Shown here: positions 1-48,333 of the stretch, one piece after another
Layout of the letters: each line of letters starts with the position of its first letter
How positions within the stretch are numbered: position 1 is the first letter of the stretch
Assembly (NCBI GenBank): GCA_905612295.1
Contig: CAJQRN010000042.1
Span: 1-48,333, forward strand
Reading direction: 5' to 3'
Source: an uncultured Candidatus Nitrosopumilus sp.
GTDB taxonomy: Archaea; Thermoproteota; Nitrososphaeria; Nitrososphaerales; Nitrosopumilaceae
Length of the DNA stretch: 48,333 nt
The notes under the pieces: generated by a model
Database searches by the model: none
Seen by the model: the letters and a program-made list of their open reading frames with translations, nothing else
What the model was told of the DNA's origin: nothing
Program-made: the position numbers and the translations under genes

Positions 1-251
1 AAGCAGATCTTGATGGATTTATTGAAACATCTCAAAAACCAGTTTCAGGTACTGTGAAACTAAAGATGTACAAAGGAAGTTTAAGGGTAGTAGGTAGAAA
101 ATCAGATAATTCTTTGTACAGTCACGATATTGCCACTTATGGAGCAGAATCCACATTTGACCAAAGATTAGCTAAAGGTTTTGTAGAATTATGGGGAATG
201 CAGTCAACGGAAGCTAATAAATTACAAAAGAAAAGGAAAAGTAAAACATGA
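1..251 (+). CDS. argG: argininosuccinate synthase, C-terminal end (partial)
   Basis: Only the last 82 codons are present; the reading frame enters from the left edge with its first full codon at base 3. The segment reading ADLDGFIETSQKPVSGTV followed by a KLKMYKGSLRVVGRKS-type stretch matches the conserved C-terminal multimerisation region of ArgG, which condenses citrulline and aspartate in arginine synthesis. The internal GTG at 54 is just a valine of this region, not a start. The TGA stop (249-251) overlaps the ATG of the downstream lysW (ATGA), so the two are probably translationally coupled. That places an arginine gene at the head of the first LysW/ligase pair. Identity is confident; nothing can be said about its promoter. 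Confidence 0.9.
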   Translation, partial: ADLDGFIETSQKPVSGTVKLKMYKGSLRVVGRKSDNSLYSHDIATYGAESTFDQRLAKGFVELWGMQSTEANKLQKKRKSKT

Positions 252-415
252 ACTGTCCAGAATGTGACGCAAAACTCAACATCCCAGAAGATGCCTCAGT
301 TGGAGAGATAATCTCTTGTCCTGATTGTGGAGCTGACTTTGAAATTTCTAAAAAAGAAGGATCAAATATTGAGCTTAAACAAGCAGAGACTGTAGGCGAA
401 GACTGGGGAGAGTAA
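248..415 (+). CDS. lysW: LysW-type amino-group carrier protein 1 (Glu terminus)
   Basis: A 55-aa acidic zinc-ribbon protein with Cys3/Cys6 and Cys24/Cys27 (CPEC and CPDC), ending in EDWGE. LysW family proteins protect the alpha-amino group of glutamate or alpha-aminoadipate by an isopeptide-type bond to the side chain of the C-terminal Glu, so that kinase, reductase and aminotransferase can act. Its ATG overlaps the argG stop (ATGA), and its TAA shares one base with the next ATG (TAATG at 413-417). The order argG-carrier-ligase suggests this copy serves arginine/ornithine synthesis, but that is inference from position. A second carrier lies at 7945-8112. Confidence 0.93.
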   Translation: MNCPECDAKLNIPEDASVGEIISCPDCGADFEISKKEGSNIELKQAETVGEDWGE

Positions 416-1272
416 TGTCAAAAATTAGCATTGTTTTTGACCGTTTAAGAACGGAAGAAAAAATGCTCCAAAAGGCGGCCGCCGAATTAGGCCATACCGC
501 AATTATGTTAGATGCCAAAATTACTCAAATCAATACAGATAGTAAAAAAGATGATTTTGATTTAGGAGATGTAGTGTTAGAAAGATGTGTAAGTTATTTT
601 CGTGGTCTTCATTTTACATCAGCTTTAGAATTTTTAGACATTCCAGTTTTAAACAAATTTGATGTTGCAAGTATTTGTGGAAATAAAATGTTCATGACAT
701 TACTTTTAAAAAAAAATAACATTCCAACACCAAAAACATATTTTTCATTTTCAAGTCAAAGTGCTGCTGAAAATTTAGAAAAAGTAGGATATCCACTAGT
801 AATCAAACCAGTAATAGGAAGTTGGGGAAGAGGTGTAATTCCAATTAAAGATAAAGATGCAATGGAAGCAATTTTTGAAATTAGAGATATCACAGATAGT
901 CCCCACGATAGAATTTATTATTTACAACAAGTTGTAAAAAGACCACCAAGAGATATTAGAATAATTACAATTGGGGATGAGGCAGTTGCTGGAATGTATA
1001 GAAAATCATCTGGTGGTTTTAAAACAAATATTGCCTTAGGAGCAGATCCAGAAATTTGTGAAATTACAAAAGAAATGGAAGAGTTAGCAATTAAATCATC
1101 AAAAGCAATGGGTGGAGGTATTTTAGGAATTGATATGATGGAAGATGAAGAAAGAGGAATAGTAGTACATGAAGTTAACAATACAGTAGAATTCAAAGGA
1201 TTAGCAAAAGTTGCAAAAAGAAACATACCAAAAGAAATGATAGAATTTGCGTTAGATTATGTTAAAAAATAA
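415..1272 (+). CDS. ATP-grasp LysW ligase 1 (LysX/ArgX family, probably ArgX)
   Basis: A 285-aa RimK/LysX-type ATP-grasp enzyme that joins an amino acid to the C-terminal Glu of LysW using ATP. Visible features are the N-terminal strand KISIVFDRLRTEEKML, the nucleotide-binding stretch PLVIKPVIGSWGRGV (about residues 127-141), a KRPPRDIRI segment, and the metal-binding HEVNNTVEFKG motif near residue 253. The start overlaps the lysW stop by one base, and argG lies just upstream, so glutamate (ArgX activity) is the likelier substrate than alpha-aminoadipate. The paralogue at 8109-8948 sits beside homocitrate synthase. Family assignment is secure; substrate is inferred from neighbours only. Confidence 0.88.
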   Translation: MSKISIVFDRLRTEEKMLQKAAAELGHTAIMLDAKITQINTDSKKDDFDLGDVVLERCVSYFRGLHFTSALEFLDIPVLNKFDVASICGNKMFMTLLLKKNNIPTPKTYFSFSSQSAAENLEKVGYPLVIKPVIGSWGRGVIPIKDKDAMEAIFEIRDITDSPHDRIYYLQQVVKRPPRDIRIITIGDEAVAGMYRKSSGGFKTNIALGADPEICEITKEMEELAIKSSKAMGGGILGIDMMEDEERGIVVHEVNNTVEFKGLAKVAKRNIPKEMIEFALDYVKK

Positions 1273-1312
1273 ATATAAAAAAAACATAACAGACACCATA
1301 AAAAATATGAAT

Positions 1313-1642
1313 TTATCGTGGAAAATAAAACATTATAGAAACACCAATTAAAACCACAATAGAACCAAAAATTTCAAATCGGTCAGGTTTTTTCTTATCT
1401 ACCCAATACCCCCACAATAAAGAAGATATTACAAAAATTCCACCGTATGCGGCATAGACTTTTCCAAAATTTTCAGGTTGTAAAGTCATGATCACACTAT
1501 ATGAAAATAAAATTAGCCCTCCAATTAATCCAATAATTTTACCTTGATGATTTTTTAACCATCGCCATATCAGATAGCCACCACTAATTTCCAATAATGC
1601 AGCAAAAAAGAAAATGCCAATAGAAGTTAGCATGTCAATCAA
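1313..1642 (-). CDS. YnfA/UPF0060-type small membrane protein A
   Basis: A 109-aa hydrophobic protein with four predicted membrane segments (about residues 5-25, 34-53, 64-84, 90-107). It has the YnfA/UPF0060 hallmarks: EISGGYLIWRWL in helix 1 and GKVYAAYGGIFV in helix 3. YnfA belongs to the small-multidrug-resistance-like superfamily, whose members work as dimers; a substrate is not evident here. Its ATG (1640-1642) overlaps the end of the upstream paralogue (stop at 1639) by four bases, an ATGA-type coupling. It converges with the ligase gene ending at 1272. Family confidence is high, function unknown. Confidence 0.82.
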   Translation of the reverse strand: MIDMLTSIGIFFFAALLEISGGYLIWRWLKNHQGKIIGLIGGLILFSYSVIMTLQPENFGKVYAAYGGIFVISSLLWGYWVDKKKPDRFEIFGSIVVLIGVSIMFYFPR

Positions 1643-1989
1643 ATTTTTTCTCCTTTTCTAGGATAGTAAAAAATTATTAAAATTCCAATTACGGCAATAA
1701 TGGTTCCAATTACATCATAATTATCAGGCATCACTCCATCAATTAGCCATCCCCAAAAAACAGACATCACAATAAACACACCACCGTATGCGGCATAGAC
1801 CCTATGAAAATGAGTTTTTTGGAATGTCGGCACAATTCCATAAAAAAATAATACAAATCCACCCAGTGCGCCCAACATCCAACTAAAATCATTTCTCAAC
1901 CACAACCAAACAAGATATCCACCACCAATTTCTAAAAATCCAGCAATCACAAAAAGGAGTAAAGAAGTTAGGATTGTTTTTGGATACAA
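1639..1989 (-). CDS. YnfA/UPF0060-type small membrane protein B
   Basis: A 116-aa four-helix membrane protein and paralogue of the gene at 1313-1642. It shares EIGGGYLVWLWL in the first helix and RVYAAYGGVFIVMS in the third. Two adjacent, overlapping paralogues of a normally single-copy dimeric small transporter-like family suggest a heterodimeric pair, by analogy with paired SMR proteins. No substrate can be read from the sequence. The ORF may start at base 1989; the A/T-rich stretch at 1990-2060 is the presumed promoter region. Confidence 0.8.
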   Translation of the reverse strand: MYPKTILTSLLLFVIAGFLEIGGGYLVWLWLRNDFSWMLGALGGFVLFFYGIVPTFQKTHFHRVYAAYGGVFIVMSVFWGWLIDGVMPDNYDVIGTIIAVIGILIIFYYPRKGEKI

Positions 1990-2088
1990 GTTAAATCATA
2001 ATTATTTTTAAAGATGAGCATAAAAAGTTGCATTAAAAATTAATTTAAAAATAATTATTGTTCAAAAAGAGGAGAAAATTTAGAAAAA

Positions 2089-3057
2089 CTACGAGGTCTT
2101 GTTTAATTTTGACAATAATGCAGCATAAATGAAAGGTAAGATTGTAGTAACTTCTGCATGTAATGTAGATTGTTTTGCAGTTTGTGTGACTTTTCCCCAT
2201 GAAATTGCTTCTCTAACTAATGCACCACTTAAACTTCCATCAAATTCTTGGGCAGTTGTAATATAAAATGCATAATCCAATCCATCACGATATTGATTCC
2301 ACCATAGTGTATGATGTTTTGAAATTCCACCACCAATCATGAATGCTCCTGATTTTTTAGCTTTGAAAATTAATCCAGAAAGTAAATTGGCATCGCCAAA
2401 TAAATTTAATTTGAAATCACCATGGGATTGTGAAAACATCCAAATTTGATTTCCAACTGCACCATCCATAATTCCAGGTACAACTATACTGATATCATTT
2501 TTGTAAGCCCAGTAAAGAAAAGAATCTTCACCCAAATGTTTTCCAATCATTTTACATATTTCAGCGGTATTCATTTCTCGAACTCCTGCAGCATATTCTT
2601 CTTCCAAAAATGCAGTCATTTTTTCTTCAATAAGTGGACCGTAACTATCCATTGGAACTAATACATTTCCTAATCTGTGAATATGTTGATTTGCCAATTC
2701 CATATCATCCATTGTAAATGATCCTTCATTGTAATGTGAAAAGTGTCTCGCAATATCATGATCTAAAGCTCCACACGTAGTTAGTCCAACATCAAACCAT
2801 TTATTTTTCATCATGTCTTTGATAATTCCCCTCAATCCTGTTGACACGATTGCTCCAACAAATGATATGAATTTGAGACATTTATCATCAGAAATCATTT
2901 CTGTTAAAATCTCTAAACCATCAGATAAATTTACAGATTCAAATCCTCCAGATTGAGATAATTCTTGAAAGATGTTTTCGATAGAAGTATTGGAATCTAT
3001 TTTTATATCTTTTACAGGACGACCTACATCAATCATAACAAAAATTTCATCATACAT
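2089..3057 (-). CDS. dys: deoxyhypusine synthase
   Basis: A 322-aa NAD-dependent enzyme that transfers the aminobutyl group of spermidine to a lysine of aIF5A, the first step of hypusine formation. Diagnostic segments are GRPVKDI near the N-terminus, GAIVSTGLRG, LTTCGALDHDIAR, GDANLLSGL, the GGGISKHH loop, and DYAFYITTAQEFDGSLSG followed by SWGKV, which carries the catalytic lysine. An ATG at 3055-3057 gives the length listed. A second in-frame ATG at 3036 (MIDVGRPVKDI) is about 30 nt from the A/T-rich box at 3061-3070 and could be the real leaderless start. It separates the two LysW blocks without functional relation to them. Confidence 0.93.
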   Translation of the reverse strand: MYDEIFVMIDVGRPVKDIKIDSNTSIENIFQELSQSGGFESVNLSDGLEILTEMISDDKCLKFISFVGAIVSTGLRGIIKDMMKNKWFDVGLTTCGALDHDIARHFSHYNEGSFTMDDMELANQHIHRLGNVLVPMDSYGPLIEEKMTAFLEEEYAAGVREMNTAEICKMIGKHLGEDSFLYWAYKNDISIVVPGIMDGAVGNQIWMFSQSHGDFKLNLFGDANLLSGLIFKAKKSGAFMIGGGISKHHTLWWNQYRDGLDYAFYITTAQEFDGSLSGALVREAISWGKVTQTAKQSTLHAEVTTILPFIYAALLSKLNKTS

Positions 3058-3176
3058 ACTATAAATTTATTTTAAAATAGAAATTTTTTAGAATAATTAT
3101 GATTTTTACGGTATTTTAGCACATAATTAGGCAGTTTATAATAAAAATAGAGAAGTTAGTGGCAACATAACAAAAT

Positions 3177-3184
3177 AAATTATA
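3177..3184 (+). promoter_or_regulatory. TATA-like box for lysY-lysZ-lysJ-lrp
   Basis: The sequence AAATTATA is centred about 27 nt upstream of the lysY ATG at 3207. This is the spacing expected for an archaeal TBP site feeding a leaderless or nearly leaderless transcript. It would drive the compact operon that follows. Confidence 0.5.
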
Positions 3185-3206
3185 CTCCATTAATTGAAGA
3201 TTGAAC

Positions 3207-4253
3207 ATGAAAGTAGGAGTAGTAGGAGCATCAGGATATGTAGGTGGAGAAACACTTCGTCTTCTTGTAAACCATCCAGAAGTTGAAATCAGCATGGTAA
3301 CATCAAGACAGCATGTTGGAGAATATTTGCATAGAATTCAACCAAGTTTAAAGGGATTTACAGATCTTACTTTTTCAGAATTAGATTATGAGAAATTAAC
3401 TGATCAATGTGATGTAGTTTTTACAGCAGTGCCGCATGGAACTGCAACTGAAATTGTGAAAGCACTCTACGATAGAGGCATCAAAGTGATTGATTTGAGT
3501 GCAGATTATAGATTACACGACCAAGAAGCATATGACAAATGGTATGGTTGGAAACATCCACATCCAGATTATTTACCAAAATCAGTTTTTGGAGTTCCAG
3601 AATTGCACAGAGAAGAAATAAAAAAAGCACAGCTTGTTTCTTGTCCAGGATGTATGGCAGTTACTTCAATGCTAGCACTAGCACCATTAATTAAAAATGA
3701 CATTATAGATACAGAACACATTATTGTTGATTCAAAAATTGGATCATCTGGCGCAGGTTCTGGTTCAGGTACAGCACATGCAATGCGAGCAGGAGTTATC
3801 AGACCATACAAACCAGCAAAACACAGACACACAGGAGAAATTGAACAAGAACTAAGTGCAATTGCAGGGAAAAAAATCCGTGTTTCAATGAGTCCACATG
3901 CAGTAGATGTAGTTAGAGGTATCCTATGTACAAATCACACGTTTATGAAAAAAGATATCACTGAAAAAGAGTTATGGAAAATATATCGCGAAGCATACGG
4001 TGATGAGAAATTCATTAGATTGATTAGAGATAAAAAAGGATTGTACAAATTCCCAGATCCAAAATTCTTAGTAGGTTCAAACTTTTGTGATATAGGATTT
4101 GACATAGATGAAGATAACAATAGATTAATTGCTTTATCAGCATCAGATAATTTAATGAAAGGTGCAGCAGGTTCTGCTATTCAAAACATGAATGTTATGT
4201 GTGGCTTTGATGAAATGAGCGGACTAAGATACACACCATTAACTCCAGTTTAG
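3207..4253 (+). CDS. lysY: LysW-aminoadipyl/glutamyl-phosphate reductase (LysY/ArgC family)
   Basis: A 348-aa NADPH-dependent semialdehyde dehydrogenase-type reductase. The Rossmann motif GVVGASGYVGGETLRLL is at the N-terminus. The catalytic cysteine lies in SCPGCMAVT (about residue 150), followed by the GSSGAGSGSGTAH loop and KHRHTGEIEQEL with the conserved histidines. In LysW pathways the enzyme reduces the acyl-phosphate made by LysZ, often for both lysine and arginine routes. The start was set at ATG 3207 (MKVGVVG) rather than TTG 3201 because of the TATA-like box spacing and family N-termini. Two bases separate its stop from the lysZ ATG. Confidence 0.93.
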   Translation: MKVGVVGASGYVGGETLRLLVNHPEVEISMVTSRQHVGEYLHRIQPSLKGFTDLTFSELDYEKLTDQCDVVFTAVPHGTATEIVKALYDRGIKVIDLSADYRLHDQEAYDKWYGWKHPHPDYLPKSVFGVPELHREEIKKAQLVSCPGCMAVTSMLALAPLIKNDIIDTEHIIVDSKIGSSGAGSGSGTAHAMRAGVIRPYKPAKHRHTGEIEQELSAIAGKKIRVSMSPHAVDVVRGILCTNHTFMKKDITEKELWKIYREAYGDEKFIRLIRDKKGLYKFPDPKFLVGSNFCDIGFDIDEDNNRLIALSASDNLMKGAAGSAIQNMNVMCGFDEMSGLRYTPLTPV

Positions 4254-4255
4254 AA

Positions 4256-5059
4256 ATGATCACAATTAAAATCGGCGGAAGTGTAGTAGACGATTTACAC
4301 CCATCAACAATTACAGATATTAAAAAAATTGCAGAATCAGAAGGAGTAATCATAGTTCACGGAGGAGGAAAAGAAGTGACAAAAGTTTGTAAGCAATTAG
4401 GGAAAGAACCAAAATTTGTAACATCTCCAAGCGGCATTAAGAGTAGATATACAGACAAAGAAACTGCAGAAATTTTTACAATGGTAATGTCAGGTAGAAT
4501 AAATAAAACAATTGTTCAAATGTTACAAAAAAATGGAATTAATGCAATCGGATTATCTGGAGTTGATGCAAGAATAATAGAAGCAGATAGAAAGAAAAAA
4601 CTATTGATTATAAATGAAAAAGGTAGAAAACAAGCAATTGATGGAGGATATACAGGTAAAATTAAAAATGTTAATTCAGAATTTATCAAATCGTTACTTA
4701 AACAAGGCCTAACACCGGTAATTTCACCAATAGCAATTAGTGAAGAATCAGAATTTCTCAACATAGATGGGGACAGAGCTGCAGCATATGTAGCAGGAAG
4801 TATAGGATGTGACAAAGTATTATTCATTACAAATGTAGATGGACTTTTAATGGATGATGAAGTAGTAGCAAAATTGACTTTAGCAGAAGCAAAAGAAATT
4901 AGACCAAAAATAGGTCCAGGTATGGAAAAGAAAATCTTAGCATCCACAGAAGCATTAGATATGGGAGTTAAACAAGCATTTATCGCAAATGGTCAAAAAG
5001 AAAATCCTGTTTCTTCAGCTATTGCACATGATAATTGTACGGTGATTGAACATGAGTGA
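4256..5059 (+). CDS. lysZ: LysW-aminoadipate/glutamate kinase (LysZ, ArgB family)
   Basis: A 267-aa amino-acid kinase-fold enzyme that phosphorylates the side-chain carboxylate of the carrier-bound amino acid. The N-terminal TIKIGGSV, the glycine-rich VHGGGKEV, SRYTDKET, GINAIGLSGVDA and NIDGDRAAAYVAG match the ArgB/LysZ family. Only one kinase gene is present although there are two carriers and two ligases. It therefore probably serves both lysine and ornithine synthesis, as reported for Sulfolobales. It lies two bases after lysY and overlaps lysJ by eight. Confidence 0.93.
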   Translation: MITIKIGGSVVDDLHPSTITDIKKIAESEGVIIVHGGGKEVTKVCKQLGKEPKFVTSPSGIKSRYTDKETAEIFTMVMSGRINKTIVQMLQKNGINAIGLSGVDARIIEADRKKKLLIINEKGRKQAIDGGYTGKIKNVNSEFIKSLLKQGLTPVISPIAISEESEFLNIDGDRAAAYVAGSIGCDKVLFITNVDGLLMDDEVVAKLTLAEAKEIRPKIGPGMEKKILASTEALDMGVKQAFIANGQKENPVSSAIAHDNCTVIEHE

Positions 5060-6227
5060 AGATCAACATATGGGAAATCTCTATCAGAGATTTCCAGTTA
5101 CAATTGAAAGAGGTGTTGGGGCTCATGTTTGGGACATAGAAGGAAAAGAATACATCGATTGTATGGGAGGATATGGAGTAGCATTAGTTGGACATCAAAA
5201 TCAAAGAGTTAACAACGCAATCAAAGAACAAGTTGATAAAATAATTACTGTACATAGTTCATTATACAATAAAACAAGAGAAGGCTTTTTGAAAAAATTA
5301 ATTGAAATAGCTCCAAAGGGATTAACACAAGTTCATCTTAACAATAGTGGGGCAGAAGCAGTTGAAGCTGCAATGAAATTTGCGAGAAAGTTTACAGGGA
5401 AAAAAGGAATGGTTGCAATGAAAGGATCATACCATGGAAAATCATTTGGAGCATTATCATTAACATTTAATCCAAAATATAGAAAAGCATTTTCACCTTT
5501 AGTTGAAAAAGTTTCTTTTGCATCATTTGGAGATATGGATTCACTTCGTTCCGTAATTGATGAAGATACAGCATTCATTATTTTGGAACCTATTCAGGGA
5601 GAAAGTGGAATAGTTGTTGCACCAGATGGATTTTTACAAGAAGTGAGAAAACTATGTAATGAAAAAGGAATCCTACTAATTTTTGACGAAATACAAGCAG
5701 GTCTTGGAAGAACTGGTCGATTATGGGCAGGGGATCATTGGAATACGGTACCAGATATTTTATGCCTTGCAAAAGGAATTGCAGGAGGAGTACCGATGGG
5801 TGCAACATTAGTCAGACCAGATATTTTAGCAGTAATAAGCAAAGGAGAACACTCATCAACATTTGGCGGGAATCCAATATCATGCGCAGCTGGAATTGCA
5901 GCATTAACAGCAATTACAGAAGATGGTCTAATTGAAAATTCTAAAAAAATGGGAGAAATGTTCAAAGAAGGATTAGAAAAATTGAAAGAAAAACATACAA
6001 TGATTAGAGAAATTAGAGGTAAGGGGCTAATGATTGGAATTGAAATGAAATTTGAGGTAAAAAATATTTTGATGGGGTTAATTGAAGAAGGTGTCTTGAT
6101 GTTATATTCAGGAAGAAATATTCTTAGAATATTGCCCCCATTAGTGATTACCGAAGGAGATGTAACAAAAGTTTTAGATGCATTAGATGTTGTAATAACT
6201 AAGGAAGAGGAAAAGAAAAATGTTTAA
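5052..6227 (+). CDS. lysJ: LysW-gamma-lysine/ornithine aminotransferase (LysJ)
   Basis: A 391-aa class-III PLP aminotransferase. Family marks are GGYGVALVGHQN, the PLP phosphate-binding NNSGAEAVEAA, the SYHGKSFGALSLT segment, ILIFDEIQAGLGRTG, and the PLP lysine in CLAKGIAGGVPMGA. It converts carrier-bound semialdehyde to LysW-lysine or LysW-ornithine with glutamate as donor. ATG 5052 was chosen over TTG 5046. It overlaps the lysZ end (stop 5057-5059) by eight bases and the regulator downstream by eight, so all four genes are tightly coupled. Confidence 0.93.
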   Translation: MSEDQHMGNLYQRFPVTIERGVGAHVWDIEGKEYIDCMGGYGVALVGHQNQRVNNAIKEQVDKIITVHSSLYNKTREGFLKKLIEIAPKGLTQVHLNNSGAEAVEAAMKFARKFTGKKGMVAMKGSYHGKSFGALSLTFNPKYRKAFSPLVEKVSFASFGDMDSLRSVIDEDTAFIILEPIQGESGIVVAPDGFLQEVRKLCNEKGILLIFDEIQAGLGRTGRLWAGDHWNTVPDILCLAKGIAGGVPMGATLVRPDILAVISKGEHSSTFGGNPISCAAGIAALTAITEDGLIENSKKMGEMFKEGLEKLKEKHTMIREIRGKGLMIGIEMKFEVKNILMGLIEEGVLMLYSGRNILRILPPLVITEGDVTKVLDALDVVITKEEEKKNV

Positions 6228-6639
6228 AGATAAAGTTGATGAAAAAATTGTAGGATATCTAAAAGAAGATTCCAGAGAATCATTTGTAGATATTGGGAAA
6301 AAATTAAAACTGTCAGAATCAGCAGTTAGAAGACGAGTTAAAAATTTAGTAGATAGTAAAACAATTAATAAATTTACAATAGAATTAGGTGAGGAAAATA
6401 TCACAAGTGCAATTGTTTTAGTTTCAGTAGATTCTGCAACAGACACATCAAAAGTATCTCTAAAGCTTGTAGGGTTAGAAGGAGTGAAAACAGTTTATGA
6501 AATTACAGGACAATATGACATTACAACAATAATTAGCGCACCAAATATTGCAGAAATTAATAACACCATAGATGCATTAAGAAAAATCACAGGGGTAGTG
6601 GATACCAATACTGTGATTATTTTAAGAAAAGTTATCTAA
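6220..6639 (+). CDS. Lrp/AsnC-family regulator in the lysine operon (LysM-like)
   Basis: A 139-aa protein with an N-terminal AsnC-type helix-turn-helix (VGYLKEDSRESFVDIGKKL, then LSESAVRRRVKNL) and a C-terminal RAM ligand-binding domain containing the VYEITGQYDITTII pattern. Location inside the lysYZJ operon makes it a strong candidate for the lysine-responsive local regulator, comparable in position to Sulfolobus LysM. The start at 6220 overlaps lysJ by eight bases and is preceded by the purine-rich GGAAGAGG at 6202-6209. Likely target sites are upstream of 3207 and 6756. The effector has not been shown. Confidence 0.87.
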   Translation: MFKDKVDEKIVGYLKEDSRESFVDIGKKLKLSESAVRRRVKNLVDSKTINKFTIELGEENITSAIVLVSVDSATDTSKVSLKLVGLEGVKTVYEITGQYDITTIISAPNIAEINNTIDALRKITGVVDTNTVIILRKVI

Positions 6640-6720
6640 AACGAGTTTCGGTTTAAAATTTTAATTAAAAACTAATTTAGTATCAATAACAATTATTTCC
6701 AACGAAAATAGTACGAATAT

Positions 6721-6728
6721 GTTTATAT
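6721..6728 (+). promoter_or_regulatory. TATA box for homocitrate synthase operon
   Basis: GTTTATAT is centred about 31 nt before the ATG at 6756, within the 116-bp gap after the Lrp-type regulator gene. The gap also contains A/T-rich palindromic stretches (TTTAAAATTTTAATTAAAA near 6652-6670) that could host regulator binding, though no clear operator can be assigned. Confidence 0.55.
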
Positions 6729-6755
6729 CATCAATTTAGGTTAACGAATTCAGTA

Positions 6756-7922
6756 ATGAAAGATCCGAATCACTATGCAAATATCTACAACGGATATGAA
6801 AAGAATCCAAAAAAGATTAGAGTGTTAGATAGTACACTAAGAGAAGGTGAGCAACATCCGGGTGTTTCATTTACAAATAAACAAAGAATTCAGATTGCAT
6901 GGATGCTAGATTATTTTGGAGTGGATCAAATAGAAATTTCACCAATAGTATCAAAAGATCATAAGGAAGCAACTAAAACAATTATCAAACAAGGACTAAC
7001 AGCAGATATTGTATCACATGGACGTGCACTTAAGGAAGATATTGATACATCATTAGACTGTGATGCAAAATGGTGTGCAGCATATTTAGGAATTTCAGAC
7101 ATACATCTAAAAGACAAATTACGAATATCCAGAGAAGAAGCTTTGGAAAGAGCAGTGGGAACAGTAGAGTATGCAAAGTTGCATGGATTAAAAATTAGAT
7201 TTACAGTAGAAGATGGAAGTAGAGCAGAACCAGAATTTTTACTAACGGTATGCAAAGCAATTGAAGAAGCAGGTGTAGATAGAATTAGTCTTCCAGATAC
7301 AGTTGGAATTTTACGTCCAATTGGAATGTATAATTTTGTAAAAAAAGTTAGAGAAGTTGTAGATGTTCCATTAGATGCGCATGTTCATAACGACATTGGT
7401 TTTGCAGTAGCAAATGCATTTTCAGCATGTGATGCAGGGGTTGATCAAATCCACACCACTATTGATGGTATAGGAGAAAGAACAGGTATACCAGCACTTG
7501 CAGAAGTTGCAGTAGCACTAACTTACCTGTATAAATCTCCAAATGATTTTAGATTAGATATGCTATTAGATTTATCAAAATTAATTGAAGATTATACAGG
7601 AATCAAACCATATGATTCAAAACCAATCGTAGGGACATCAGCATATAAACACAAAGCAGGTACACATCTTGCAGCAATTTTAAAGAATCCAGCAGCTTAC
7701 GAACCAATCCCACCAAGAGCTGTTGGAAATAGAAGAAGAATAGTATTTGGTGAATTGGCAGGAAAAACAGGTGCAGCCTACTTGATGTCGTTACTAGGGT
7801 TAGAAAAAGACGATATAGGTGCAAAAGCAGTGGCAGCAGGACTAAAAAATCTAAGAATGGGTGATCTAATAGAAATCCCACTTGAAGATAGACTTGAAAA
7901 AAAGATAATTGAAGATAAATAA
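6756..7922 (+). CDS. homocitrate synthase (LysS/HCS family)
   Basis: A 388-aa member of the DRE-TIM metallolyase family that condenses acetyl-CoA with 2-oxoglutarate to open the alpha-aminoadipate route. It shows RVLDSTLREGEQHPGVSF (catalytic Arg and metal Asp), the HGRALKEDI helix, the catalytic ISLPDTVGI segment, and the HVHNDIGFAVANA metal-binding histidines. Relatives are isopropylmalate and citramalate synthases. The context (lysW, lysX, lysK downstream) and the absence of a leuA-type C-terminal regulatory domain favour homocitrate synthase. The next gene, lysW2, starts 22 bp after its stop. Confidence 0.88.
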   Translation: MKDPNHYANIYNGYEKNPKKIRVLDSTLREGEQHPGVSFTNKQRIQIAWMLDYFGVDQIEISPIVSKDHKEATKTIIKQGLTADIVSHGRALKEDIDTSLDCDAKWCAAYLGISDIHLKDKLRISREEALERAVGTVEYAKLHGLKIRFTVEDGSRAEPEFLLTVCKAIEEAGVDRISLPDTVGILRPIGMYNFVKKVREVVDVPLDAHVHNDIGFAVANAFSACDAGVDQIHTTIDGIGERTGIPALAEVAVALTYLYKSPNDFRLDMLLDLSKLIEDYTGIKPYDSKPIVGTSAYKHKAGTHLAAILKNPAAYEPIPPRAVGNRRRIVFGELAGKTGAAYLMSLLGLEKDDIGAKAVAAGLKNLRMGDLIEIPLEDRLEKKIIEDK

Positions 7923-7944
7923 AGAGGAAAAAAGAGTAAGAAAT

Positions 7945-8112
7945 ATGTCAAAATGTGAAGAATGTGATGCAGAGATATCATTGCCAAGTGATGCACTTGA
8001 AGGTGAAATTGTAACATGTCCAGAATGCGGCGCAAGTTTTGAATTAGTAAAAAGCTCAGAAGGTTTCGATCTAAAGCCAGCTCAAACAGTTGGTGAGGAT
8101 TGGGGACAGTGA
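7945..8112 (+). CDS. lysW: LysW-type carrier protein 2 (Gln terminus)
   Basis: A 55-aa LysW paralogue with zinc ribbon Cys4/Cys7 and Cys25/Cys28 and an acidic tail. The C-terminus reads GEDWGQ: the last sense codon is CAG (8107-8109), where carrier 1 and the classical family have GAG/GAA. In known LysW the gamma-carboxyl of the terminal Glu carries the substrate, so a Gln cannot be charged in the standard way without deamidation or another chemistry. Its TGA (8110-8112) overlaps the GTG start of the adjacent ligase (GTGA). Position after homocitrate synthase points to lysine synthesis. Start ATG 7945 gives exactly the same length as carrier 1. Confidence 0.9.
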   Translation: MSKCEECDAEISLPSDALEGEIVTCPECGASFELVKSSEGFDLKPAQTVGEDWGQ

Positions 8113-8948
8113 CCGATGTTACAATTCTTTATGACTCCATACGTTGGGAAGAAAAATCTCTTTTAGAAGCAGGTAAAAAAAAGAACATCAACATACAGAT
8201 GGTAGATTGTAAAAAACTGGCATTAGATTTAGAAAAAAAGCCTGAAGACTATGGAGTAGTTATTCAAAGATGTGTAAGCTATTATAGAAATTTACATGCA
8301 ACTGCAGCTCTTGAAGGATTAGGAGTTAAGGTAATCAATTGTTTAAACACAGGAGTTTTTGCAGGAAATAAATTATTTACACATATGTTACTAAAGAAAT
8401 TTGGAGTTCCAACACCAGATGCCACAGTGGCGTTTTCTAAGGATGCAGCGTTAGAAGCATTAGAAACAAACGGATATCCAAAAGTAATAAAACCAACAGT
8501 AGGTAGTTGGGGAAGATTAATTTCAAAATTAAATGATAAAGAATCAGCTGAAGGAATAATTGAAAGTAGAGAAACAATGTATCCAATTTATCAAATTCAT
8601 TACTTGGAAGAATTTGTCAAAAGACCACCACGAGACATTAGAGCAATTATGGTAGGAGATAAAATAGTGGCTGCCATATACAGAAATTCAGAACATTGGA
8701 AAACAAACATGTCATTAGGCGGAACTGCTGAACCGTGCAAAGTAACACAAGAAATGGAAGAAATGTGTATCAAAGCAAAAAATGCAGTTCAAGGAGATAT
8801 CGTAGGTGTAGATTTAATGGAAAGTGAAGAAAAAGGCCTTGTCGTTCATGAAGTTAACAATACAACAGAGTACAAAAATACTGTAAGAGTATGTGATGTA
8901 GACATACCATCTCTAATGCTAGATTACGCACTAAAAGTAGAAAGATAA
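8109..8948 (+). CDS. lysX: ATP-grasp LysW ligase 2 (LysX family, probably alpha-aminoadipate)
   Basis: A 279-aa LysX/RimK-type ATP-grasp enzyme. Conserved parts are DVTILYDSIRWEEKSL, the ATP-binding PKVIKPTVGSWGRL, KRPPRDIRAIMVGDK, and the metal site HEVNNTTEYKN near the C-terminus. It would link alpha-aminoadipate to carrier 2. The best start is GTG 8109, which overlaps the lysW2 stop as GTGA, mirroring the overlap in the first pair. A TTG at 8100 is also open but lies inside lysW2. It differs from ligase 1 just after the glycine-rich loop (SWGRLISKLND versus SWGRGVIPIKD), consistent with different carriers or substrates. Confidence 0.9.
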   Translation: MTDVTILYDSIRWEEKSLLEAGKKKNINIQMVDCKKLALDLEKKPEDYGVVIQRCVSYYRNLHATAALEGLGVKVINCLNTGVFAGNKLFTHMLLKKFGVPTPDATVAFSKDAALEALETNGYPKVIKPTVGSWGRLISKLNDKESAEGIIESRETMYPIYQIHYLEEFVKRPPRDIRAIMVGDKIVAAIYRNSEHWKTNMSLGGTAEPCKVTQEMEEMCIKAKNAVQGDIVGVDLMESEEKGLVVHEVNNTTEYKNTVRVCDVDIPSLMLDYALKVER

Positions 8949-8950
8949 AA

Positions 8951-10078
8951 TTGGACAATCATTTCACAGTAACCCCAAAGTTTGCAACAAAGATGTTAGA
9001 AAAAGCACTTCGACTGTACACACCGTCACTTAGTGAAAAACCAATGGCAGAATTTTTAGCAGATAAGTGTGATGATTTAGGATTTGAAGATATACAAATT
9101 GACGAAGTAGGAAACGTTATTGCAAAAAAAGGAACAGGAGAACCACGAATAATGTTATGTGGTCATATGGATGTAGTACCAGGAAAAGTAAAAGTTAGAA
9201 CAGAAGGTGATTCATTGTATGGTCGTGGGGCATCAGATGCAAAAGCACCATTAATGGCAATGTTGTTTGCTGCAGCATCAATTGAAAAAAATCAAGGAAC
9301 GGTAATTTTTGTAGGTGCGGTGGATGAAGAAGGGAATGCAATAGGAATTAAAAATATTGTAAAAAAAGAAATGAAAATTGATTATGCAGTGTTTGGAGAA
9401 CCAAGTGGAATTAAGCAAGTAACAATTGCATACAAAGGCAGATTAGCAATTAATCTAAAAATCAGTGTTCCAGATAGTTCACATGCAAGTGCACCGTGGC
9501 TTTCAAAAAATGCAATTGAAGAATCAATAATATTTGTAAAAGAATTAAAAGAAAAATTGGAAGCAAATCAAGATGGAAAAACTAAATCAATGTTGTTAAC
9601 TGCAACCATTACTGAAATCAAGGGCGGGACAAGTCACAACATAACACCAAAAGAGTGTGAAACTCTTTTTGACATAAGAATTCCAGTAGACATGAATTGT
9701 AAAACAATTGAACAGAAAATTGCAACTTTAGTTAAAGAAATAGCTCAAAATAGGGAAGTTGAAGCATTTTATTCAATTTTAGATGAAACGGAACCATTTG
9801 AAGCACCACATAATTCAGCATTAGTTAGAGCATTTACACTAGGAATAATACAAGTAGTAAAATCCAGACCAACTTTAGTTAGAAAAACAGGTACAGGGGA
9901 CATGAATGTTTTAGGCAGTCAATGGAAAATTCCAGTTGTAACGTATGGTCCAGGGGATCCACATGAAGCTCATACAATAGATGAAAAGGTTTCAATTGAG
10001 GAATATCTAAAAGGTATAGAAATTCTCAAAGCAACTTTACAGCATTTAAAAAGACTTCATGATAAAAAATTACAATAA
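8951..10078 (+). CDS. lysK: LysW-lysine/ornithine hydrolase (LysK, M20 family)
   Basis: A 375-aa zinc carboxypeptidase-like hydrolase that releases lysine or ornithine from the carrier. Metal and catalytic motifs of the M20 family are visible: MLCGHMDVVPG (metal His, catalytic Asp), YGRGASDAKAP (bridging Asp), VGAVDEEGNAIG (catalytic Glu pair) and, near the C-terminus, YGPGDPHEAHTIDE (metal His). Being the only deacylase-type gene here, it must release both product types if both carriers are used. The start is TTG 8951, three bases after the lysX2 stop; the first in-frame ATG is 14 codons further in. Confidence 0.9.
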   Translation: MDNHFTVTPKFATKMLEKALRLYTPSLSEKPMAEFLADKCDDLGFEDIQIDEVGNVIAKKGTGEPRIMLCGHMDVVPGKVKVRTEGDSLYGRGASDAKAPLMAMLFAAASIEKNQGTVIFVGAVDEEGNAIGIKNIVKKEMKIDYAVFGEPSGIKQVTIAYKGRLAINLKISVPDSSHASAPWLSKNAIEESIIFVKELKEKLEANQDGKTKSMLLTATITEIKGGTSHNITPKECETLFDIRIPVDMNCKTIEQKIATLVKEIAQNREVEAFYSILDETEPFEAPHNSALVRAFTLGIIQVVKSRPTLVRKTGTGDMNVLGSQWKIPVVTYGPGDPHEAHTIDEKVSIEEYLKGIEILKATLQHLKRLHDKKLQ

Positions 10079-11115
10079 TGTTATCGTTTGTAGGTCTAGG
10101 AATTTCAGGATTTGAATCTATTCCAGTTGAAGGGTTAGAAATAATATCAAATGCAGACATTGTATATCTTGAACAATTTACCAGTCCCATTGGAAAATCA
10201 GATGTAGACAAAATTCAAAACGCAATAAAAGGAGAATTCATACCTGCAAAAAGATGGTTAGTGGAAGACGGCAAGGAAATTTTAGAAAAGTCAATAGAAA
10301 AAAATGTAGTCTTACTAGCATACGGTGATCCATATATTGCAACAACGCACATTGAATTACGAGCAAGGGCAATTGAATTAAACATAGAAACACGCTCCAT
10401 ACATGCATCATCATCACTTACATCGATGATAGGAGAGTGTGGCTTACATTTTTACAAAGTTGGAAAAATTGCAACCATAATGAGTGAAATGAAATCACTC
10501 ACATATCCATACTATGTAATTTATAAAAATATCATAGAAGATAACCACACCGTATTATTATTAGAATACAATCAAAACAAAGATTTTTTCTTAGATCCTA
10601 AAGATGCACTAAAGGGGTTACTAGAAACAGAAGAAGGCCAAGGAAGAAAAGTTCTTACAGAATCAAGTTATGCCATAGTTGCTTCAAGAATTGGCTTTAA
10701 AGATCAGGCAATAGTTTCAGGTAAAATATCCAGTCTAGCAAAAATAGATTTTGGAAAACCGCCCCACACAGTAATTATTCCAGGAAGATTGCATTTTACA
10801 GAATCAGATGCGCTCAAATTATTTGGCCAGTGTATAGATGAACCATTTGATAATTCTGAAAAAACAGAAAAAATTTCAAAACAAATGATGAAAAAATATG
10901 TTCCAATGGTACGAGAGGCTCTCGAAGAAGTCATACCACATTATAAAAATCAAAAAGAATTCAAAGTGATTTTAGAGAATGCAGAATTATACATTGAGCA
11001 GGCAGAGATATTTCTCGACGAAGGTCGAGATGAAAATGCAATTTTGAGCATAGGGTATGCAGATGGACTCGTTGATGCATTAAGATTGGCAAAAGGCCTT
11101 GAATTTAAAATGTAA
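10078..11115 (+). CDS. dphB: diphthine synthase with C-terminal DUF357 domain
   Basis: 345 aa. Residues 1 to about 260 are a tetrapyrrole-methylase-fold DphB: LSFVGLGISGFESIPVEGL, VYLEQFTSP, VVLLAYGDPYIATTH, IHASSSLTSMIGECGLHFYKVG, and KPPHTVIIPGRLHFTE. It methylates the modified His of aEF2 in diphthamide synthesis. The remaining 80 or so residues (YIEQAEIFLDEGRDENAILSI and YADGLVDALRLAKGLEF) look like the helical DUF357 domain, which is often a separate gene. A normal archaeal DphB is about 260 aa, so this is a fusion. Its ATG shares a base with the lysK stop (TAATG), and an FAD synthase follows. Confidence 0.88.
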   Translation: MLSFVGLGISGFESIPVEGLEIISNADIVYLEQFTSPIGKSDVDKIQNAIKGEFIPAKRWLVEDGKEILEKSIEKNVVLLAYGDPYIATTHIELRARAIELNIETRSIHASSSLTSMIGECGLHFYKVGKIATIMSEMKSLTYPYYVIYKNIIEDNHTVLLLEYNQNKDFFLDPKDALKGLLETEEGQGRKVLTESSYAIVASRIGFKDQAIVSGKISSLAKIDFGKPPHTVIIPGRLHFTESDALKLFGQCIDEPFDNSEKTEKISKQMMKKYVPMVREALEEVIPHYKNQKEFKVILENAELYIEQAEIFLDEGRDENAILSIGYADGLVDALRLAKGLEFKM

Positions 11116-11159
11116 AATTATCAATAAATTAAAGAATAGGTCAAAATGTACAAAGAATA

Positions 11160-11777
11160 TTGGAATTAATTGAAAAAACAATTCTCTCGACAATGTATGT
11201 ATGTCAAATTAATGAAAAAAACCCTACAGACATAATTAAGAAAAAATGTATGTTGCCAGATAGTCAATTTAATGATAAAATTAAAGAATTAATTGAAAAA
11301 AAATTAGTGAATGAAGATAGAATTACACTTACAGAAATAGGAAGAGATTCATTACGCATAGTATTAGCAGGAGGGGTTTTTGATATTATTCATCCAGGGC
11401 ATATTCATACATTAAATGCTGCAAAATTACTAGGGGATGTTTTAGTGGTGGTTGTAGCAACTGACAATACTGCAGTTAAAATGAAAAAAAGAACTCCAAT
11501 ACACAGTCAAGAGCAAAGACAGGAATTAGTGAATTCCTTAGAAGTGGTGGATCTTTGTTTGATTGGGCAAGAAAATGATATTTTTAAAACAGTAAATCAT
11601 GTTAAACCACAAATTATTGCATTAGGATATGATCAAATTCATCAAGAGAGATACATCACAGAAGGGTGTAAAAAAATTAAATTAAATGCAAAGGTTGCTA
11701 GATTACAATCCCCAATGCCAGAAAGTTCTAGTTCTAAAATTGAAAAAGAATACGGGGAATCAATCCATGGAATCTAA
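11160..11777 (+). CDS. ribL: FAD synthase (RibL) with N-terminal winged-helix-like domain
   Basis: 205 aa. Residues from about 68 on form a cytidylyltransferase-fold enzyme: LAGGVFDIIHPGHIHTLNAA (HxGH motif), VVATDNTAVKMKKRTP, SQEQRQELVNSL, and a C-terminal SSSKIEKEY resembling the ISTSxI-type motif. RibL makes FAD from FMN and a nucleotide triphosphate. The first 65 residues (two helices, then KIKELIEKKLVNEDRITLTE) look like a winged helix not found in the usual 150-aa enzyme. Start TTG 11160 was taken because no upstream ATG is in frame. It converges on and overlaps by four bases the riboflavin kinase gene. Confidence 0.85.
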   Translation: MELIEKTILSTMYVCQINEKNPTDIIKKKCMLPDSQFNDKIKELIEKKLVNEDRITLTEIGRDSLRIVLAGGVFDIIHPGHIHTLNAAKLLGDVLVVVVATDNTAVKMKKRTPIHSQEQRQELVNSLEVVDLCLIGQENDIFKTVNHVKPQIIALGYDQIHQERYITEGCKKIKLNAKVARLQSPMPESSSSKIEKEYGESIHGI

Positions 11778-12457
11778 GAATTAATTTCAATTTTAATTGA
11801 AACTTTGGAACCATCTTTGAATTTACTATTTTTACGTAAACAAACTTTTGAGATTAATTCAATTACAGAATCATCATGATGAGTACGCTCAAGTATGATC
11901 AACTGACAATTAATCGTATTATTTAATTTGGCTGAAAAACATTTTACCCAACCATATGTTCTCTTACCATCACAAAAGCTTTTAATTTTAATTCCATCTA
12001 AAGTTTCAAATTGTTTAATGGATTCTTGATGAATTTTTTGATCTAATCTAACATTAAAAGTTCCAGGAAACGGAACGTAACCAATTTTAGATTTGAATTG
12101 TTTACTATAACCTTTCAATCCCATATAGTATGCACCTTCACCCATTCCCGAAATCAAAGTACCTTCAAGATCAACATGGGAGGGTGAAGAATCTAGGCTT
12201 TTTTGTAAAGTAGAAGATAGTTTTACTATCTCAGAAAAACCCTTACTGGTAATTTTTACTGAAATTTTTCGTCCACTAATTATTCGTGTAATGAATTTAT
12301 TTTGTTCTAGTTCGAGTAAATGTTTAGATGCTGCTTGTTGTGATTTATGAATACTTTTTCCCAAAGAAGAACTTGTAAGGGTAACATAGTTGTATTTTGC
12401 TCCTTTAGATAACAGATAAGAGAGAGTTAAGAGGTGCTGAATTTTTAGTTCAGTCAT
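11774..12457 (-). CDS. CTP-dependent riboflavin kinase with HTH domain (RbkR-type)
   Basis: 227 aa. The N-terminal 85 residues are a winged-helix domain (SLGKSIHKSQQAASKHLLELEQ). The rest is the archaeal riboflavin kinase fold, with EGTLISGMGEGAYYMGLKGY, FPGTFNVRLDQ and the later CQLIILERTHHDDSVIELI segment. Such fusions are known as RbkR, acting both as riboflavin kinase and as repressor of riboflavin genes. It makes FMN, the substrate of the converging FAD synthase. Eight bases separate it from dnaG upstream on the same strand, so the two are probably co-transcribed. Confidence 0.88.
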   Translation of the reverse strand: MTELKIQHLLTLSYLLSKGAKYNYVTLTSSSLGKSIHKSQQAASKHLLELEQNKFITRIISGRKISVKITSKGFSEIVKLSSTLQKSLDSSPSHVDLEGTLISGMGEGAYYMGLKGYSKQFKSKIGYVPFPGTFNVRLDQKIHQESIKQFETLDGIKIKSFCDGKRTYGWVKCFSAKLNNTINCQLIILERTHHDDSVIELISKVCLRKNSKFKDGSKVSIKIEINS

Positions 12458-12465
12458 CTAAATTC

Positions 12466-13611
12466 CTAAGAAACGCCTAAGTCAGCGAATGTTTTTAGGG
12501 TCATGCCAGTATCAGAACTAGGCAATTTTGCAACTCTGTGTCCAACTACACATTCAATTCCAGCATTTTTTGCACCTTCTAAAAGTCTCTTTGTAATGAT
12601 ACCATCCAATAAAAGATATTTGATGCCAGATTGTGAGGATAGTTTACTAACAACTTCGCTTATTGGAACTTTGAAAATTTGATTTTGATCACTATCCAAG
12701 GCAACAGCTTCAAGAGTTTCATTTAGAGTTGGAAAAACTTTGGCTGCTACTTCTGAAATAGATTTATCATCTGCACTTGCAAGTTTTGGTGCAGGTTTAC
12801 CATTTTTAATTTCATCAGCAATAGGTCTTAAAATTTCATCAAGTCTTTGAGGAGTTAACTCTTCTACTTCAACACCTTCATCTGCTTGTAATTCATAATC
12901 AAGTGTAACAACAGATTTGAGTTCCTTAAGAATAAATCCACCAGCTCTATCTCCATCAATAAAAGCAACAACAGTGTCTTTTTCAGCACATAATTCTTTA
13001 ATAGATTCATCAATTTTTGCACCTTCAATTGCAAGAACATTGTCATATCCAGCTCGTAAAAGATTAATTACATCAGCTCGGCCTTCAACAAGAATTATCC
13101 ATTTTGAAGTAAATGCTCCAGAACTACAAGTTAATTTTGATGGACCATATGTAGAAAGTTTACCAGAGTCACCTTGATGTACATCATTTAACATATTTTC
13201 ACCTTCACTAACGGTTTTTGTTGCCCACTTTTGCTTAATTTCTTTTGCACGTTTTACAATATCAAACTTCTTTGCAGCTCTTACATCATCAATAGTATCT
13301 AAATTAAATTTACAATCAAATGGTCCAACTTTATCTATACTTTCAATACCTGCAGCAATTAATGCACATGTATCAATATCAGTACTCATAGGAATCAACG
13401 CAGTACCAGATGTAGTATTAGAAGTAGGTTTAGTAACAACTTCAATACGACCTACTTTTGAAACTCGTTGTAATTCATTCAGATTCATTTCAGGTCCTAA
13501 GAGTCCTTCTGTTTGTCCAAATATGGCACCGATTATATCGGCTCGTTCAACGAGTCCATCTACTTCGTATGAAAGTTTTACGTGGTACTTGACAATACCT
13601 GTTTGAGGCAT
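12466..13611 (-). CDS. dnaG: archaeal DnaG-like primase/exosome subunit
   Basis: 381 aa. The N-terminus (TGIVKYHVKLSYEVDGLVERADIIGAIFGQTEGLLG) is the archaeal DnaG signature. The central TOPRIM domain has KWIILVEGRADVINLLRAG (Glu) and VVAFIDGDRAGG (DxD). The C-terminal 100 residues are typical of the archaeal form, which associates with the RNA exosome and has primase activity in some species. ATG 13611 is preceded by GGAGATC-like bases and an A/T-rich box at about 13640-13648. Downstream is the riboflavin kinase/regulator. Confidence 0.95.
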   Translation of the reverse strand: MPQTGIVKYHVKLSYEVDGLVERADIIGAIFGQTEGLLGPEMNLNELQRVSKVGRIEVVTKPTSNTTSGTALIPMSTDIDTCALIAAGIESIDKVGPFDCKFNLDTIDDVRAAKKFDIVKRAKEIKQKWATKTVSEGENMLNDVHQGDSGKLSTYGPSKLTCSSGAFTSKWIILVEGRADVINLLRAGYDNVLAIEGAKIDESIKELCAEKDTVVAFIDGDRAGGFILKELKSVVTLDYELQADEGVEVEELTPQRLDEILRPIADEIKNGKPAPKLASADDKSISEVAAKVFPTLNETLEAVALDSDQNQIFKVPISEVVSKLSSQSGIKYLLLDGIITKRLLEGAKNAGIECVVGHRVAKLPSSDTGMTLKTFADLGVS

Positions 13612-13742
13612 AAATTATTGATCTCCTTTATCATTATAAATGAAATTCCAATTTACGATATATGAGGGTATCGCAAAATAATAACTAAATTTTCAACATA
13701 GCAAATGCTAAGGAAAATAAAAATAAAAATAAAAATACGGAT

Positions 13743-14093
13743 TTATTCAGTACTAAATGAGTGACCACATGAACAGGATTTTGTAACATTTGGATTGTTA
13801 ATTTTAAATCCAGATCCCATTAGGCTCTCAATATAGTCAACGTTTGCACCTTGTAAATGATCAACACTGTAGCTATCAACTAAGAGTTTTACTCCATTTT
13901 CTGTAAGAACTAAATCATCTTCTTCTGGTGCTTTTTCAAAGCCCATTCCATAAGATAGTCCAGAACAACCTCCACCTTGAACATATACTCGTAAGTATTC
14001 AGGGGATTCGGCTTCTTCTTTCATGAATTCATGAATTTTCTCAGCTGCTTTTGCAGTAACTGTAACCATTTTTTGTGTTTGTTCAGTTGCCAT
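13743..14093 (-). CDS. A-type Fe-S cluster carrier (IscA/ErpA family)
   Basis: 116 aa with the three conserved cysteines of the A-type scaffold/carrier family: GGGCSGLSYGMGF and, at the C-terminus, SCSCGHSF. It delivers Fe-S clusters to apoproteins. The start was set at ATG 14093 (MATEQTQKMV); a TTG three codons upstream is open but unlikely. It stands alone, between dnaG and the crotonase-family gene, with A-rich simple sequence at 13715-13735 after its stop. Confidence is high for family, lower for a particular client. Confidence 0.9.
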   Translation of the reverse strand: MATEQTQKMVTVTAKAAEKIHEFMKEEAESPEYLRVYVQGGGCSGLSYGMGFEKAPEEDDLVLTENGVKLLVDSYSVDHLQGANVDYIESLMGSGFKINNPNVTKSCSCGHSFSTE

Positions 14094-14199
14094 TATGATC
14101 AAAAATCAATTTTAAAATATAATAAGCTTTTCCTCTTTAACATACTAGTAATTTACTAGGTTTAAAAAATAATAAAAATAAAAAAGAGTCAGAAATAGC

Positions 14200-14997
<798 letters not shown>

Positions 14998-17118
14998 CTA
15001 TTTACCGCGAGTTTTGCCCCATTGAGCTAATGCAGATGCAGCTGCAACCCAAGTTCTAAGGTCTTGATAAACTGGAACATTATGTTGTTCAATTAATTTT
15101 ATCATTTTTTCAGTATACGGACCACCGTTACCTCCAGCAATAATTGGTTTCTTCTGTTTCTTTGAAAGAGTAGCTAAATAATCAACAATTGTTTCCTGAA
15201 GAGGATCATCTTGGAATACAAACCATGGCATAGCAATATCAATATTATTTTCATCTAAAAATTGTTCAAGAACAAAATTATAATCATCAGCAGTTGCACC
15301 GCCACCTACATCTGCAGGATTACCGTTATGAATTGGAACAGCAGGTGGGAAATGATCCTTTATGTTTTTACGAATTTTTGGCGTAAGGTTTCCAATTGTA
15401 AGACCTAGTCTTTCTAATTGATCAATTCCACCAATCATTGGACCAGCACCATTACTAGTCATAGCAACACGATTGCCTTTTGCTGCAGGTTGCCAAGCTA
15501 GTGCCTTTAAGACTCCAACTAATTCCTGATAACTATCAACTGAAATAATTCCTGCTTGTTTGAATGCACCCATAATCATTGCATTTGAACCACCAAGAGA
15601 ACCAGTATGAGATGCAGCTTGTTTTGCACCAGCACTAGTTCTTCCACTCTTCCAAATAACAATAGGTTTCTGATGAACTTTCATTACACGTTTAGCTGTA
15701 TTGATGAACTTTCTACCATCTCCAAATCCTTCAACGTATAATCCAATTACTTTAGTTTGAGGATCATTTGCAGCATACCAAATCATATCAGCTTCATCAA
15801 CATCAGAACGATTACCAAAACTGATCATTTTTGATAAACCAAACAAATCAGCACTTTCCAACATGCTAATTCCCATAGTTCCACTTTGTGAGAAGAATGC
15901 AACATGTCCCAATTTTGAACGTACCATTCTTTCTTGTCCTTGGAATGCACAATCAAGCCTATTTGCGGCATTAAACATTCCAATGCAATTAGGACCAATT
16001 ACACGAATTTTATGTTTTAAAGATAATTCTTTTACTTCAGCTTCCATTATAGCTCTATCACCACCAAGTTCTTTTCCGCCACCAGAAACAATTACAACAT
16101 TATGGATTCCTTTCTTTGCACAAGTTTTCATAATTTCTCCACATGCAGAAAGATCAACACAAATAACAACAAGATCAATTTTTTCAGTAATTGCATCCAA
16201 GGAAGGATAACACTTGAGTCCAAGAATAGAGGTTTGTTTAGGATTAATTGGGTATACTTTACCTTTGTAATCCTGTTTTCCAAGTGCATCTAATACAGAA
16301 TTCCCAATTTTTCCAGGTGTTGCAGATGCACCAACTAATGCAACAGATTTTGGAGTAAAGAAGGACTCCATGGATGTTGTATTTGGTTTTGCTTTTGAGA
16401 TTGAATTCTTTTTTAATTCATTATTAAGAATAATTTTTGCATCTACTACAAAGTAAGATTTTGGATATACAATTACAGGATTAAAATCAATACTGTTAAC
16501 ATAATCTGCATTATCGACACCCATTTTTCCAATTTGTACAAGTGCCTTTGAAATCATGTTTAGATCAATTGGAGCACTACCACGAAATCCTTTTAGAAGT
16601 TTTGAACCCTTTAGTTCATTCAACATAGATTTTGCATCAGATGTTGTAATTGGAAGCATTCTAAATGCAACATCTTTGAAAACTTCAGTCATAATTCCAC
16701 CCAATCCAACCATAATCATTGGACCAAATTGAGGATCATTTTGAATACCTACAATTAATTCAACACCATCTTTTGGAACCATTTTCTCCAAAAGAATTCC
16801 TTTGACATTAACGCCTTTCTTTTTAGAAAGACGATTAAACATATCATCAAATGTTTTTTTAACATCAGCAATATCGTTAATTCCAACTTTAACTCCACCA
16901 ACATCAGTTTTGTGTAAAATTTGTGGAGACACTACTTTCATTACAAGTGGAAAACCAATTTTTTTTGCTTGTTTTACAGCCTCAGATGCAGATGTTGCTA
17001 GGGCATAAGGTGGAACTTTAATTCCATAAGTTTTGAGAATAGATTTAGATAATTCTTCAGTAATGACTTTGTGATCGGTTTTGATTGTTTCTTCAAAAAG
17101 TTTATTCACATCAGTCAT
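14998..17118 (-). CDS. ADP-forming acyl-CoA synthetase, probably 3-hydroxypropionyl-CoA synthetase
   Basis: A 706-aa fused NDP-forming acyl-CoA synthetase. An N-terminal ATP-grasp part ([40 protein letters not shown]) is followed by a CoA-binding part ([20 protein letters not shown]) and a ligase part containing the phospho-histidine segment [10 protein letters not shown]. Using ADP-forming chemistry saves energy in the thaumarchaeal 3HP/4HB cycle. Adjacency to the crotonase gene favours 3-hydroxypropionate over 4-hydroxybutyrate as substrate. ATG 17118 ([10 protein letters not shown]) was chosen over TTG 17145 because the TATA-like box at 17146-17154 is about 32 nt from it. Confidence 0.88.
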
Positions 17119-17145
17119 TGTTCGATCGATGAAATCAAAACTCAA

Positions 17146-17154
17146 TATATTAAA
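17146..17154 (-). promoter_or_regulatory. TATA-like box for acyl-CoA synthetase
   Basis: On the minus strand the sequence reads TTTAATATA, centred about 32 nt before ATG 17118. It overlaps the alternative TTG start at 17145, which therefore probably lies upstream of the transcription start. Confidence 0.5.
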
Positions 17155-17160
17155 CTTTGG

Positions 17161-17844
17161 TCAAAGCCCAAATTCAGATTTAAAATTATTGTAAAAAATT
17201 TCCATGTTTGATTTAACAATAGAAATATTTTGATTGATATCTGATCGAATTTTTAGAGGATCAATATAAGGAATTTCTCGTAATTTTTCTTCGGTGTTAT
17301 CAAGCCAAAGATGTACCATTTGTTCATTCACTTCAAGGTGAAATTGAAGGCCAATTGCAGATTTGTATTGAAATGCTTGATTTGAATAATTTTCAGATAA
17401 TGCTAATCTAGTAGCACCAACAGGTAAATCAAAAGTATCACCATGCCAATGAAATACAGTAAAGGGATTTTTGAACCCATGAAATAGTTTAGAATTATTT
17501 GGAATCATAAGATCATGATAAAATCCAATTTCTTTTTTGGGCCCCTTGTAGACTTTAGCACCAAAAGTTTTTGCAATTAGTTGTGACCCTAAACAAATTC
17601 CTAAAACAGGGATATCATTCTGAACATAGTTTTTGATTAGTTTTTGTTCTTGTCGGAGATAAAGTAAATCATCATTAGCACTTTGAGGGGCACCTAAAAT
17701 TACTACAAGTGAAAATCTTTTCTCAGGAATTTTCTCATGTTTTGCATTAACTGAAGTAATATCAAATCCATCATTAGTCAATAATTTACCCAGATATCCT
17801 GAACCTTCAGATGTAGTATTTTGTATTAGTAGGACATTAGACAT
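17161..17844 (-). CDS. class-I glutamine amidotransferase-like protein
   Basis: A 227-aa stand-alone GATase1 domain resembling the amidotransferase part of GMP synthase. The nucleophile elbow is VLGICLGSQLIAK (Cys about residue 83), and the catalytic His is in GLQFHLEVNEQM, with the conserved Glu two residues on. FHWHGDTFDLP is typical of the GuaA-like subgroup. No synthase partner is adjacent; glutamate dehydrogenase is upstream on the same strand, but a functional link is only suggestive. The exact acceptor of the ammonia or the hydrolysed gamma-glutamyl substrate is unknown. Confidence 0.8.
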   Translation of the reverse strand: MSNVLLIQNTTSEGSGYLGKLLTNDGFDITSVNAKHEKIPEKRFSLVVILGAPQSANDDLLYLRQEQKLIKNYVQNDIPVLGICLGSQLIAKTFGAKVYKGPKKEIGFYHDLMIPNNSKLFHGFKNPFTVFHWHGDTFDLPVGATRLALSENYSNQAFQYKSAIGLQFHLEVNEQMVHLWLDNTEEKLREIPYIDPLKIRSDINQNISIVKSNMEIFYNNFKSEFGL

Positions 17845-17881
17845 AATGGGAATTAAATGTCAATTATAGAGATGAATTGAA

Positions 17882-19156
17882 TTAAGGCCAGATACCTTTT
17901 TGATTAAATGCTTCTAAAACACGTCCAACTGCTAAAACCATTGCAGCCTTACGCATGTCAATCTTGTGTTTTTTAGATAATGCATAGGTGTCTTTGAATC
18001 CTTGTGTAATATTTTTCTCCATTTTAGATGCAACTTCATCAAAACTCCAATAATATCCCATATTATTTTGAACCCACTCCAAATAAGAAATACAAACACC
18101 ACCAGAATTAGCTAAAATATCAGGAACAACAAGAATTTTTTTCTGTTCAATGATAGGATCTGCTTCAGGTAATGTTGGACCATTTGCAGCTTCAGCAATA
18201 ATTTTACAATTAAGTTTTTTTGCAATTGCAGCAGTAATCTGATTTTCTAAAGCTCCGGGAATTAAAATATCACATTTTGCAGTTAGTAATTCTTCAGTAG
18301 AAACTTTTTTACTTCCAGTAAAATCTACAACAGAACCAGTTTTTTGTTTATGTTCCATAATTTTACTAACTTTAGCACCTTTTGGAATTAAAATAGAACC
18401 TTTTGAATCACTAACACCAACTACAATTGCACCCATTTTTTCTAGATATTCACCAGCAAATGTAGAGGCATTACCAAATCCTTGTAAAACTACTTTTGCA
18501 CCTTTTAAATTAATTTTCAAAATTTTTGCTGCAGCTCTTGCAGTGTATGCAGTTCCTAATCCAGTTGCAACATTTCTTGCCAAAGAACCACCCATTGAAA
18601 TTGGTTTTCCTGTAATTACACCTGGAGAATATTTGTTTCCATTTAATTTACTAAAAGTATCCATAATTTGTGTCATTTCTCTACCAGTTGTATAAACATC
18701 AGGGGCAGGAATATCTTTTTCAGGTCCAATGATTTCAGAAATTTTAAAAGCAAATCCCCTTGTTAGTCTCTCCATTTCACCATCACTGAGTTTTTCAGTT
18801 TTTGGATTAACATAGATTGCACCTTTTCCACCACCAAAAGGAACATCAACAATTGCACATTTCCATGTCATCCATGAAGAAAGTGCCATAACTTCTCTTT
18901 CCATATATTCAACACCACCTTCAGGATTAAAGTAACGAATACCGCCTTTGTATGGACCTCTATCGTTATTGTGTTGACTTCTAAAACCAGTAAATATTCT
19001 AATTTTTCCATTATCCATTTTAACAGGAATCTTCACTCTCAACATTTTATTTGGCATTGCAAGATATTCACGAATGCCTTTATCGGTAATACCAAGAATA
19101 TCACAAGCGTCATTGACTTGTTTAGTTGCATTTGAAAATGGATCTGACTTTACCAT
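17882..19156 (-). CDS. gdhA: glutamate dehydrogenase
   Basis: A 424-aa Glu/Leu/Phe/Val dehydrogenase that interconverts 2-oxoglutarate plus ammonia and glutamate. The catalytic region has KGGIRYFNPEG, MTWKCAIVDVPFGGGKGAI (active-site Lys) and PAPDVYTTGREM. The dinucleotide domain has VLQGFGNASTFAG. Start ATG 19156 (MVKSDPFSN) was chosen. The open frame runs 32 codons further upstream, but that stretch contains the TATA box and has a non-coding, hydrophobic composition. It is divergent from psmA with 133 bp between the starts. Confidence 0.94.
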   Translation of the reverse strand: MVKSDPFSNATKQVNDACDILGITDKGIREYLAMPNKMLRVKIPVKMDNGKIRIFTGFRSQHNNDRGPYKGGIRYFNPEGGVEYMEREVMALSSWMTWKCAIVDVPFGGGKGAIYVNPKTEKLSDGEMERLTRGFAFKISEIIGPEKDIPAPDVYTTGREMTQIMDTFSKLNGNKYSPGVITGKPISMGGSLARNVATGLGTAYTARAAAKILKINLKGAKVVLQGFGNASTFAGEYLEKMGAIVVGVSDSKGSILIPKGAKVSKIMEHKQKTGSVVDFTGSKKVSTEELLTAKCDILIPGALENQITAAIAKKLNCKIIAEAANGPTLPEADPIIEQKKILVVPDILANSGGVCISYLEWVQNNMGYYWSFDEVASKMEKNITQGFKDTYALSKKHKIDMRKAAMVLAVGRVLEAFNQKGIWP

Positions 19157-19181
19157 AATTACGATAAAAATACCATTCAGA

Positions 19182-19189
19182 TTATATAA
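19182..19189 (-). promoter_or_regulatory. TATA box for gdhA
   Basis: The palindromic TTATATAA is centred 29-30 nt before the gdhA ATG at 19156. This strong consensus box is the main reason for rejecting the longer upstream gdhA frame. Confidence 0.65.
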
Positions 19190-19289
19190 GTTTGGTTCAA
19201 AAAGAGAGATCGAAATTTTTAAAAAAATAAAATTGCAATAAACTAGAGACAATTACCCTTAAATTGACTGAGAATAAAGTTTTGATATC

Positions 19290-20015
19290 ATGATGGCATC
19301 ACGAGGTTACGATATGACACCTACAATGTATTCTCCAGATGGCAGAATATATCAAGTAGAATATGCTATTGAGACAGTAAAAAGAGGAACATTAGCAATT
19401 GGAATTAGTACTAAACAAGGAGTTGTAATGGCAGTTGAGGAAAAGGCAAGAGCATTACAAACAAAAAATATTACACAGAAAATTTTTCAAGTAGATTATC
19501 ATATTGGCGTTGCAGCAGCAGGGTATATTCCAGATGCACGTGTTCAAGTAGATAGTGCAAGAGCATTTTCACAAGGCAACAGAATGACATACGACGAATC
19601 AGTAGAAATTGCAACAGTTGCAAAATATTTAGCAGATACGGCTCATCAGTTTACACAATATGGAGGAGTACGTCCAAATGGTGTTTCTATGATTATTGCA
19701 GGAATTGACCAAAAAGGTGAATCAGTATACGTAGTAGATCCTAGTGGAACTTATGTACAATTTACAGCAGTTGCAATAGGTGCAGGAGCTGATGAAGTAA
19801 ATTCATTCTTAGAAAAAAATTATAATCCAGATATGAGTTTAGAAGATGCAGCAGCATTAGCTATTGCATCAATTAATATCAAAGCAGAAGTAAAAGATGA
19901 AATTAAAAATGTAAAAATGGCCAAAGTCACATCAGAATCAAAAGTGTTTGAAAAAGTTTCAGATGCAGATTTACAAAATTATTCTAAAAACGTATCAAAG
20001 TTTACAAACGAATAA
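19290..20015 (+). CDS. psmA: proteasome subunit alpha
   Basis: 241 aa with the alpha-subunit N-terminal gate and signature: RGYDMTPTMYSPDGRIYQVEYAIE, then VKRGTLAIGIS, GYIPDARVQVDSAR and YGGVRPNGVSMIIAGID. It forms the outer rings of the 20S proteasome. Two ATGs in tandem (19290 and 19293) precede ASRGYD; either may be used. A TATA-like TTAAATT at about 19259-19265 fits a near-leaderless transcript. No beta subunit is in this window. The methyltransferase gene follows 49 bp downstream. Confidence 0.95.
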   Translation: MMASRGYDMTPTMYSPDGRIYQVEYAIETVKRGTLAIGISTKQGVVMAVEEKARALQTKNITQKIFQVDYHIGVAAAGYIPDARVQVDSARAFSQGNRMTYDESVEIATVAKYLADTAHQFTQYGGVRPNGVSMIIAGIDQKGESVYVVDPSGTYVQFTAVAIGAGADEVNSFLEKNYNPDMSLEDAAALAIASINIKAEVKDEIKNVKMAKVTSESKVFEKVSDADLQNYSKNVSKFTNE

Positions 20016-20064
20016 AAATTTTAGATTTGAAAAATATTCAATTAGATACAAGGAGAAAACAAAT

Positions 20065-20757
20065 TTGGGTTTAGGAAGTAGCTATTGGAGTGAAGTTATA
20101 GAAGTACTTCGAGAAATTATTCCAATTTACGATAAAGTTAATTCAATAATATCATTAGGTAAAGATGTAGAGCATAGAAATCGAGGAATTTCAGGAAGGG
20201 TGTTCAAAGGAAATAAAATTTTAGATGCAGGTTCCGGATTTGGAAATATGTCTAAAACAGCACTAAAGATTACAGGTGGAGATATTTCAGTTACACTTTA
20301 TGATCCTCTAGTACCAATGCTCAAAAATACAGGTTCACATTTTGAAAAAACCCCAGATATGGCAAATGGTATTTTTGAACATATTCCATTTAGAGATGAA
20401 GAATTTGATGCAGTATTGTGCGGGTATTCATTAAGAGATGTAATTAGTTTAAGAATTGCAATTTCTGAAATTCATAGAGTATTAAAAAAAGAAGGAAGAA
20501 TGGTAATTGTAGATTTAGGAAAACCAGACAAACGATTTATCAGGGCAGGAGTTGCATTTTACCTAAGATGTATTCTGCCAATTCTAGCATTTAGTGCAGG
20601 AGGAAGATTAGGATTAAAATTTGGAACATTGTATGGCACATTCCAAAGATGGCCTCAAAATAAAAAACTGGAAGAATTACTATTAGAAAAATTTTCACGA
20701 GTTGAATTCGAGAAAGATCTTATGGGTGGTGCAATAATGGTTGCAGCATACAAATGA
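20065..20757 (+). CDS. UbiE/MenG-like class-I SAM methyltransferase
   Basis: 230 aa. The SAM site is NKILDAGSGFGNMSKTAL (motif I), VTLYDPLVPML (acidic end of strand 2) and FDAVLCGYSLRDVISLRIAISEIHRVLKKEGRM-type motifs arranged as in quinone C-methyltransferases. A membrane-attached quinone-like substrate is plausible but not shown. TTG 20065 was chosen as start because AAGGAG at 20050-20055 lies about ten bases upstream; the longer open frame from 19948 overlaps psmA and is implausible. Its stop overlaps the MFS gene (ATGA). Confidence 0.82.
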   Translation: MGLGSSYWSEVIEVLREIIPIYDKVNSIISLGKDVEHRNRGISGRVFKGNKILDAGSGFGNMSKTALKITGGDISVTLYDPLVPMLKNTGSHFEKTPDMANGIFEHIPFRDEEFDAVLCGYSLRDVISLRIAISEIHRVLKKEGRMVIVDLGKPDKRFIRAGVAFYLRCILPILAFSAGGRLGLKFGTLYGTFQRWPQNKKLEELLLEKFSRVEFEKDLMGGAIMVAAYK

Positions 20758-21908
20758 ATAGAGTTTTAATTTTAGTAAACCTAACAGGATTAATCATAGG
20801 CATATCATATGGTCTTCATGGTCCATTACTTCCAATTTTTGCAAAAAATGTAATTGGTGCAACATATTCAGAATTAGGTTTAATCGGATTAGCAAATTTT
20901 GTCCCATACATGTTCATTCCACTTTTTGTAGGAATATTATTAGATAGAATAAACAATGCATACATACTAGCAATAGGGGCAGCAATCAACTCAGCATCAA
21001 TTTATCTTCTATCCATTGCACAGTCAGTTCCAGAAATAATGGGGTTCAGAATAATGACAGGTATAGCTCATGCATTTTTCTGGCCACCATGTGAGGCCAT
21101 TATTTCAAATGAAAGTACAGAAAAAAATAGAGTGAAAAACATCTCATGGTTTACAATGTTTTTTGTAATGGGTTTTATGATAGGGCCATTGATAGGTACA
21201 GCATTTTTAGAAAACATAGAGGTCACATATAGAATATTATTCCAAATTGCAGCATTCATTTTAGCTGCAGCAATAATTACTGCACTATTAGCATCAAGGA
21301 AAAAGATCAAAAAACAACATGAAAAATTTTCTTTTTCAGCAATTAAAGATATGAAAAAATTTCCAGAAGTAATTACACTATTAATTTTTTGTACATCGGC
21401 ATTTGGCATAATTTTAACAATTTTTCCGGCATTTCTTAATGATAAAGGAATGAGTGCAACAGATATTCTATACCTATATTTTGCTTTTGGAATTTCACGA
21501 GTAGTTTCGCTTGCATTAGCAGGAAAATTTGCAAAAAAAACAAGTCAAACTTTGATTGCAGCAACACTAGCAGTTTCAATTGGATTAGCAATATCAGTTG
21601 TTGCAGATTCAATTATTATGTTTGGAATTGCTCTAGTTTTAATGGGATTTGGATTTAGTATATTTTTCCCATTAACCTTAGAAATTATTTTAAGTAAAAC
21701 AAAAAAAGGCATATCTGGAAAAATTATTGGAGCATATGAAACAATTTTTGGGTTAGGATGGGCAGTTGGGCCAACTATAGGAGGGCCAATAACTCAATCA
21801 TTTGGAAATGAAACACCATACATCATATTTTCCATCATAGGAGTAGGAATCACAATACTAGCAATAATTTCAAGAAAGAAATTAGAGCCATTAAAAATTA
21901 GTGAATAA
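20754..21908 (+). CDS. MFS transporter
   Basis: A 384-aa, about 12-helix major facilitator. The A-motif region between helices 2 and 3 is GILLDRINNAYILAIGA-like. A second GKFAKKTSQTLIAATLA stretch is the equivalent in the C-terminal half, showing the duplicated 6+6 layout. WPPCEAIISNE and a late GAYETIFGLGWAVGPTIGG segment match drug/sugar MFS exporters. Translational overlap with the upstream methyltransferase (ATGA) suggests a shared job, perhaps with a methylated small molecule, but the cargo cannot be read. Confidence 0.85.
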   Translation: MNRVLILVNLTGLIIGISYGLHGPLLPIFAKNVIGATYSELGLIGLANFVPYMFIPLFVGILLDRINNAYILAIGAAINSASIYLLSIAQSVPEIMGFRIMTGIAHAFFWPPCEAIISNESTEKNRVKNISWFTMFFVMGFMIGPLIGTAFLENIEVTYRILFQIAAFILAAAIITALLASRKKIKKQHEKFSFSAIKDMKKFPEVITLLIFCTSAFGIILTIFPAFLNDKGMSATDILYLYFAFGISRVVSLALAGKFAKKTSQTLIAATLAVSIGLAISVVADSIIMFGIALVLMGFGFSIFFPLTLEIILSKTKKGISGKIIGAYETIFGLGWAVGPTIGGPITQSFGNETPYIIFSIIGVGITILAIISRKKLEPLKISE

Positions 21909-21986
21909 ATAATTATTTTAAATAACAAATGAATTAGGCACAATATGAAACATTACGTTTAATTTTAAATCAAAAAATGACTGAAC

Positions 21987-22352
21987 ATGTTAGAGTACTC
22001 ATTGAATATAGGCGGAAGTGAATGGATGATAATTATTTTTGCTGCGGTTGTGTTAGTTTTAGGAACTGGTAAACTTCCAGGAGTTGCTAAAAAAATGGGA
22101 AAAGTTATGAGCGAATACAATAATGCAAAAAATGAAATTCAACAACAAATGAAAGAAGTAACTGAAGAAATGCCAAAAATTTCAGGTCCAGTTGAAACAG
22201 AAAGGGAAAAATTGGAAATGATATCCAAATCAGCTGGAATTAAAACAGAAGGGAAAACAAACGAAGAACTTCAAAAAGAAATTTCTTCAAAGATAGGTCA
22301 AAAAACAACAGATACTACTCAGAAAACAACAGATACTAGTAAAACAAAATAA
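21987..22352 (+). CDS. tatA: TatA/Hcf106-type twin-arginine translocase protein
   Basis: A 121-aa protein with one N-terminal membrane helix and an amphipathic helix. EWMIIIFAAVVLVLGTGKLPGVAKKMGK contains the Phe/Gly-Lys-Leu-Pro hinge of the TatA family, here as GTGKLPG. The polar tail is long, with a lysine/threonine-rich C-terminus (KTTDTTQKTTDTSKTK). It forms the pore component for folded-protein export. It converges with the DNA methyltransferase gene with only two bases between stops. No tatC is in the window. Confidence 0.82.
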   Translation: MLEYSLNIGGSEWMIIIFAAVVLVLGTGKLPGVAKKMGKVMSEYNNAKNEIQQQMKEVTEEMPKISGPVETEREKLEMISKSAGIKTEGKTNEELQKEISSKIGQKTTDTTQKTTDTSKTK

Positions 22353-22354
22353 AA

Positions 22355-23131
22355 TTACTTTGCTTTTTTAATTCGATACAGATCTTTATCCAATCTCTTT
22401 TTAGCAAATTTATAATAATCAGGAACAATTTCAAATCCAATAAAACGACGATTCAGAGATTTACTTACAACAGCAGTTTGTCCTGAACCAAGAAAAGGGT
22501 CAAACACAACATCTTTTTTTTCACTAGAGTACTCCAATAATTTTTTAATTATTTCTGATGGAAGTTTAGTAGGTGTTTTTTCATCTCCAGTCCAATATTC
22601 TCTTTTAATATCCCAAACATCCTCCTTATCACGATAATGAAGACTACGACCATTCTCAGTTTTATCCTCTTTTTTAAATCTAGAAAAGGGGAAAAATTTT
22701 CGTTGTTTATCATCTTTGCAAACATAAAGGCAATGGTAATGAGAAGTAACAAATTTCTTTTTTGTAACAACCCCAAATTGATATTTCCAAATAATATGAT
22801 TGATAGTTGTAAATCCAACATCATCTAAAGCAGATAAAATATCCTTAAGATTATTCCAGCCTGAAAAAACATACATACTTCCAGAATCCTTTAAAATTCT
22901 AAACACTTCACTCATCCAAGAGAATGTGAAATCATAGTAATCTTCAGGCTTAATTTCATTATATCCAGACAATACATTAGAAGCAGTTCGATTGTAATTG
23001 GCTTTTTTTGCTTTAAAATTAATAGCAAATGGAGGATCAGTAATTACAAGGTCAATTTTATTTTTAGGAATTAATTTCATTCCATCAATACAATTTTGAT
23101 TGTAAATATGATTAATTTCTATTTTTTTCAT
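22355..23131 (-). CDS. orphan beta-class DNA adenine/cytosine-N4 methyltransferase
   Basis: 258 aa from ATG 23131. The catalytic motif IV TDPPF is at residues 31-35, and the SAM-binding motif I comes late as VVFDPFLGSGQTAVVSKSLNRRFIGFE. This is the IV-to-I order of beta-class amino-methyltransferases. Between them lies a likely target-recognition stretch with many Lys/Arg (KFFPFSRFKKEDKTENGR). No restriction endonuclease is adjacent, so it is probably a regulatory or housekeeping methylase. The open frame continues 23 codons upstream of ATG 23131, but that stretch looks non-coding. Target sequence unknown. Confidence 0.85.
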   Translation of the reverse strand: MKKIEINHIYNQNCIDGMKLIPKNKIDLVITDPPFAINFKAKKANYNRTASNVLSGYNEIKPEDYYDFTFSWMSEVFRILKDSGSMYVFSGWNNLKDILSALDDVGFTTINHIIWKYQFGVVTKKKFVTSHYHCLYVCKDDKQRKFFPFSRFKKEDKTENGRSLHYRDKEDVWDIKREYWTGDEKTPTKLPSEIIKKLLEYSSEKKDVVFDPFLGSGQTAVVSKSLNRRFIGFEIVPDYYKFAKKRLDKDLYRIKKAK

Positions 23132-23224
23132 TTTTAAATTGAAGATGGTTTCTAGGTTAATAATCTCATTGGTTATGAAAAAAATTAAACAATAAATCAC
23201 CTGATATTTCTTATTTATTAGATC

Positions 23225-25735
23225 TTGAAATTTTCATGTCCAAAATGTAAATCAAAAATTGAAATTCAAAAAACATTCAACAAAAAAATGCATGTGTCTT
23301 GTAGTAAATGTGGTATTGAAGATATATTAGAATTTTCAAAAAATCCAGATGAAGTATTTCTAGAATTTTTAGAAAGGTTTGATAAAGGATTAGTTACTGA
23401 AAAAGGGCTGACTGAAGGATTGACAGATGAAGGGATCATTAGATCAGAAAAAGAAATTAAAGAAATGATTGGCAAAATTAGTCCAGAAGAATTTATTGAA
23501 GAGATTTTATTTTCAAAAAAAGATTTTATTTCAGATTATAAAATTTTAAAGAATTCTGAGCCTAAAATGGGATGTAAAGTTGAGGAATTAGGATTAGATG
23601 AAAATATTTCAGATTATCTCAAGGAATTAAAAATAAATCAATTTTATAAATTTCAAGAAGATGCAATTCAAGAAATAGTATTTGGAGAAAATATTGTAAT
23701 TGAAGCACCAACAGCATCAGGAAAAACAGAGGCATTTTTAATCCCAGTAATTGAAAAAATAAAAAAAGAATCCAATCAAGGAAAAGTATTTGCAATTTTT
23801 GTATATCCAACAAAAGCATTAGCTAGAGATCAATTCCCAAAAATTAAGAAGTTTGCAGATAAAATTAAAATTAATGTTAAAGTTTTTGATGGAGATACCA
23901 AAATAGAAGAAAGAAGAGAAATTAATGAAGCCCCACCAGAAATTTTAGTTACGAATTTTGATGTTTTACATTATCATTTATGGCATCAAACAAAATTTTC
24001 ATCTCTATTAAATTCAACAAAAATTTTAGTAGTAGATGAAGCACATGTTTATTCAGGTATTTTTGGATCAAATGTACATTACATTATAAAAAGACTAAAA
24101 CGTATTTGTAATAATAAATTACAATTTATTGCCGCATCAGCAACGCTTGAAGACGCTAAAGCATTTTGTGAGCAATTGTTTGGAGAGAAAATGCAACTCA
24201 TCAAAGGATCAGGTAAAAAAGGTGAAACAGATTTTGTTATGCTATTTCCATCACTTAGAACACAAAGAAAACTAATGGTAGAATTAACAAAAAAATTAAC
24301 AGATAAAAATCACAAAACAATGATTTTTAGCAATTCACATTTGAATGCAGAACTTTTAGCAATGCAGGCAAAAAAACAAAAAATTAACATCAAAGTGCAT
24401 CGAGCAGGACTAATGGCAAATTATAGAATGTCAGTAGAAAAACAATTCAAGGAGGATAAATTGCAAGCAATTTCATGCACTCCTACGCTTGAATTAGGCA
24501 TAGATGTTGGAAATGTAGATTGTGTCATATCATCTACAATACCAGTTAACAGACTAACTCAAAGAATAGGAAGAGCTGCAAGAAAGGGTCAAAGAGGATA
24601 TGCATTTTTAGTATTAGGAAATGATCCTATTTCTCAATATTACAAGAATCACCCTGATGATTATTTTGAAGATATTGAAAAAACATACATTGATCCAAGT
24701 AATCCATTTGTAGAAGAATTTCAAATTCTAGCAATGGCATGCGATAAGCCAATTTCAAAACATGAATTAAAAGAACATCAAGAAGTAATTGAACATCATA
24801 TGATTAAAGAGAATATCATAGAATCAAATAATAGAATTATTCCAAATTTTGAAAAAATTAATTTAATTTTAAATGATTACAGCATAAGAGGAATTGGTAA
24901 ATCAATAGATATTTTTCTAAATGGAAAAAAAGTAGGGGACAGGACATTACCAATAGCATTAGAAGAATTACACAAAGATGCAATTTATTTTCTAGCAGGT
25001 TCACGTTACAAAGTAAAAGAATTGAATTACCCTAAAAAAAATTATGCTAAAATTGAAAGAATATCAAAAGACTACCCATACTATACAAAATCATTAACAG
25101 AAGAGTGGCCAACAATTGAAACAATATTTGAAAAAAGAAATGCAGGAGGAATTGAAATAGCATTTTGTAAATTACATATTGAGAAAAAAGTTTACGGGTA
25201 TGTGAATATAGAATTAGGACAAGAAGTAACACAAGGTCAAAAAGTAATGTTAGATGAACCTCTAGAATATGATTTTATTACTAAAGGGATTGTATTTCAT
25301 GCGCCAAGACCACTAAAAATTATGGATGAATCGGAAGATGAAGAGTATGCAGAAGCAAGCGGATATCACGCTACAGAACACATCGTAATTGAGGGTAGTA
25401 ATATGATTACAGGCGGAGTATCTCAAGATTTAGGAGGAATATCGTTAGGGACTTCAGGTTTAATTTTCATATATGATGGAGCCATTGGAGGTAGTGGTGC
25501 AAGTAAAGCATTGTATGATAGATTTGAAAAAGTACTTGAAAGAAGTATGTATATTGTAAAAGAATGCCCTTGCAAAAATGAAGCAGGGTGTCCACGATGT
25601 ACATTTTCATACAGATGTGGAAATAATAATGAATTTTTACATAAATATTCAGCACTGGAAATTTTAGAAAGGATCAACAGTGGAGAGAAAACAGAATTAA
25701 TTGATCCTGTAGAAGGAGATAAACCATTAGTATAA
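23225..25735 (+). CDS. MrfA/YprA-like DEAH helicase with DUF1998 and N-terminal zinc ribbon
   Basis: 836 aa. The N-terminus (CPKC, then CSKC about 22 residues later) is a zinc ribbon. The superfamily-2 core has Walker A EAPTASGKTEAF at about 160, DEAH at about 270, SATLEDAKAF, TLELGIDVG and motif VI QRIGRAARKGQRG at about 448. The C-terminal DUF1998 has CPCKNEAGCPRCTFSYRCG near 781, the four-cysteine site of the MrfA/Hrq1-type DNA repair helicases. The start is TTG 23225; choosing a later ATG would cut the zinc ribbon. A role in DNA-damage processing is inferred from the family. Confidence 0.85.
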   Translation: MKFSCPKCKSKIEIQKTFNKKMHVSCSKCGIEDILEFSKNPDEVFLEFLERFDKGLVTEKGLTEGLTDEGIIRSEKEIKEMIGKISPEEFIEEILFSKKDFISDYKILKNSEPKMGCKVEELGLDENISDYLKELKINQFYKFQEDAIQEIVFGENIVIEAPTASGKTEAFLIPVIEKIKKESNQGKVFAIFVYPTKALARDQFPKIKKFADKIKINVKVFDGDTKIEERREINEAPPEILVTNFDVLHYHLWHQTKFSSLLNSTKILVVDEAHVYSGIFGSNVHYIIKRLKRICNNKLQFIAASATLEDAKAFCEQLFGEKMQLIKGSGKKGETDFVMLFPSLRTQRKLMVELTKKLTDKNHKTMIFSNSHLNAELLAMQAKKQKINIKVHRAGLMANYRMSVEKQFKEDKLQAISCTPTLELGIDVGNVDCVISSTIPVNRLTQRIGRAARKGQRGYAFLVLGNDPISQYYKNHPDDYFEDIEKTYIDPSNPFVEEFQILAMACDKPISKHELKEHQEVIEHHMIKENIIESNNRIIPNFEKINLILNDYSIRGIGKSIDIFLNGKKVGDRTLPIALEELHKDAIYFLAGSRYKVKELNYPKKNYAKIERISKDYPYYTKSLTEEWPTIETIFEKRNAGGIEIAFCKLHIEKKVYGYVNIELGQEVTQGQKVMLDEPLEYDFITKGIVFHAPRPLKIMDESEDEEYAEASGYHATEHIVIEGSNMITGGVSQDLGGISLGTSGLIFIYDGAIGGSGASKALYDRFEKVLERSMYIVKECPCKNEAGCPRCTFSYRCGNNNEFLHKYSALEILERINSGEKTELIDPVEGDKPLV

Positions 25736-25779
25736 AAAAAATCAAAATGGGATAAATATAAGAAAAAAATAAGATAATT

Positions 25780-26610
25780 GTGGAAAAAGTTGCTCTTGTA
25801 ACAGGTAGTTCATCAGGAATTGGATTAGAGACAGTGTTAGCACTAGCAAGAGATGGATATGAAACATTTGCAAGTATGAGAGATGTGAGTAAGGGAGTAG
25901 AATTAGAGTATGCAGCAAAAAAAGAAAATCTCAAAATAAAAATTATAGAATTAGATGTAGATAAAGAAGAATCAATAATTTCAGTAATTAAAAAAATATC
26001 TACAGAACATGGAAGATTAGATGTTTTGGTAAATAATGCAGGGTATGGTCAATTTGGATGTACTGAAGATATATCATTAAATGATTTTAGAAAACAGTTT
26101 GAAACAAACTTTTTCAGTATAGTAAGAATAATTCAAGAAGTATCTCCAATTATGAGAAAGCAAAAATCAGGAATTATAGTCAACATGAGTTCAGTTGTTG
26201 GAAAAATTGGATTGCCAGGATCTTCAGCTTACATCAGTACAAAATTTGCATTAGAAGGATTTAGTGAGTGCCTAAGATACGAATTAGGTCAATTTGGAAT
26301 TAAAGTTATGCTGATAGAACCAGGTGTAATTAAAACAAACTTTTTCAATGCTATGAAAGTTCCAGAGTCAAAAACAGATGTAAAATACAAAGAATTAACT
26401 GATCATATTTTAGCAGGTCTCAAAATGATGGCAGAGATGGGCACAGCACCATCACAAGTTGCAGATACAATTATGAATGCAATACACAGTGATGAAATTC
26501 TACCACGGTATATTGTAGGAACTGATGCAGCCATGTTTATGGAAGCAAAACAGTCCAAAACAGACATAGAATTTGAAAAATATATGAGTAAAGAATTATT
26601 TCCAGGCTAA
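25780..26610 (+). CDS. short-chain dehydrogenase/reductase
   Basis: A 276-aa classical SDR. The cofactor motif is VTGSSSGIGLETVLAL; then LDVLVNNAGYGQFG (NNAG); catalytic Ser in NMSSVVGKIGLPGSS; YISTKFALEGF is the YxxxK pair. The C-terminal substrate-binding part (residues 190-276) resembles oxidoreductases acting on lipids or retinoid-like substrates but gives no firm substrate. GTG 25780 (MEKVALVTG) was taken as start because the Rossmann strand begins immediately after. It stands alone 44 bp after the helicase. Confidence 0.82.
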   Translation: MEKVALVTGSSSGIGLETVLALARDGYETFASMRDVSKGVELEYAAKKENLKIKIIELDVDKEESIISVIKKISTEHGRLDVLVNNAGYGQFGCTEDISLNDFRKQFETNFFSIVRIIQEVSPIMRKQKSGIIVNMSSVVGKIGLPGSSAYISTKFALEGFSECLRYELGQFGIKVMLIEPGVIKTNFFNAMKVPESKTDVKYKELTDHILAGLKMMAEMGTAPSQVADTIMNAIHSDEILPRYIVGTDAAMFMEAKQSKTDIEFEKYMSKELFPG

Positions 26611-26675
26611 AAATCACTTTGCGTTAAATTATATACAGATGGAATAGAGTTTTTGTCAAAGTCCGCAATGATAAA

Positions 26676-28337
26676 ATGAAATGGAAAAAATTACAACATA
26701 ATGGAATCCTGTTCCCTCCGAAATATGAGAAACAGGGAATTACGATAAAAGTCAAAGGAGACACCGTAAATCTAGATATTAATCAAGAAGAGATGATCTA
26801 TCAATGGGCAAAGAAAAAAGATACACCATATGCACAAGACAAAGTTTTTCAAAAGAACTTTACAAAGGATTTTGCCAAAACATTAGATTCAAAATTTAAA
26901 AAAACAGTATACGAGGATATTGATTTTTCAAACGCCTACAAAATTGTAGATAAAGAAAAAGACATCAAAGAAATGATGACAAAAGAAGATAGAAAAGCGT
27001 TATCTGTAAAAAGAAAAGAATTACGAGAGAAATTAAAAATAAAATACGGTATTGCCGTTATGGATGGAAAAGATGTTGAAGTTGGAAATTACATGGCAGA
27101 ACCTCCAGGAATATTCATTGGTAGAGGAGAACATCCACTAAGAGGAAAATGGAAACCTAGAGTTACAGCAAAAGATGTAACATTGAACCTAGGAAAAGAT
27201 GCAAAAAGACCAGAAGGTGATTGGGGTAAAATTATTTACGATAATGATTCCATGTGGTTAGCCAGTTGGATGGATGTCCTTACAGAAAAAAGAAAATATG
27301 TATGGCTTGCAGATACTTCAGGACTAAAACAAGATAGAGACAAAGAAAAATATGAAAAAGCAGTCAAACTAGGAAATGAAATTGAAAAAATTAAAGATAG
27401 GATAGTAAAAGATATGAAAAGTAAAGATCCTAAAATTAGTAAAATATCCACTGCGTGTTATTTAATTTATAGAACTGCTATGAGAGTAGGAGATGAAAAA
27501 GACCCAGATGAGGCAGATACAGTAGGTGCCACAACTCTTAGAAAAGAGCATATCAAAATTACAGCAAAAACAATTGAATTTGATTTTCTAGGTAAAGATA
27601 GTGTTAGATGGCAAGAAACAGTAGTAGCTGAAGGTCACGATAAACAATTCCACGAAAATATTAAAAAAATAATTGAAAAGAAAAAACCAAAAGATGAAAT
27701 TTTTGAAGATATTACATCAAGACACGTTAATCAATACTATTCAGGAATTGTAAAAGGATTAACTGCCAAAGTGTTTAGGACATATCTTGCAACAGCAGTT
27801 GTAAAAAAATACCTAGTAGAACATGACAACATAAAGGGAAAAACAGCAAATGAAAAATTATACCATGCCAAATTAGCAAACTTGGAAGCTGCAATGATGT
27901 GTAATCATAAAAGAACTATTCCTAAAACATATGAACTGACATTACAAAAGAAACGAGATACTCTTAAAAAATTAGAAAAAGAACAGGTCTGGAAAAAAAC
28001 TCAAGAAATTCTTAAAAAAGTTGAGTCTACAGAACCAAAAACAGATACTCAAAAGAAAAGTAAAACAAAAAGAATAAAGACATTAAATCAACAAATTAAG
28101 AAACAAAAATCAAAACATAAAGAAAGATTGGAAAAATTAGAACTTCAGTTAGATTTATCAGAAAAAACTAAAGATTATGCCATTGGAACATCTCTTAGAA
28201 ACTACATAGATCCACGTGTTTTCAAAGCATGGACTAACGAAGTGGGAGCTGAATGGGAGAAATTATACACAGCAGCATTACAAAAGAAATTCCTCTGGGT
28301 AAAAAATGAGGAAGTAGAATGGAAAAATCTAAAATAA
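26676..28337 (+). CDS. topIB: DNA topoisomerase IB (eukaryotic type)
   Basis: A 553-aa enzyme resembling the core, linker and C-terminal domains of nuclear topoisomerase I. The N-terminal KWKKLQHNGILFPPKYE matches the eukaryotic core start. TAMRVGDEKDPDEADTVGATTLRKEHI carries a catalytic Arg, a charged coiled-coil linker runs at about residues 420-490, and GTSLRNYIDPRV has the active-site Tyr about 43 residues from the end. Presence of TopIB is a hallmark that separated Thaumarchaeota from other archaea. ATG 26676 is the natural start. Monocistronic by spacing. Confidence 0.95.
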   Translation: MKWKKLQHNGILFPPKYEKQGITIKVKGDTVNLDINQEEMIYQWAKKKDTPYAQDKVFQKNFTKDFAKTLDSKFKKTVYEDIDFSNAYKIVDKEKDIKEMMTKEDRKALSVKRKELREKLKIKYGIAVMDGKDVEVGNYMAEPPGIFIGRGEHPLRGKWKPRVTAKDVTLNLGKDAKRPEGDWGKIIYDNDSMWLASWMDVLTEKRKYVWLADTSGLKQDRDKEKYEKAVKLGNEIEKIKDRIVKDMKSKDPKISKISTACYLIYRTAMRVGDEKDPDEADTVGATTLRKEHIKITAKTIEFDFLGKDSVRWQETVVAEGHDKQFHENIKKIIEKKKPKDEIFEDITSRHVNQYYSGIVKGLTAKVFRTYLATAVVKKYLVEHDNIKGKTANEKLYHAKLANLEAAMMCNHKRTIPKTYELTLQKKRDTLKKLEKEQVWKKTQEILKKVESTEPKTDTQKKSKTKRIKTLNQQIKKQKSKHKERLEKLELQLDLSEKTKDYAIGTSLRNYIDPRVFKAWTNEVGAEWEKLYTAALQKKFLWVKNEEVEWKNLK

Positions 28338-28389
28338 AATATCTAGATAAATTAAAAGTATAGAAATAGATTTAGAATTTAAAAATTAA

Positions 28390-29442
28390 TTATTTTTTTA
28401 ACCTATCTTTTGCATATTCAATAATTGCATCTGTCATTTGTGTAGTTGTTGCATTACCACCAATATCCCATGTTACTGCTTTTCCTTCATTAATCACTTG
28501 TTCAGTTGCACCAAAAATTGCATCCCTCACCTCTCTCTCTCCCATGTAATCTGCCATCCAAGCTCCGGATAACACAGTCGCTGTTGGGTTTACTTTATTT
28601 TGACCTGCAAACTGTGGAGCACTTCCATGTGCTGCCTCAAACATTGCATAATTCTTTCCAATATTTGCAGAATAGATTAATCCAATTGAGCCTACTAGAG
28701 CTGATGCAAGTTCTGAAATAATATCCATGAATAAATTGGTGCTGACTAATACTGAGCCATTAAATTGTTCAGTTGCAATTACCATTTGCTGTGCCATATT
28801 ATCTATGTAAATTTCTGATAACTCTATTCCAGTTCCTTCAACTGCTTTTTGGGTCTCTTCCCAAAATATTCCATCTGTTTGTTTTAAAATATTTCTTTTT
28901 GTAATTGCAACCATTTTTTTCATTTCAAATTTATTTGCCCAATCTACTGCAGAATCAACTAATCTTCTACTTCCTTGTCTAGTTATTTTTCTAATTGCTA
29001 TTGCTGCATCATCTGTAATTTTTGTTTCTACACCGGTATAGAGGCCTTCAGTTGCTTCTCTAAAACAGACACAATCTAATTTTCTATTTGGCGTTAATCT
29101 ATCATAAGTTTTAGTTGGTCTAATGTTTGCATAAAGATCAAATTTTTGTCTTAATGTAACTGCAACACTTCGAGGTGCTCCAGGAACTGGAATTGTAGTG
29201 GTTGGACCTTTGAAACAGCAATCTGCTTCTTCTAATGCCTTCATAGTTGATTCTGGAATATACGATGCATCTTTTCTTCCATTTTTCTCCCACTGTTCTG
29301 ATCCTACTTCTGCTAAAATTAACTCTGATTGAAAATTACATTCCTTTAGAACCCTTAACATTGAATCTACAACTTCAGGTCCAATACCATCCCCCTTCAT
29401 TACTACTGATTTTTTACTCACTATTGGAATATTTGCATACAC
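28390..29442 (-). CDS. isocitrate/isopropylmalate/homoisocitrate dehydrogenase family enzyme
   Basis: A 350-aa beta-decarboxylating dehydrogenase. It shows VVMKGDGIGPEVVDSML, the substrate-binding Arg region SVAVTLRQKFDLYANIRP, the catalytic REATEGLYTGVE and ITKRNILKQTDG stretches, and EAAHGSAPQFAGQNKVNPTATVLSG with the NAD site. The family acts on isocitrate, 3-isopropylmalate or homoisocitrate, and length and motifs alone do not decide. Isocitrate dehydrogenase is plausible; homoisocitrate dehydrogenase is also possible, since a homocitrate synthase lies 20 kb away. GTG 29442 was taken as start; A/T boxes at 29467-29484 lie upstream. Confidence 0.82.
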   Translation of the reverse strand: MYANIPIVSKKSVVMKGDGIGPEVVDSMLRVLKECNFQSELILAEVGSEQWEKNGRKDASYIPESTMKALEEADCCFKGPTTTIPVPGAPRSVAVTLRQKFDLYANIRPTKTYDRLTPNRKLDCVCFREATEGLYTGVETKITDDAAIAIRKITRQGSRRLVDSAVDWANKFEMKKMVAITKRNILKQTDGIFWEETQKAVEGTGIELSEIYIDNMAQQMVIATEQFNGSVLVSTNLFMDIISELASALVGSIGLIYSANIGKNYAMFEAAHGSAPQFAGQNKVNPTATVLSGAWMADYMGEREVRDAIFGATEQVINEGKAVTWDIGGNATTTQMTDAIIEYAKDRLKK

Positions 29443-29473
29443 TTCTAATTAATTCTACATATTCCTAAAATAT

Positions 29474-29487
29474 TGGGTTTATACCCA
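29474..29487. promoter_or_regulatory. inverted repeat over TATA-like sequence between dehydrogenase and tRNA-Ser
   Basis: TGGGT-TTAT-ACCCA is a five-base perfect inverted repeat around an A/T core. It lies 32-45 bases upstream of the dehydrogenase GTG start. On the minus strand the core reads GTATAAAC and may be its TATA element, so the repeat could be an operator for the dehydrogenase. The site is also 50 bases before tRNA-Ser. Confidence 0.35.
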
Positions 29488-29536
29488 GTTCAGCAAACGA
29501 ATGAATTTATTTACAGATACTTCTAATCTTAATTGT

Positions 29537-29623
29537 GCGAGGGTCGCCTAGCCCGGTAGGGCGTGAGATTGCTAATTTCATGTTCGCAAGAACTCGTGGG
29601 TTCGAATCCCTCTCCTCGCGCCA
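29537..29623 (+). tRNA. tRNA-Ser (GCT anticodon)
   Basis: A class-II tRNA. The acceptor stem is GCGAGGG with TCCTCGC (one G-T pair), discriminator G, and an encoded CCA (29621-29623). The anticodon stem TGAGA/TTTCA encloses TTGCTAA, giving anticodon GCT for AGC/AGU serine codons. The long variable arm (TGTTCGCAAGAACTCG region) fits tRNA-Ser. The T-loop is TTCGAAT; the T stem GTGGG/CCCTC has one T-T mismatch. No intron. A zinc-ribbon microprotein gene starts 36 bases after it. Confidence 0.93.
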
Positions 29624-29658
29624 TTAAAACTTAATAGACCGGTTTAGTGTGATTTTTC

Positions 29659-29820
29659 ATGGGACGTAGAAAAAGTCAAAAAATTATTCGTACAGGACCA
29701 AAAAATGCCACTACCGGATTATGTCCTTTATGTCATACAATTGGAAAAATATTCCTCTTAGGCTCACCTGGTGAAGAAAGAGCCAAATGTGAAAAATGTC
29801 GTCAAGAGTTCGAATTATAA
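29659..29820 (+). CDS. small zinc-ribbon protein (possibly Elf1-like)
   Basis: A 53-aa protein beginning MGRRKSQKIIRTG, with CPLC at 22-25 and CEKC at 44-47, the spacing of a zinc ribbon. The basic MGRRKS start followed by a zinc ribbon recalls the transcription elongation factor Elf1, but the protein is short and the match is by eye. It follows tRNA-Ser directly and precedes another microprotein. Coding potential is supported by an intact frame with paired cysteines and a clean ATG. Function unproven. Confidence 0.65.
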   Translation: MGRRKSQKIIRTGPKNATTGLCPLCHTIGKIFLLGSPGEERAKCEKCRQEFEL

Positions 29821-29892
29821 CATACAATTTTTCTACTAATCAAACCATTTACCAATAACTTTTTTAAGAGAATTTCTTATTCATAAGTAATT

Positions 29893-30060
29893 ATGAGTTC
29901 AGAAGCTGAAACTATCTATGAACGAGTTGCGAAACTTGAAGATGAAATTGCATTACTTCGTAGTGAATTAGATATTATCAAAGGGGCATTTAGAAATAAA
30001 ATTGCTCGTCATGAAATATCTCTTATCAAAGAAGGAAAAGATATCAATTCCATACTTTGA
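29893..30060 (+). CDS. 55-aa predicted coiled-coil protein
   Basis: The reading frame ATG 29893 to TGA 30058-30060 encodes a highly helical protein with a heptad-like stretch (ETIYERVAKLEDEIALLRSE, continuing with LDIIKG). It ends one base before the stop of the converging SirB1-like gene. No cysteine or membrane segment. Partner and role are unknown; a small dimerising adaptor is possible. The TTATAAG-like bases at about 29880-29886 lie just upstream. Confidence 0.6.
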   Translation: MSSEAETIYERVAKLEDEIALLRSELDIIKGAFRNKIARHEISLIKEGKDINSIL

Positions 30061-30879
30061 TTAATTTTTTGTCTTTATACTTCTAATCAATTCCAAAATA
30101 AAATCCACATCATCTGCATTAGGATTTATTTTTAAATATTTATTCAAATACTCTAATGCTTTTTCAGAATTTAGTAATCTCTGTTCTAAAATTCCTTTAT
30201 CTCTGATATCCTCCGGAGCTTCTGGTTCAATTGCTAATGCCATATTTACACAGCGTAATGCCTTATCATACACAAATGATTGTATGTATGAATTTTTTAA
30301 ATTACGAACCATTCTGATAAGTAATTGTTCTGATGTTACTTCGTCTAAAAATTCTGGCTTAAATTCTAACTCTCCTCCAAAATTCTCGTTTAAAATTTCT
30401 TGAAGATCATCTATGTCTAGCAAACGCCCATCGTAATATGGATCTAAAATCATTTCTTCATTGTATTTTACTACTATGTGACTTGGAAACCCTACAATTT
30501 TAAGATCCAATCCAATAAATTTTGCAATTTCTACATAGAGAATTGATATTGTAATTGGAATTCCTAATTTTTTATCAATTACTTCGTTAAGAAAATTATT
30601 TTTTGGATTATAGTAATCATCATCATCCCCACTATAGCCTAAATTCTCAAAGAGATGTTCGTTTAACATTGAGATTAGATATGTTGGGTTTTTTACATCA
30701 TTAACTGATTCTTTTAACGATGTTCCAATCCAATTAATTTTTTTGATATATTCTTCAACCTGTAAATCCGGATACTCTATTAATTGTGAGAATTTCAAAC
30801 ATTTTTCAATTAAGTTAAAATTTGGATTTTTTACAAATGACATCCATTCTGCAACTAGTGGATCAAATTTTTCACTCAA
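30061..30879 (-). CDS. SirB1/UPF0162-like transglutaminase-fold protein with TPR tail
   Basis: 272 aa. The central part (NNFLNEVIDKKLGIPITISI, then LYVEIAKFIGLDLKIVGFPSH and ILDPYYDGRLL) matches the bacterial SirB1/YchA family, a transglutaminase-like core. The C-terminal 75 residues form TPR-like helices (YDKALRCVNMALAIEPEAPE, SEKALEYLNKYLKINPNA). No cysteine stands at the expected nucleophile position, so it is probably non-catalytic. The start ATG 30879 lies five bases after the stop of the 397-aa orphan gene on the same strand, suggesting one transcript. Function is unknown. Confidence 0.75.
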   Translation of the reverse strand: MSEKFDPLVAEWMSFVKNPNFNLIEKCLKFSQLIEYPDLQVEEYIKKINWIGTSLKESVNDVKNPTYLISMLNEHLFENLGYSGDDDDYYNPKNNFLNEVIDKKLGIPITISILYVEIAKFIGLDLKIVGFPSHIVVKYNEEMILDPYYDGRLLDIDDLQEILNENFGGELEFKPEFLDEVTSEQLLIRMVRNLKNSYIQSFVYDKALRCVNMALAIEPEAPEDIRDKGILEQRLLNSEKALEYLNKYLKINPNADDVDFILELIRSIKTKN

Positions 30880-30884
30880 TATTA

Positions 30885-32078
30885 CTAACTCAGTTTTTTT
30901 AGATATAGTTGAGGATCTTTCAATTCTTTTGTATTTGGAGGAATTTCAATCATTTTTTTAAATGTGACTGTGCCTAATTTTTCATACACTGCCTTGGTGA
31001 AATCCTTGCCGATACTTTTCCGTACTTGATATGCTGAAAAATCCGTTCCCATAAACGTGGTAAGATAATTTTGAAAATCTTTATCTTCTTTTAAGATATT
31101 TTCAATTGCAAAAGCTGCCATACCTTCCATTGCTGTAAATGCTGCATGGTGCTGTTGTATTGGAACTAGCCATTTTTTATAAATATCTAAAAGTTGTGGA
31201 ATTGATTTTCCTATCTTTGGATCTATTTCTACATGGGTGAATGTCATTACGTCTGGGCCTATCTGTTCAATTAAGAAATGATCCGGATTCAAAAAGAAAA
31301 ACAGATTTGCCTTTTTTGCAAATGGAAAATCATCAGGTACAGCTTGTAATTGACAATAATCTGCAAGTTCGTTTATTGTTTTAGTATCTAATGATAAAAT
31401 TATGCTTGCTAGTTCTTCATTTATTTTATTTACTTCCATTGCCGCGTTTTTATTCACTTGTTGTAAATTTTCTTGTACGGCGTGGATTAATTCTTCAATA
31501 ACTGTCATTTTTACTGCTCCTATGTATCCAGAGTTTACGCTATCAAATTTTGATTCATATGGCTCACCTTGTTTATGTAGAATTATTTTTGGATACCTTG
31601 ACAGAATAAATTTATTCAAATAGATTATTGAATCTAGATAGTCTCCGTATGTTGTTGTAATTTTAGAAATGTATTGAATTGCATATGTAGAATATACTAA
31701 ATATTTTGCAGTATCTTCTTGCATTAATTCTGCAATCCTTGTTTTATTTTCTTTTGCAACAGCATTGAATAATTCTGTTACAAATTCTTTAGATTTTTTA
31801 TCTGCAAATACTTTTTTCCCTTTTAATATTTTTAAATCCGTTAGTTCTGGAAATTTTAGTTCAATGTTTTCTGGAATTTTTATTCCTAGAAATTCTTCTA
31901 CTTTTCCTTTATACTCTGAAAAAATATTTGTTGCAATGTCTTCTAAGTTCTTAAATTCCGCTTTTTGTCCTATATCCTCATTTGCCCTACTTGCTAATTT
32001 TATAATTTCTTTCTCTTCATCAATTTCAACGGATAATTGTGCAAATAATGCCTCAGTAAATTCTTGAAATTCTCCCAA
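30885..32078 (-). CDS. uncharacterised 397-aa protein with EELIH motif
   Basis: I do not recognise this protein. It is mostly helical, soluble, without signal peptide or membrane segment. Around residue 195 it has TVIEELIHAVQENLQQVNKNAAMEV, where Glu-x-x-His within a helix could bind metal. Later come QQHHAAFTAMEGMAAFAIE and FMGTDFSAYQVRKSIG. One might compare this with zincin or ferritin-like sites, but no full known pattern is present. The start is TTG 32078, since no ATG occurs for more than 100 codons. It shares strand and close spacing with the SirB1-like gene. Confidence 0.7.
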   Translation of the reverse strand: MGEFQEFTEALFAQLSVEIDEEKEIIKLASRANEDIGQKAEFKNLEDIATNIFSEYKGKVEEFLGIKIPENIELKFPELTDLKILKGKKVFADKKSKEFVTELFNAVAKENKTRIAELMQEDTAKYLVYSTYAIQYISKITTTYGDYLDSIIYLNKFILSRYPKIILHKQGEPYESKFDSVNSGYIGAVKMTVIEELIHAVQENLQQVNKNAAMEVNKINEELASIILSLDTKTINELADYCQLQAVPDDFPFAKKANLFFFLNPDHFLIEQIGPDVMTFTHVEIDPKIGKSIPQLLDIYKKWLVPIQQHHAAFTAMEGMAAFAIENILKEDKDFQNYLTTFMGTDFSAYQVRKSIGKDFTKAVYEKLGTVTFKKMIEIPPNTKELKDPQLYLKKLS

Positions 32079-32191
32079 TTTACTTAAAATATGAAAATAC
32101 TACATTTAACATTAACTTGATTTTTTCAAAGAAAATTCCGCTTATTAAAAAAAGAATAACAATGAAATATACAATTATCCCTTAGTATTGT

Positions 32192-32494
32192 ATGGCAGCT
32201 GTTATCATAATCCCTATATTGATAGTTGTTTTGATTGCAGCTTCTAGTTATATTGTATATGCATTATTACTTCGTGATTTTCTTTCTAAACGATCTATAA
32301 ATCAAACACTTGAAAAATATAATATTAAAAAATCACCTTATGAAATAATTAAAGAATATTATGAAATTAAAAATGAACCATTATCTGATCAAGAAATTAA
32401 AAAAATTGAAAAAAAATATAGGCGAAACGAACCAGAACAATTTCTAACTATGTATGATGCAATTAGAGATAATGATAAAACCAGAGAACAATAA
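32192..32494 (+). CDS. small single-pass membrane protein
   Basis: 100 aa. Residues 3-29 form one strong membrane helix (AVIIIPILIVVLIAASSYIV and onward), followed by a charged cytosolic helical tail of about 70 residues (QEIKKIEKKYRRNEPEQFL). No family recognised. Its last codons (KTREQ and the TAA) are the first unit of the 41-bp tandem array that fills the gap downstream. It is divergent from the 397-aa orphan. Confidence 0.65.
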   Translation: MAAVIIIPILIVVLIAASSYIVYALLLRDFLSKRSINQTLEKYNIKKSPYEIIKEYYEIKNEPLSDQEIKKIEKKYRRNEPEQFLTMYDAIRDNDKTREQ

Positions 32495-32843
32495 TTACTA
32501 CTTAGTAATTTTATCATAAAACCAGAGAACAATAATTACTACTTAGTAATTTTATCATAAAACCAGAGAACAATAATTACTACTTAGTAATTTTATCATA
32601 AAACTAGAGAACAATAATTACTACTTAGTAATTTTATCATAAAACCAGAGAACAATAATTACTACTTAGTAATTTTATCATAAAACCAGAGAACAATAAT
32701 TACTACTTAGTAATTTTATCATAAAACCAGAGAACAATAATTACTACTTAGTAATTTTATCATAAAACCAGAGAACAATAATTACTACTTAGTAATTTTA
32801 TCATAAAACTAGATGATAGTAATTCCTACTTGTTATTTTATGG
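32475..32843. repeat. 41-bp tandem array, nine units
   Basis: Eight near-identical 41-bp units begin at 32475, 32516, 32557, 32598, 32639, 32680, 32721 and 32762. A degenerate ninth begins at 32803. The only visible change in the eight is C to T at unit position 8 in the fourth. Each unit contains the stem AATTACT-ACTT-AGTAATT followed by TTTTAT. The junction TTTTAT-C-ATAAAA is a second palindrome. Unit 1 contains the stop of the + strand membrane protein and unit 9 contains the stop of the - strand prohibitin gene. The array is the whole 343-bp gap between convergent genes; there are no unique spacers. Confidence 0.95.
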
Positions 32844-33701
32844 TGTAGTTGGAATTGAAATGAATGGAGTTCCGCCTTCACCTACTACTAGTGGAAGTTT
32901 ACCGTCCCATGCTTGTGTCTTTAGCCATTCTATGTAGAATGGATTGTTTGACAATGCATTATTGATAATTGAAATTGCCTCTGCTTCACCTTGTGCTTCT
33001 GCAACGTTTGCTGCTGCTAAACCTACTGCTTGGGCTTCTAATTGTCTTGCCTCTACCTCAATTCTAATTAGATCATTTTCTGCTTTTTGGGCTTTTTGTT
33101 CTGCCTCTACTTTAGATTCGATTGCTTTTGCAAATAACGGTGAAAACTCAAAGTCTGTAATTGAAATTACATCTGTCTCGATATAAAATTGACTTAATCT
33201 CTCTCTAATTGCATTCTCAATATCTGCTTTGACCAATGGTCTTTTAGTAATTAATTCTTCAGCATTATAATTTGCAGATACTTGTTTTACTGTTTCATCG
33301 ATTGCTGGTTCAATAACTCTATTTTCATATGATAAGCCAATTTCTTTGTAAAGGAAGTGAACTTTTTCTGTATCTGGGTGATAGTTTACGGTAACTGTAG
33401 TTTGAACTGTTTGAAGATCTTGTGATGCACTTCTAGTTGATGTATCATACTTTAGTGTACGAACTTCCATTTGGACTACGTCATCCTGGAATGGAATAAC
33501 AAAGTGAATACCTTCATCCAATGGTGCACTTGTTAGATCTACTGCATTCCAATGTGTTAGTATGCCTCTATTACCTGCATCAACTATTTTTACAGATGAA
33601 GATGCTACTACGGCTATTACGATAAGGACAATAACGGCTGCAATGACTATTTTAGCTGCGCCTCCGTTTACGTTAGGTGATGATGATTGATATTTTGACA
33701 C
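32838..33701 (-). CDS. prohibitin/SPFH (band 7) family membrane protein
   Basis: 287 aa. One N-terminal membrane helix (KIVIAAVIVLIVIAVVASSS) is followed by the SPFH domain (VKIVDAGNRGILTHWNAVD, EGIHFVIPFQDDVVQMEVR), then a helical, Ala/Glu-rich coiled-coil (KVEAEQKAQKAENDLIRIEV and on). This is the order in prohibitins, which form membrane ring scaffolds. GTG 33701 was chosen because a TATA-like GTATAATA on the minus strand (33724-33731) lies about 26 nt upstream. GTG 33719 is also open but sits inside AGGAGGTGAT. The stop lies in the last unit of the tandem array. Confidence 0.88.
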   Translation of the reverse strand: MSKYQSSSPNVNGGAAKIVIAAVIVLIVIAVVASSSVKIVDAGNRGILTHWNAVDLTSAPLDEGIHFVIPFQDDVVQMEVRTLKYDTSTRSASQDLQTVQTTVTVNYHPDTEKVHFLYKEIGLSYENRVIEPAIDETVKQVSANYNAEELITKRPLVKADIENAIRERLSQFYIETDVISITDFEFSPLFAKAIESKVEAEQKAQKAENDLIRIEVEARQLEAQAVGLAAANVAEAQGEAEAISIINNALSNNPFYIEWLKTQAWDGKLPLVVGEGGTPFISIPTTP

Positions 33702-33723
33702 ATCAACGCTAGTTATCACCTCC

Positions 33724-33731
33724 TATTATAC
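33724..33731 (-). promoter_or_regulatory. TATA-like box for the prohibitin gene
   Basis: GTATAATA on the minus strand is followed immediately by AGGAGGTGAT, a perfect anti-16S Shine-Dalgarno match. The SD match overlaps the in-frame GTG 33719 and is 13 nt from GTG 33701. TATA spacing supports transcription starting near 33702-33705, so the SD-like sequence may not be in the mRNA. Confidence 0.45.
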
Positions 33732-33801
33732 CCATACAATCTTCTTAGACAATGGAATAATCTGCCTCAACAGATTTATCCTGTTTAGTTAATCCGTTAT
33801 T

Positions 33802-34248
33802 ATGGAAGCTGACTTTTCATGGATTTATTTGGTAATTTTCTTAATGGTCCCATTGGCTCGTATTTTACCACGTGTTTTGAAAAAATACAAAATTGGTGGA
33901 TTTCAATCTCAGGAAGTTCCTCAAAGACAATTTGAATCTGATTTTAATAGGTATGAAGATCAATCTGATAAACAATTTCAATCTACTCCAACTCAATCCC
34001 AAGAAGTTCCAAATTCTTCTAAGCCCCAAACCAAAAACATGCTTGTTTTAGGTGAGTTGCATAGAGGAGTAAGATTATTTGAAAACGTTCAAAAAAATAC
34101 AGGTTTAACAAATGAAGAACTGAATTCTATTTTAGAAGATTTAGAAACAAAGGGTTTAATGAAAACTCAAGAAAAACCAGGACTAATGGGCGGTACAAAA
34201 ACAGAATTAGTACCAACAGATAAGGGATTCAAAGAATACTATTCTTAG
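33802..34248 (+). CDS. membrane-anchored winged-helix protein
   Basis: 148 aa. Residues 5-25 are a membrane helix (FSWIYLVIFLMVPLARILP), followed by a Gln/Ser/Pro-rich linker of about 50 residues. The C-terminal winged helix is LGELHRGVRLFENVQKNTGL, then TNEELNSILEDLETKGLMKT with a wing (GGTKTELVPTDKG). Such single-pass wHTH proteins may tether DNA or sense at the membrane, but no ligand site is visible. It is divergent from the prohibitin gene, with 100 bp between the starts. Confidence 0.7.
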   Translation: MEADFSWIYLVIFLMVPLARILPRVLKKYKIGGFQSQEVPQRQFESDFNRYEDQSDKQFQSTPTQSQEVPNSSKPQTKNMLVLGELHRGVRLFENVQKNTGLTNEELNSILEDLETKGLMKTQEKPGLMGGTKTELVPTDKGFKEYYS

Positions 34249-34385
34249 ATTTTTCAAATATTATTTCATTTAGAATATTGATATTTTGTTTTAATGATAT
34301 TTTTTATCTAACGCAAGAAAATTACATCTAGATCGATACTAATTTCGATAGTACACTTCATCATTAATGGATTTACCATAATCTT

Positions 34386-34481
34386 ATGAATTGTAAAAAA
34401 GGATTTGTCCACAGTTTTTCATATTTTTCTATTTTAGATAAAACCTGCTGCATTCATTGTGGCCTAGATGAATCTGTTTAG
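34386..34481 (+). CDS. possible 31-aa CxxC microprotein
   Basis: ATG 34386 to TAG 34481 encodes MNCKKGFVHSFSYFSILDKT followed by CCIHCGLDESV. Cys3 with the CCIHC cluster could form a small zinc knuckle. The frame is short and may be chance. It lies in the 271-bp gap between the winged-helix gene and tRNA-Met. The rest of the gap (34249-34385) is A/T-rich with no gene. Confidence 0.3.
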   Translation: MNCKKGFVHSFSYFSILDKTCCIHCGLDESV

Positions 34482-34520
34482 TCTAAGCGGATACTTGTAA
34501 ATTTTTAAGAATAATCTGTG

Positions 34521-34635
34521 TGCCGGGGGCGAGTTTCGAACTCGCGACCTCCAGATTATGAGTATTGCCTTAGTTGGAGAACCGTTAGAGATTACCAATT
34601 GAACTGGCACTCTAACCAGGCTGAGCTACCCCGGC
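34521..34635 (-). tRNA. elongator tRNA-Met (CAT) with intron
   Basis: On the minus strand the acceptor GCCGGGG pairs with CCCCGGC; the discriminator is A and no CCA is encoded. The D stem is GCTC/GAGT, the T arm GCGAG-TTCGAAA-CTCGC, and the variable loop AGGTC. The anticodon arm is only complete if a 40-nt intron is removed (34564-34603). Exon 1 then ends CCAG and exon 2 begins ACTCATAATCTGG. This restores stem CCAGA/TCTGG around loop CTCATAA with anticodon CAT. The splice point falls between about positions 30 and 31, not the canonical 37/38 site. tRNA-Ile2 (CAT) cannot be fully excluded, but the body matches archaeal elongator Met. Confidence 0.88.
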
Positions 34636-34689
34636 ATAGTATATGCCTGAAAATATGGGAAATTAAATGATTCTACTTGAGAAAAAGTC

Positions 34690-35232
34690 CTAATTTTTTG
34701 CCTCTACAAGAATTAATTCTTCAAAAAATAGTTTTTTCTTTGCAATAATAGTAGTTTTCAGACCTAATTTTTCAGCATAATCTATGAGTTTTTGATAGTT
34801 TGATAAAGAGGAAGTAACAAAAATAAATTTTCCAGTTTTTTTAAGATTTTTTAAAACTGAATCAAATATTTTTTTAGGTATTTCAAATCCCTCAGCGCCA
34901 CCATCAGTTGCAACATCTAAAATTTCATCAGTTGCAAGATAAGGTAAGTTACAAACAATAAAATCAAATGTTATTTTTAATGCATCTGAACTATTACAAC
35001 AAATCAGATTATTTGTTTTGTAGGAGCTTTGATGTTGTAATACATGATAATTAATATCAGTTCCAACAACAAAAGAAAAATTTTTACAAAGTAATTTTGT
35101 AAGATATCCAGATCCACTTCCAATATCTAAAGCATAATCTCCTTTTTCATTTTCAATATTATTTGCAATGAAAAAAGTATCCTCAGAGGGAGGATATTCA
35201 TCATTTTGCAAGAATTTGTTTTCCAAGATCAA
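34690..35232 (-). CDS. HemK/Mtq2-like protein glutamine methyltransferase
   Basis: A 180-aa class-I SAM methyltransferase: EYPPSEDTFFIANNI, ALDIGSGSGYLTKLL (motif I), VVGTDINYHVL, and FDFIVCNLPYLATDE. In HemK/PrmC/Mtq2 enzymes, which methylate the GGQ glutamine of release factors, the catalytic motif is NPPY; here it reads NLPY. It ends the rpl21e-rpo4-DUF655-ksgA operon. TTG starts at 35232, 35226 and 35211 are all open; the longest is listed, overlapping ksgA by 32 bases. Archaeal HemK homologues usually stand in this same operon. Confidence 0.78.
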   Translation of the reverse strand: MILENKFLQNDEYPPSEDTFFIANNIENEKGDYALDIGSGSGYLTKLLCKNFSFVVGTDINYHVLQHQSSYKTNNLICCNSSDALKITFDFIVCNLPYLATDEILDVATDGGAEGFEIPKKIFDSVLKNLKKTGKFIFVTSSLSNYQKLIDYAEKLGLKTTIIAKKKLFFEELILVEAKN

Positions 35233-35905
35233 CTATTTCATCCCCTGAAAGATCATCAACACGTTTCTCTATAGAACTTTGTTTATTGAATTGTTTTAAA
35301 ATATTTTTAACAGTTTTTCGCCTATAAGAAAAAATATTGTTAATTGTAGAAATTAATTTTTGATCCATATCAACTTTTTTAGAGATTTTTAAAATTACGG
35401 AATCAATTTTTGGCGGTGGTGAGAAATTATTCTTTCCAACATCAGATATTTTTGTAATATCAAAAGCATACGTTGCAATTATGCTAATGGCCCGCCTATT
35501 TTTTGAGTGTGCAAGAAGTTTTTCTGCAAATTCTTTTTGGACCATTATTACTCCATGAGAAAAAGAGTTTTGGGCTAACCACTCAATAGCATCCTTACTT
35601 CTAGAATAAGGCAGATTAGAAACAAAAACGGTAAAATCATATTTTTTCTTAAAACCATCACCTGACTCCAGTAAAAGATTATGAAGATTAGAGAATTCAG
35701 ATTTAGCTCTTCTAATGAGACGTTCATCAGCATCAACTGAGATGACTCTTTGAGCTTTTTTACATAATAATGGAGTTAGGATACCACGTCCAGTTCCAAT
35801 TTCAAAAACAATATCAGTTTTAGAAATTTGAGATTCATTAACAATAAATTCTGCAATGGATTTCGAGTTAAGAAAATGTTGTCCTAATAATTTGCGTTTT
35901 ATCAT
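35201..35905 (-). CDS. ksgA: 16S rRNA adenine dimethyltransferase (KsgA/RsmA)
   Basis: A 234-aa SAM enzyme that dimethylates two adjacent adenines in helix 45 of 16S rRNA. KLLGQHFLNSKSIAEFIV is the family N-terminus; then VFEIGTGRGILTPLL, VISVDADERLI, and the catalytic FVSNLPYSRS. The C-terminal FSPPPKIDSVILKI and FSYRRKTVKNIL are also typical. Its ATG (35903-35905) overlaps the end of the DUF655 gene by four bases. It is part of the rpl21e-rpo4-DUF655-ksgA-hemK operon. Confidence 0.93.
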   Translation of the reverse strand: MIKRKLLGQHFLNSKSIAEFIVNESQISKTDIVFEIGTGRGILTPLLCKKAQRVISVDADERLIRRAKSEFSNLHNLLLESGDGFKKKYDFTVFVSNLPYSRSKDAIEWLAQNSFSHGVIMVQKEFAEKLLAHSKNRRAISIIATYAFDITKISDVGKNNFSPPPKIDSVILKISKKVDMDQKLISTINNIFSYRRKTVKNILKQFNKQSSIEKRVDDLSGDEIVDLGKQILAK

Positions 35906-36468
35906 CTCTTAACAAAGAGATTCATTCTACTTTCACCAGAAAGTTCATGCACAATTCTTTCAGAGATATGCTTTATTGGATCTTTGAATCCAACCCTGTC
36001 TTTCAAATCAGCATAACTTTCAAATTTTTTCTTTTCTCTTTCTTCTAACATTATTTTCATGTATGTTTTTCCAATTCCAGGAATTAATTCAAGGGCATGT
36101 GTACGTGGAGTTAAGGGTCTTGCGTTGTTGAGATATTCTACAAATTTTGCTTCATTAGTAGTTACGATAGTTTCAACTATATCAGATAATTCACTTTGGG
36201 CAGCTGATGAAATATGATCATACTCTAGTTTCCCCAATACAGATAGAACTTTAGTTCGATCAGTCTTACCAATGTAAATTTTTTCTCCAATTTCAAAAAT
36301 AGAATTTGGAATACCCAAGATTTCTAAAAGAGTTAACCCATCCTCACCAAGGGCAGTGATGATAATACCGTTCTTTCCCCTTATAGTGGAAGATTTTCCC
36401 CTTGGATCAAAATATAGAACATATGCATATTCCTCATACTTTCGAGTAGGGGATTGTGCTCGATGCAA
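35902..36468 (-). CDS. DUF655 RNA-binding protein
   Basis: 188 aa. EEYAYVLYFDPRGKS begins a beta-rich N-terminal domain, and a C-terminal helix-hairpin-helix part (HALELIPGIGKTYMKIMLEE, FKDPIKHISERIVHEL) follows. DUF655 proteins occur next to rpo4 and ksgA in most archaea and are assumed to bind nucleic acid. The start is a TTG (36468); there is no in-frame ATG before the conserved part. It lies 20 bp after rpo4 and overlaps ksgA by four bases. Confidence 0.88.
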   Translation of the reverse strand: MHRAQSPTRKYEEYAYVLYFDPRGKSSTIRGKNGIIITALGEDGLTLLEILGIPNSIFEIGEKIYIGKTDRTKVLSVLGKLEYDHISSAAQSELSDIVETIVTTNEAKFVEYLNNARPLTPRTHALELIPGIGKTYMKIMLEEREKKKFESYADLKDRVGFKDPIKHISERIVHELSGESRMNLFVKR

Positions 36469-36488
36469 AAATTAATGCTCCAGAAAAA

Positions 36489-36815
36489 TTATGAATGCTC
36501 CTGGATTATTTTGAGTATTTTTTCCAGGGTTTCAGCAAGAATTAATTTTTTCCAACCGAATGTAAATGAACGTAATTCAGCCATACTTGTTGGTCTGATA
36601 TTAACAATTTCAACAGCTTCATCTTCTGTTAATTCACAATCTTTGATGAGTTTTTTTTTCATGTCTTTTGCATCTTTAACATCTATAGGTGAAAATTTTG
36701 TAACATAATCATATGTCCAACGTTGGATTTGATCCATTTCTTCAACATCAACTTTACCTAAAATTTCTTTTACTTCAGAAAGAGAAATTGCTTGTTTTTT
36801 TTGTACTTCTTCCAT
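36489..36815 (-). CDS. rpo4: RNA polymerase subunit Rpo4 (RpoF)
   Basis: A 108-aa subunit of the Rpo4/7 stalk, matching Rpb4: SLSEVKEILGKV, RWTYDYVTKFSPID, LTEDEAVEIVNIRPTSMAEL and LEKILKIIQEHS. The stalk binds nascent RNA and contacts TFE, whose beta-like subunit appears at the end of this window. It starts two bases after the rpl21e stop. Confidence 0.93.
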   Translation of the reverse strand: MEEVQKKQAISLSEVKEILGKVDVEEMDQIQRWTYDYVTKFSPIDVKDAKDMKKKLIKDCELTEDEAVEIVNIRPTSMAELRSFTFGWKKLILAETLEKILKIIQEHS

Positions 36816-36817
36816 AA

Positions 36818-37117
36818 TTATACACCGAATGGTTTTATGTGATCTAATCTAGTGATTAAGGTTTTTGGTTTGTTACCCAATTTGACACTAAGTGTAATAG
36901 CACGTCTACCAACATTAGTGATAACACCGACTTTACCGTGATATCTTCTATGTGGTAATCCCTTGTGTTGTCGAGGATCAATAATTACAAGTGCTTGTTG
37001 ACCTTCAACATATTCACGTAACAAAAAAGATACTCCTCTAGGGGCCTTTTTTGTCATTATAGATCTAGATTTATGTTTAAAACCATGTGAACGACCATGG
37101 GACTTCTTAGTTGCCAT
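36818..37117 (-). CDS. rpl21e: ribosomal protein eL21
   Basis: 99 aa: KKSHGRSHGFKHKSRSIMTK, APRGVSFLLREYVEGQQ, VIIDPRQHKGLPHRRYHGKV and ITRLDHIKPFGV are the standard eL21 sequence of the large subunit. It leads the rpl21e-rpo4-DUF655-ksgA-hemK operon. A TATA-like GTTAAAATA at 37141-37149 is about 28 nt before ATG 37117, fitting leaderless transcription. Confidence 0.96.
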   Translation of the reverse strand: MATKKSHGRSHGFKHKSRSIMTKKAPRGVSFLLREYVEGQQALVIIDPRQHKGLPHRRYHGKVGVITNVGRRAITLSVKLGNKPKTLITRLDHIKPFGV

Positions 37118-37140
37118 GAGTGTAAAACCTTGAAAAGCCC

Positions 37141-37149
37141 TATTTTAAC
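37141..37149 (-). promoter_or_regulatory. TATA-like box for the rpl21e operon
   Basis: GTTAAAATA on the minus strand, centred 28 nt before the rpl21e ATG. It lies in the 55-bp gap after rlmN. Confidence 0.5.
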
Positions 37150-37172
37150 ACTTAGAACATAATTTTAAAAAA

Positions 37173-38228
37173 TTAACCAATAATATCAGTTCTAAGCTGA
37201 CCACATGCAGCTGAGATCTCACTACCCTTTTCAATTCTTATTGTACAATTAACACCTGCAGAAGATAGAATTCTTTCAAATTCATGAACCCGATTATTAG
37301 AAGGTCGTTTAAAATCACCAGCTGTTGGATTAATAGGGATTAGATTAACGTGTGAGCCATTGCCACGCAAAAGTTCAGCTAAATCATTTGCAATTTGAGG
37401 GGAATCGTTAACCCCATCCATTAAAGCATATTCAAAAGTTACACGTCTTCCAGTTTTCTTAAAATAATTATAACCAGATTCAATAATTTCTTCAACAGAA
37501 TTAGAAGTTGCAGTAGGAACTAATTTTTTCCGTAATTCATTGTTTGGGGCATGCAAAGATATTGCAAGACCAATCTGTAAATTTTCTTCAGCTAATTTTT
37601 CAATTCCGGATTTAATTCCGATAGTAGAGATAGTTATGTGACGTTGACCTAAACCAAATCCTCTAGAATGAGTTAAAATTTTTACAGATCTAATCATTTC
37701 ATCATAATTTGCCATCGGTTCACCCATTCCCATAAAAACCAAATTTGTAACATGTTCACCTCGTTTTTGCAGGAGTTCTGCAAAATGAATCACTTGAGAT
37801 ACAATATGTTCAGCCTTTAGATTTGTTTCAAACCCCATTTGTCCAGTTGCACAAAACACACATCCCATAGCACATCCAATTTGAGTTGAAACGCAAATTG
37901 TTGATCTTGGATGACCACCAATTTTAGATGGATCATATTGCATCAAAACAGTTTCAACAGATTTATCATTAGTTAAATTAAGTAATAATTTTGTAGTGTC
38001 ACCATCCTCACTTACAATACTATGAGTTTCTTTTGCAGAGCCTATAGTGTAACCAGCTTCAATTAATTCAGCAATCAAAGTTTTTGGAAGTTGTTTGATA
38101 TCAGAAATATTTTTAGGGAATTTATAATACAAAGGAAGTAAAATTTGATCTGCACGATATCGGGGATATCCCATATCAATTACTAGCTGTTCCATTTCCT
38201 CAGGAAGAAGTCGATAAAGATCAGTCAC
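37173..38228 (-). CDS. rlmN: radical-SAM RNA methyltransferase RlmN
   Basis: 351 aa. It has the radical SAM cluster motif IGCAMGCVFCATGQMGF, VFMGMGEPMANYDE, LAISLHAPNNELR, a FEYALMDGVNDS segment, and the C-terminal catalytic cysteine in EISAACGQLR. RlmN adds a C2-methyl group to an adenosine in 23S rRNA and some tRNAs. It is mainly bacterial; in archaea it is sporadic, so transfer from bacteria is a reasonable inference. The start is GTG 38228. The A/T-rich 93-bp gap upstream includes poly-A tracts after radA. Confidence 0.93.
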   Translation of the reverse strand: MTDLYRLLPEEMEQLVIDMGYPRYRADQILLPLYYKFPKNISDIKQLPKTLIAELIEAGYTIGSAKETHSIVSEDGDTTKLLLNLTNDKSVETVLMQYDPSKIGGHPRSTICVSTQIGCAMGCVFCATGQMGFETNLKAEHIVSQVIHFAELLQKRGEHVTNLVFMGMGEPMANYDEMIRSVKILTHSRGFGLGQRHITISTIGIKSGIEKLAEENLQIGLAISLHAPNNELRKKLVPTATSNSVEEIIESGYNYFKKTGRRVTFEYALMDGVNDSPQIANDLAELLRGNGSHVNLIPINPTAGDFKRPSNNRVHEFERILSSAGVNCTIRIEKGSEISAACGQLRTDIIG

Positions 38229-38321
38229 GATACAATATCAAATTGTCAATTGATATTAGAATTTAATGAATGTAAATAAAAATAAAAAAATAAAAAAAAA
38301 GAGAAAAAAATCCCCTATAGA

Positions 38322-39503
38322 CTAAAAGTCATCAGATGTGATATCGGCACCATGATCTTCTATAGGTTCAACTTCAGGTTCTACTGTAGCAGCCTCAACT
38401 TCAGGTTCTACTGTAGCAGCCTCAACTTCAGGTTCTACTGTAGCAGCCTCAACTTCAGGTTCTACTGTAGCCTTAACCTTAGGCTCTTTGATTTTTTTAG
38501 CAACTACTTTTTTTGCCGCCTTTTTTGGTTTTTTATCTGATTCTTCAGGATCAATAACACCTGCTTCGCCTAAAGCAAAGATTACTTCTTCTTCAGGGTG
38601 ATGAGGACTATCCACCATTCTAGCAATTCGCTTTTTACCAGATTTCTTAAAGTAGATTCTGTAAGTACTTGTATGTGCAACCACATTTCCACCAATAGGT
38701 CTAGTTGGATCTCCAAAGAAGACATCAGGTGATGCCATAACTTGATTGGTTGCAATTGCAGCACAATCATATGTTTCTGCAATTCGAACCAACAAATGAA
38801 CAAAATGATTTAGTTTTTGTTGTCTAACAGATAGTGTTCCCCTTCCGAGGTATTCAGCACGGAATAATCCAACTGCAGAATCTGCAACAATTAACTTAAC
38901 ATTATGTTCTTCAATTATAGCACCAGCTTCTTCAAGAATTAAAACTTGATGTGCACTGTTGTATGCACGTGCGACGATGATATTATCTAAAACTTTTTCA
39001 GGATCCATATCATGAGCTTGAGCAATTTGAACAATTCTTTCAGGTCTAAATGTTCCTTCAGTATCAATATACAAAACACCGCCTTCAAGTCCGCCTTCCT
39101 CTTTACTTTTCTGAACCATCACAGACATTGTGTGAGCAAATTGTGTTTTACCACAACCAAATTCTCCATAAACTTCTGTTAAAGCTCGGGTTTCAATACC
39201 ACCATCAAATAAAGTATCAAGACAATTTGTACCAGTTGTAATTTTACCAATACTTTGTCGAGTTTTATAGAGTTCACTTGCAGTAATGAAATCCTTAGCA
39301 AGTAAACCATTTTCAACTAAATGTTTTCGGGCTTTTTCAACAATTTTTGCAGCTGTATCCTTTTCCATACCAGTGATTTCTGCGATATCAACAGGACCCC
39401 TAACGATGAGGTCCATGACGTTGTGGACACCTGCATCGGATAATTTTCTTGTAGTTACAGGACCTACGCCCTCTAGACTATCTAATCTTAAATCTTCAAC
39501 CAT
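38322..39503 (-). CDS. radA: RadA recombinase with repetitive acidic C-terminal tail
   Basis: 393 aa. The N-terminal helix-hairpin-helix domain (LEGVGPVTTRKLSDAG) is followed by the RecA core: Walker A GEFGCGKTQFAH, Walker B KLIVADSAVG, FRAEYLGRGTL, LNHFVHLLVRIAE and L2-type FGDPTRPIGGNVVAH. RadA forms filaments for homologous recombination. Archaeal RadA usually ends near residue 320-350; here a Lys-rich stretch and then a nine-residue repeat (VEPEVEAAT, three full and a partial) follow. ATG 39503 sits 27 nt from the TATA-like box. Confidence 0.95.
   Translation of the reverse strand: MVEDLRLDSLEGVGPVTTRKLSDAGVHNVMDLIVRGPVDIAEITGMEKDTAAKIVEKARKHLVENGLLAKDFITASELYKTRQSIGKITTGTNCLDTLFDGGIETRALTEVYGEFGCGKTQFAHTMSVMVQKSKEEGGLEGGVLYIDTEGTFRPERIVQIAQAHDMDPEKVLDNIIVARAYNSAHQVLILEEAGAIIEEHNVKLIVADSAVGLFRAEYLGRGTLSVRQQKLNHFVHLLVRIAETYDCAAIATNQVMASPDVFFGDPTRPIGGNVVAHTSTYRIYFKKSGKKRIARMVDSPHHPEEEVIFALGEAGVIDPEESDKKPKKAAKKVVAKKIKEPKVKATVEPEVEAATVEPEVEAATVEPEVEAATVEPEVEPIEDHGADITSDDF
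38371..38472 (-). repeat. 27-bp coding repeat in the radA tail
   Basis: Three exact 27-bp units (starting at 38371, 38398, 38425) and a partial fourth (38452) encode TVEPEVEAA-type repeats. The identical DNA indicates recent slippage; the frame is kept because the unit is a multiple of three. Confidence 0.9.
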
Positions 39504-39518
39504 ACCGTATAGTACGGT
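39504..39518. promoter_or_regulatory. palindrome at the radA start (candidate operator)
   Basis: ACCGTA-TAG-TACGGT is a perfect six-base inverted repeat directly abutting the radA ATG (39503). It lies between the TATA-like box and the start codon, where the transcription start would be. Position suggests a repressor site controlling radA. Confidence 0.45.
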
Positions 39519-39526
39519 ACCAGTAC

Positions 39527-39534
39527 TTTATAAC
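39527..39534 (-). promoter_or_regulatory. TATA-like box for radA
   Basis: GTTATAAA on the minus strand, centred 27 nt before ATG 39503, flanked by AGTAC and CAGTA half-sites. It fits leaderless transcription. Confidence 0.55.
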
Positions 39535-39584
39535 AGTATTGGTTTTAAAATTGATCGTAAAATTATAAAAACTAAGAATAAAGA

Positions 39585-39767
39585 TTAACGTCGTTTTCGT
39601 CTTTGACCAGGTTTGTTTTGTCCTGGATACCTACCTAAAGCAAATCGTTTTTTGAAATTACTCTTATTTGCAACACTAGAACTATCGCCTACAATTTTTC
39701 TTCCTTCTACTTTAGGGGTTTGACCTCTAACTTTACCAGCTTTAGTAAGTGAACCGTGTGTTGCCAT
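39585..39767 (-). CDS. rps30e: ribosomal protein eS30
   Basis: A 60-aa basic protein: ATHGSLTKAGKVRGQTPKVE near the N-terminus and a Gly/Arg/Lys tail ending GQRRKRR. This is the archaeal eS30, without the ubiquitin-like leader of the eukaryotic gene. It lies between the radical-SAM gene and radA on the same strand. Confidence 0.92.
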   Translation of the reverse strand: MATHGSLTKAGKVRGQTPKVEGRKIVGDSSSVANKSNFKKRFALGRYPGQNKPGQRRKRR

Positions 39768-39807
39768 AATTTAGGATAAGAATTAGTGAATTTATGTATT
39801 TGGGTGA

Positions 39808-41532
39808 CTACCAATACTTTGCTTTGATCGTTTCAATGACTCGCTCGTGTTCAGGGCTCTTTCTACGTGCATATTTTTCCATTGCACCTAGTGGAACACC
39901 TCCAAGGGATCTTGCAATAGCGTTAAAGAAGTATCTCTGTGGTCCCTTTGCACCTGTTTTAGTCATGAATTTTTGAATTGCATATTTGAAATTATGTTGC
40001 CATGTCTTGTAAAGAACTCCTAATTGTGCAGGGGTCATCTCTTGTCCAATGTTAAAGAATTGAGATGATTCTAACAATCCAATTGGAACAAAAGTTAGAG
40101 CAGTAGCAGTAAACATAGAATCAGGTTGTTCATGTTCTAATTCACTAAGCAATCTAATAGTATCCCATGAATCCTCAGGAGTTTCATCGTTATCAAGACC
40201 CATGATTAGTGTAAATGCAGGAATCCAATAATTTTCATTCATTGTTTTTACACCTTCTTTTACAACCCAGTGCCATTCAGATGGATCGTATGGTGCAAGT
40301 TTTCTATCAGCATATTTACCAATTAATCTAAGACTTCCGGTTTCAAGTCCAGCTTGTACGCCAATCATATTATCAGGACCAGCTTTCATTATTCTAGATA
40401 AATTAGGAAGAAGTTTTTCATCAGCAATTGCACCAGCTAATGTTCCGTGAGTTGGATTGGTGTGTTCAACACCAGTAGACATGATTGCAGTAAATAGTTC
40501 CTCCAATGCTTCTCGATTTGGCTCCATTCCTTTTGCAGTTCTTGGGTCCATACCATAAACGAAAATATCATCACTGTGAATCCATGCAGATTTTGATCCG
40601 CCTTTCTTAATGTTAACTTCAATTTCTTTTTTCACTTTCTCTGGAGGATAATATCTCAATGATCTTAAGGTAACATCACAAAACTTACATCCTCTTCCAC
40701 AACCACGCATTACCTCAACCATTCCATGCATGCTAGGTTCTACAATATCTGGAATCTCTTCTAAATCAGGTCGATCCCAGAAATTTACAAATCGTCCATG
40801 AATTTTTTTGCCTTCACTTTCAAATTCTTTTATGTTAACTTTAAAGTCACTTCTCTTTCTGAAAGGATCCATATTTTCAAAATCACCATTAATTAAATAA
40901 TTGAAAAATCTTCCAGCATGACCGTCAATTTCAGGTGCAATGCCACCTAGCTCTCCTTCTAAAATTGCATAAATCCCAAACTCCTCAATTTTTGCAGGAT
41001 CATAATTATATTGCCATGTACCAGATGCACCAGAAATTACTTTAGCTTTACTTCCAGTTCTTGCTTTAGCAGCTTTAATTCTACGATGCAAGTCTGCATT
41101 GTAAAATTCATCATAAGATGTTTGTTTTCTTCCATAAGTAAATGTCATAGTAACTGGACCCATTCCAAGTGGATCCATTTCATAAGTTCCAATAACTTCA
41201 GTTTCAGGACCAATAAATTTTTCAATATGATTTGGATGGGCAACAACTACATCTTCTCGTGCAAAGCCATCACGTAGTAAACCAGCTTCTAATTTTCTTA
41301 ATCCATACGGAGCATATTTTGCTGCACCGTTAATGTCAGGTGACCAATTACAAATAAAATCAAACAGAACTTTTGGGGTTACTTGGTTACCAAGAATTTT
41401 ATACCAAAAACTCTTCGGATCTCGATTAGGATCCAATGCAGGGGCACATCCAAAAAATGTTGCTAAAGATAATCCCCTATACGGAGACATCAAAGTTCTA
41501 TCAGCTGTTAAAACAATTTTAGGAGTTCCCAT
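39808..41532 (-). CDS. radical-SAM protein with N-terminal cobalamin-binding-like domain
   Basis: 574 aa. The first 190 residues (KIVLTADRTLMSPYRGLSLA, FAREDVVVAHPNHIEKFIGP) resemble a cobalamin-binding Rossmann-like domain. The radical SAM cluster is VMRGCGRGCKFCDVTLRSLR at about 285, followed by AWIHSDDIFVYG and an IGVQAGLETGSLRLIG segment typical of class-B or Elp3-like enzymes. Substrate is unknown; lipid, tRNA or cofactor methylation are all possible. ATG 41532 was preferred to GTG 41541. It follows pyrK on the same strand, with A/T boxes at about 41548-41568 in the gap. Confidence 0.78.
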   Translation of the reverse strand: MGTPKIVLTADRTLMSPYRGLSLATFFGCAPALDPNRDPKSFWYKILGNQVTPKVLFDFICNWSPDINGAAKYAPYGLRKLEAGLLRDGFAREDVVVAHPNHIEKFIGPETEVIGTYEMDPLGMGPVTMTFTYGRKQTSYDEFYNADLHRRIKAAKARTGSKAKVISGASGTWQYNYDPAKIEEFGIYAILEGELGGIAPEIDGHAGRFFNYLINGDFENMDPFRKRSDFKVNIKEFESEGKKIHGRFVNFWDRPDLEEIPDIVEPSMHGMVEVMRGCGRGCKFCDVTLRSLRYYPPEKVKKEIEVNIKKGGSKSAWIHSDDIFVYGMDPRTAKGMEPNREALEELFTAIMSTGVEHTNPTHGTLAGAIADEKLLPNLSRIMKAGPDNMIGVQAGLETGSLRLIGKYADRKLAPYDPSEWHWVVKEGVKTMNENYWIPAFTLIMGLDNDETPEDSWDTIRLLSELEHEQPDSMFTATALTFVPIGLLESSQFFNIGQEMTPAQLGVLYKTWQHNFKYAIQKFMTKTGAKGPQRYFFNAIARSLGGVPLGAMEKYARRKSPEHERVIETIKAKYW

Positions 41533-41583
41533 TCTCTTCACGCGGAATATTTAATGATGGAGTTTAAACCTTACGGGCAAAAA

Positions 41584-42411
41584 TCAGTAATTTTCCGGAA
41601 TTCCGGCCTTATTTCGATGAGAATAGCCAAATTCCTGGTTTTTGGAGAGATGATTCCCATCAAAAATAGTTCCATCCTTACAAGCAAGATCCTCACCAAC
41701 ACAGCAACTACCACAAATTCCAACACCACATTTCATCATACGCTCAAGACTTGCTTGAACAAAGATTCCCCGAGAATGTGCAGATTGTACAGTTTTGTAC
41801 ATCATTTTTTCAGGTCCACAAGTGTATACAGCATCAAAATGAGATTCATTTACTAATTTTTCAACAACATCAGTTACAAATCCGTTTTCACCATAACTTC
41901 CATCATCAGTAGAAACAATCACTTTGTGAAGATTATTTTTTAAAAGATCATTTGCCAAAGATTCAAAGAAAACTTCATTTTTAGATTTTGCACCGATTAA
42001 AACAGTTACATCATCAGTAGGTTTTAGGAAAGTAAGTAATCTCATCATTGGAACAAGTCCAGTTCCTCCACCAACTAACAAAAGTTTTCCAGGTTTAATA
42101 TCAAAAGCATTTCCATATGGACCACGAATTCCAATTTTTCCTCCAGATGGAATATTAAACAATCCAGTAGAAGCAAGACCGTGTTTACGTACAGTAAATG
42201 CAGCCTTTCCAGATTCTTGAGAAATCATCACACTCATAGGTAATTCATTAATTCCAGGAATCCAAACCATTGCAAATTGACCAGGTAAAACATTTGGCAT
42301 GACACTGTCTGAAAAAACTAAAGTTCTAACAGTAGGAGTTTCATCAATTACTTTTTCAATTGTAACAATTGTAGTATGATTAGAATTTCTTTGCAAGTCC
42401 CACCATCTCAT
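41584..42411 (-). CDS. pyrK: dihydroorotate dehydrogenase electron-transfer subunit
   Basis: A 275-aa ferredoxin-reductase-like protein. FAD binding: LPGQFAMVWIPG, PMSVMISQ. NAD binding: KLLLVGGGTGLVPMMRL. The C-terminal 2Fe-2S cysteines are MKCGVGICGSCCVGEDLACKDG. With PyrD it forms the type-1B complex that passes electrons from dihydroorotate oxidation. The ATG at 42411 overlaps the pyrD end by 32 bases; a TTG at 42396 is possible. Confidence 0.92.
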   Translation of the reverse strand: MRWWDLQRNSNHTTIVTIEKVIDETPTVRTLVFSDSVMPNVLPGQFAMVWIPGINELPMSVMISQESGKAAFTVRKHGLASTGLFNIPSGGKIGIRGPYGNAFDIKPGKLLLVGGGTGLVPMMRLLTFLKPTDDVTVLIGAKSKNEVFFESLANDLLKNNLHKVIVSTDDGSYGENGFVTDVVEKLVNESHFDAVYTCGPEKMMYKTVQSAHSRGIFVQASLERMMKCGVGICGSCCVGEDLACKDGTIFDGNHLSKNQEFGYSHRNKAGIPENY

Positions 42412-43291
42412 TTACTGTAGAATAATTTTTTTGTTTCATGTATTGCAATATGCCTTTGTTAATATCATTAAAAACATTAATCCAATTATCACCTATCGCA
42501 CTACCAATTTGAATTGCAGATGCACCAGCTAAGAAAAATTCAATTGCGTCTTCCCATGTAGAAATTCCACCACAACCAATTATCGGAATATCATATTTTG
42601 AAGAGATTTCATAAACACATCTTAGTGCAATAGGTTTAATCGGAGTACCAGATAATCCTCCAAACTTGTTACTAAGAATTGGTCTTTGAGTTTCAACATC
42701 TATGGCCATTGCCCGAACAGTGTTAATTGCAGTAATAGCATCAATTCCAGAATCAATTGCAGTTTTAACAGTATTCAGATAATTAGTCGTACCCAAACCA
42801 ACTTTTGCAATTGCGGGGATATTTGTAGAATTTTTCACAGTAGTTACAATTTTCTTAACTAATTCAGGATCATCTCCAACTTCTAAACCAACTTTTGCCA
42901 CATGTGGGCAAGACAAATTTAATTCAAATGCAGTTACATTACAATTTGTAAATTCCTCAATCATCATTTTAAAATCATCAGGAACAGAACCAACTAAACT
43001 CACAATAATGGGAACATCTTGATTAGATTCAATCATTTTAGCAAAATTTGGAGCTCCTGGATTTGAAAGTCCAACTGCATTAATCCATCCACCTCCATTT
43101 ACACTGAAAATAGTTGGATTTGGATAACCTTCCCAAGGCTCATTGCTAAGAGACTTAGTAACAACGGCTCCAGCTCCAGAACGATATAATCGATTGAACA
43201 CATCCAAAGAAATTCCTAAAATTCCAGATGCAAGCATAGCGGGTCTATCTAATTGAATTCCACCTATAGAAGTTGTAAGACTTGGCTCCAC
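42380..43291 (-). CDS. pyrD: dihydroorotate dehydrogenase catalytic subunit (type 1B)
   Basis: A 303-aa FMN TIM-barrel enzyme of pyrimidine synthesis. It shows IQLDRPAMLASGILGIS, VVTKSLSNEPWEGYPNPT, AFELNLSCPHVAKVGLEVG (catalytic Cys of the class-1B type), AITAINTVRAMAIDVE and IIGCGGISTWEDAIEFFLAGASAIQIG. The start is GTG 43291. The 85-bp gap to the divergent nop5 gene carries promoters for both. Confidence 0.94.
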   Translation of the reverse strand: MEPSLTTSIGGIQLDRPAMLASGILGISLDVFNRLYRSGAGAVVTKSLSNEPWEGYPNPTIFSVNGGGWINAVGLSNPGAPNFAKMIESNQDVPIIVSLVGSVPDDFKMMIEEFTNCNVTAFELNLSCPHVAKVGLEVGDDPELVKKIVTTVKNSTNIPAIAKVGLGTTNYLNTVKTAIDSGIDAITAINTVRAMAIDVETQRPILSNKFGGLSGTPIKPIALRCVYEISSKYDIPIIGCGGISTWEDAIEFFLAGASAIQIGSAIGDNWINVFNDINKGILQYMKQKNYSTVNEMVGLAKKF

Positions 43292-43376
43292 CTTGATAAA
43301 TTAAAGTAATTTCGAATATAATAGTTGATTTAAGGTTCTAGTACATTTTTTAAAGGTGATCTAGGTTCAACTAGTC

Positions 43377-44777
43377 ATGTATTCGGTAATTTTAACAGAA
43401 TTAGGTATTTCAGTATTAAATGAGGATAAAATAGACAAGGCATTTCCATTTTCAAATCCAGTTAAAGAATATCTAGCAGTAAAAAATAAGGAATCAAAGC
43501 TAAATGAGTTAATAGATTATTTAGCTAAAAGTCAAAGAGGTTTTTCAGTTAGTGATGAATCACTACTTGCTATTTTGAAAAAATTTTCAATTGATTGTCA
43601 CATCATGGATTCAGAAGAATTGGAAAAAATTCAAACAACAAAACCACAAATAATTGTTGATTCAGGATATGCATCAAACCTTCAAGATACATTAGGAAAA
43701 TTAAGAGAATTTGCTTTAGGATTTTCATCTTCAAAAGTTACAGAAGTATCACAAAGTCCAGATCTTCACATTATTCAATCAATTAATTCATTAGATGAAA
43801 TTGATAAAATTGCAAATGGATTAAGTTCAAGACTTAGAGAATGGTACGGATTACATTTTCCAGAATTAGATAACATGATAGATAGTATTAACGGATATTC
43901 ACAAATTGTAATGGCAGGTAAACGTGAATCATTATCAAAACAAGTTTTTGAAGAAGCAGGTTTTCCAGAATCAAAAGTAGAAATGCTATCATTAATTTTA
44001 GCAAAAAGTAGAGGAGGAGATATTTCAGATATTAATTTAGCAATAGTTCAATCAATTGCAAAACAAATTTTAGATTTTCATGAGTTACGTAGTAAACTTG
44101 AAGCACATGTTGAATCAGAAATGCATGAAATTGCACCAAATGTTACAGCTATACTCGGTAGTGCTGTAGGTGCAAGAATTTTAGGAAGAGCTGGAAGTCT
44201 CAAAAAAATGGCATCAATGCCTGCCAGTACAATACAAGTGTTAGGTGCTGAAAAAGCATTGTTTAGAGCATTAAAAACAGGATCACAGCCACCAAAACAC
44301 GGATTGTTATTCCAGCATGCAATGGTACATGCAGCACCTAGATGGCAAAGAGGTAAAATTGCACGAGCAGTCGCTGCAAAAGCAGTAATTGGTGCAAGAG
44401 TGGATGTTTACGGCGAAGGATTGAATCAAACTTTATTGGATAAACTCAATATCAGAGTGGATGAAATAGGTAAAAAATATGAAAATCCAACTGAAAAAGA
44501 CCTGAGACCACCTCAACAATTCCAGCATGATGATGGAAACTTTGGAGGTAAAAGAAAAGGTGGCAGAAGAGAAAGTGGTGGCGGTAGAAATGAAAGATCC
44601 GGTGGCAGAAGCGAAAGATCCGGTGGCAGAAGTGAAAGATCCAATTATGGAGATAGAAACGAAAGATCCGGTGGAGATAGAAACGAAAGATCCGGTGGAG
44701 ATAGAAACGAAAGATCCGGTTATGGTGAAAGAAGAGAAGGATCAGATTCAAAGAGAAAGAAGTTTGGAAGAAGATAA
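43377..44777 (+). CDS. nop5: Nop5/Nop56-58 C/D-box RNP core protein with Arg-rich tail
   Basis: 466 aa. The N-terminal domain is followed by a coiled-coil and the Nop domain (PELDNMIDSINGYSQIVM, APNVTAILGSAVGARILGRAG, PASTIQVLGAEKALFRALKT, KHGLLFQHAMVHAAPRWQRGKIAR). It bridges L7Ae and fibrillarin in the C/D-box methylation RNP. The tail of about 80 residues is unusual: GGRSERS and GGDRNERS repeats ending SKRKKFGRR. It overlaps the fibrillarin gene by 14 bases with the chosen start. TATA-like and A/T-rich bases lie at about 43347-43352. Confidence 0.93.
   Translation: MYSVILTELGISVLNEDKIDKAFPFSNPVKEYLAVKNKESKLNELIDYLAKSQRGFSVSDESLLAILKKFSIDCHIMDSEELEKIQTTKPQIIVDSGYASNLQDTLGKLREFALGFSSSKVTEVSQSPDLHIIQSINSLDEIDKIANGLSSRLREWYGLHFPELDNMIDSINGYSQIVMAGKRESLSKQVFEEAGFPESKVEMLSLILAKSRGGDISDINLAIVQSIAKQILDFHELRSKLEAHVESEMHEIAPNVTAILGSAVGARILGRAGSLKKMASMPASTIQVLGAEKALFRALKTGSQPPKHGLLFQHAMVHAAPRWQRGKIARAVAAKAVIGARVDVYGEGLNQTLLDKLNIRVDEIGKKYENPTEKDLRPPQQFQHDDGNFGGKRKGGRRESGGGRNERSGGRSERSGGRSERSNYGDRNERSGGDRNERSGGDRNERSGYGERREGSDSKRKKFGRR
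44577..44740 (+). repeat. 21/24-bp coding repeats in the nop5 tail
   Basis: Units built on GGTGGCAGAAGYGAAAGATC and GGTGGAGATAGAAACGAAAG are repeated about six times, encoding GGRSERS and GGDRNERS. They are nearly identical in DNA, so expansion is recent and in frame. Confidence 0.85.
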
Positions 44778-45438
44778 TCAATCATATTTTTGGATAAAAC
44801 ACGAAGGAGAACAAAAAATTTCTACTGAAAATTTAGTTCCAGGAAATCAAGTATACAAAGAAAAATTAATTATTAAAAAGGGAGTGGAATTCAGATTATG
44901 GGATCCATTTAGAAGTAAATTAGCAGCGTCAATAATGAATGGATTAGAAAATTTTCCTTTTAAAAATAAAACAACGGTATTGTATCTAGGTGCATCAACA
45001 GGGACAACAGTAAGTCATGTTTCAGACATTGTAGGGCCAAATGGATTAGTTTTTGCAGTAGAACATGCAAGTAGAGTTGCAAGAGATTTCCTAGACAGAG
45101 TAGCAACTCATAGAGCAAACGTCATGCCAATACTACAAGATGCAAGAAAACCTAAAGAATATTTTTCAGTGTTTGGAAAAGTAGATGTTGTGTATGTAGA
45201 CATAGCACAACCAGACCAAACAAAAATTGCCATAGATAATTGTGATATGTTTCTAAAAAAAGATGGGTTCTTCTTTCTAGTTATCAAAACTAGAAGTATT
45301 GATGTTACAAAAGCACCAAAAAGAATTGTTGAGGAAGAAATACAAAAACTAAGAGAAAAATTTGATATTTTAGAATCAATAGATCTACACCCGTATGATA
45401 AAGATCATGCAATGGTAATTGCAAAATACAAAAACTAA
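44764..45438 (+). CDS. flpA: fibrillarin-like rRNA/tRNA 2'-O-methyltransferase
   Basis: 224 aa. It has VYKEKLIIKKGVEFRLWDPF, TTVLYLGASTGTTVSHVSDI (SAM motif I), GLVFAVEHASRVARD, ARKPKEYFSVFGKVDVVYVD, AQPDQTKIAIDN and FFLVIKTRSIDVTKA. It catalyses ribose methylation guided by C/D RNAs together with Nop5. TTG 44764 was chosen: it gives the usual family length and a 14-base overlap with nop5. The frame is open to 44527, but that stretch is the repetitive nop5 tail read in another frame. Confidence 0.92.
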   Translation: MEEDNQSYFWIKHEGEQKISTENLVPGNQVYKEKLIIKKGVEFRLWDPFRSKLAASIMNGLENFPFKNKTTVLYLGASTGTTVSHVSDIVGPNGLVFAVEHASRVARDFLDRVATHRANVMPILQDARKPKEYFSVFGKVDVVYVDIAQPDQTKIAIDNCDMFLKKDGFFFLVIKTRSIDVTKAPKRIVEEEIQKLREKFDILESIDLHPYDKDHAMVIAKYKN

Positions 45439-46055
45439 CTTTTGCCCATTATTTTTTGAACAGGTTTCCAACTTTTACGTACAAAAATAGGCACAGTGTG
45501 ATTTTTTTTATAATATTTAGTTACAAATTTGACTGTAACAGAATCGGAAGGATATCCACTTCCAAGATTATGTGTTTTTCTCAAGATTCCGATAGATCTA
45601 TCTCTAGTTACTTTAGCAAGGATAGATGCTGCAGCAACTGCTACAAAACGACTATCAGCATGATGGTACGATTTAATTTTATGACCATCAGAAAGAGCAG
45701 AAATTTCCTTGCCAAATCTAAGAGGATTGACATCACATGAATCAACATATGAAACATCAGCATCCAATTTTGAAACAACTTTTGCCATATATTTTGCCTC
45801 CAAATTATTTAGAAGATGCTTCTTAACACTAGCATCAATAGAACGTGGAGGAATTTTTGCAACATAGTAATTGTCAACGGTTTCAATAATTTTTTTATAT
45901 AAATTTTCACGTATTTTTGGAGAGAGTTTTTTTGAATCCTTTACACCAAGAGAAGTCAATTTTCTTAAATTTTTTTTATCCAAAGAAACTCCAGCTATAA
46001 CTAGAGGACCCAACATGGCACCACGTCCAGCATCATCAATTCCACAAATTTGCAC
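45435..46055 (-). CDS. rnhB: ribonuclease HII (with Asp-Asp-Ala-Gly-Arg-Gly site)
   Basis: 206 aa. Catalytic features are CGIDDAGRGAMLGPLVIAG at the N-terminus, VKDSKKLSP, SYVDSCDVNP and KSYHHADSRFVAVAAASILAKVTRD. The enzyme removes RNA from RNA-DNA hybrids. In most RNase HII the first acidic pair is Asp-Glu (GIDEAGRG); here the second is Asp. The start is GTG 46055. Its stop overlaps the fibrillarin stop region by four bases (convergent), and it is divergent from trm1. Confidence 0.92.
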   Translation of the reverse strand: MQICGIDDAGRGAMLGPLVIAGVSLDKKNLRKLTSLGVKDSKKLSPKIRENLYKKIIETVDNYYVAKIPPRSIDASVKKHLLNNLEAKYMAKVVSKLDADVSYVDSCDVNPLRFGKEISALSDGHKIKSYHHADSRFVAVAAASILAKVTRDRSIGILRKTHNLGSGYPSDSVTVKFVTKYYKKNHTVPIFVRKSWKPVQKIMGKS

Positions 46056-46117
46056 AAATTTTGTCTCAAAAAAACAAGTATTAAACCGTTATACGTTATA
46101 AAAAATTAGAAAAATAA

Positions 46118-47254
46118 TTGGAAATATCAAATGACATATTTGAAGAAATTATAGAAGGTAGTACAAAAATATTAGTTCCAAAAAAATCATTAACAGAAAA
46201 AGCTCCACCCATAAAACCAGCATTTTTTAATCCTAAAGCAAGAACAAATAGAGATTTTTCAATAATTGCATATGCGGCATTTTTAAAAAAATTTGAAGGT
46301 CCAAAAATTTTCTTAGAAGGATTAACAGGAGTGGGGGCAAGAGGATTACGAGTTGCAAATGAATTAAAAATAGAAAATGTAATAATTAATGATCTAAATC
46401 CAACAGCACTAGAGATGGCAAAACATTCAGCCAATCTAAATAATTTAAAAAATATTGAATTTTCCGAAAAAGAAGCATGTGTATTTCTAAGTGAACATTC
46501 TAGGAAGGGAAAAAGAGGTTCACTAGTAGATATTGATCCATTTGGCTCACCTGCTGAATTTTTTGACTGTGGAATCAGGGCAACAGTGCACGGAGGTATG
46601 CTATCCACTGCAGCAACAGATCTTCAAGTTCTAAACGGGTTATTCCAAGGTGCATGTAAGAGGAAATACGGCGGAATTCCAGTAAGAGTAGAATATAGAA
46701 ATGAAATGGCTATTAGATTAATTTTAGGAAGCCTACGGACTGTGGCTGCCAGATTAGGAGTTAAAATTATTCCAATGTTTGTTGAAAGTGAAATGCATTA
46801 CTATAGAACATATGTGAAAATTCTTAATCACGTAGATCAAGAAGAAAATTTAGGATATATTATTCATTGTAAAAATTGTGGACACAGAAAAATATCATTA
46901 GAACAAAAACATGAATGTGAGTTATGTAAATTAAAAACCAGTATTGCAGGACCACTATGGGTTGGAAAGATTTTTGATAAGGAATATGTTAAAAATATGA
47001 TTGAAGAAATGCAAAATTTAAAAATAAAAAAATCATGTGAGAAAACACTTTACAAATGTCTTGAGGAATCAGAAATGCCTGAAATGTTTTTCACATTAGA
47101 TGAAATTGCTAAAAAAATGAAATCATCTCCACCCAAATTAGAAAAAATAATATTAAAGTTAAAAGAAAACGGATTTGTATCTAGTGTAACATCATTTAAT
47201 CCAACAGGGTTTAGAACTAATGCAAACATAAATGAAATAATGAAAATATTTTAA
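46118..47254 (+). CDS. trm1: tRNA (guanine26-N2) dimethyltransferase Trm1
   Basis: 378 aa. It has FFNPKARTNRDFSIIAY, IFLEGLTGVGARGLRVANE (SAM), VIINDLNPTALEMAK, LVDIDPFGSPAEFFD (catalytic DPFG), GGMLSTAATDLQVLNG and a zinc-binding C-terminal part with CKNCGHRKISLEQKHECELC. It makes m2,2G26 in tRNA. The start is TTG 46118; TATA-like sequences at 46088-46101 precede it. It converges with the rlmE gene one base apart. Confidence 0.93.
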   Translation: MEISNDIFEEIIEGSTKILVPKKSLTEKAPPIKPAFFNPKARTNRDFSIIAYAAFLKKFEGPKIFLEGLTGVGARGLRVANELKIENVIINDLNPTALEMAKHSANLNNLKNIEFSEKEACVFLSEHSRKGKRGSLVDIDPFGSPAEFFDCGIRATVHGGMLSTAATDLQVLNGLFQGACKRKYGGIPVRVEYRNEMAIRLILGSLRTVAARLGVKIIPMFVESEMHYYRTYVKILNHVDQEENLGYIIHCKNCGHRKISLEQKHECELCKLKTSIAGPLWVGKIFDKEYVKNMIEEMQNLKIKKSCEKTLYKCLEESEMPEMFFTLDEIAKKMKSSPPKLEKIILKLKENGFVSSVTSFNPTGFRTNANINEIMKIF

Positions 47255-47255
47255 T

Positions 47256-47849
47256 TTATCCAGTAAAACCCATACAAACACAGTATAGTTCACTACTTTG
47301 TTTTCTACTAGCAGCAGGTTTTGTAAGATTAACCCTAGCAAATTTTTTCTTGACGTAATCTCTAAATTCCAAAGTATATTCACCGTCAAATATTTTAAAA
47401 ACAGCATTTCCTCTATGGGCTAAAACCTTGTCCATAATTTTGGTACAATCATAATTAAGAGAAATTTGTCTTGCATGATCCACAGACCAATTTCCGGTCA
47501 CTTGAGGTGAAAGATCACAAATTACAGCACCTACTTTACGCCCAAAATAGGATAAAATCTCATCAGGTAAATGTTCATTTTCAATATCATCTCGAACTAG
47601 GTGTGCGTGAGTTATTTCTTCAACATATGCTAAATCAATACCCATAACTTTACCCTGATTTCCAACTAACTTGACAGCAACTTGAGTCCAACCGCCAGGA
47701 GCATTACCAAGATCCAAGACATAAAATCCAGGACCAATTATACGATAAGATTCATTTAATTCTTTTAACTTGAATGCAGACCTAGCTCGATAACCTTGCT
47801 CATGGGCTAATCTTCGATAATAATCTTTTCGTGCATCTGCTAATTTCAT
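47256..47849 (-). CDS. rlmE: 23S rRNA 2'-O-methyltransferase RlmE/FtsJ family
   Basis: 197 aa. It has DYYRRLAHEQGYRARSAFKL with the catalytic Lys, VLDLGNAPGGWTQVAVKLV (SAM), GIDLAYVEE, VICDLSPQVTGN (catalytic Asp), VFKIFDGEYTLEF (catalytic Lys) and KPAASRKQSSELYCVCMGF. It methylates a ribose in 23S rRNA or tRNA. Its ATG (47847-47849) overlaps the stop of the upstream TFE-beta-like gene by four bases. Confidence 0.92.
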   Translation of the reverse strand: MKLADARKDYYRRLAHEQGYRARSAFKLKELNESYRIIGPGFYVLDLGNAPGGWTQVAVKLVGNQGKVMGIDLAYVEEITHAHLVRDDIENEHLPDEILSYFGRKVGAVICDLSPQVTGNWSVDHARQISLNYDCTKIMDKVLAHRGNAVFKIFDGEYTLEFRDYVKKKFARVNLTKPAASRKQSSELYCVCMGFTG

Positions 47850-48333
47850 TTGGCCTTCAAAGGTTTTTTAAGTTCAGCGATAACCCAATCTTCAATAAGC
47901 TGACATGTTTTGGGGCTTATTTCACCTTCAAGAGAACATTTTTGTTCAACAGTGCAAACTAAGCAAGGAGCATTTACAATTGATTCAGTACTGATAGGGG
48001 TTTTCTTTAAAATTAATTTATACGTCCAACGATCGTTTTCAAGAAGTTTTTCTCTAGTGATAGTTCCCATTCTTTCAAGTTTTAAGGATAGTCTAGAACC
48101 ATCACGGCCTGAAAGTTTAAGTTTTTTCCACAATTCACTTTGTAACATACCATCAGATTCACGTTCTGCTAGAATGTCACATATTTTATTTGTAAGTCGT
48201 TCCATGTCAACTTTTTCAATTTGGAAATTTTCAATTTCTAATTCGGTAAGTTGTTCTTCTAATTCATCTTCAATTGTTCTTTCAGCAATTCTTTTTTGTT
48301 CTGCTAATTCTTTTTTAGTTAATTTTTTTGGTT
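47846..48333 (-). CDS. TFE-beta / RPC34 (hRPC39)-like factor, partial
   Basis: 161 codons, running off the right edge with no stop. The C-terminus has a winged helix (LQSELWKKLKLSGRDGSRLS, LKLERMGTITREKL) followed by PCLVCTVEQKCSLEGEISPK and then TCQLIEDW. This is the four-cysteine Fe-S motif of human RPC39 and archaeal TFE-beta (C-x2-C ... C ... GEISP ... C). An ATG at 48205 exists, but the frame stays open and coding-like upstream with a charged helical stretch (KKELAEQKRIAERTIEDELE), so the real start is outside the window. TFE-beta acts with TFE-alpha in promoter opening. It is coupled to rlmE by ATGA. Confidence 0.82.
   Translation of the reverse strand, partial: PKKLTKKELAEQKRIAERTIEDELEEQLTELEIENFQIEKVDMERLTNKICDILAERESDGMLQSELWKKLKLSGRDGSRLSLKLERMGTITREKLLENDRWTYKLILKKTPISTESIVNAPCLVCTVEQKCSLEGEISPKTCQLIEDWVIAELKKPLKAK

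Follow-up and report, generated by a model that had tools for sequence, protein, structure and literature searches.

The second LysW carrier encoded in the window, by which we mean the whole 48,333-nucleotide stretch of DNA analysed here, ends in glutamine, and carriers of this kind occur in the majority of ammonia-oxidizing archaea as well as in four or more other families of the phylum. In our view LysW2 is a working pro-carrier, whose terminal Gln amide would be hydrolysed once to Glu before the carrier is loaded, with LysK as the most economical candidate for this step; we put the probability of this reading at about one half. The conversion of Gln to Glu is what we infer from comparison of the sequences, and the role of LysK is inferred more weakly, by analogy.

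The window (contig C42) belongs to an assembly of 0.90 Mb that is 73% complete, and an archaeal amoA gene on another contig of the same assembly (C5) identifies the organism as an ammonia-oxidizing archaeon. The carrier and pathway genes are collected in Table 1. The translation of lysW2 is MSKCEECDAEISLPSDALEGEIVTCPECGASFELVKSSEGFDLKPAQTVGEDWGQ, which reads TVGEDWGQ immediately before the stop, and translation of both carrier genes confirmed the starting observation of the original prediction, that LysW2 ends in GEDWGQ and carrier 1 in GEDWGE. The two carriers reach 90.7 and 89.3 bits (the latter being LysW2) with the LysW/ArgW carrier model NF041070 (NCBIfam, cut-off 75), and both pass Pfam PF21344, LysW2 with 50.6 bits against a cut-off of 27. 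The metal-binding residues of the zinc ribbon (CxxC...CxxC) are kept in LysW2, which fits the LysW/ArgW family profile and has the expected context of an adjacent GSWGR ligase and the pathway genes for LysZ, LysY, LysJ, and LysK, but departs from the family definition at its C-terminus, where EDWGQ stands in place of EDWGE with a terminal Glu. This profile and context place LysW2 with the LysW/ArgW carriers as a Gln-ended variant, distinct from the canonical Glu-type LysW. The signature EDWG[E/Q/D/H]-stop occurs twice in the window and 0.00 times in shuffled sequence. The GTG start of lysX2 overlaps the stop of lysW2 (CAGTGA / GTG), its carrier-recognition motif GSWGR is intact, and its matches in the PDB are 3vpd, 1uc8, and 5k2m. 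The lysK gene lies two genes downstream of lysW2, after lysX2, and the closest structure to its product is the [LysW]-lysine hydrolase 5xoy. Between argX and lysY the window also holds, at 1313-3057 on the minus strand, two small membrane-protein-like ORFs and a deoxyhypusine synthase-like gene; lysY directly follows argX in a related genome (G191, locus L288), and the block is thus an insertion or a local difference.

Table 1. Carrier and pathway genes in the window, with the profile matches and features that support each assignment.
Feature	Position	Strand	Assignment and support
lysW1	248..415	+	Second carrier, arginine side; EDWG-Glu end (GEDWGE)
argX-type ligase after lysW1	415..1272	+	TIGR02144, 287.6 bits; in Arg-type group of ligases
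lysY/argC	3201..4253	+	Reductase; TIGR01850; beside lysZ and lysJ, conserved cluster
lysZ/argB	4256..5059	+	Kinase of [LysW]-aminoadipate/[LysW]-glutamate; NF010662, 309.9 bits (cut-off 194)
lysJ/argD	5046..6227	+	Aminotransferase; TIGR00707
Lrp-type regulator	6220..6639	+	LysM-like; NF040947, 179.3 bits (just below cut-off 180)
Homocitrate/isopropylmalate synthase-like gene	6756..7922	+	Directly upstream of lysW2; PF00682, PF22617; TIGR02146, 367 bits (sub-cut-off)
lysW2	7945..8112	+	55-aa zinc-ribbon amino-group carrier; EDWG-Gln end; CAG 8107-8109, TGA 8110-8112
lysX2	8109..8948	+	RimK-type ATP-grasp ligase, LysX (alpha-aminoadipate) type; TIGR02144, 329.9 bits (cut-off 275.6)
lysK	8951..10078	+	M20-family [LysW]-lysine/ornithine hydrolase; TIGR01902, 282.9 bits (cut-off 163.1)

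Among the carrier-2 orthologues first fetched in the genus, nearly all end in CAG (Gln) and two in GAG (Glu), and since the CAG codon recurs in independent assemblies the terminal Gln is not an assembly error. A pattern search found an EDWGQ-stop carrier in 277 of the 400 genomes of the order, which further rules out an error of sequencing or assembly and answers the check proposed in the original prediction, an alignment of orthologues for the last residue: they do not all end in Glu. Counted by hand, the pattern is present in 205/232 genomes of Nitrosopumilaceae (f1), 6/7 of the Nitrosocaldus type (f2), 66/70 of Nitrososphaeraceae (f8), and 0/91 of all the others, the three names having been assigned through named records with the same kind of sequence. 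The 27 Nitrosopumilaceae genomes without EDWGQ-stop comprise five with two Glu-ended carriers and others with at most one carrier tail each. The ammonia oxidizers of family f3 and genome G083 of the Nitrosocaldus type have amoA and two Glu-ended carriers, yet no Gln-ended one, so the Gln end is common in ammonia oxidizers and not obligatory for ammonia oxidation. Neither is it exclusive to them, an idea that was dropped when 200 genomes from across the phylum were scanned and true Gln-ended LysW came up also in families f25, f30, f48, and f51; one Gln-ended carrier from each of the four passes the LysW model. The f48 genome (G519) resembles what we take to be Ignicoccus hospitalis. Two further apparent variants were discarded as chance matches, the Gln match in f24 (G429), where a carrier in the same stretch is Glu-ended, and the EDWGD-ending carriers of f10, where the single example read has stops upstream. 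In a scan of the whole GTDB, the non-archaeal matches that were listed and read have DWGQW, with TGG and no stop after the Gln; the pattern used demanded residue T-N ahead of the Gly context, and the scan gives no basis for a claim of exclusivity. The literature that we searched held no text with EDWGQ and no discussion of a Gln-ended LysW. Two side observations concern the same carriers: in f25 operons (L311-L318), which encode LysW-Gln, LysX, and LysK, the third zinc-ligand position is His-containing (GELFEHEECGAHLEL), and Cenarchaeum-like genomes (L249, L081) have a second carrier ending in DWGQ with no adjoining ligase gene.

The genomes that encode only Gln-ended carriers indicate that these must work. 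Nitrososphaera-type genomes (genus g51) G092, G122, and G119, the last of which we take to be N. viennensis, have two Gln-ended carriers and zero Glu-ended ones. In the complete, single-contig Nitrosocosmicus-type genomes G043, G077, and G085, ArgX, LysX, and all the pathway genes are in one cluster with a single carrier, which is Gln-ended, and no carrier gene is found upstream of argX, so that both ligases appear to share one Gln-ended carrier. Several f25 operons have a further ligase beside LysY, which suggests that one Gln carrier is used by two ligases there too. In the Nitrosocosmicus-type loci L281, L282, and L283, argX directly follows a gene that reads as argG-like, and the arginine-side carrier is missing. 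DAP epimerase is present in 0/14 ammonia oxidizers and in 9/14 control genomes. N. viennensis is grown in an amino-acid-free medium that contains ammonium, bicarbonate, and pyruvate, and an amino-acid mixture failed to support its growth (PMC4129164). With Gln-only carriers, no DAP epimerase, and growth free of amino acids, lysine has to pass over a Gln-encoded carrier, and in the Gln-only genomes arginine probably does so as well. An uncharged regulatory or decoy role for the Gln form is therefore extremely unlikely; this is the outcome that the original prediction had set against its own reading. Nitrosopumilaceae do have a Glu-ended carrier as well, which would fit such a role, but Nitrososphaera-type and Nitrosocosmicus-type genomes have neither a Glu-ended carrier nor DAP epimerase, and in the ammonia-oxidizer clusters that were read lysW2 is followed by lysX and lysK.

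The last codon itself has hardly changed. In 102 Nitrosopumilaceae sequences its first base changed once, compared with a mean of 23.5 changes at the 40 fourfold sites of lysX2 and 13 at the third position of the adjacent Gly codon. Substitutions of C by G are intrinsically rarer, and the end region of lysW2 is in part a ribosome-binding and start overlap, so this conservation argues strongly for a constraint on the site and moderately for the amino acid itself as its cause. The codon could also be kept at the nucleotide level by the overlap with the lysX2 start, the amino acid being irrelevant, and the Glu51 codon and the stop, which in Nitrosopumilaceae are always GAG and TGA, are invariant as a ribosome-binding site and a start overlap predict. 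This explanation is almost certainly wrong, however, since GAG as the last codon preserves the same GTG overlap, as in the Glu revertants, Gln is also found on Arg-type carriers, and it persists where the lysX start is further downstream (f8) or the stop is TAA or TAG (f2 and f8), which helps the reading in terms of the amino acid. Decay of the gene, already doubted in the original prediction, is ruled out by Gln being a single, constrained state, and lysW2 is intact.

In order to follow the terminal residue across lineages, the type of each carrier (Lys or Arg) was assigned from the neighbouring ligase. Gln is on the lysine carrier in Nitrosopumilaceae and in the Nitrosocaldus type, and among the genera of Nitrososphaeraceae it is on both carriers in g51, g20, g62, and g63; g44 has it on the lysine carrier alone, and g53 and g57 have it on the arginine carrier alone. 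Gln and Glu switch at least six times on the tree of Lys-type ligases and at least three times on that of Arg-type ligases. The four placeable Glu sequences of the window's genus form one clade (SH-aLRT 97) nested within Gln relatives, and two Glu clades of Nitrososphaeraceae (SH-aLRT both 100) are likewise nested among Gln. On these trees the end has switched at least nine times overall, and returns to Glu are among the well-supported changes. Within the lysine carriers of Nitrososphaeraceae, no other carrier position tracks the switch. The idea that the terminal residue is an orthogonality tag, with Gln marking the lysine carrier and Glu the arginine carrier, was rejected because both carriers end in Gln in several genera of Nitrososphaeraceae and g53 and g57 show the opposite pairing.

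The next matter is the bond through which a Gln-encoded carrier is loaded. Characterised LysW and ArgW proteins end in Glu and bear the amino acid on its side chain (PMC10433800). Were the Gln carriers loaded through another bond, a difference in their ligases would be expected. When the 4 Glu-partner lysine ligases in the Nitrosopumilaceae set were compared with the 106 Gln-partner ones, zero positions separated them, and across four independent contrasts of Gln- and Glu-partner ligases any one position tells the groups apart in two contrasts at most; co-evolution of the ligase with the switch was looked for in these contrasts and not found. The ligase residues GSWGR, R54, R178, R192, N200, D235, E238, E248, N250, and E254 show little or no variation. 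Residue 167 of lysX2, which adjoins the conserved Glu of a '-QE-' motif, is E in almost every lysine-type ligase from ammonia oxidizers and Q in arginine-type and most other ligases, and tracks the type of ligase, not the Gln or Glu end of the carrier. LysZ is present as one copy per genome in 20/20 genomes tested, and Nitrosopumilaceae have one LysZ and one LysK per genome, common to the Glu-ended and the Gln-ended carriers, which argues for one linkage. The simplest reading of these sequences would be that both carriers finish as Glu, the Gln having been hydrolysed first. Alternatively there may be no deamidation, and LysX would load the Gln-ended carrier through its terminal alpha-carboxylate, or would activate the side-chain amide and displace it with loss of ammonia. 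This is conceivable for a ligase whose RimK-family relatives are, by their family names, alpha-glutamate ligases, and attack of a side-chain amide oxygen on ATP has been proposed for Dop with PupQ (PMC8599861). We nevertheless consider direct loading unlikely, as no ligase position follows the Gln/Glu switch, the same single LysZ and LysK must handle both kinds of carrier in one cell, and replacement of Glu54 by Ala in Natrinema ArgW resulted in arginine auxotrophy (PMC10433800), so that ArgW function depends on this side chain. A deamidation step borne by the ligase, which the original prediction had also entertained, is not favoured either, because no ligase position tracks the switch. If direct loading were true, it would be a new amino-group-carrier chemistry, present in the same cell as the classical gamma-glutamyl carrier.

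In the reading with hydrolysis of the Gln, LysW2 would be encoded in a protected 'pro' form, the side-chain amide of its C-terminal Gln (gamma-CO-NH2) being hydrolysed once to give Glu. LysX would then attach alpha-aminoadipate through the gamma-carboxylate of the primed carrier in the usual manner, LysZ, LysY, and LysJ would process the carrier-bound aminoadipate, and LysK would free lysine and regenerate a Glu-ended carrier; since LysK restores the Glu end, one priming event per carrier molecule would be enough and no repeat would be needed. LysK may itself be the priming enzyme, as its normal reaction is to cleave the gamma-glutamyl amide between LysW and lysine, and LysW-Gln is chemically the simplest amide of this kind, with ammonia where lysine would be. 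LysK is present in 20/20 genomes tested and adjoins lysW-lysX in the clusters read, and a copy-number search of ammonia oxidizers turned up no other close LysK. The residues H72, D96, E126, E127, E150, and H341, which we take to be its active site from what is generally known of the M20 family, are kept, and groups with Gln-ended carriers have the same active site as those with Glu-ended carriers only. The presence of LysK also in Glu-only lineages fits the repeated appearance of Gln in unrelated families, and the sequence does not single LysK out. M20 hydrolases cleave mostly N-substituted amides, and LysK may reject the unsubstituted one. Priming that came free would predict drift between Gln and Glu, and the constraint in Nitrosopumilaceae requires that Gln bring some benefit of its own. 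Such a benefit might lie in shielding the carrier, while it is free, from other RimK-type ligases, or in verifying the presence of LysK ahead of loading.

The amide could instead be hydrolysed by a dedicated protein-glutamine deamidase, LysK being uninvolved. The same comparative evidence as for priming by LysK would apply, and a lineage-specific enzyme could explain why Gln is common in ammonia oxidizers and found in 0/91 other genomes of the order. The Gln carriers of the distant families f25, f30, f48, and f51 would, however, require such an enzyme to be widespread or repeatedly acquired, and the clusters read, searched for the known pathway genes, showed no new gene alongside the carrier. 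A dedicated deamidase was not found, and CheD, a known protein-glutamine deamidase, occurs in only 5/21 genomes tested, with no Nitrosopumilaceae or Nitrosocosmicus-type genome among the five, a sparse distribution that rules it out as the general LysW-Gln deamidase; a dedicated enzyme thus seems to us rather improbable. Still less credible is that the active pool is a small LysW-Glu fraction, made by mistranslation (Glu-tRNA-Gln escaping the archaeal amidotransferase) or by slow spontaneous deamidation. The carrier is recycled, so that one event per molecule would suffice, and some of the families with Gln carriers are presumably hyperthermophilic, but most of the carrier would be idle, selection would have no reason to keep Gln, and Gln is kept in mesophiles too, such as N. 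viennensis with its optimum of 42 °C (PMC4129164).

The textbook rule is that the terminal Glu of LysW bears the amino acid, and many lineages encode Gln at that very site. As some of these organisms appear to have no other carrier, an unrecognised step must, on the genomic evidence, make the Gln carrier work, either a deamidation that primes the carrier for amino-acid synthesis, of the kind seen with Pup, or a different carrier bond. This bears on the essential biosynthesis of lysine and arginine in organisms that drive nitrification, and affects annotation and metabolic models, which assume a Glu carrier.

The LysW/ArgW system itself is known, and the Gln-ended form is a new variant of it. 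With the carriers of Thermus, Sulfolobus, Thermococcus, and Natrinema, LysW2 shares the zinc ribbon, the length, and the EDWG tail, as well as a neighbouring LysX/ArgX and the common LysZ/Y/J/K set, and it differs from the characterised proteins in the Gln that replaces their amino-acid-bearing Glu (PMC10433800). LysX2 has the fold of, and belongs to the same family as, the RimK-family alpha-glutamate ligases (RimK, MptN, and CofF), but it fits the LysX model far better (329.9 bits) and bears the carrier motif GSWGR. The comparison with Pup made in the original prediction is apt, since the Gln form of Pup is deamidated by Dop, which also cleaves the Pup conjugate and does both jobs because deamidation and depupylation are chemically equivalent (PMC8223512, PMC8599861). 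Pup, too, is a small modifier that ends in Gln or Glu depending on the lineage, a switch seen in LysW on both types of carrier, and its conjugation through the gamma-carboxylate, with a hydrolase for the same gamma-glutamyl amide bond, is what would be predicted for LysW-Gln. In contrast, Pup is a disordered degradation tag handled by the glutamine-synthetase-like PafA and Dop, whereas LysW is a folded zinc ribbon in biosynthesis, served by an ATP-grasp ligase (LysX) and an M20 peptidase (LysK), and the relation between Pup and LysW2 is thus best regarded as one of analogy, not homology.
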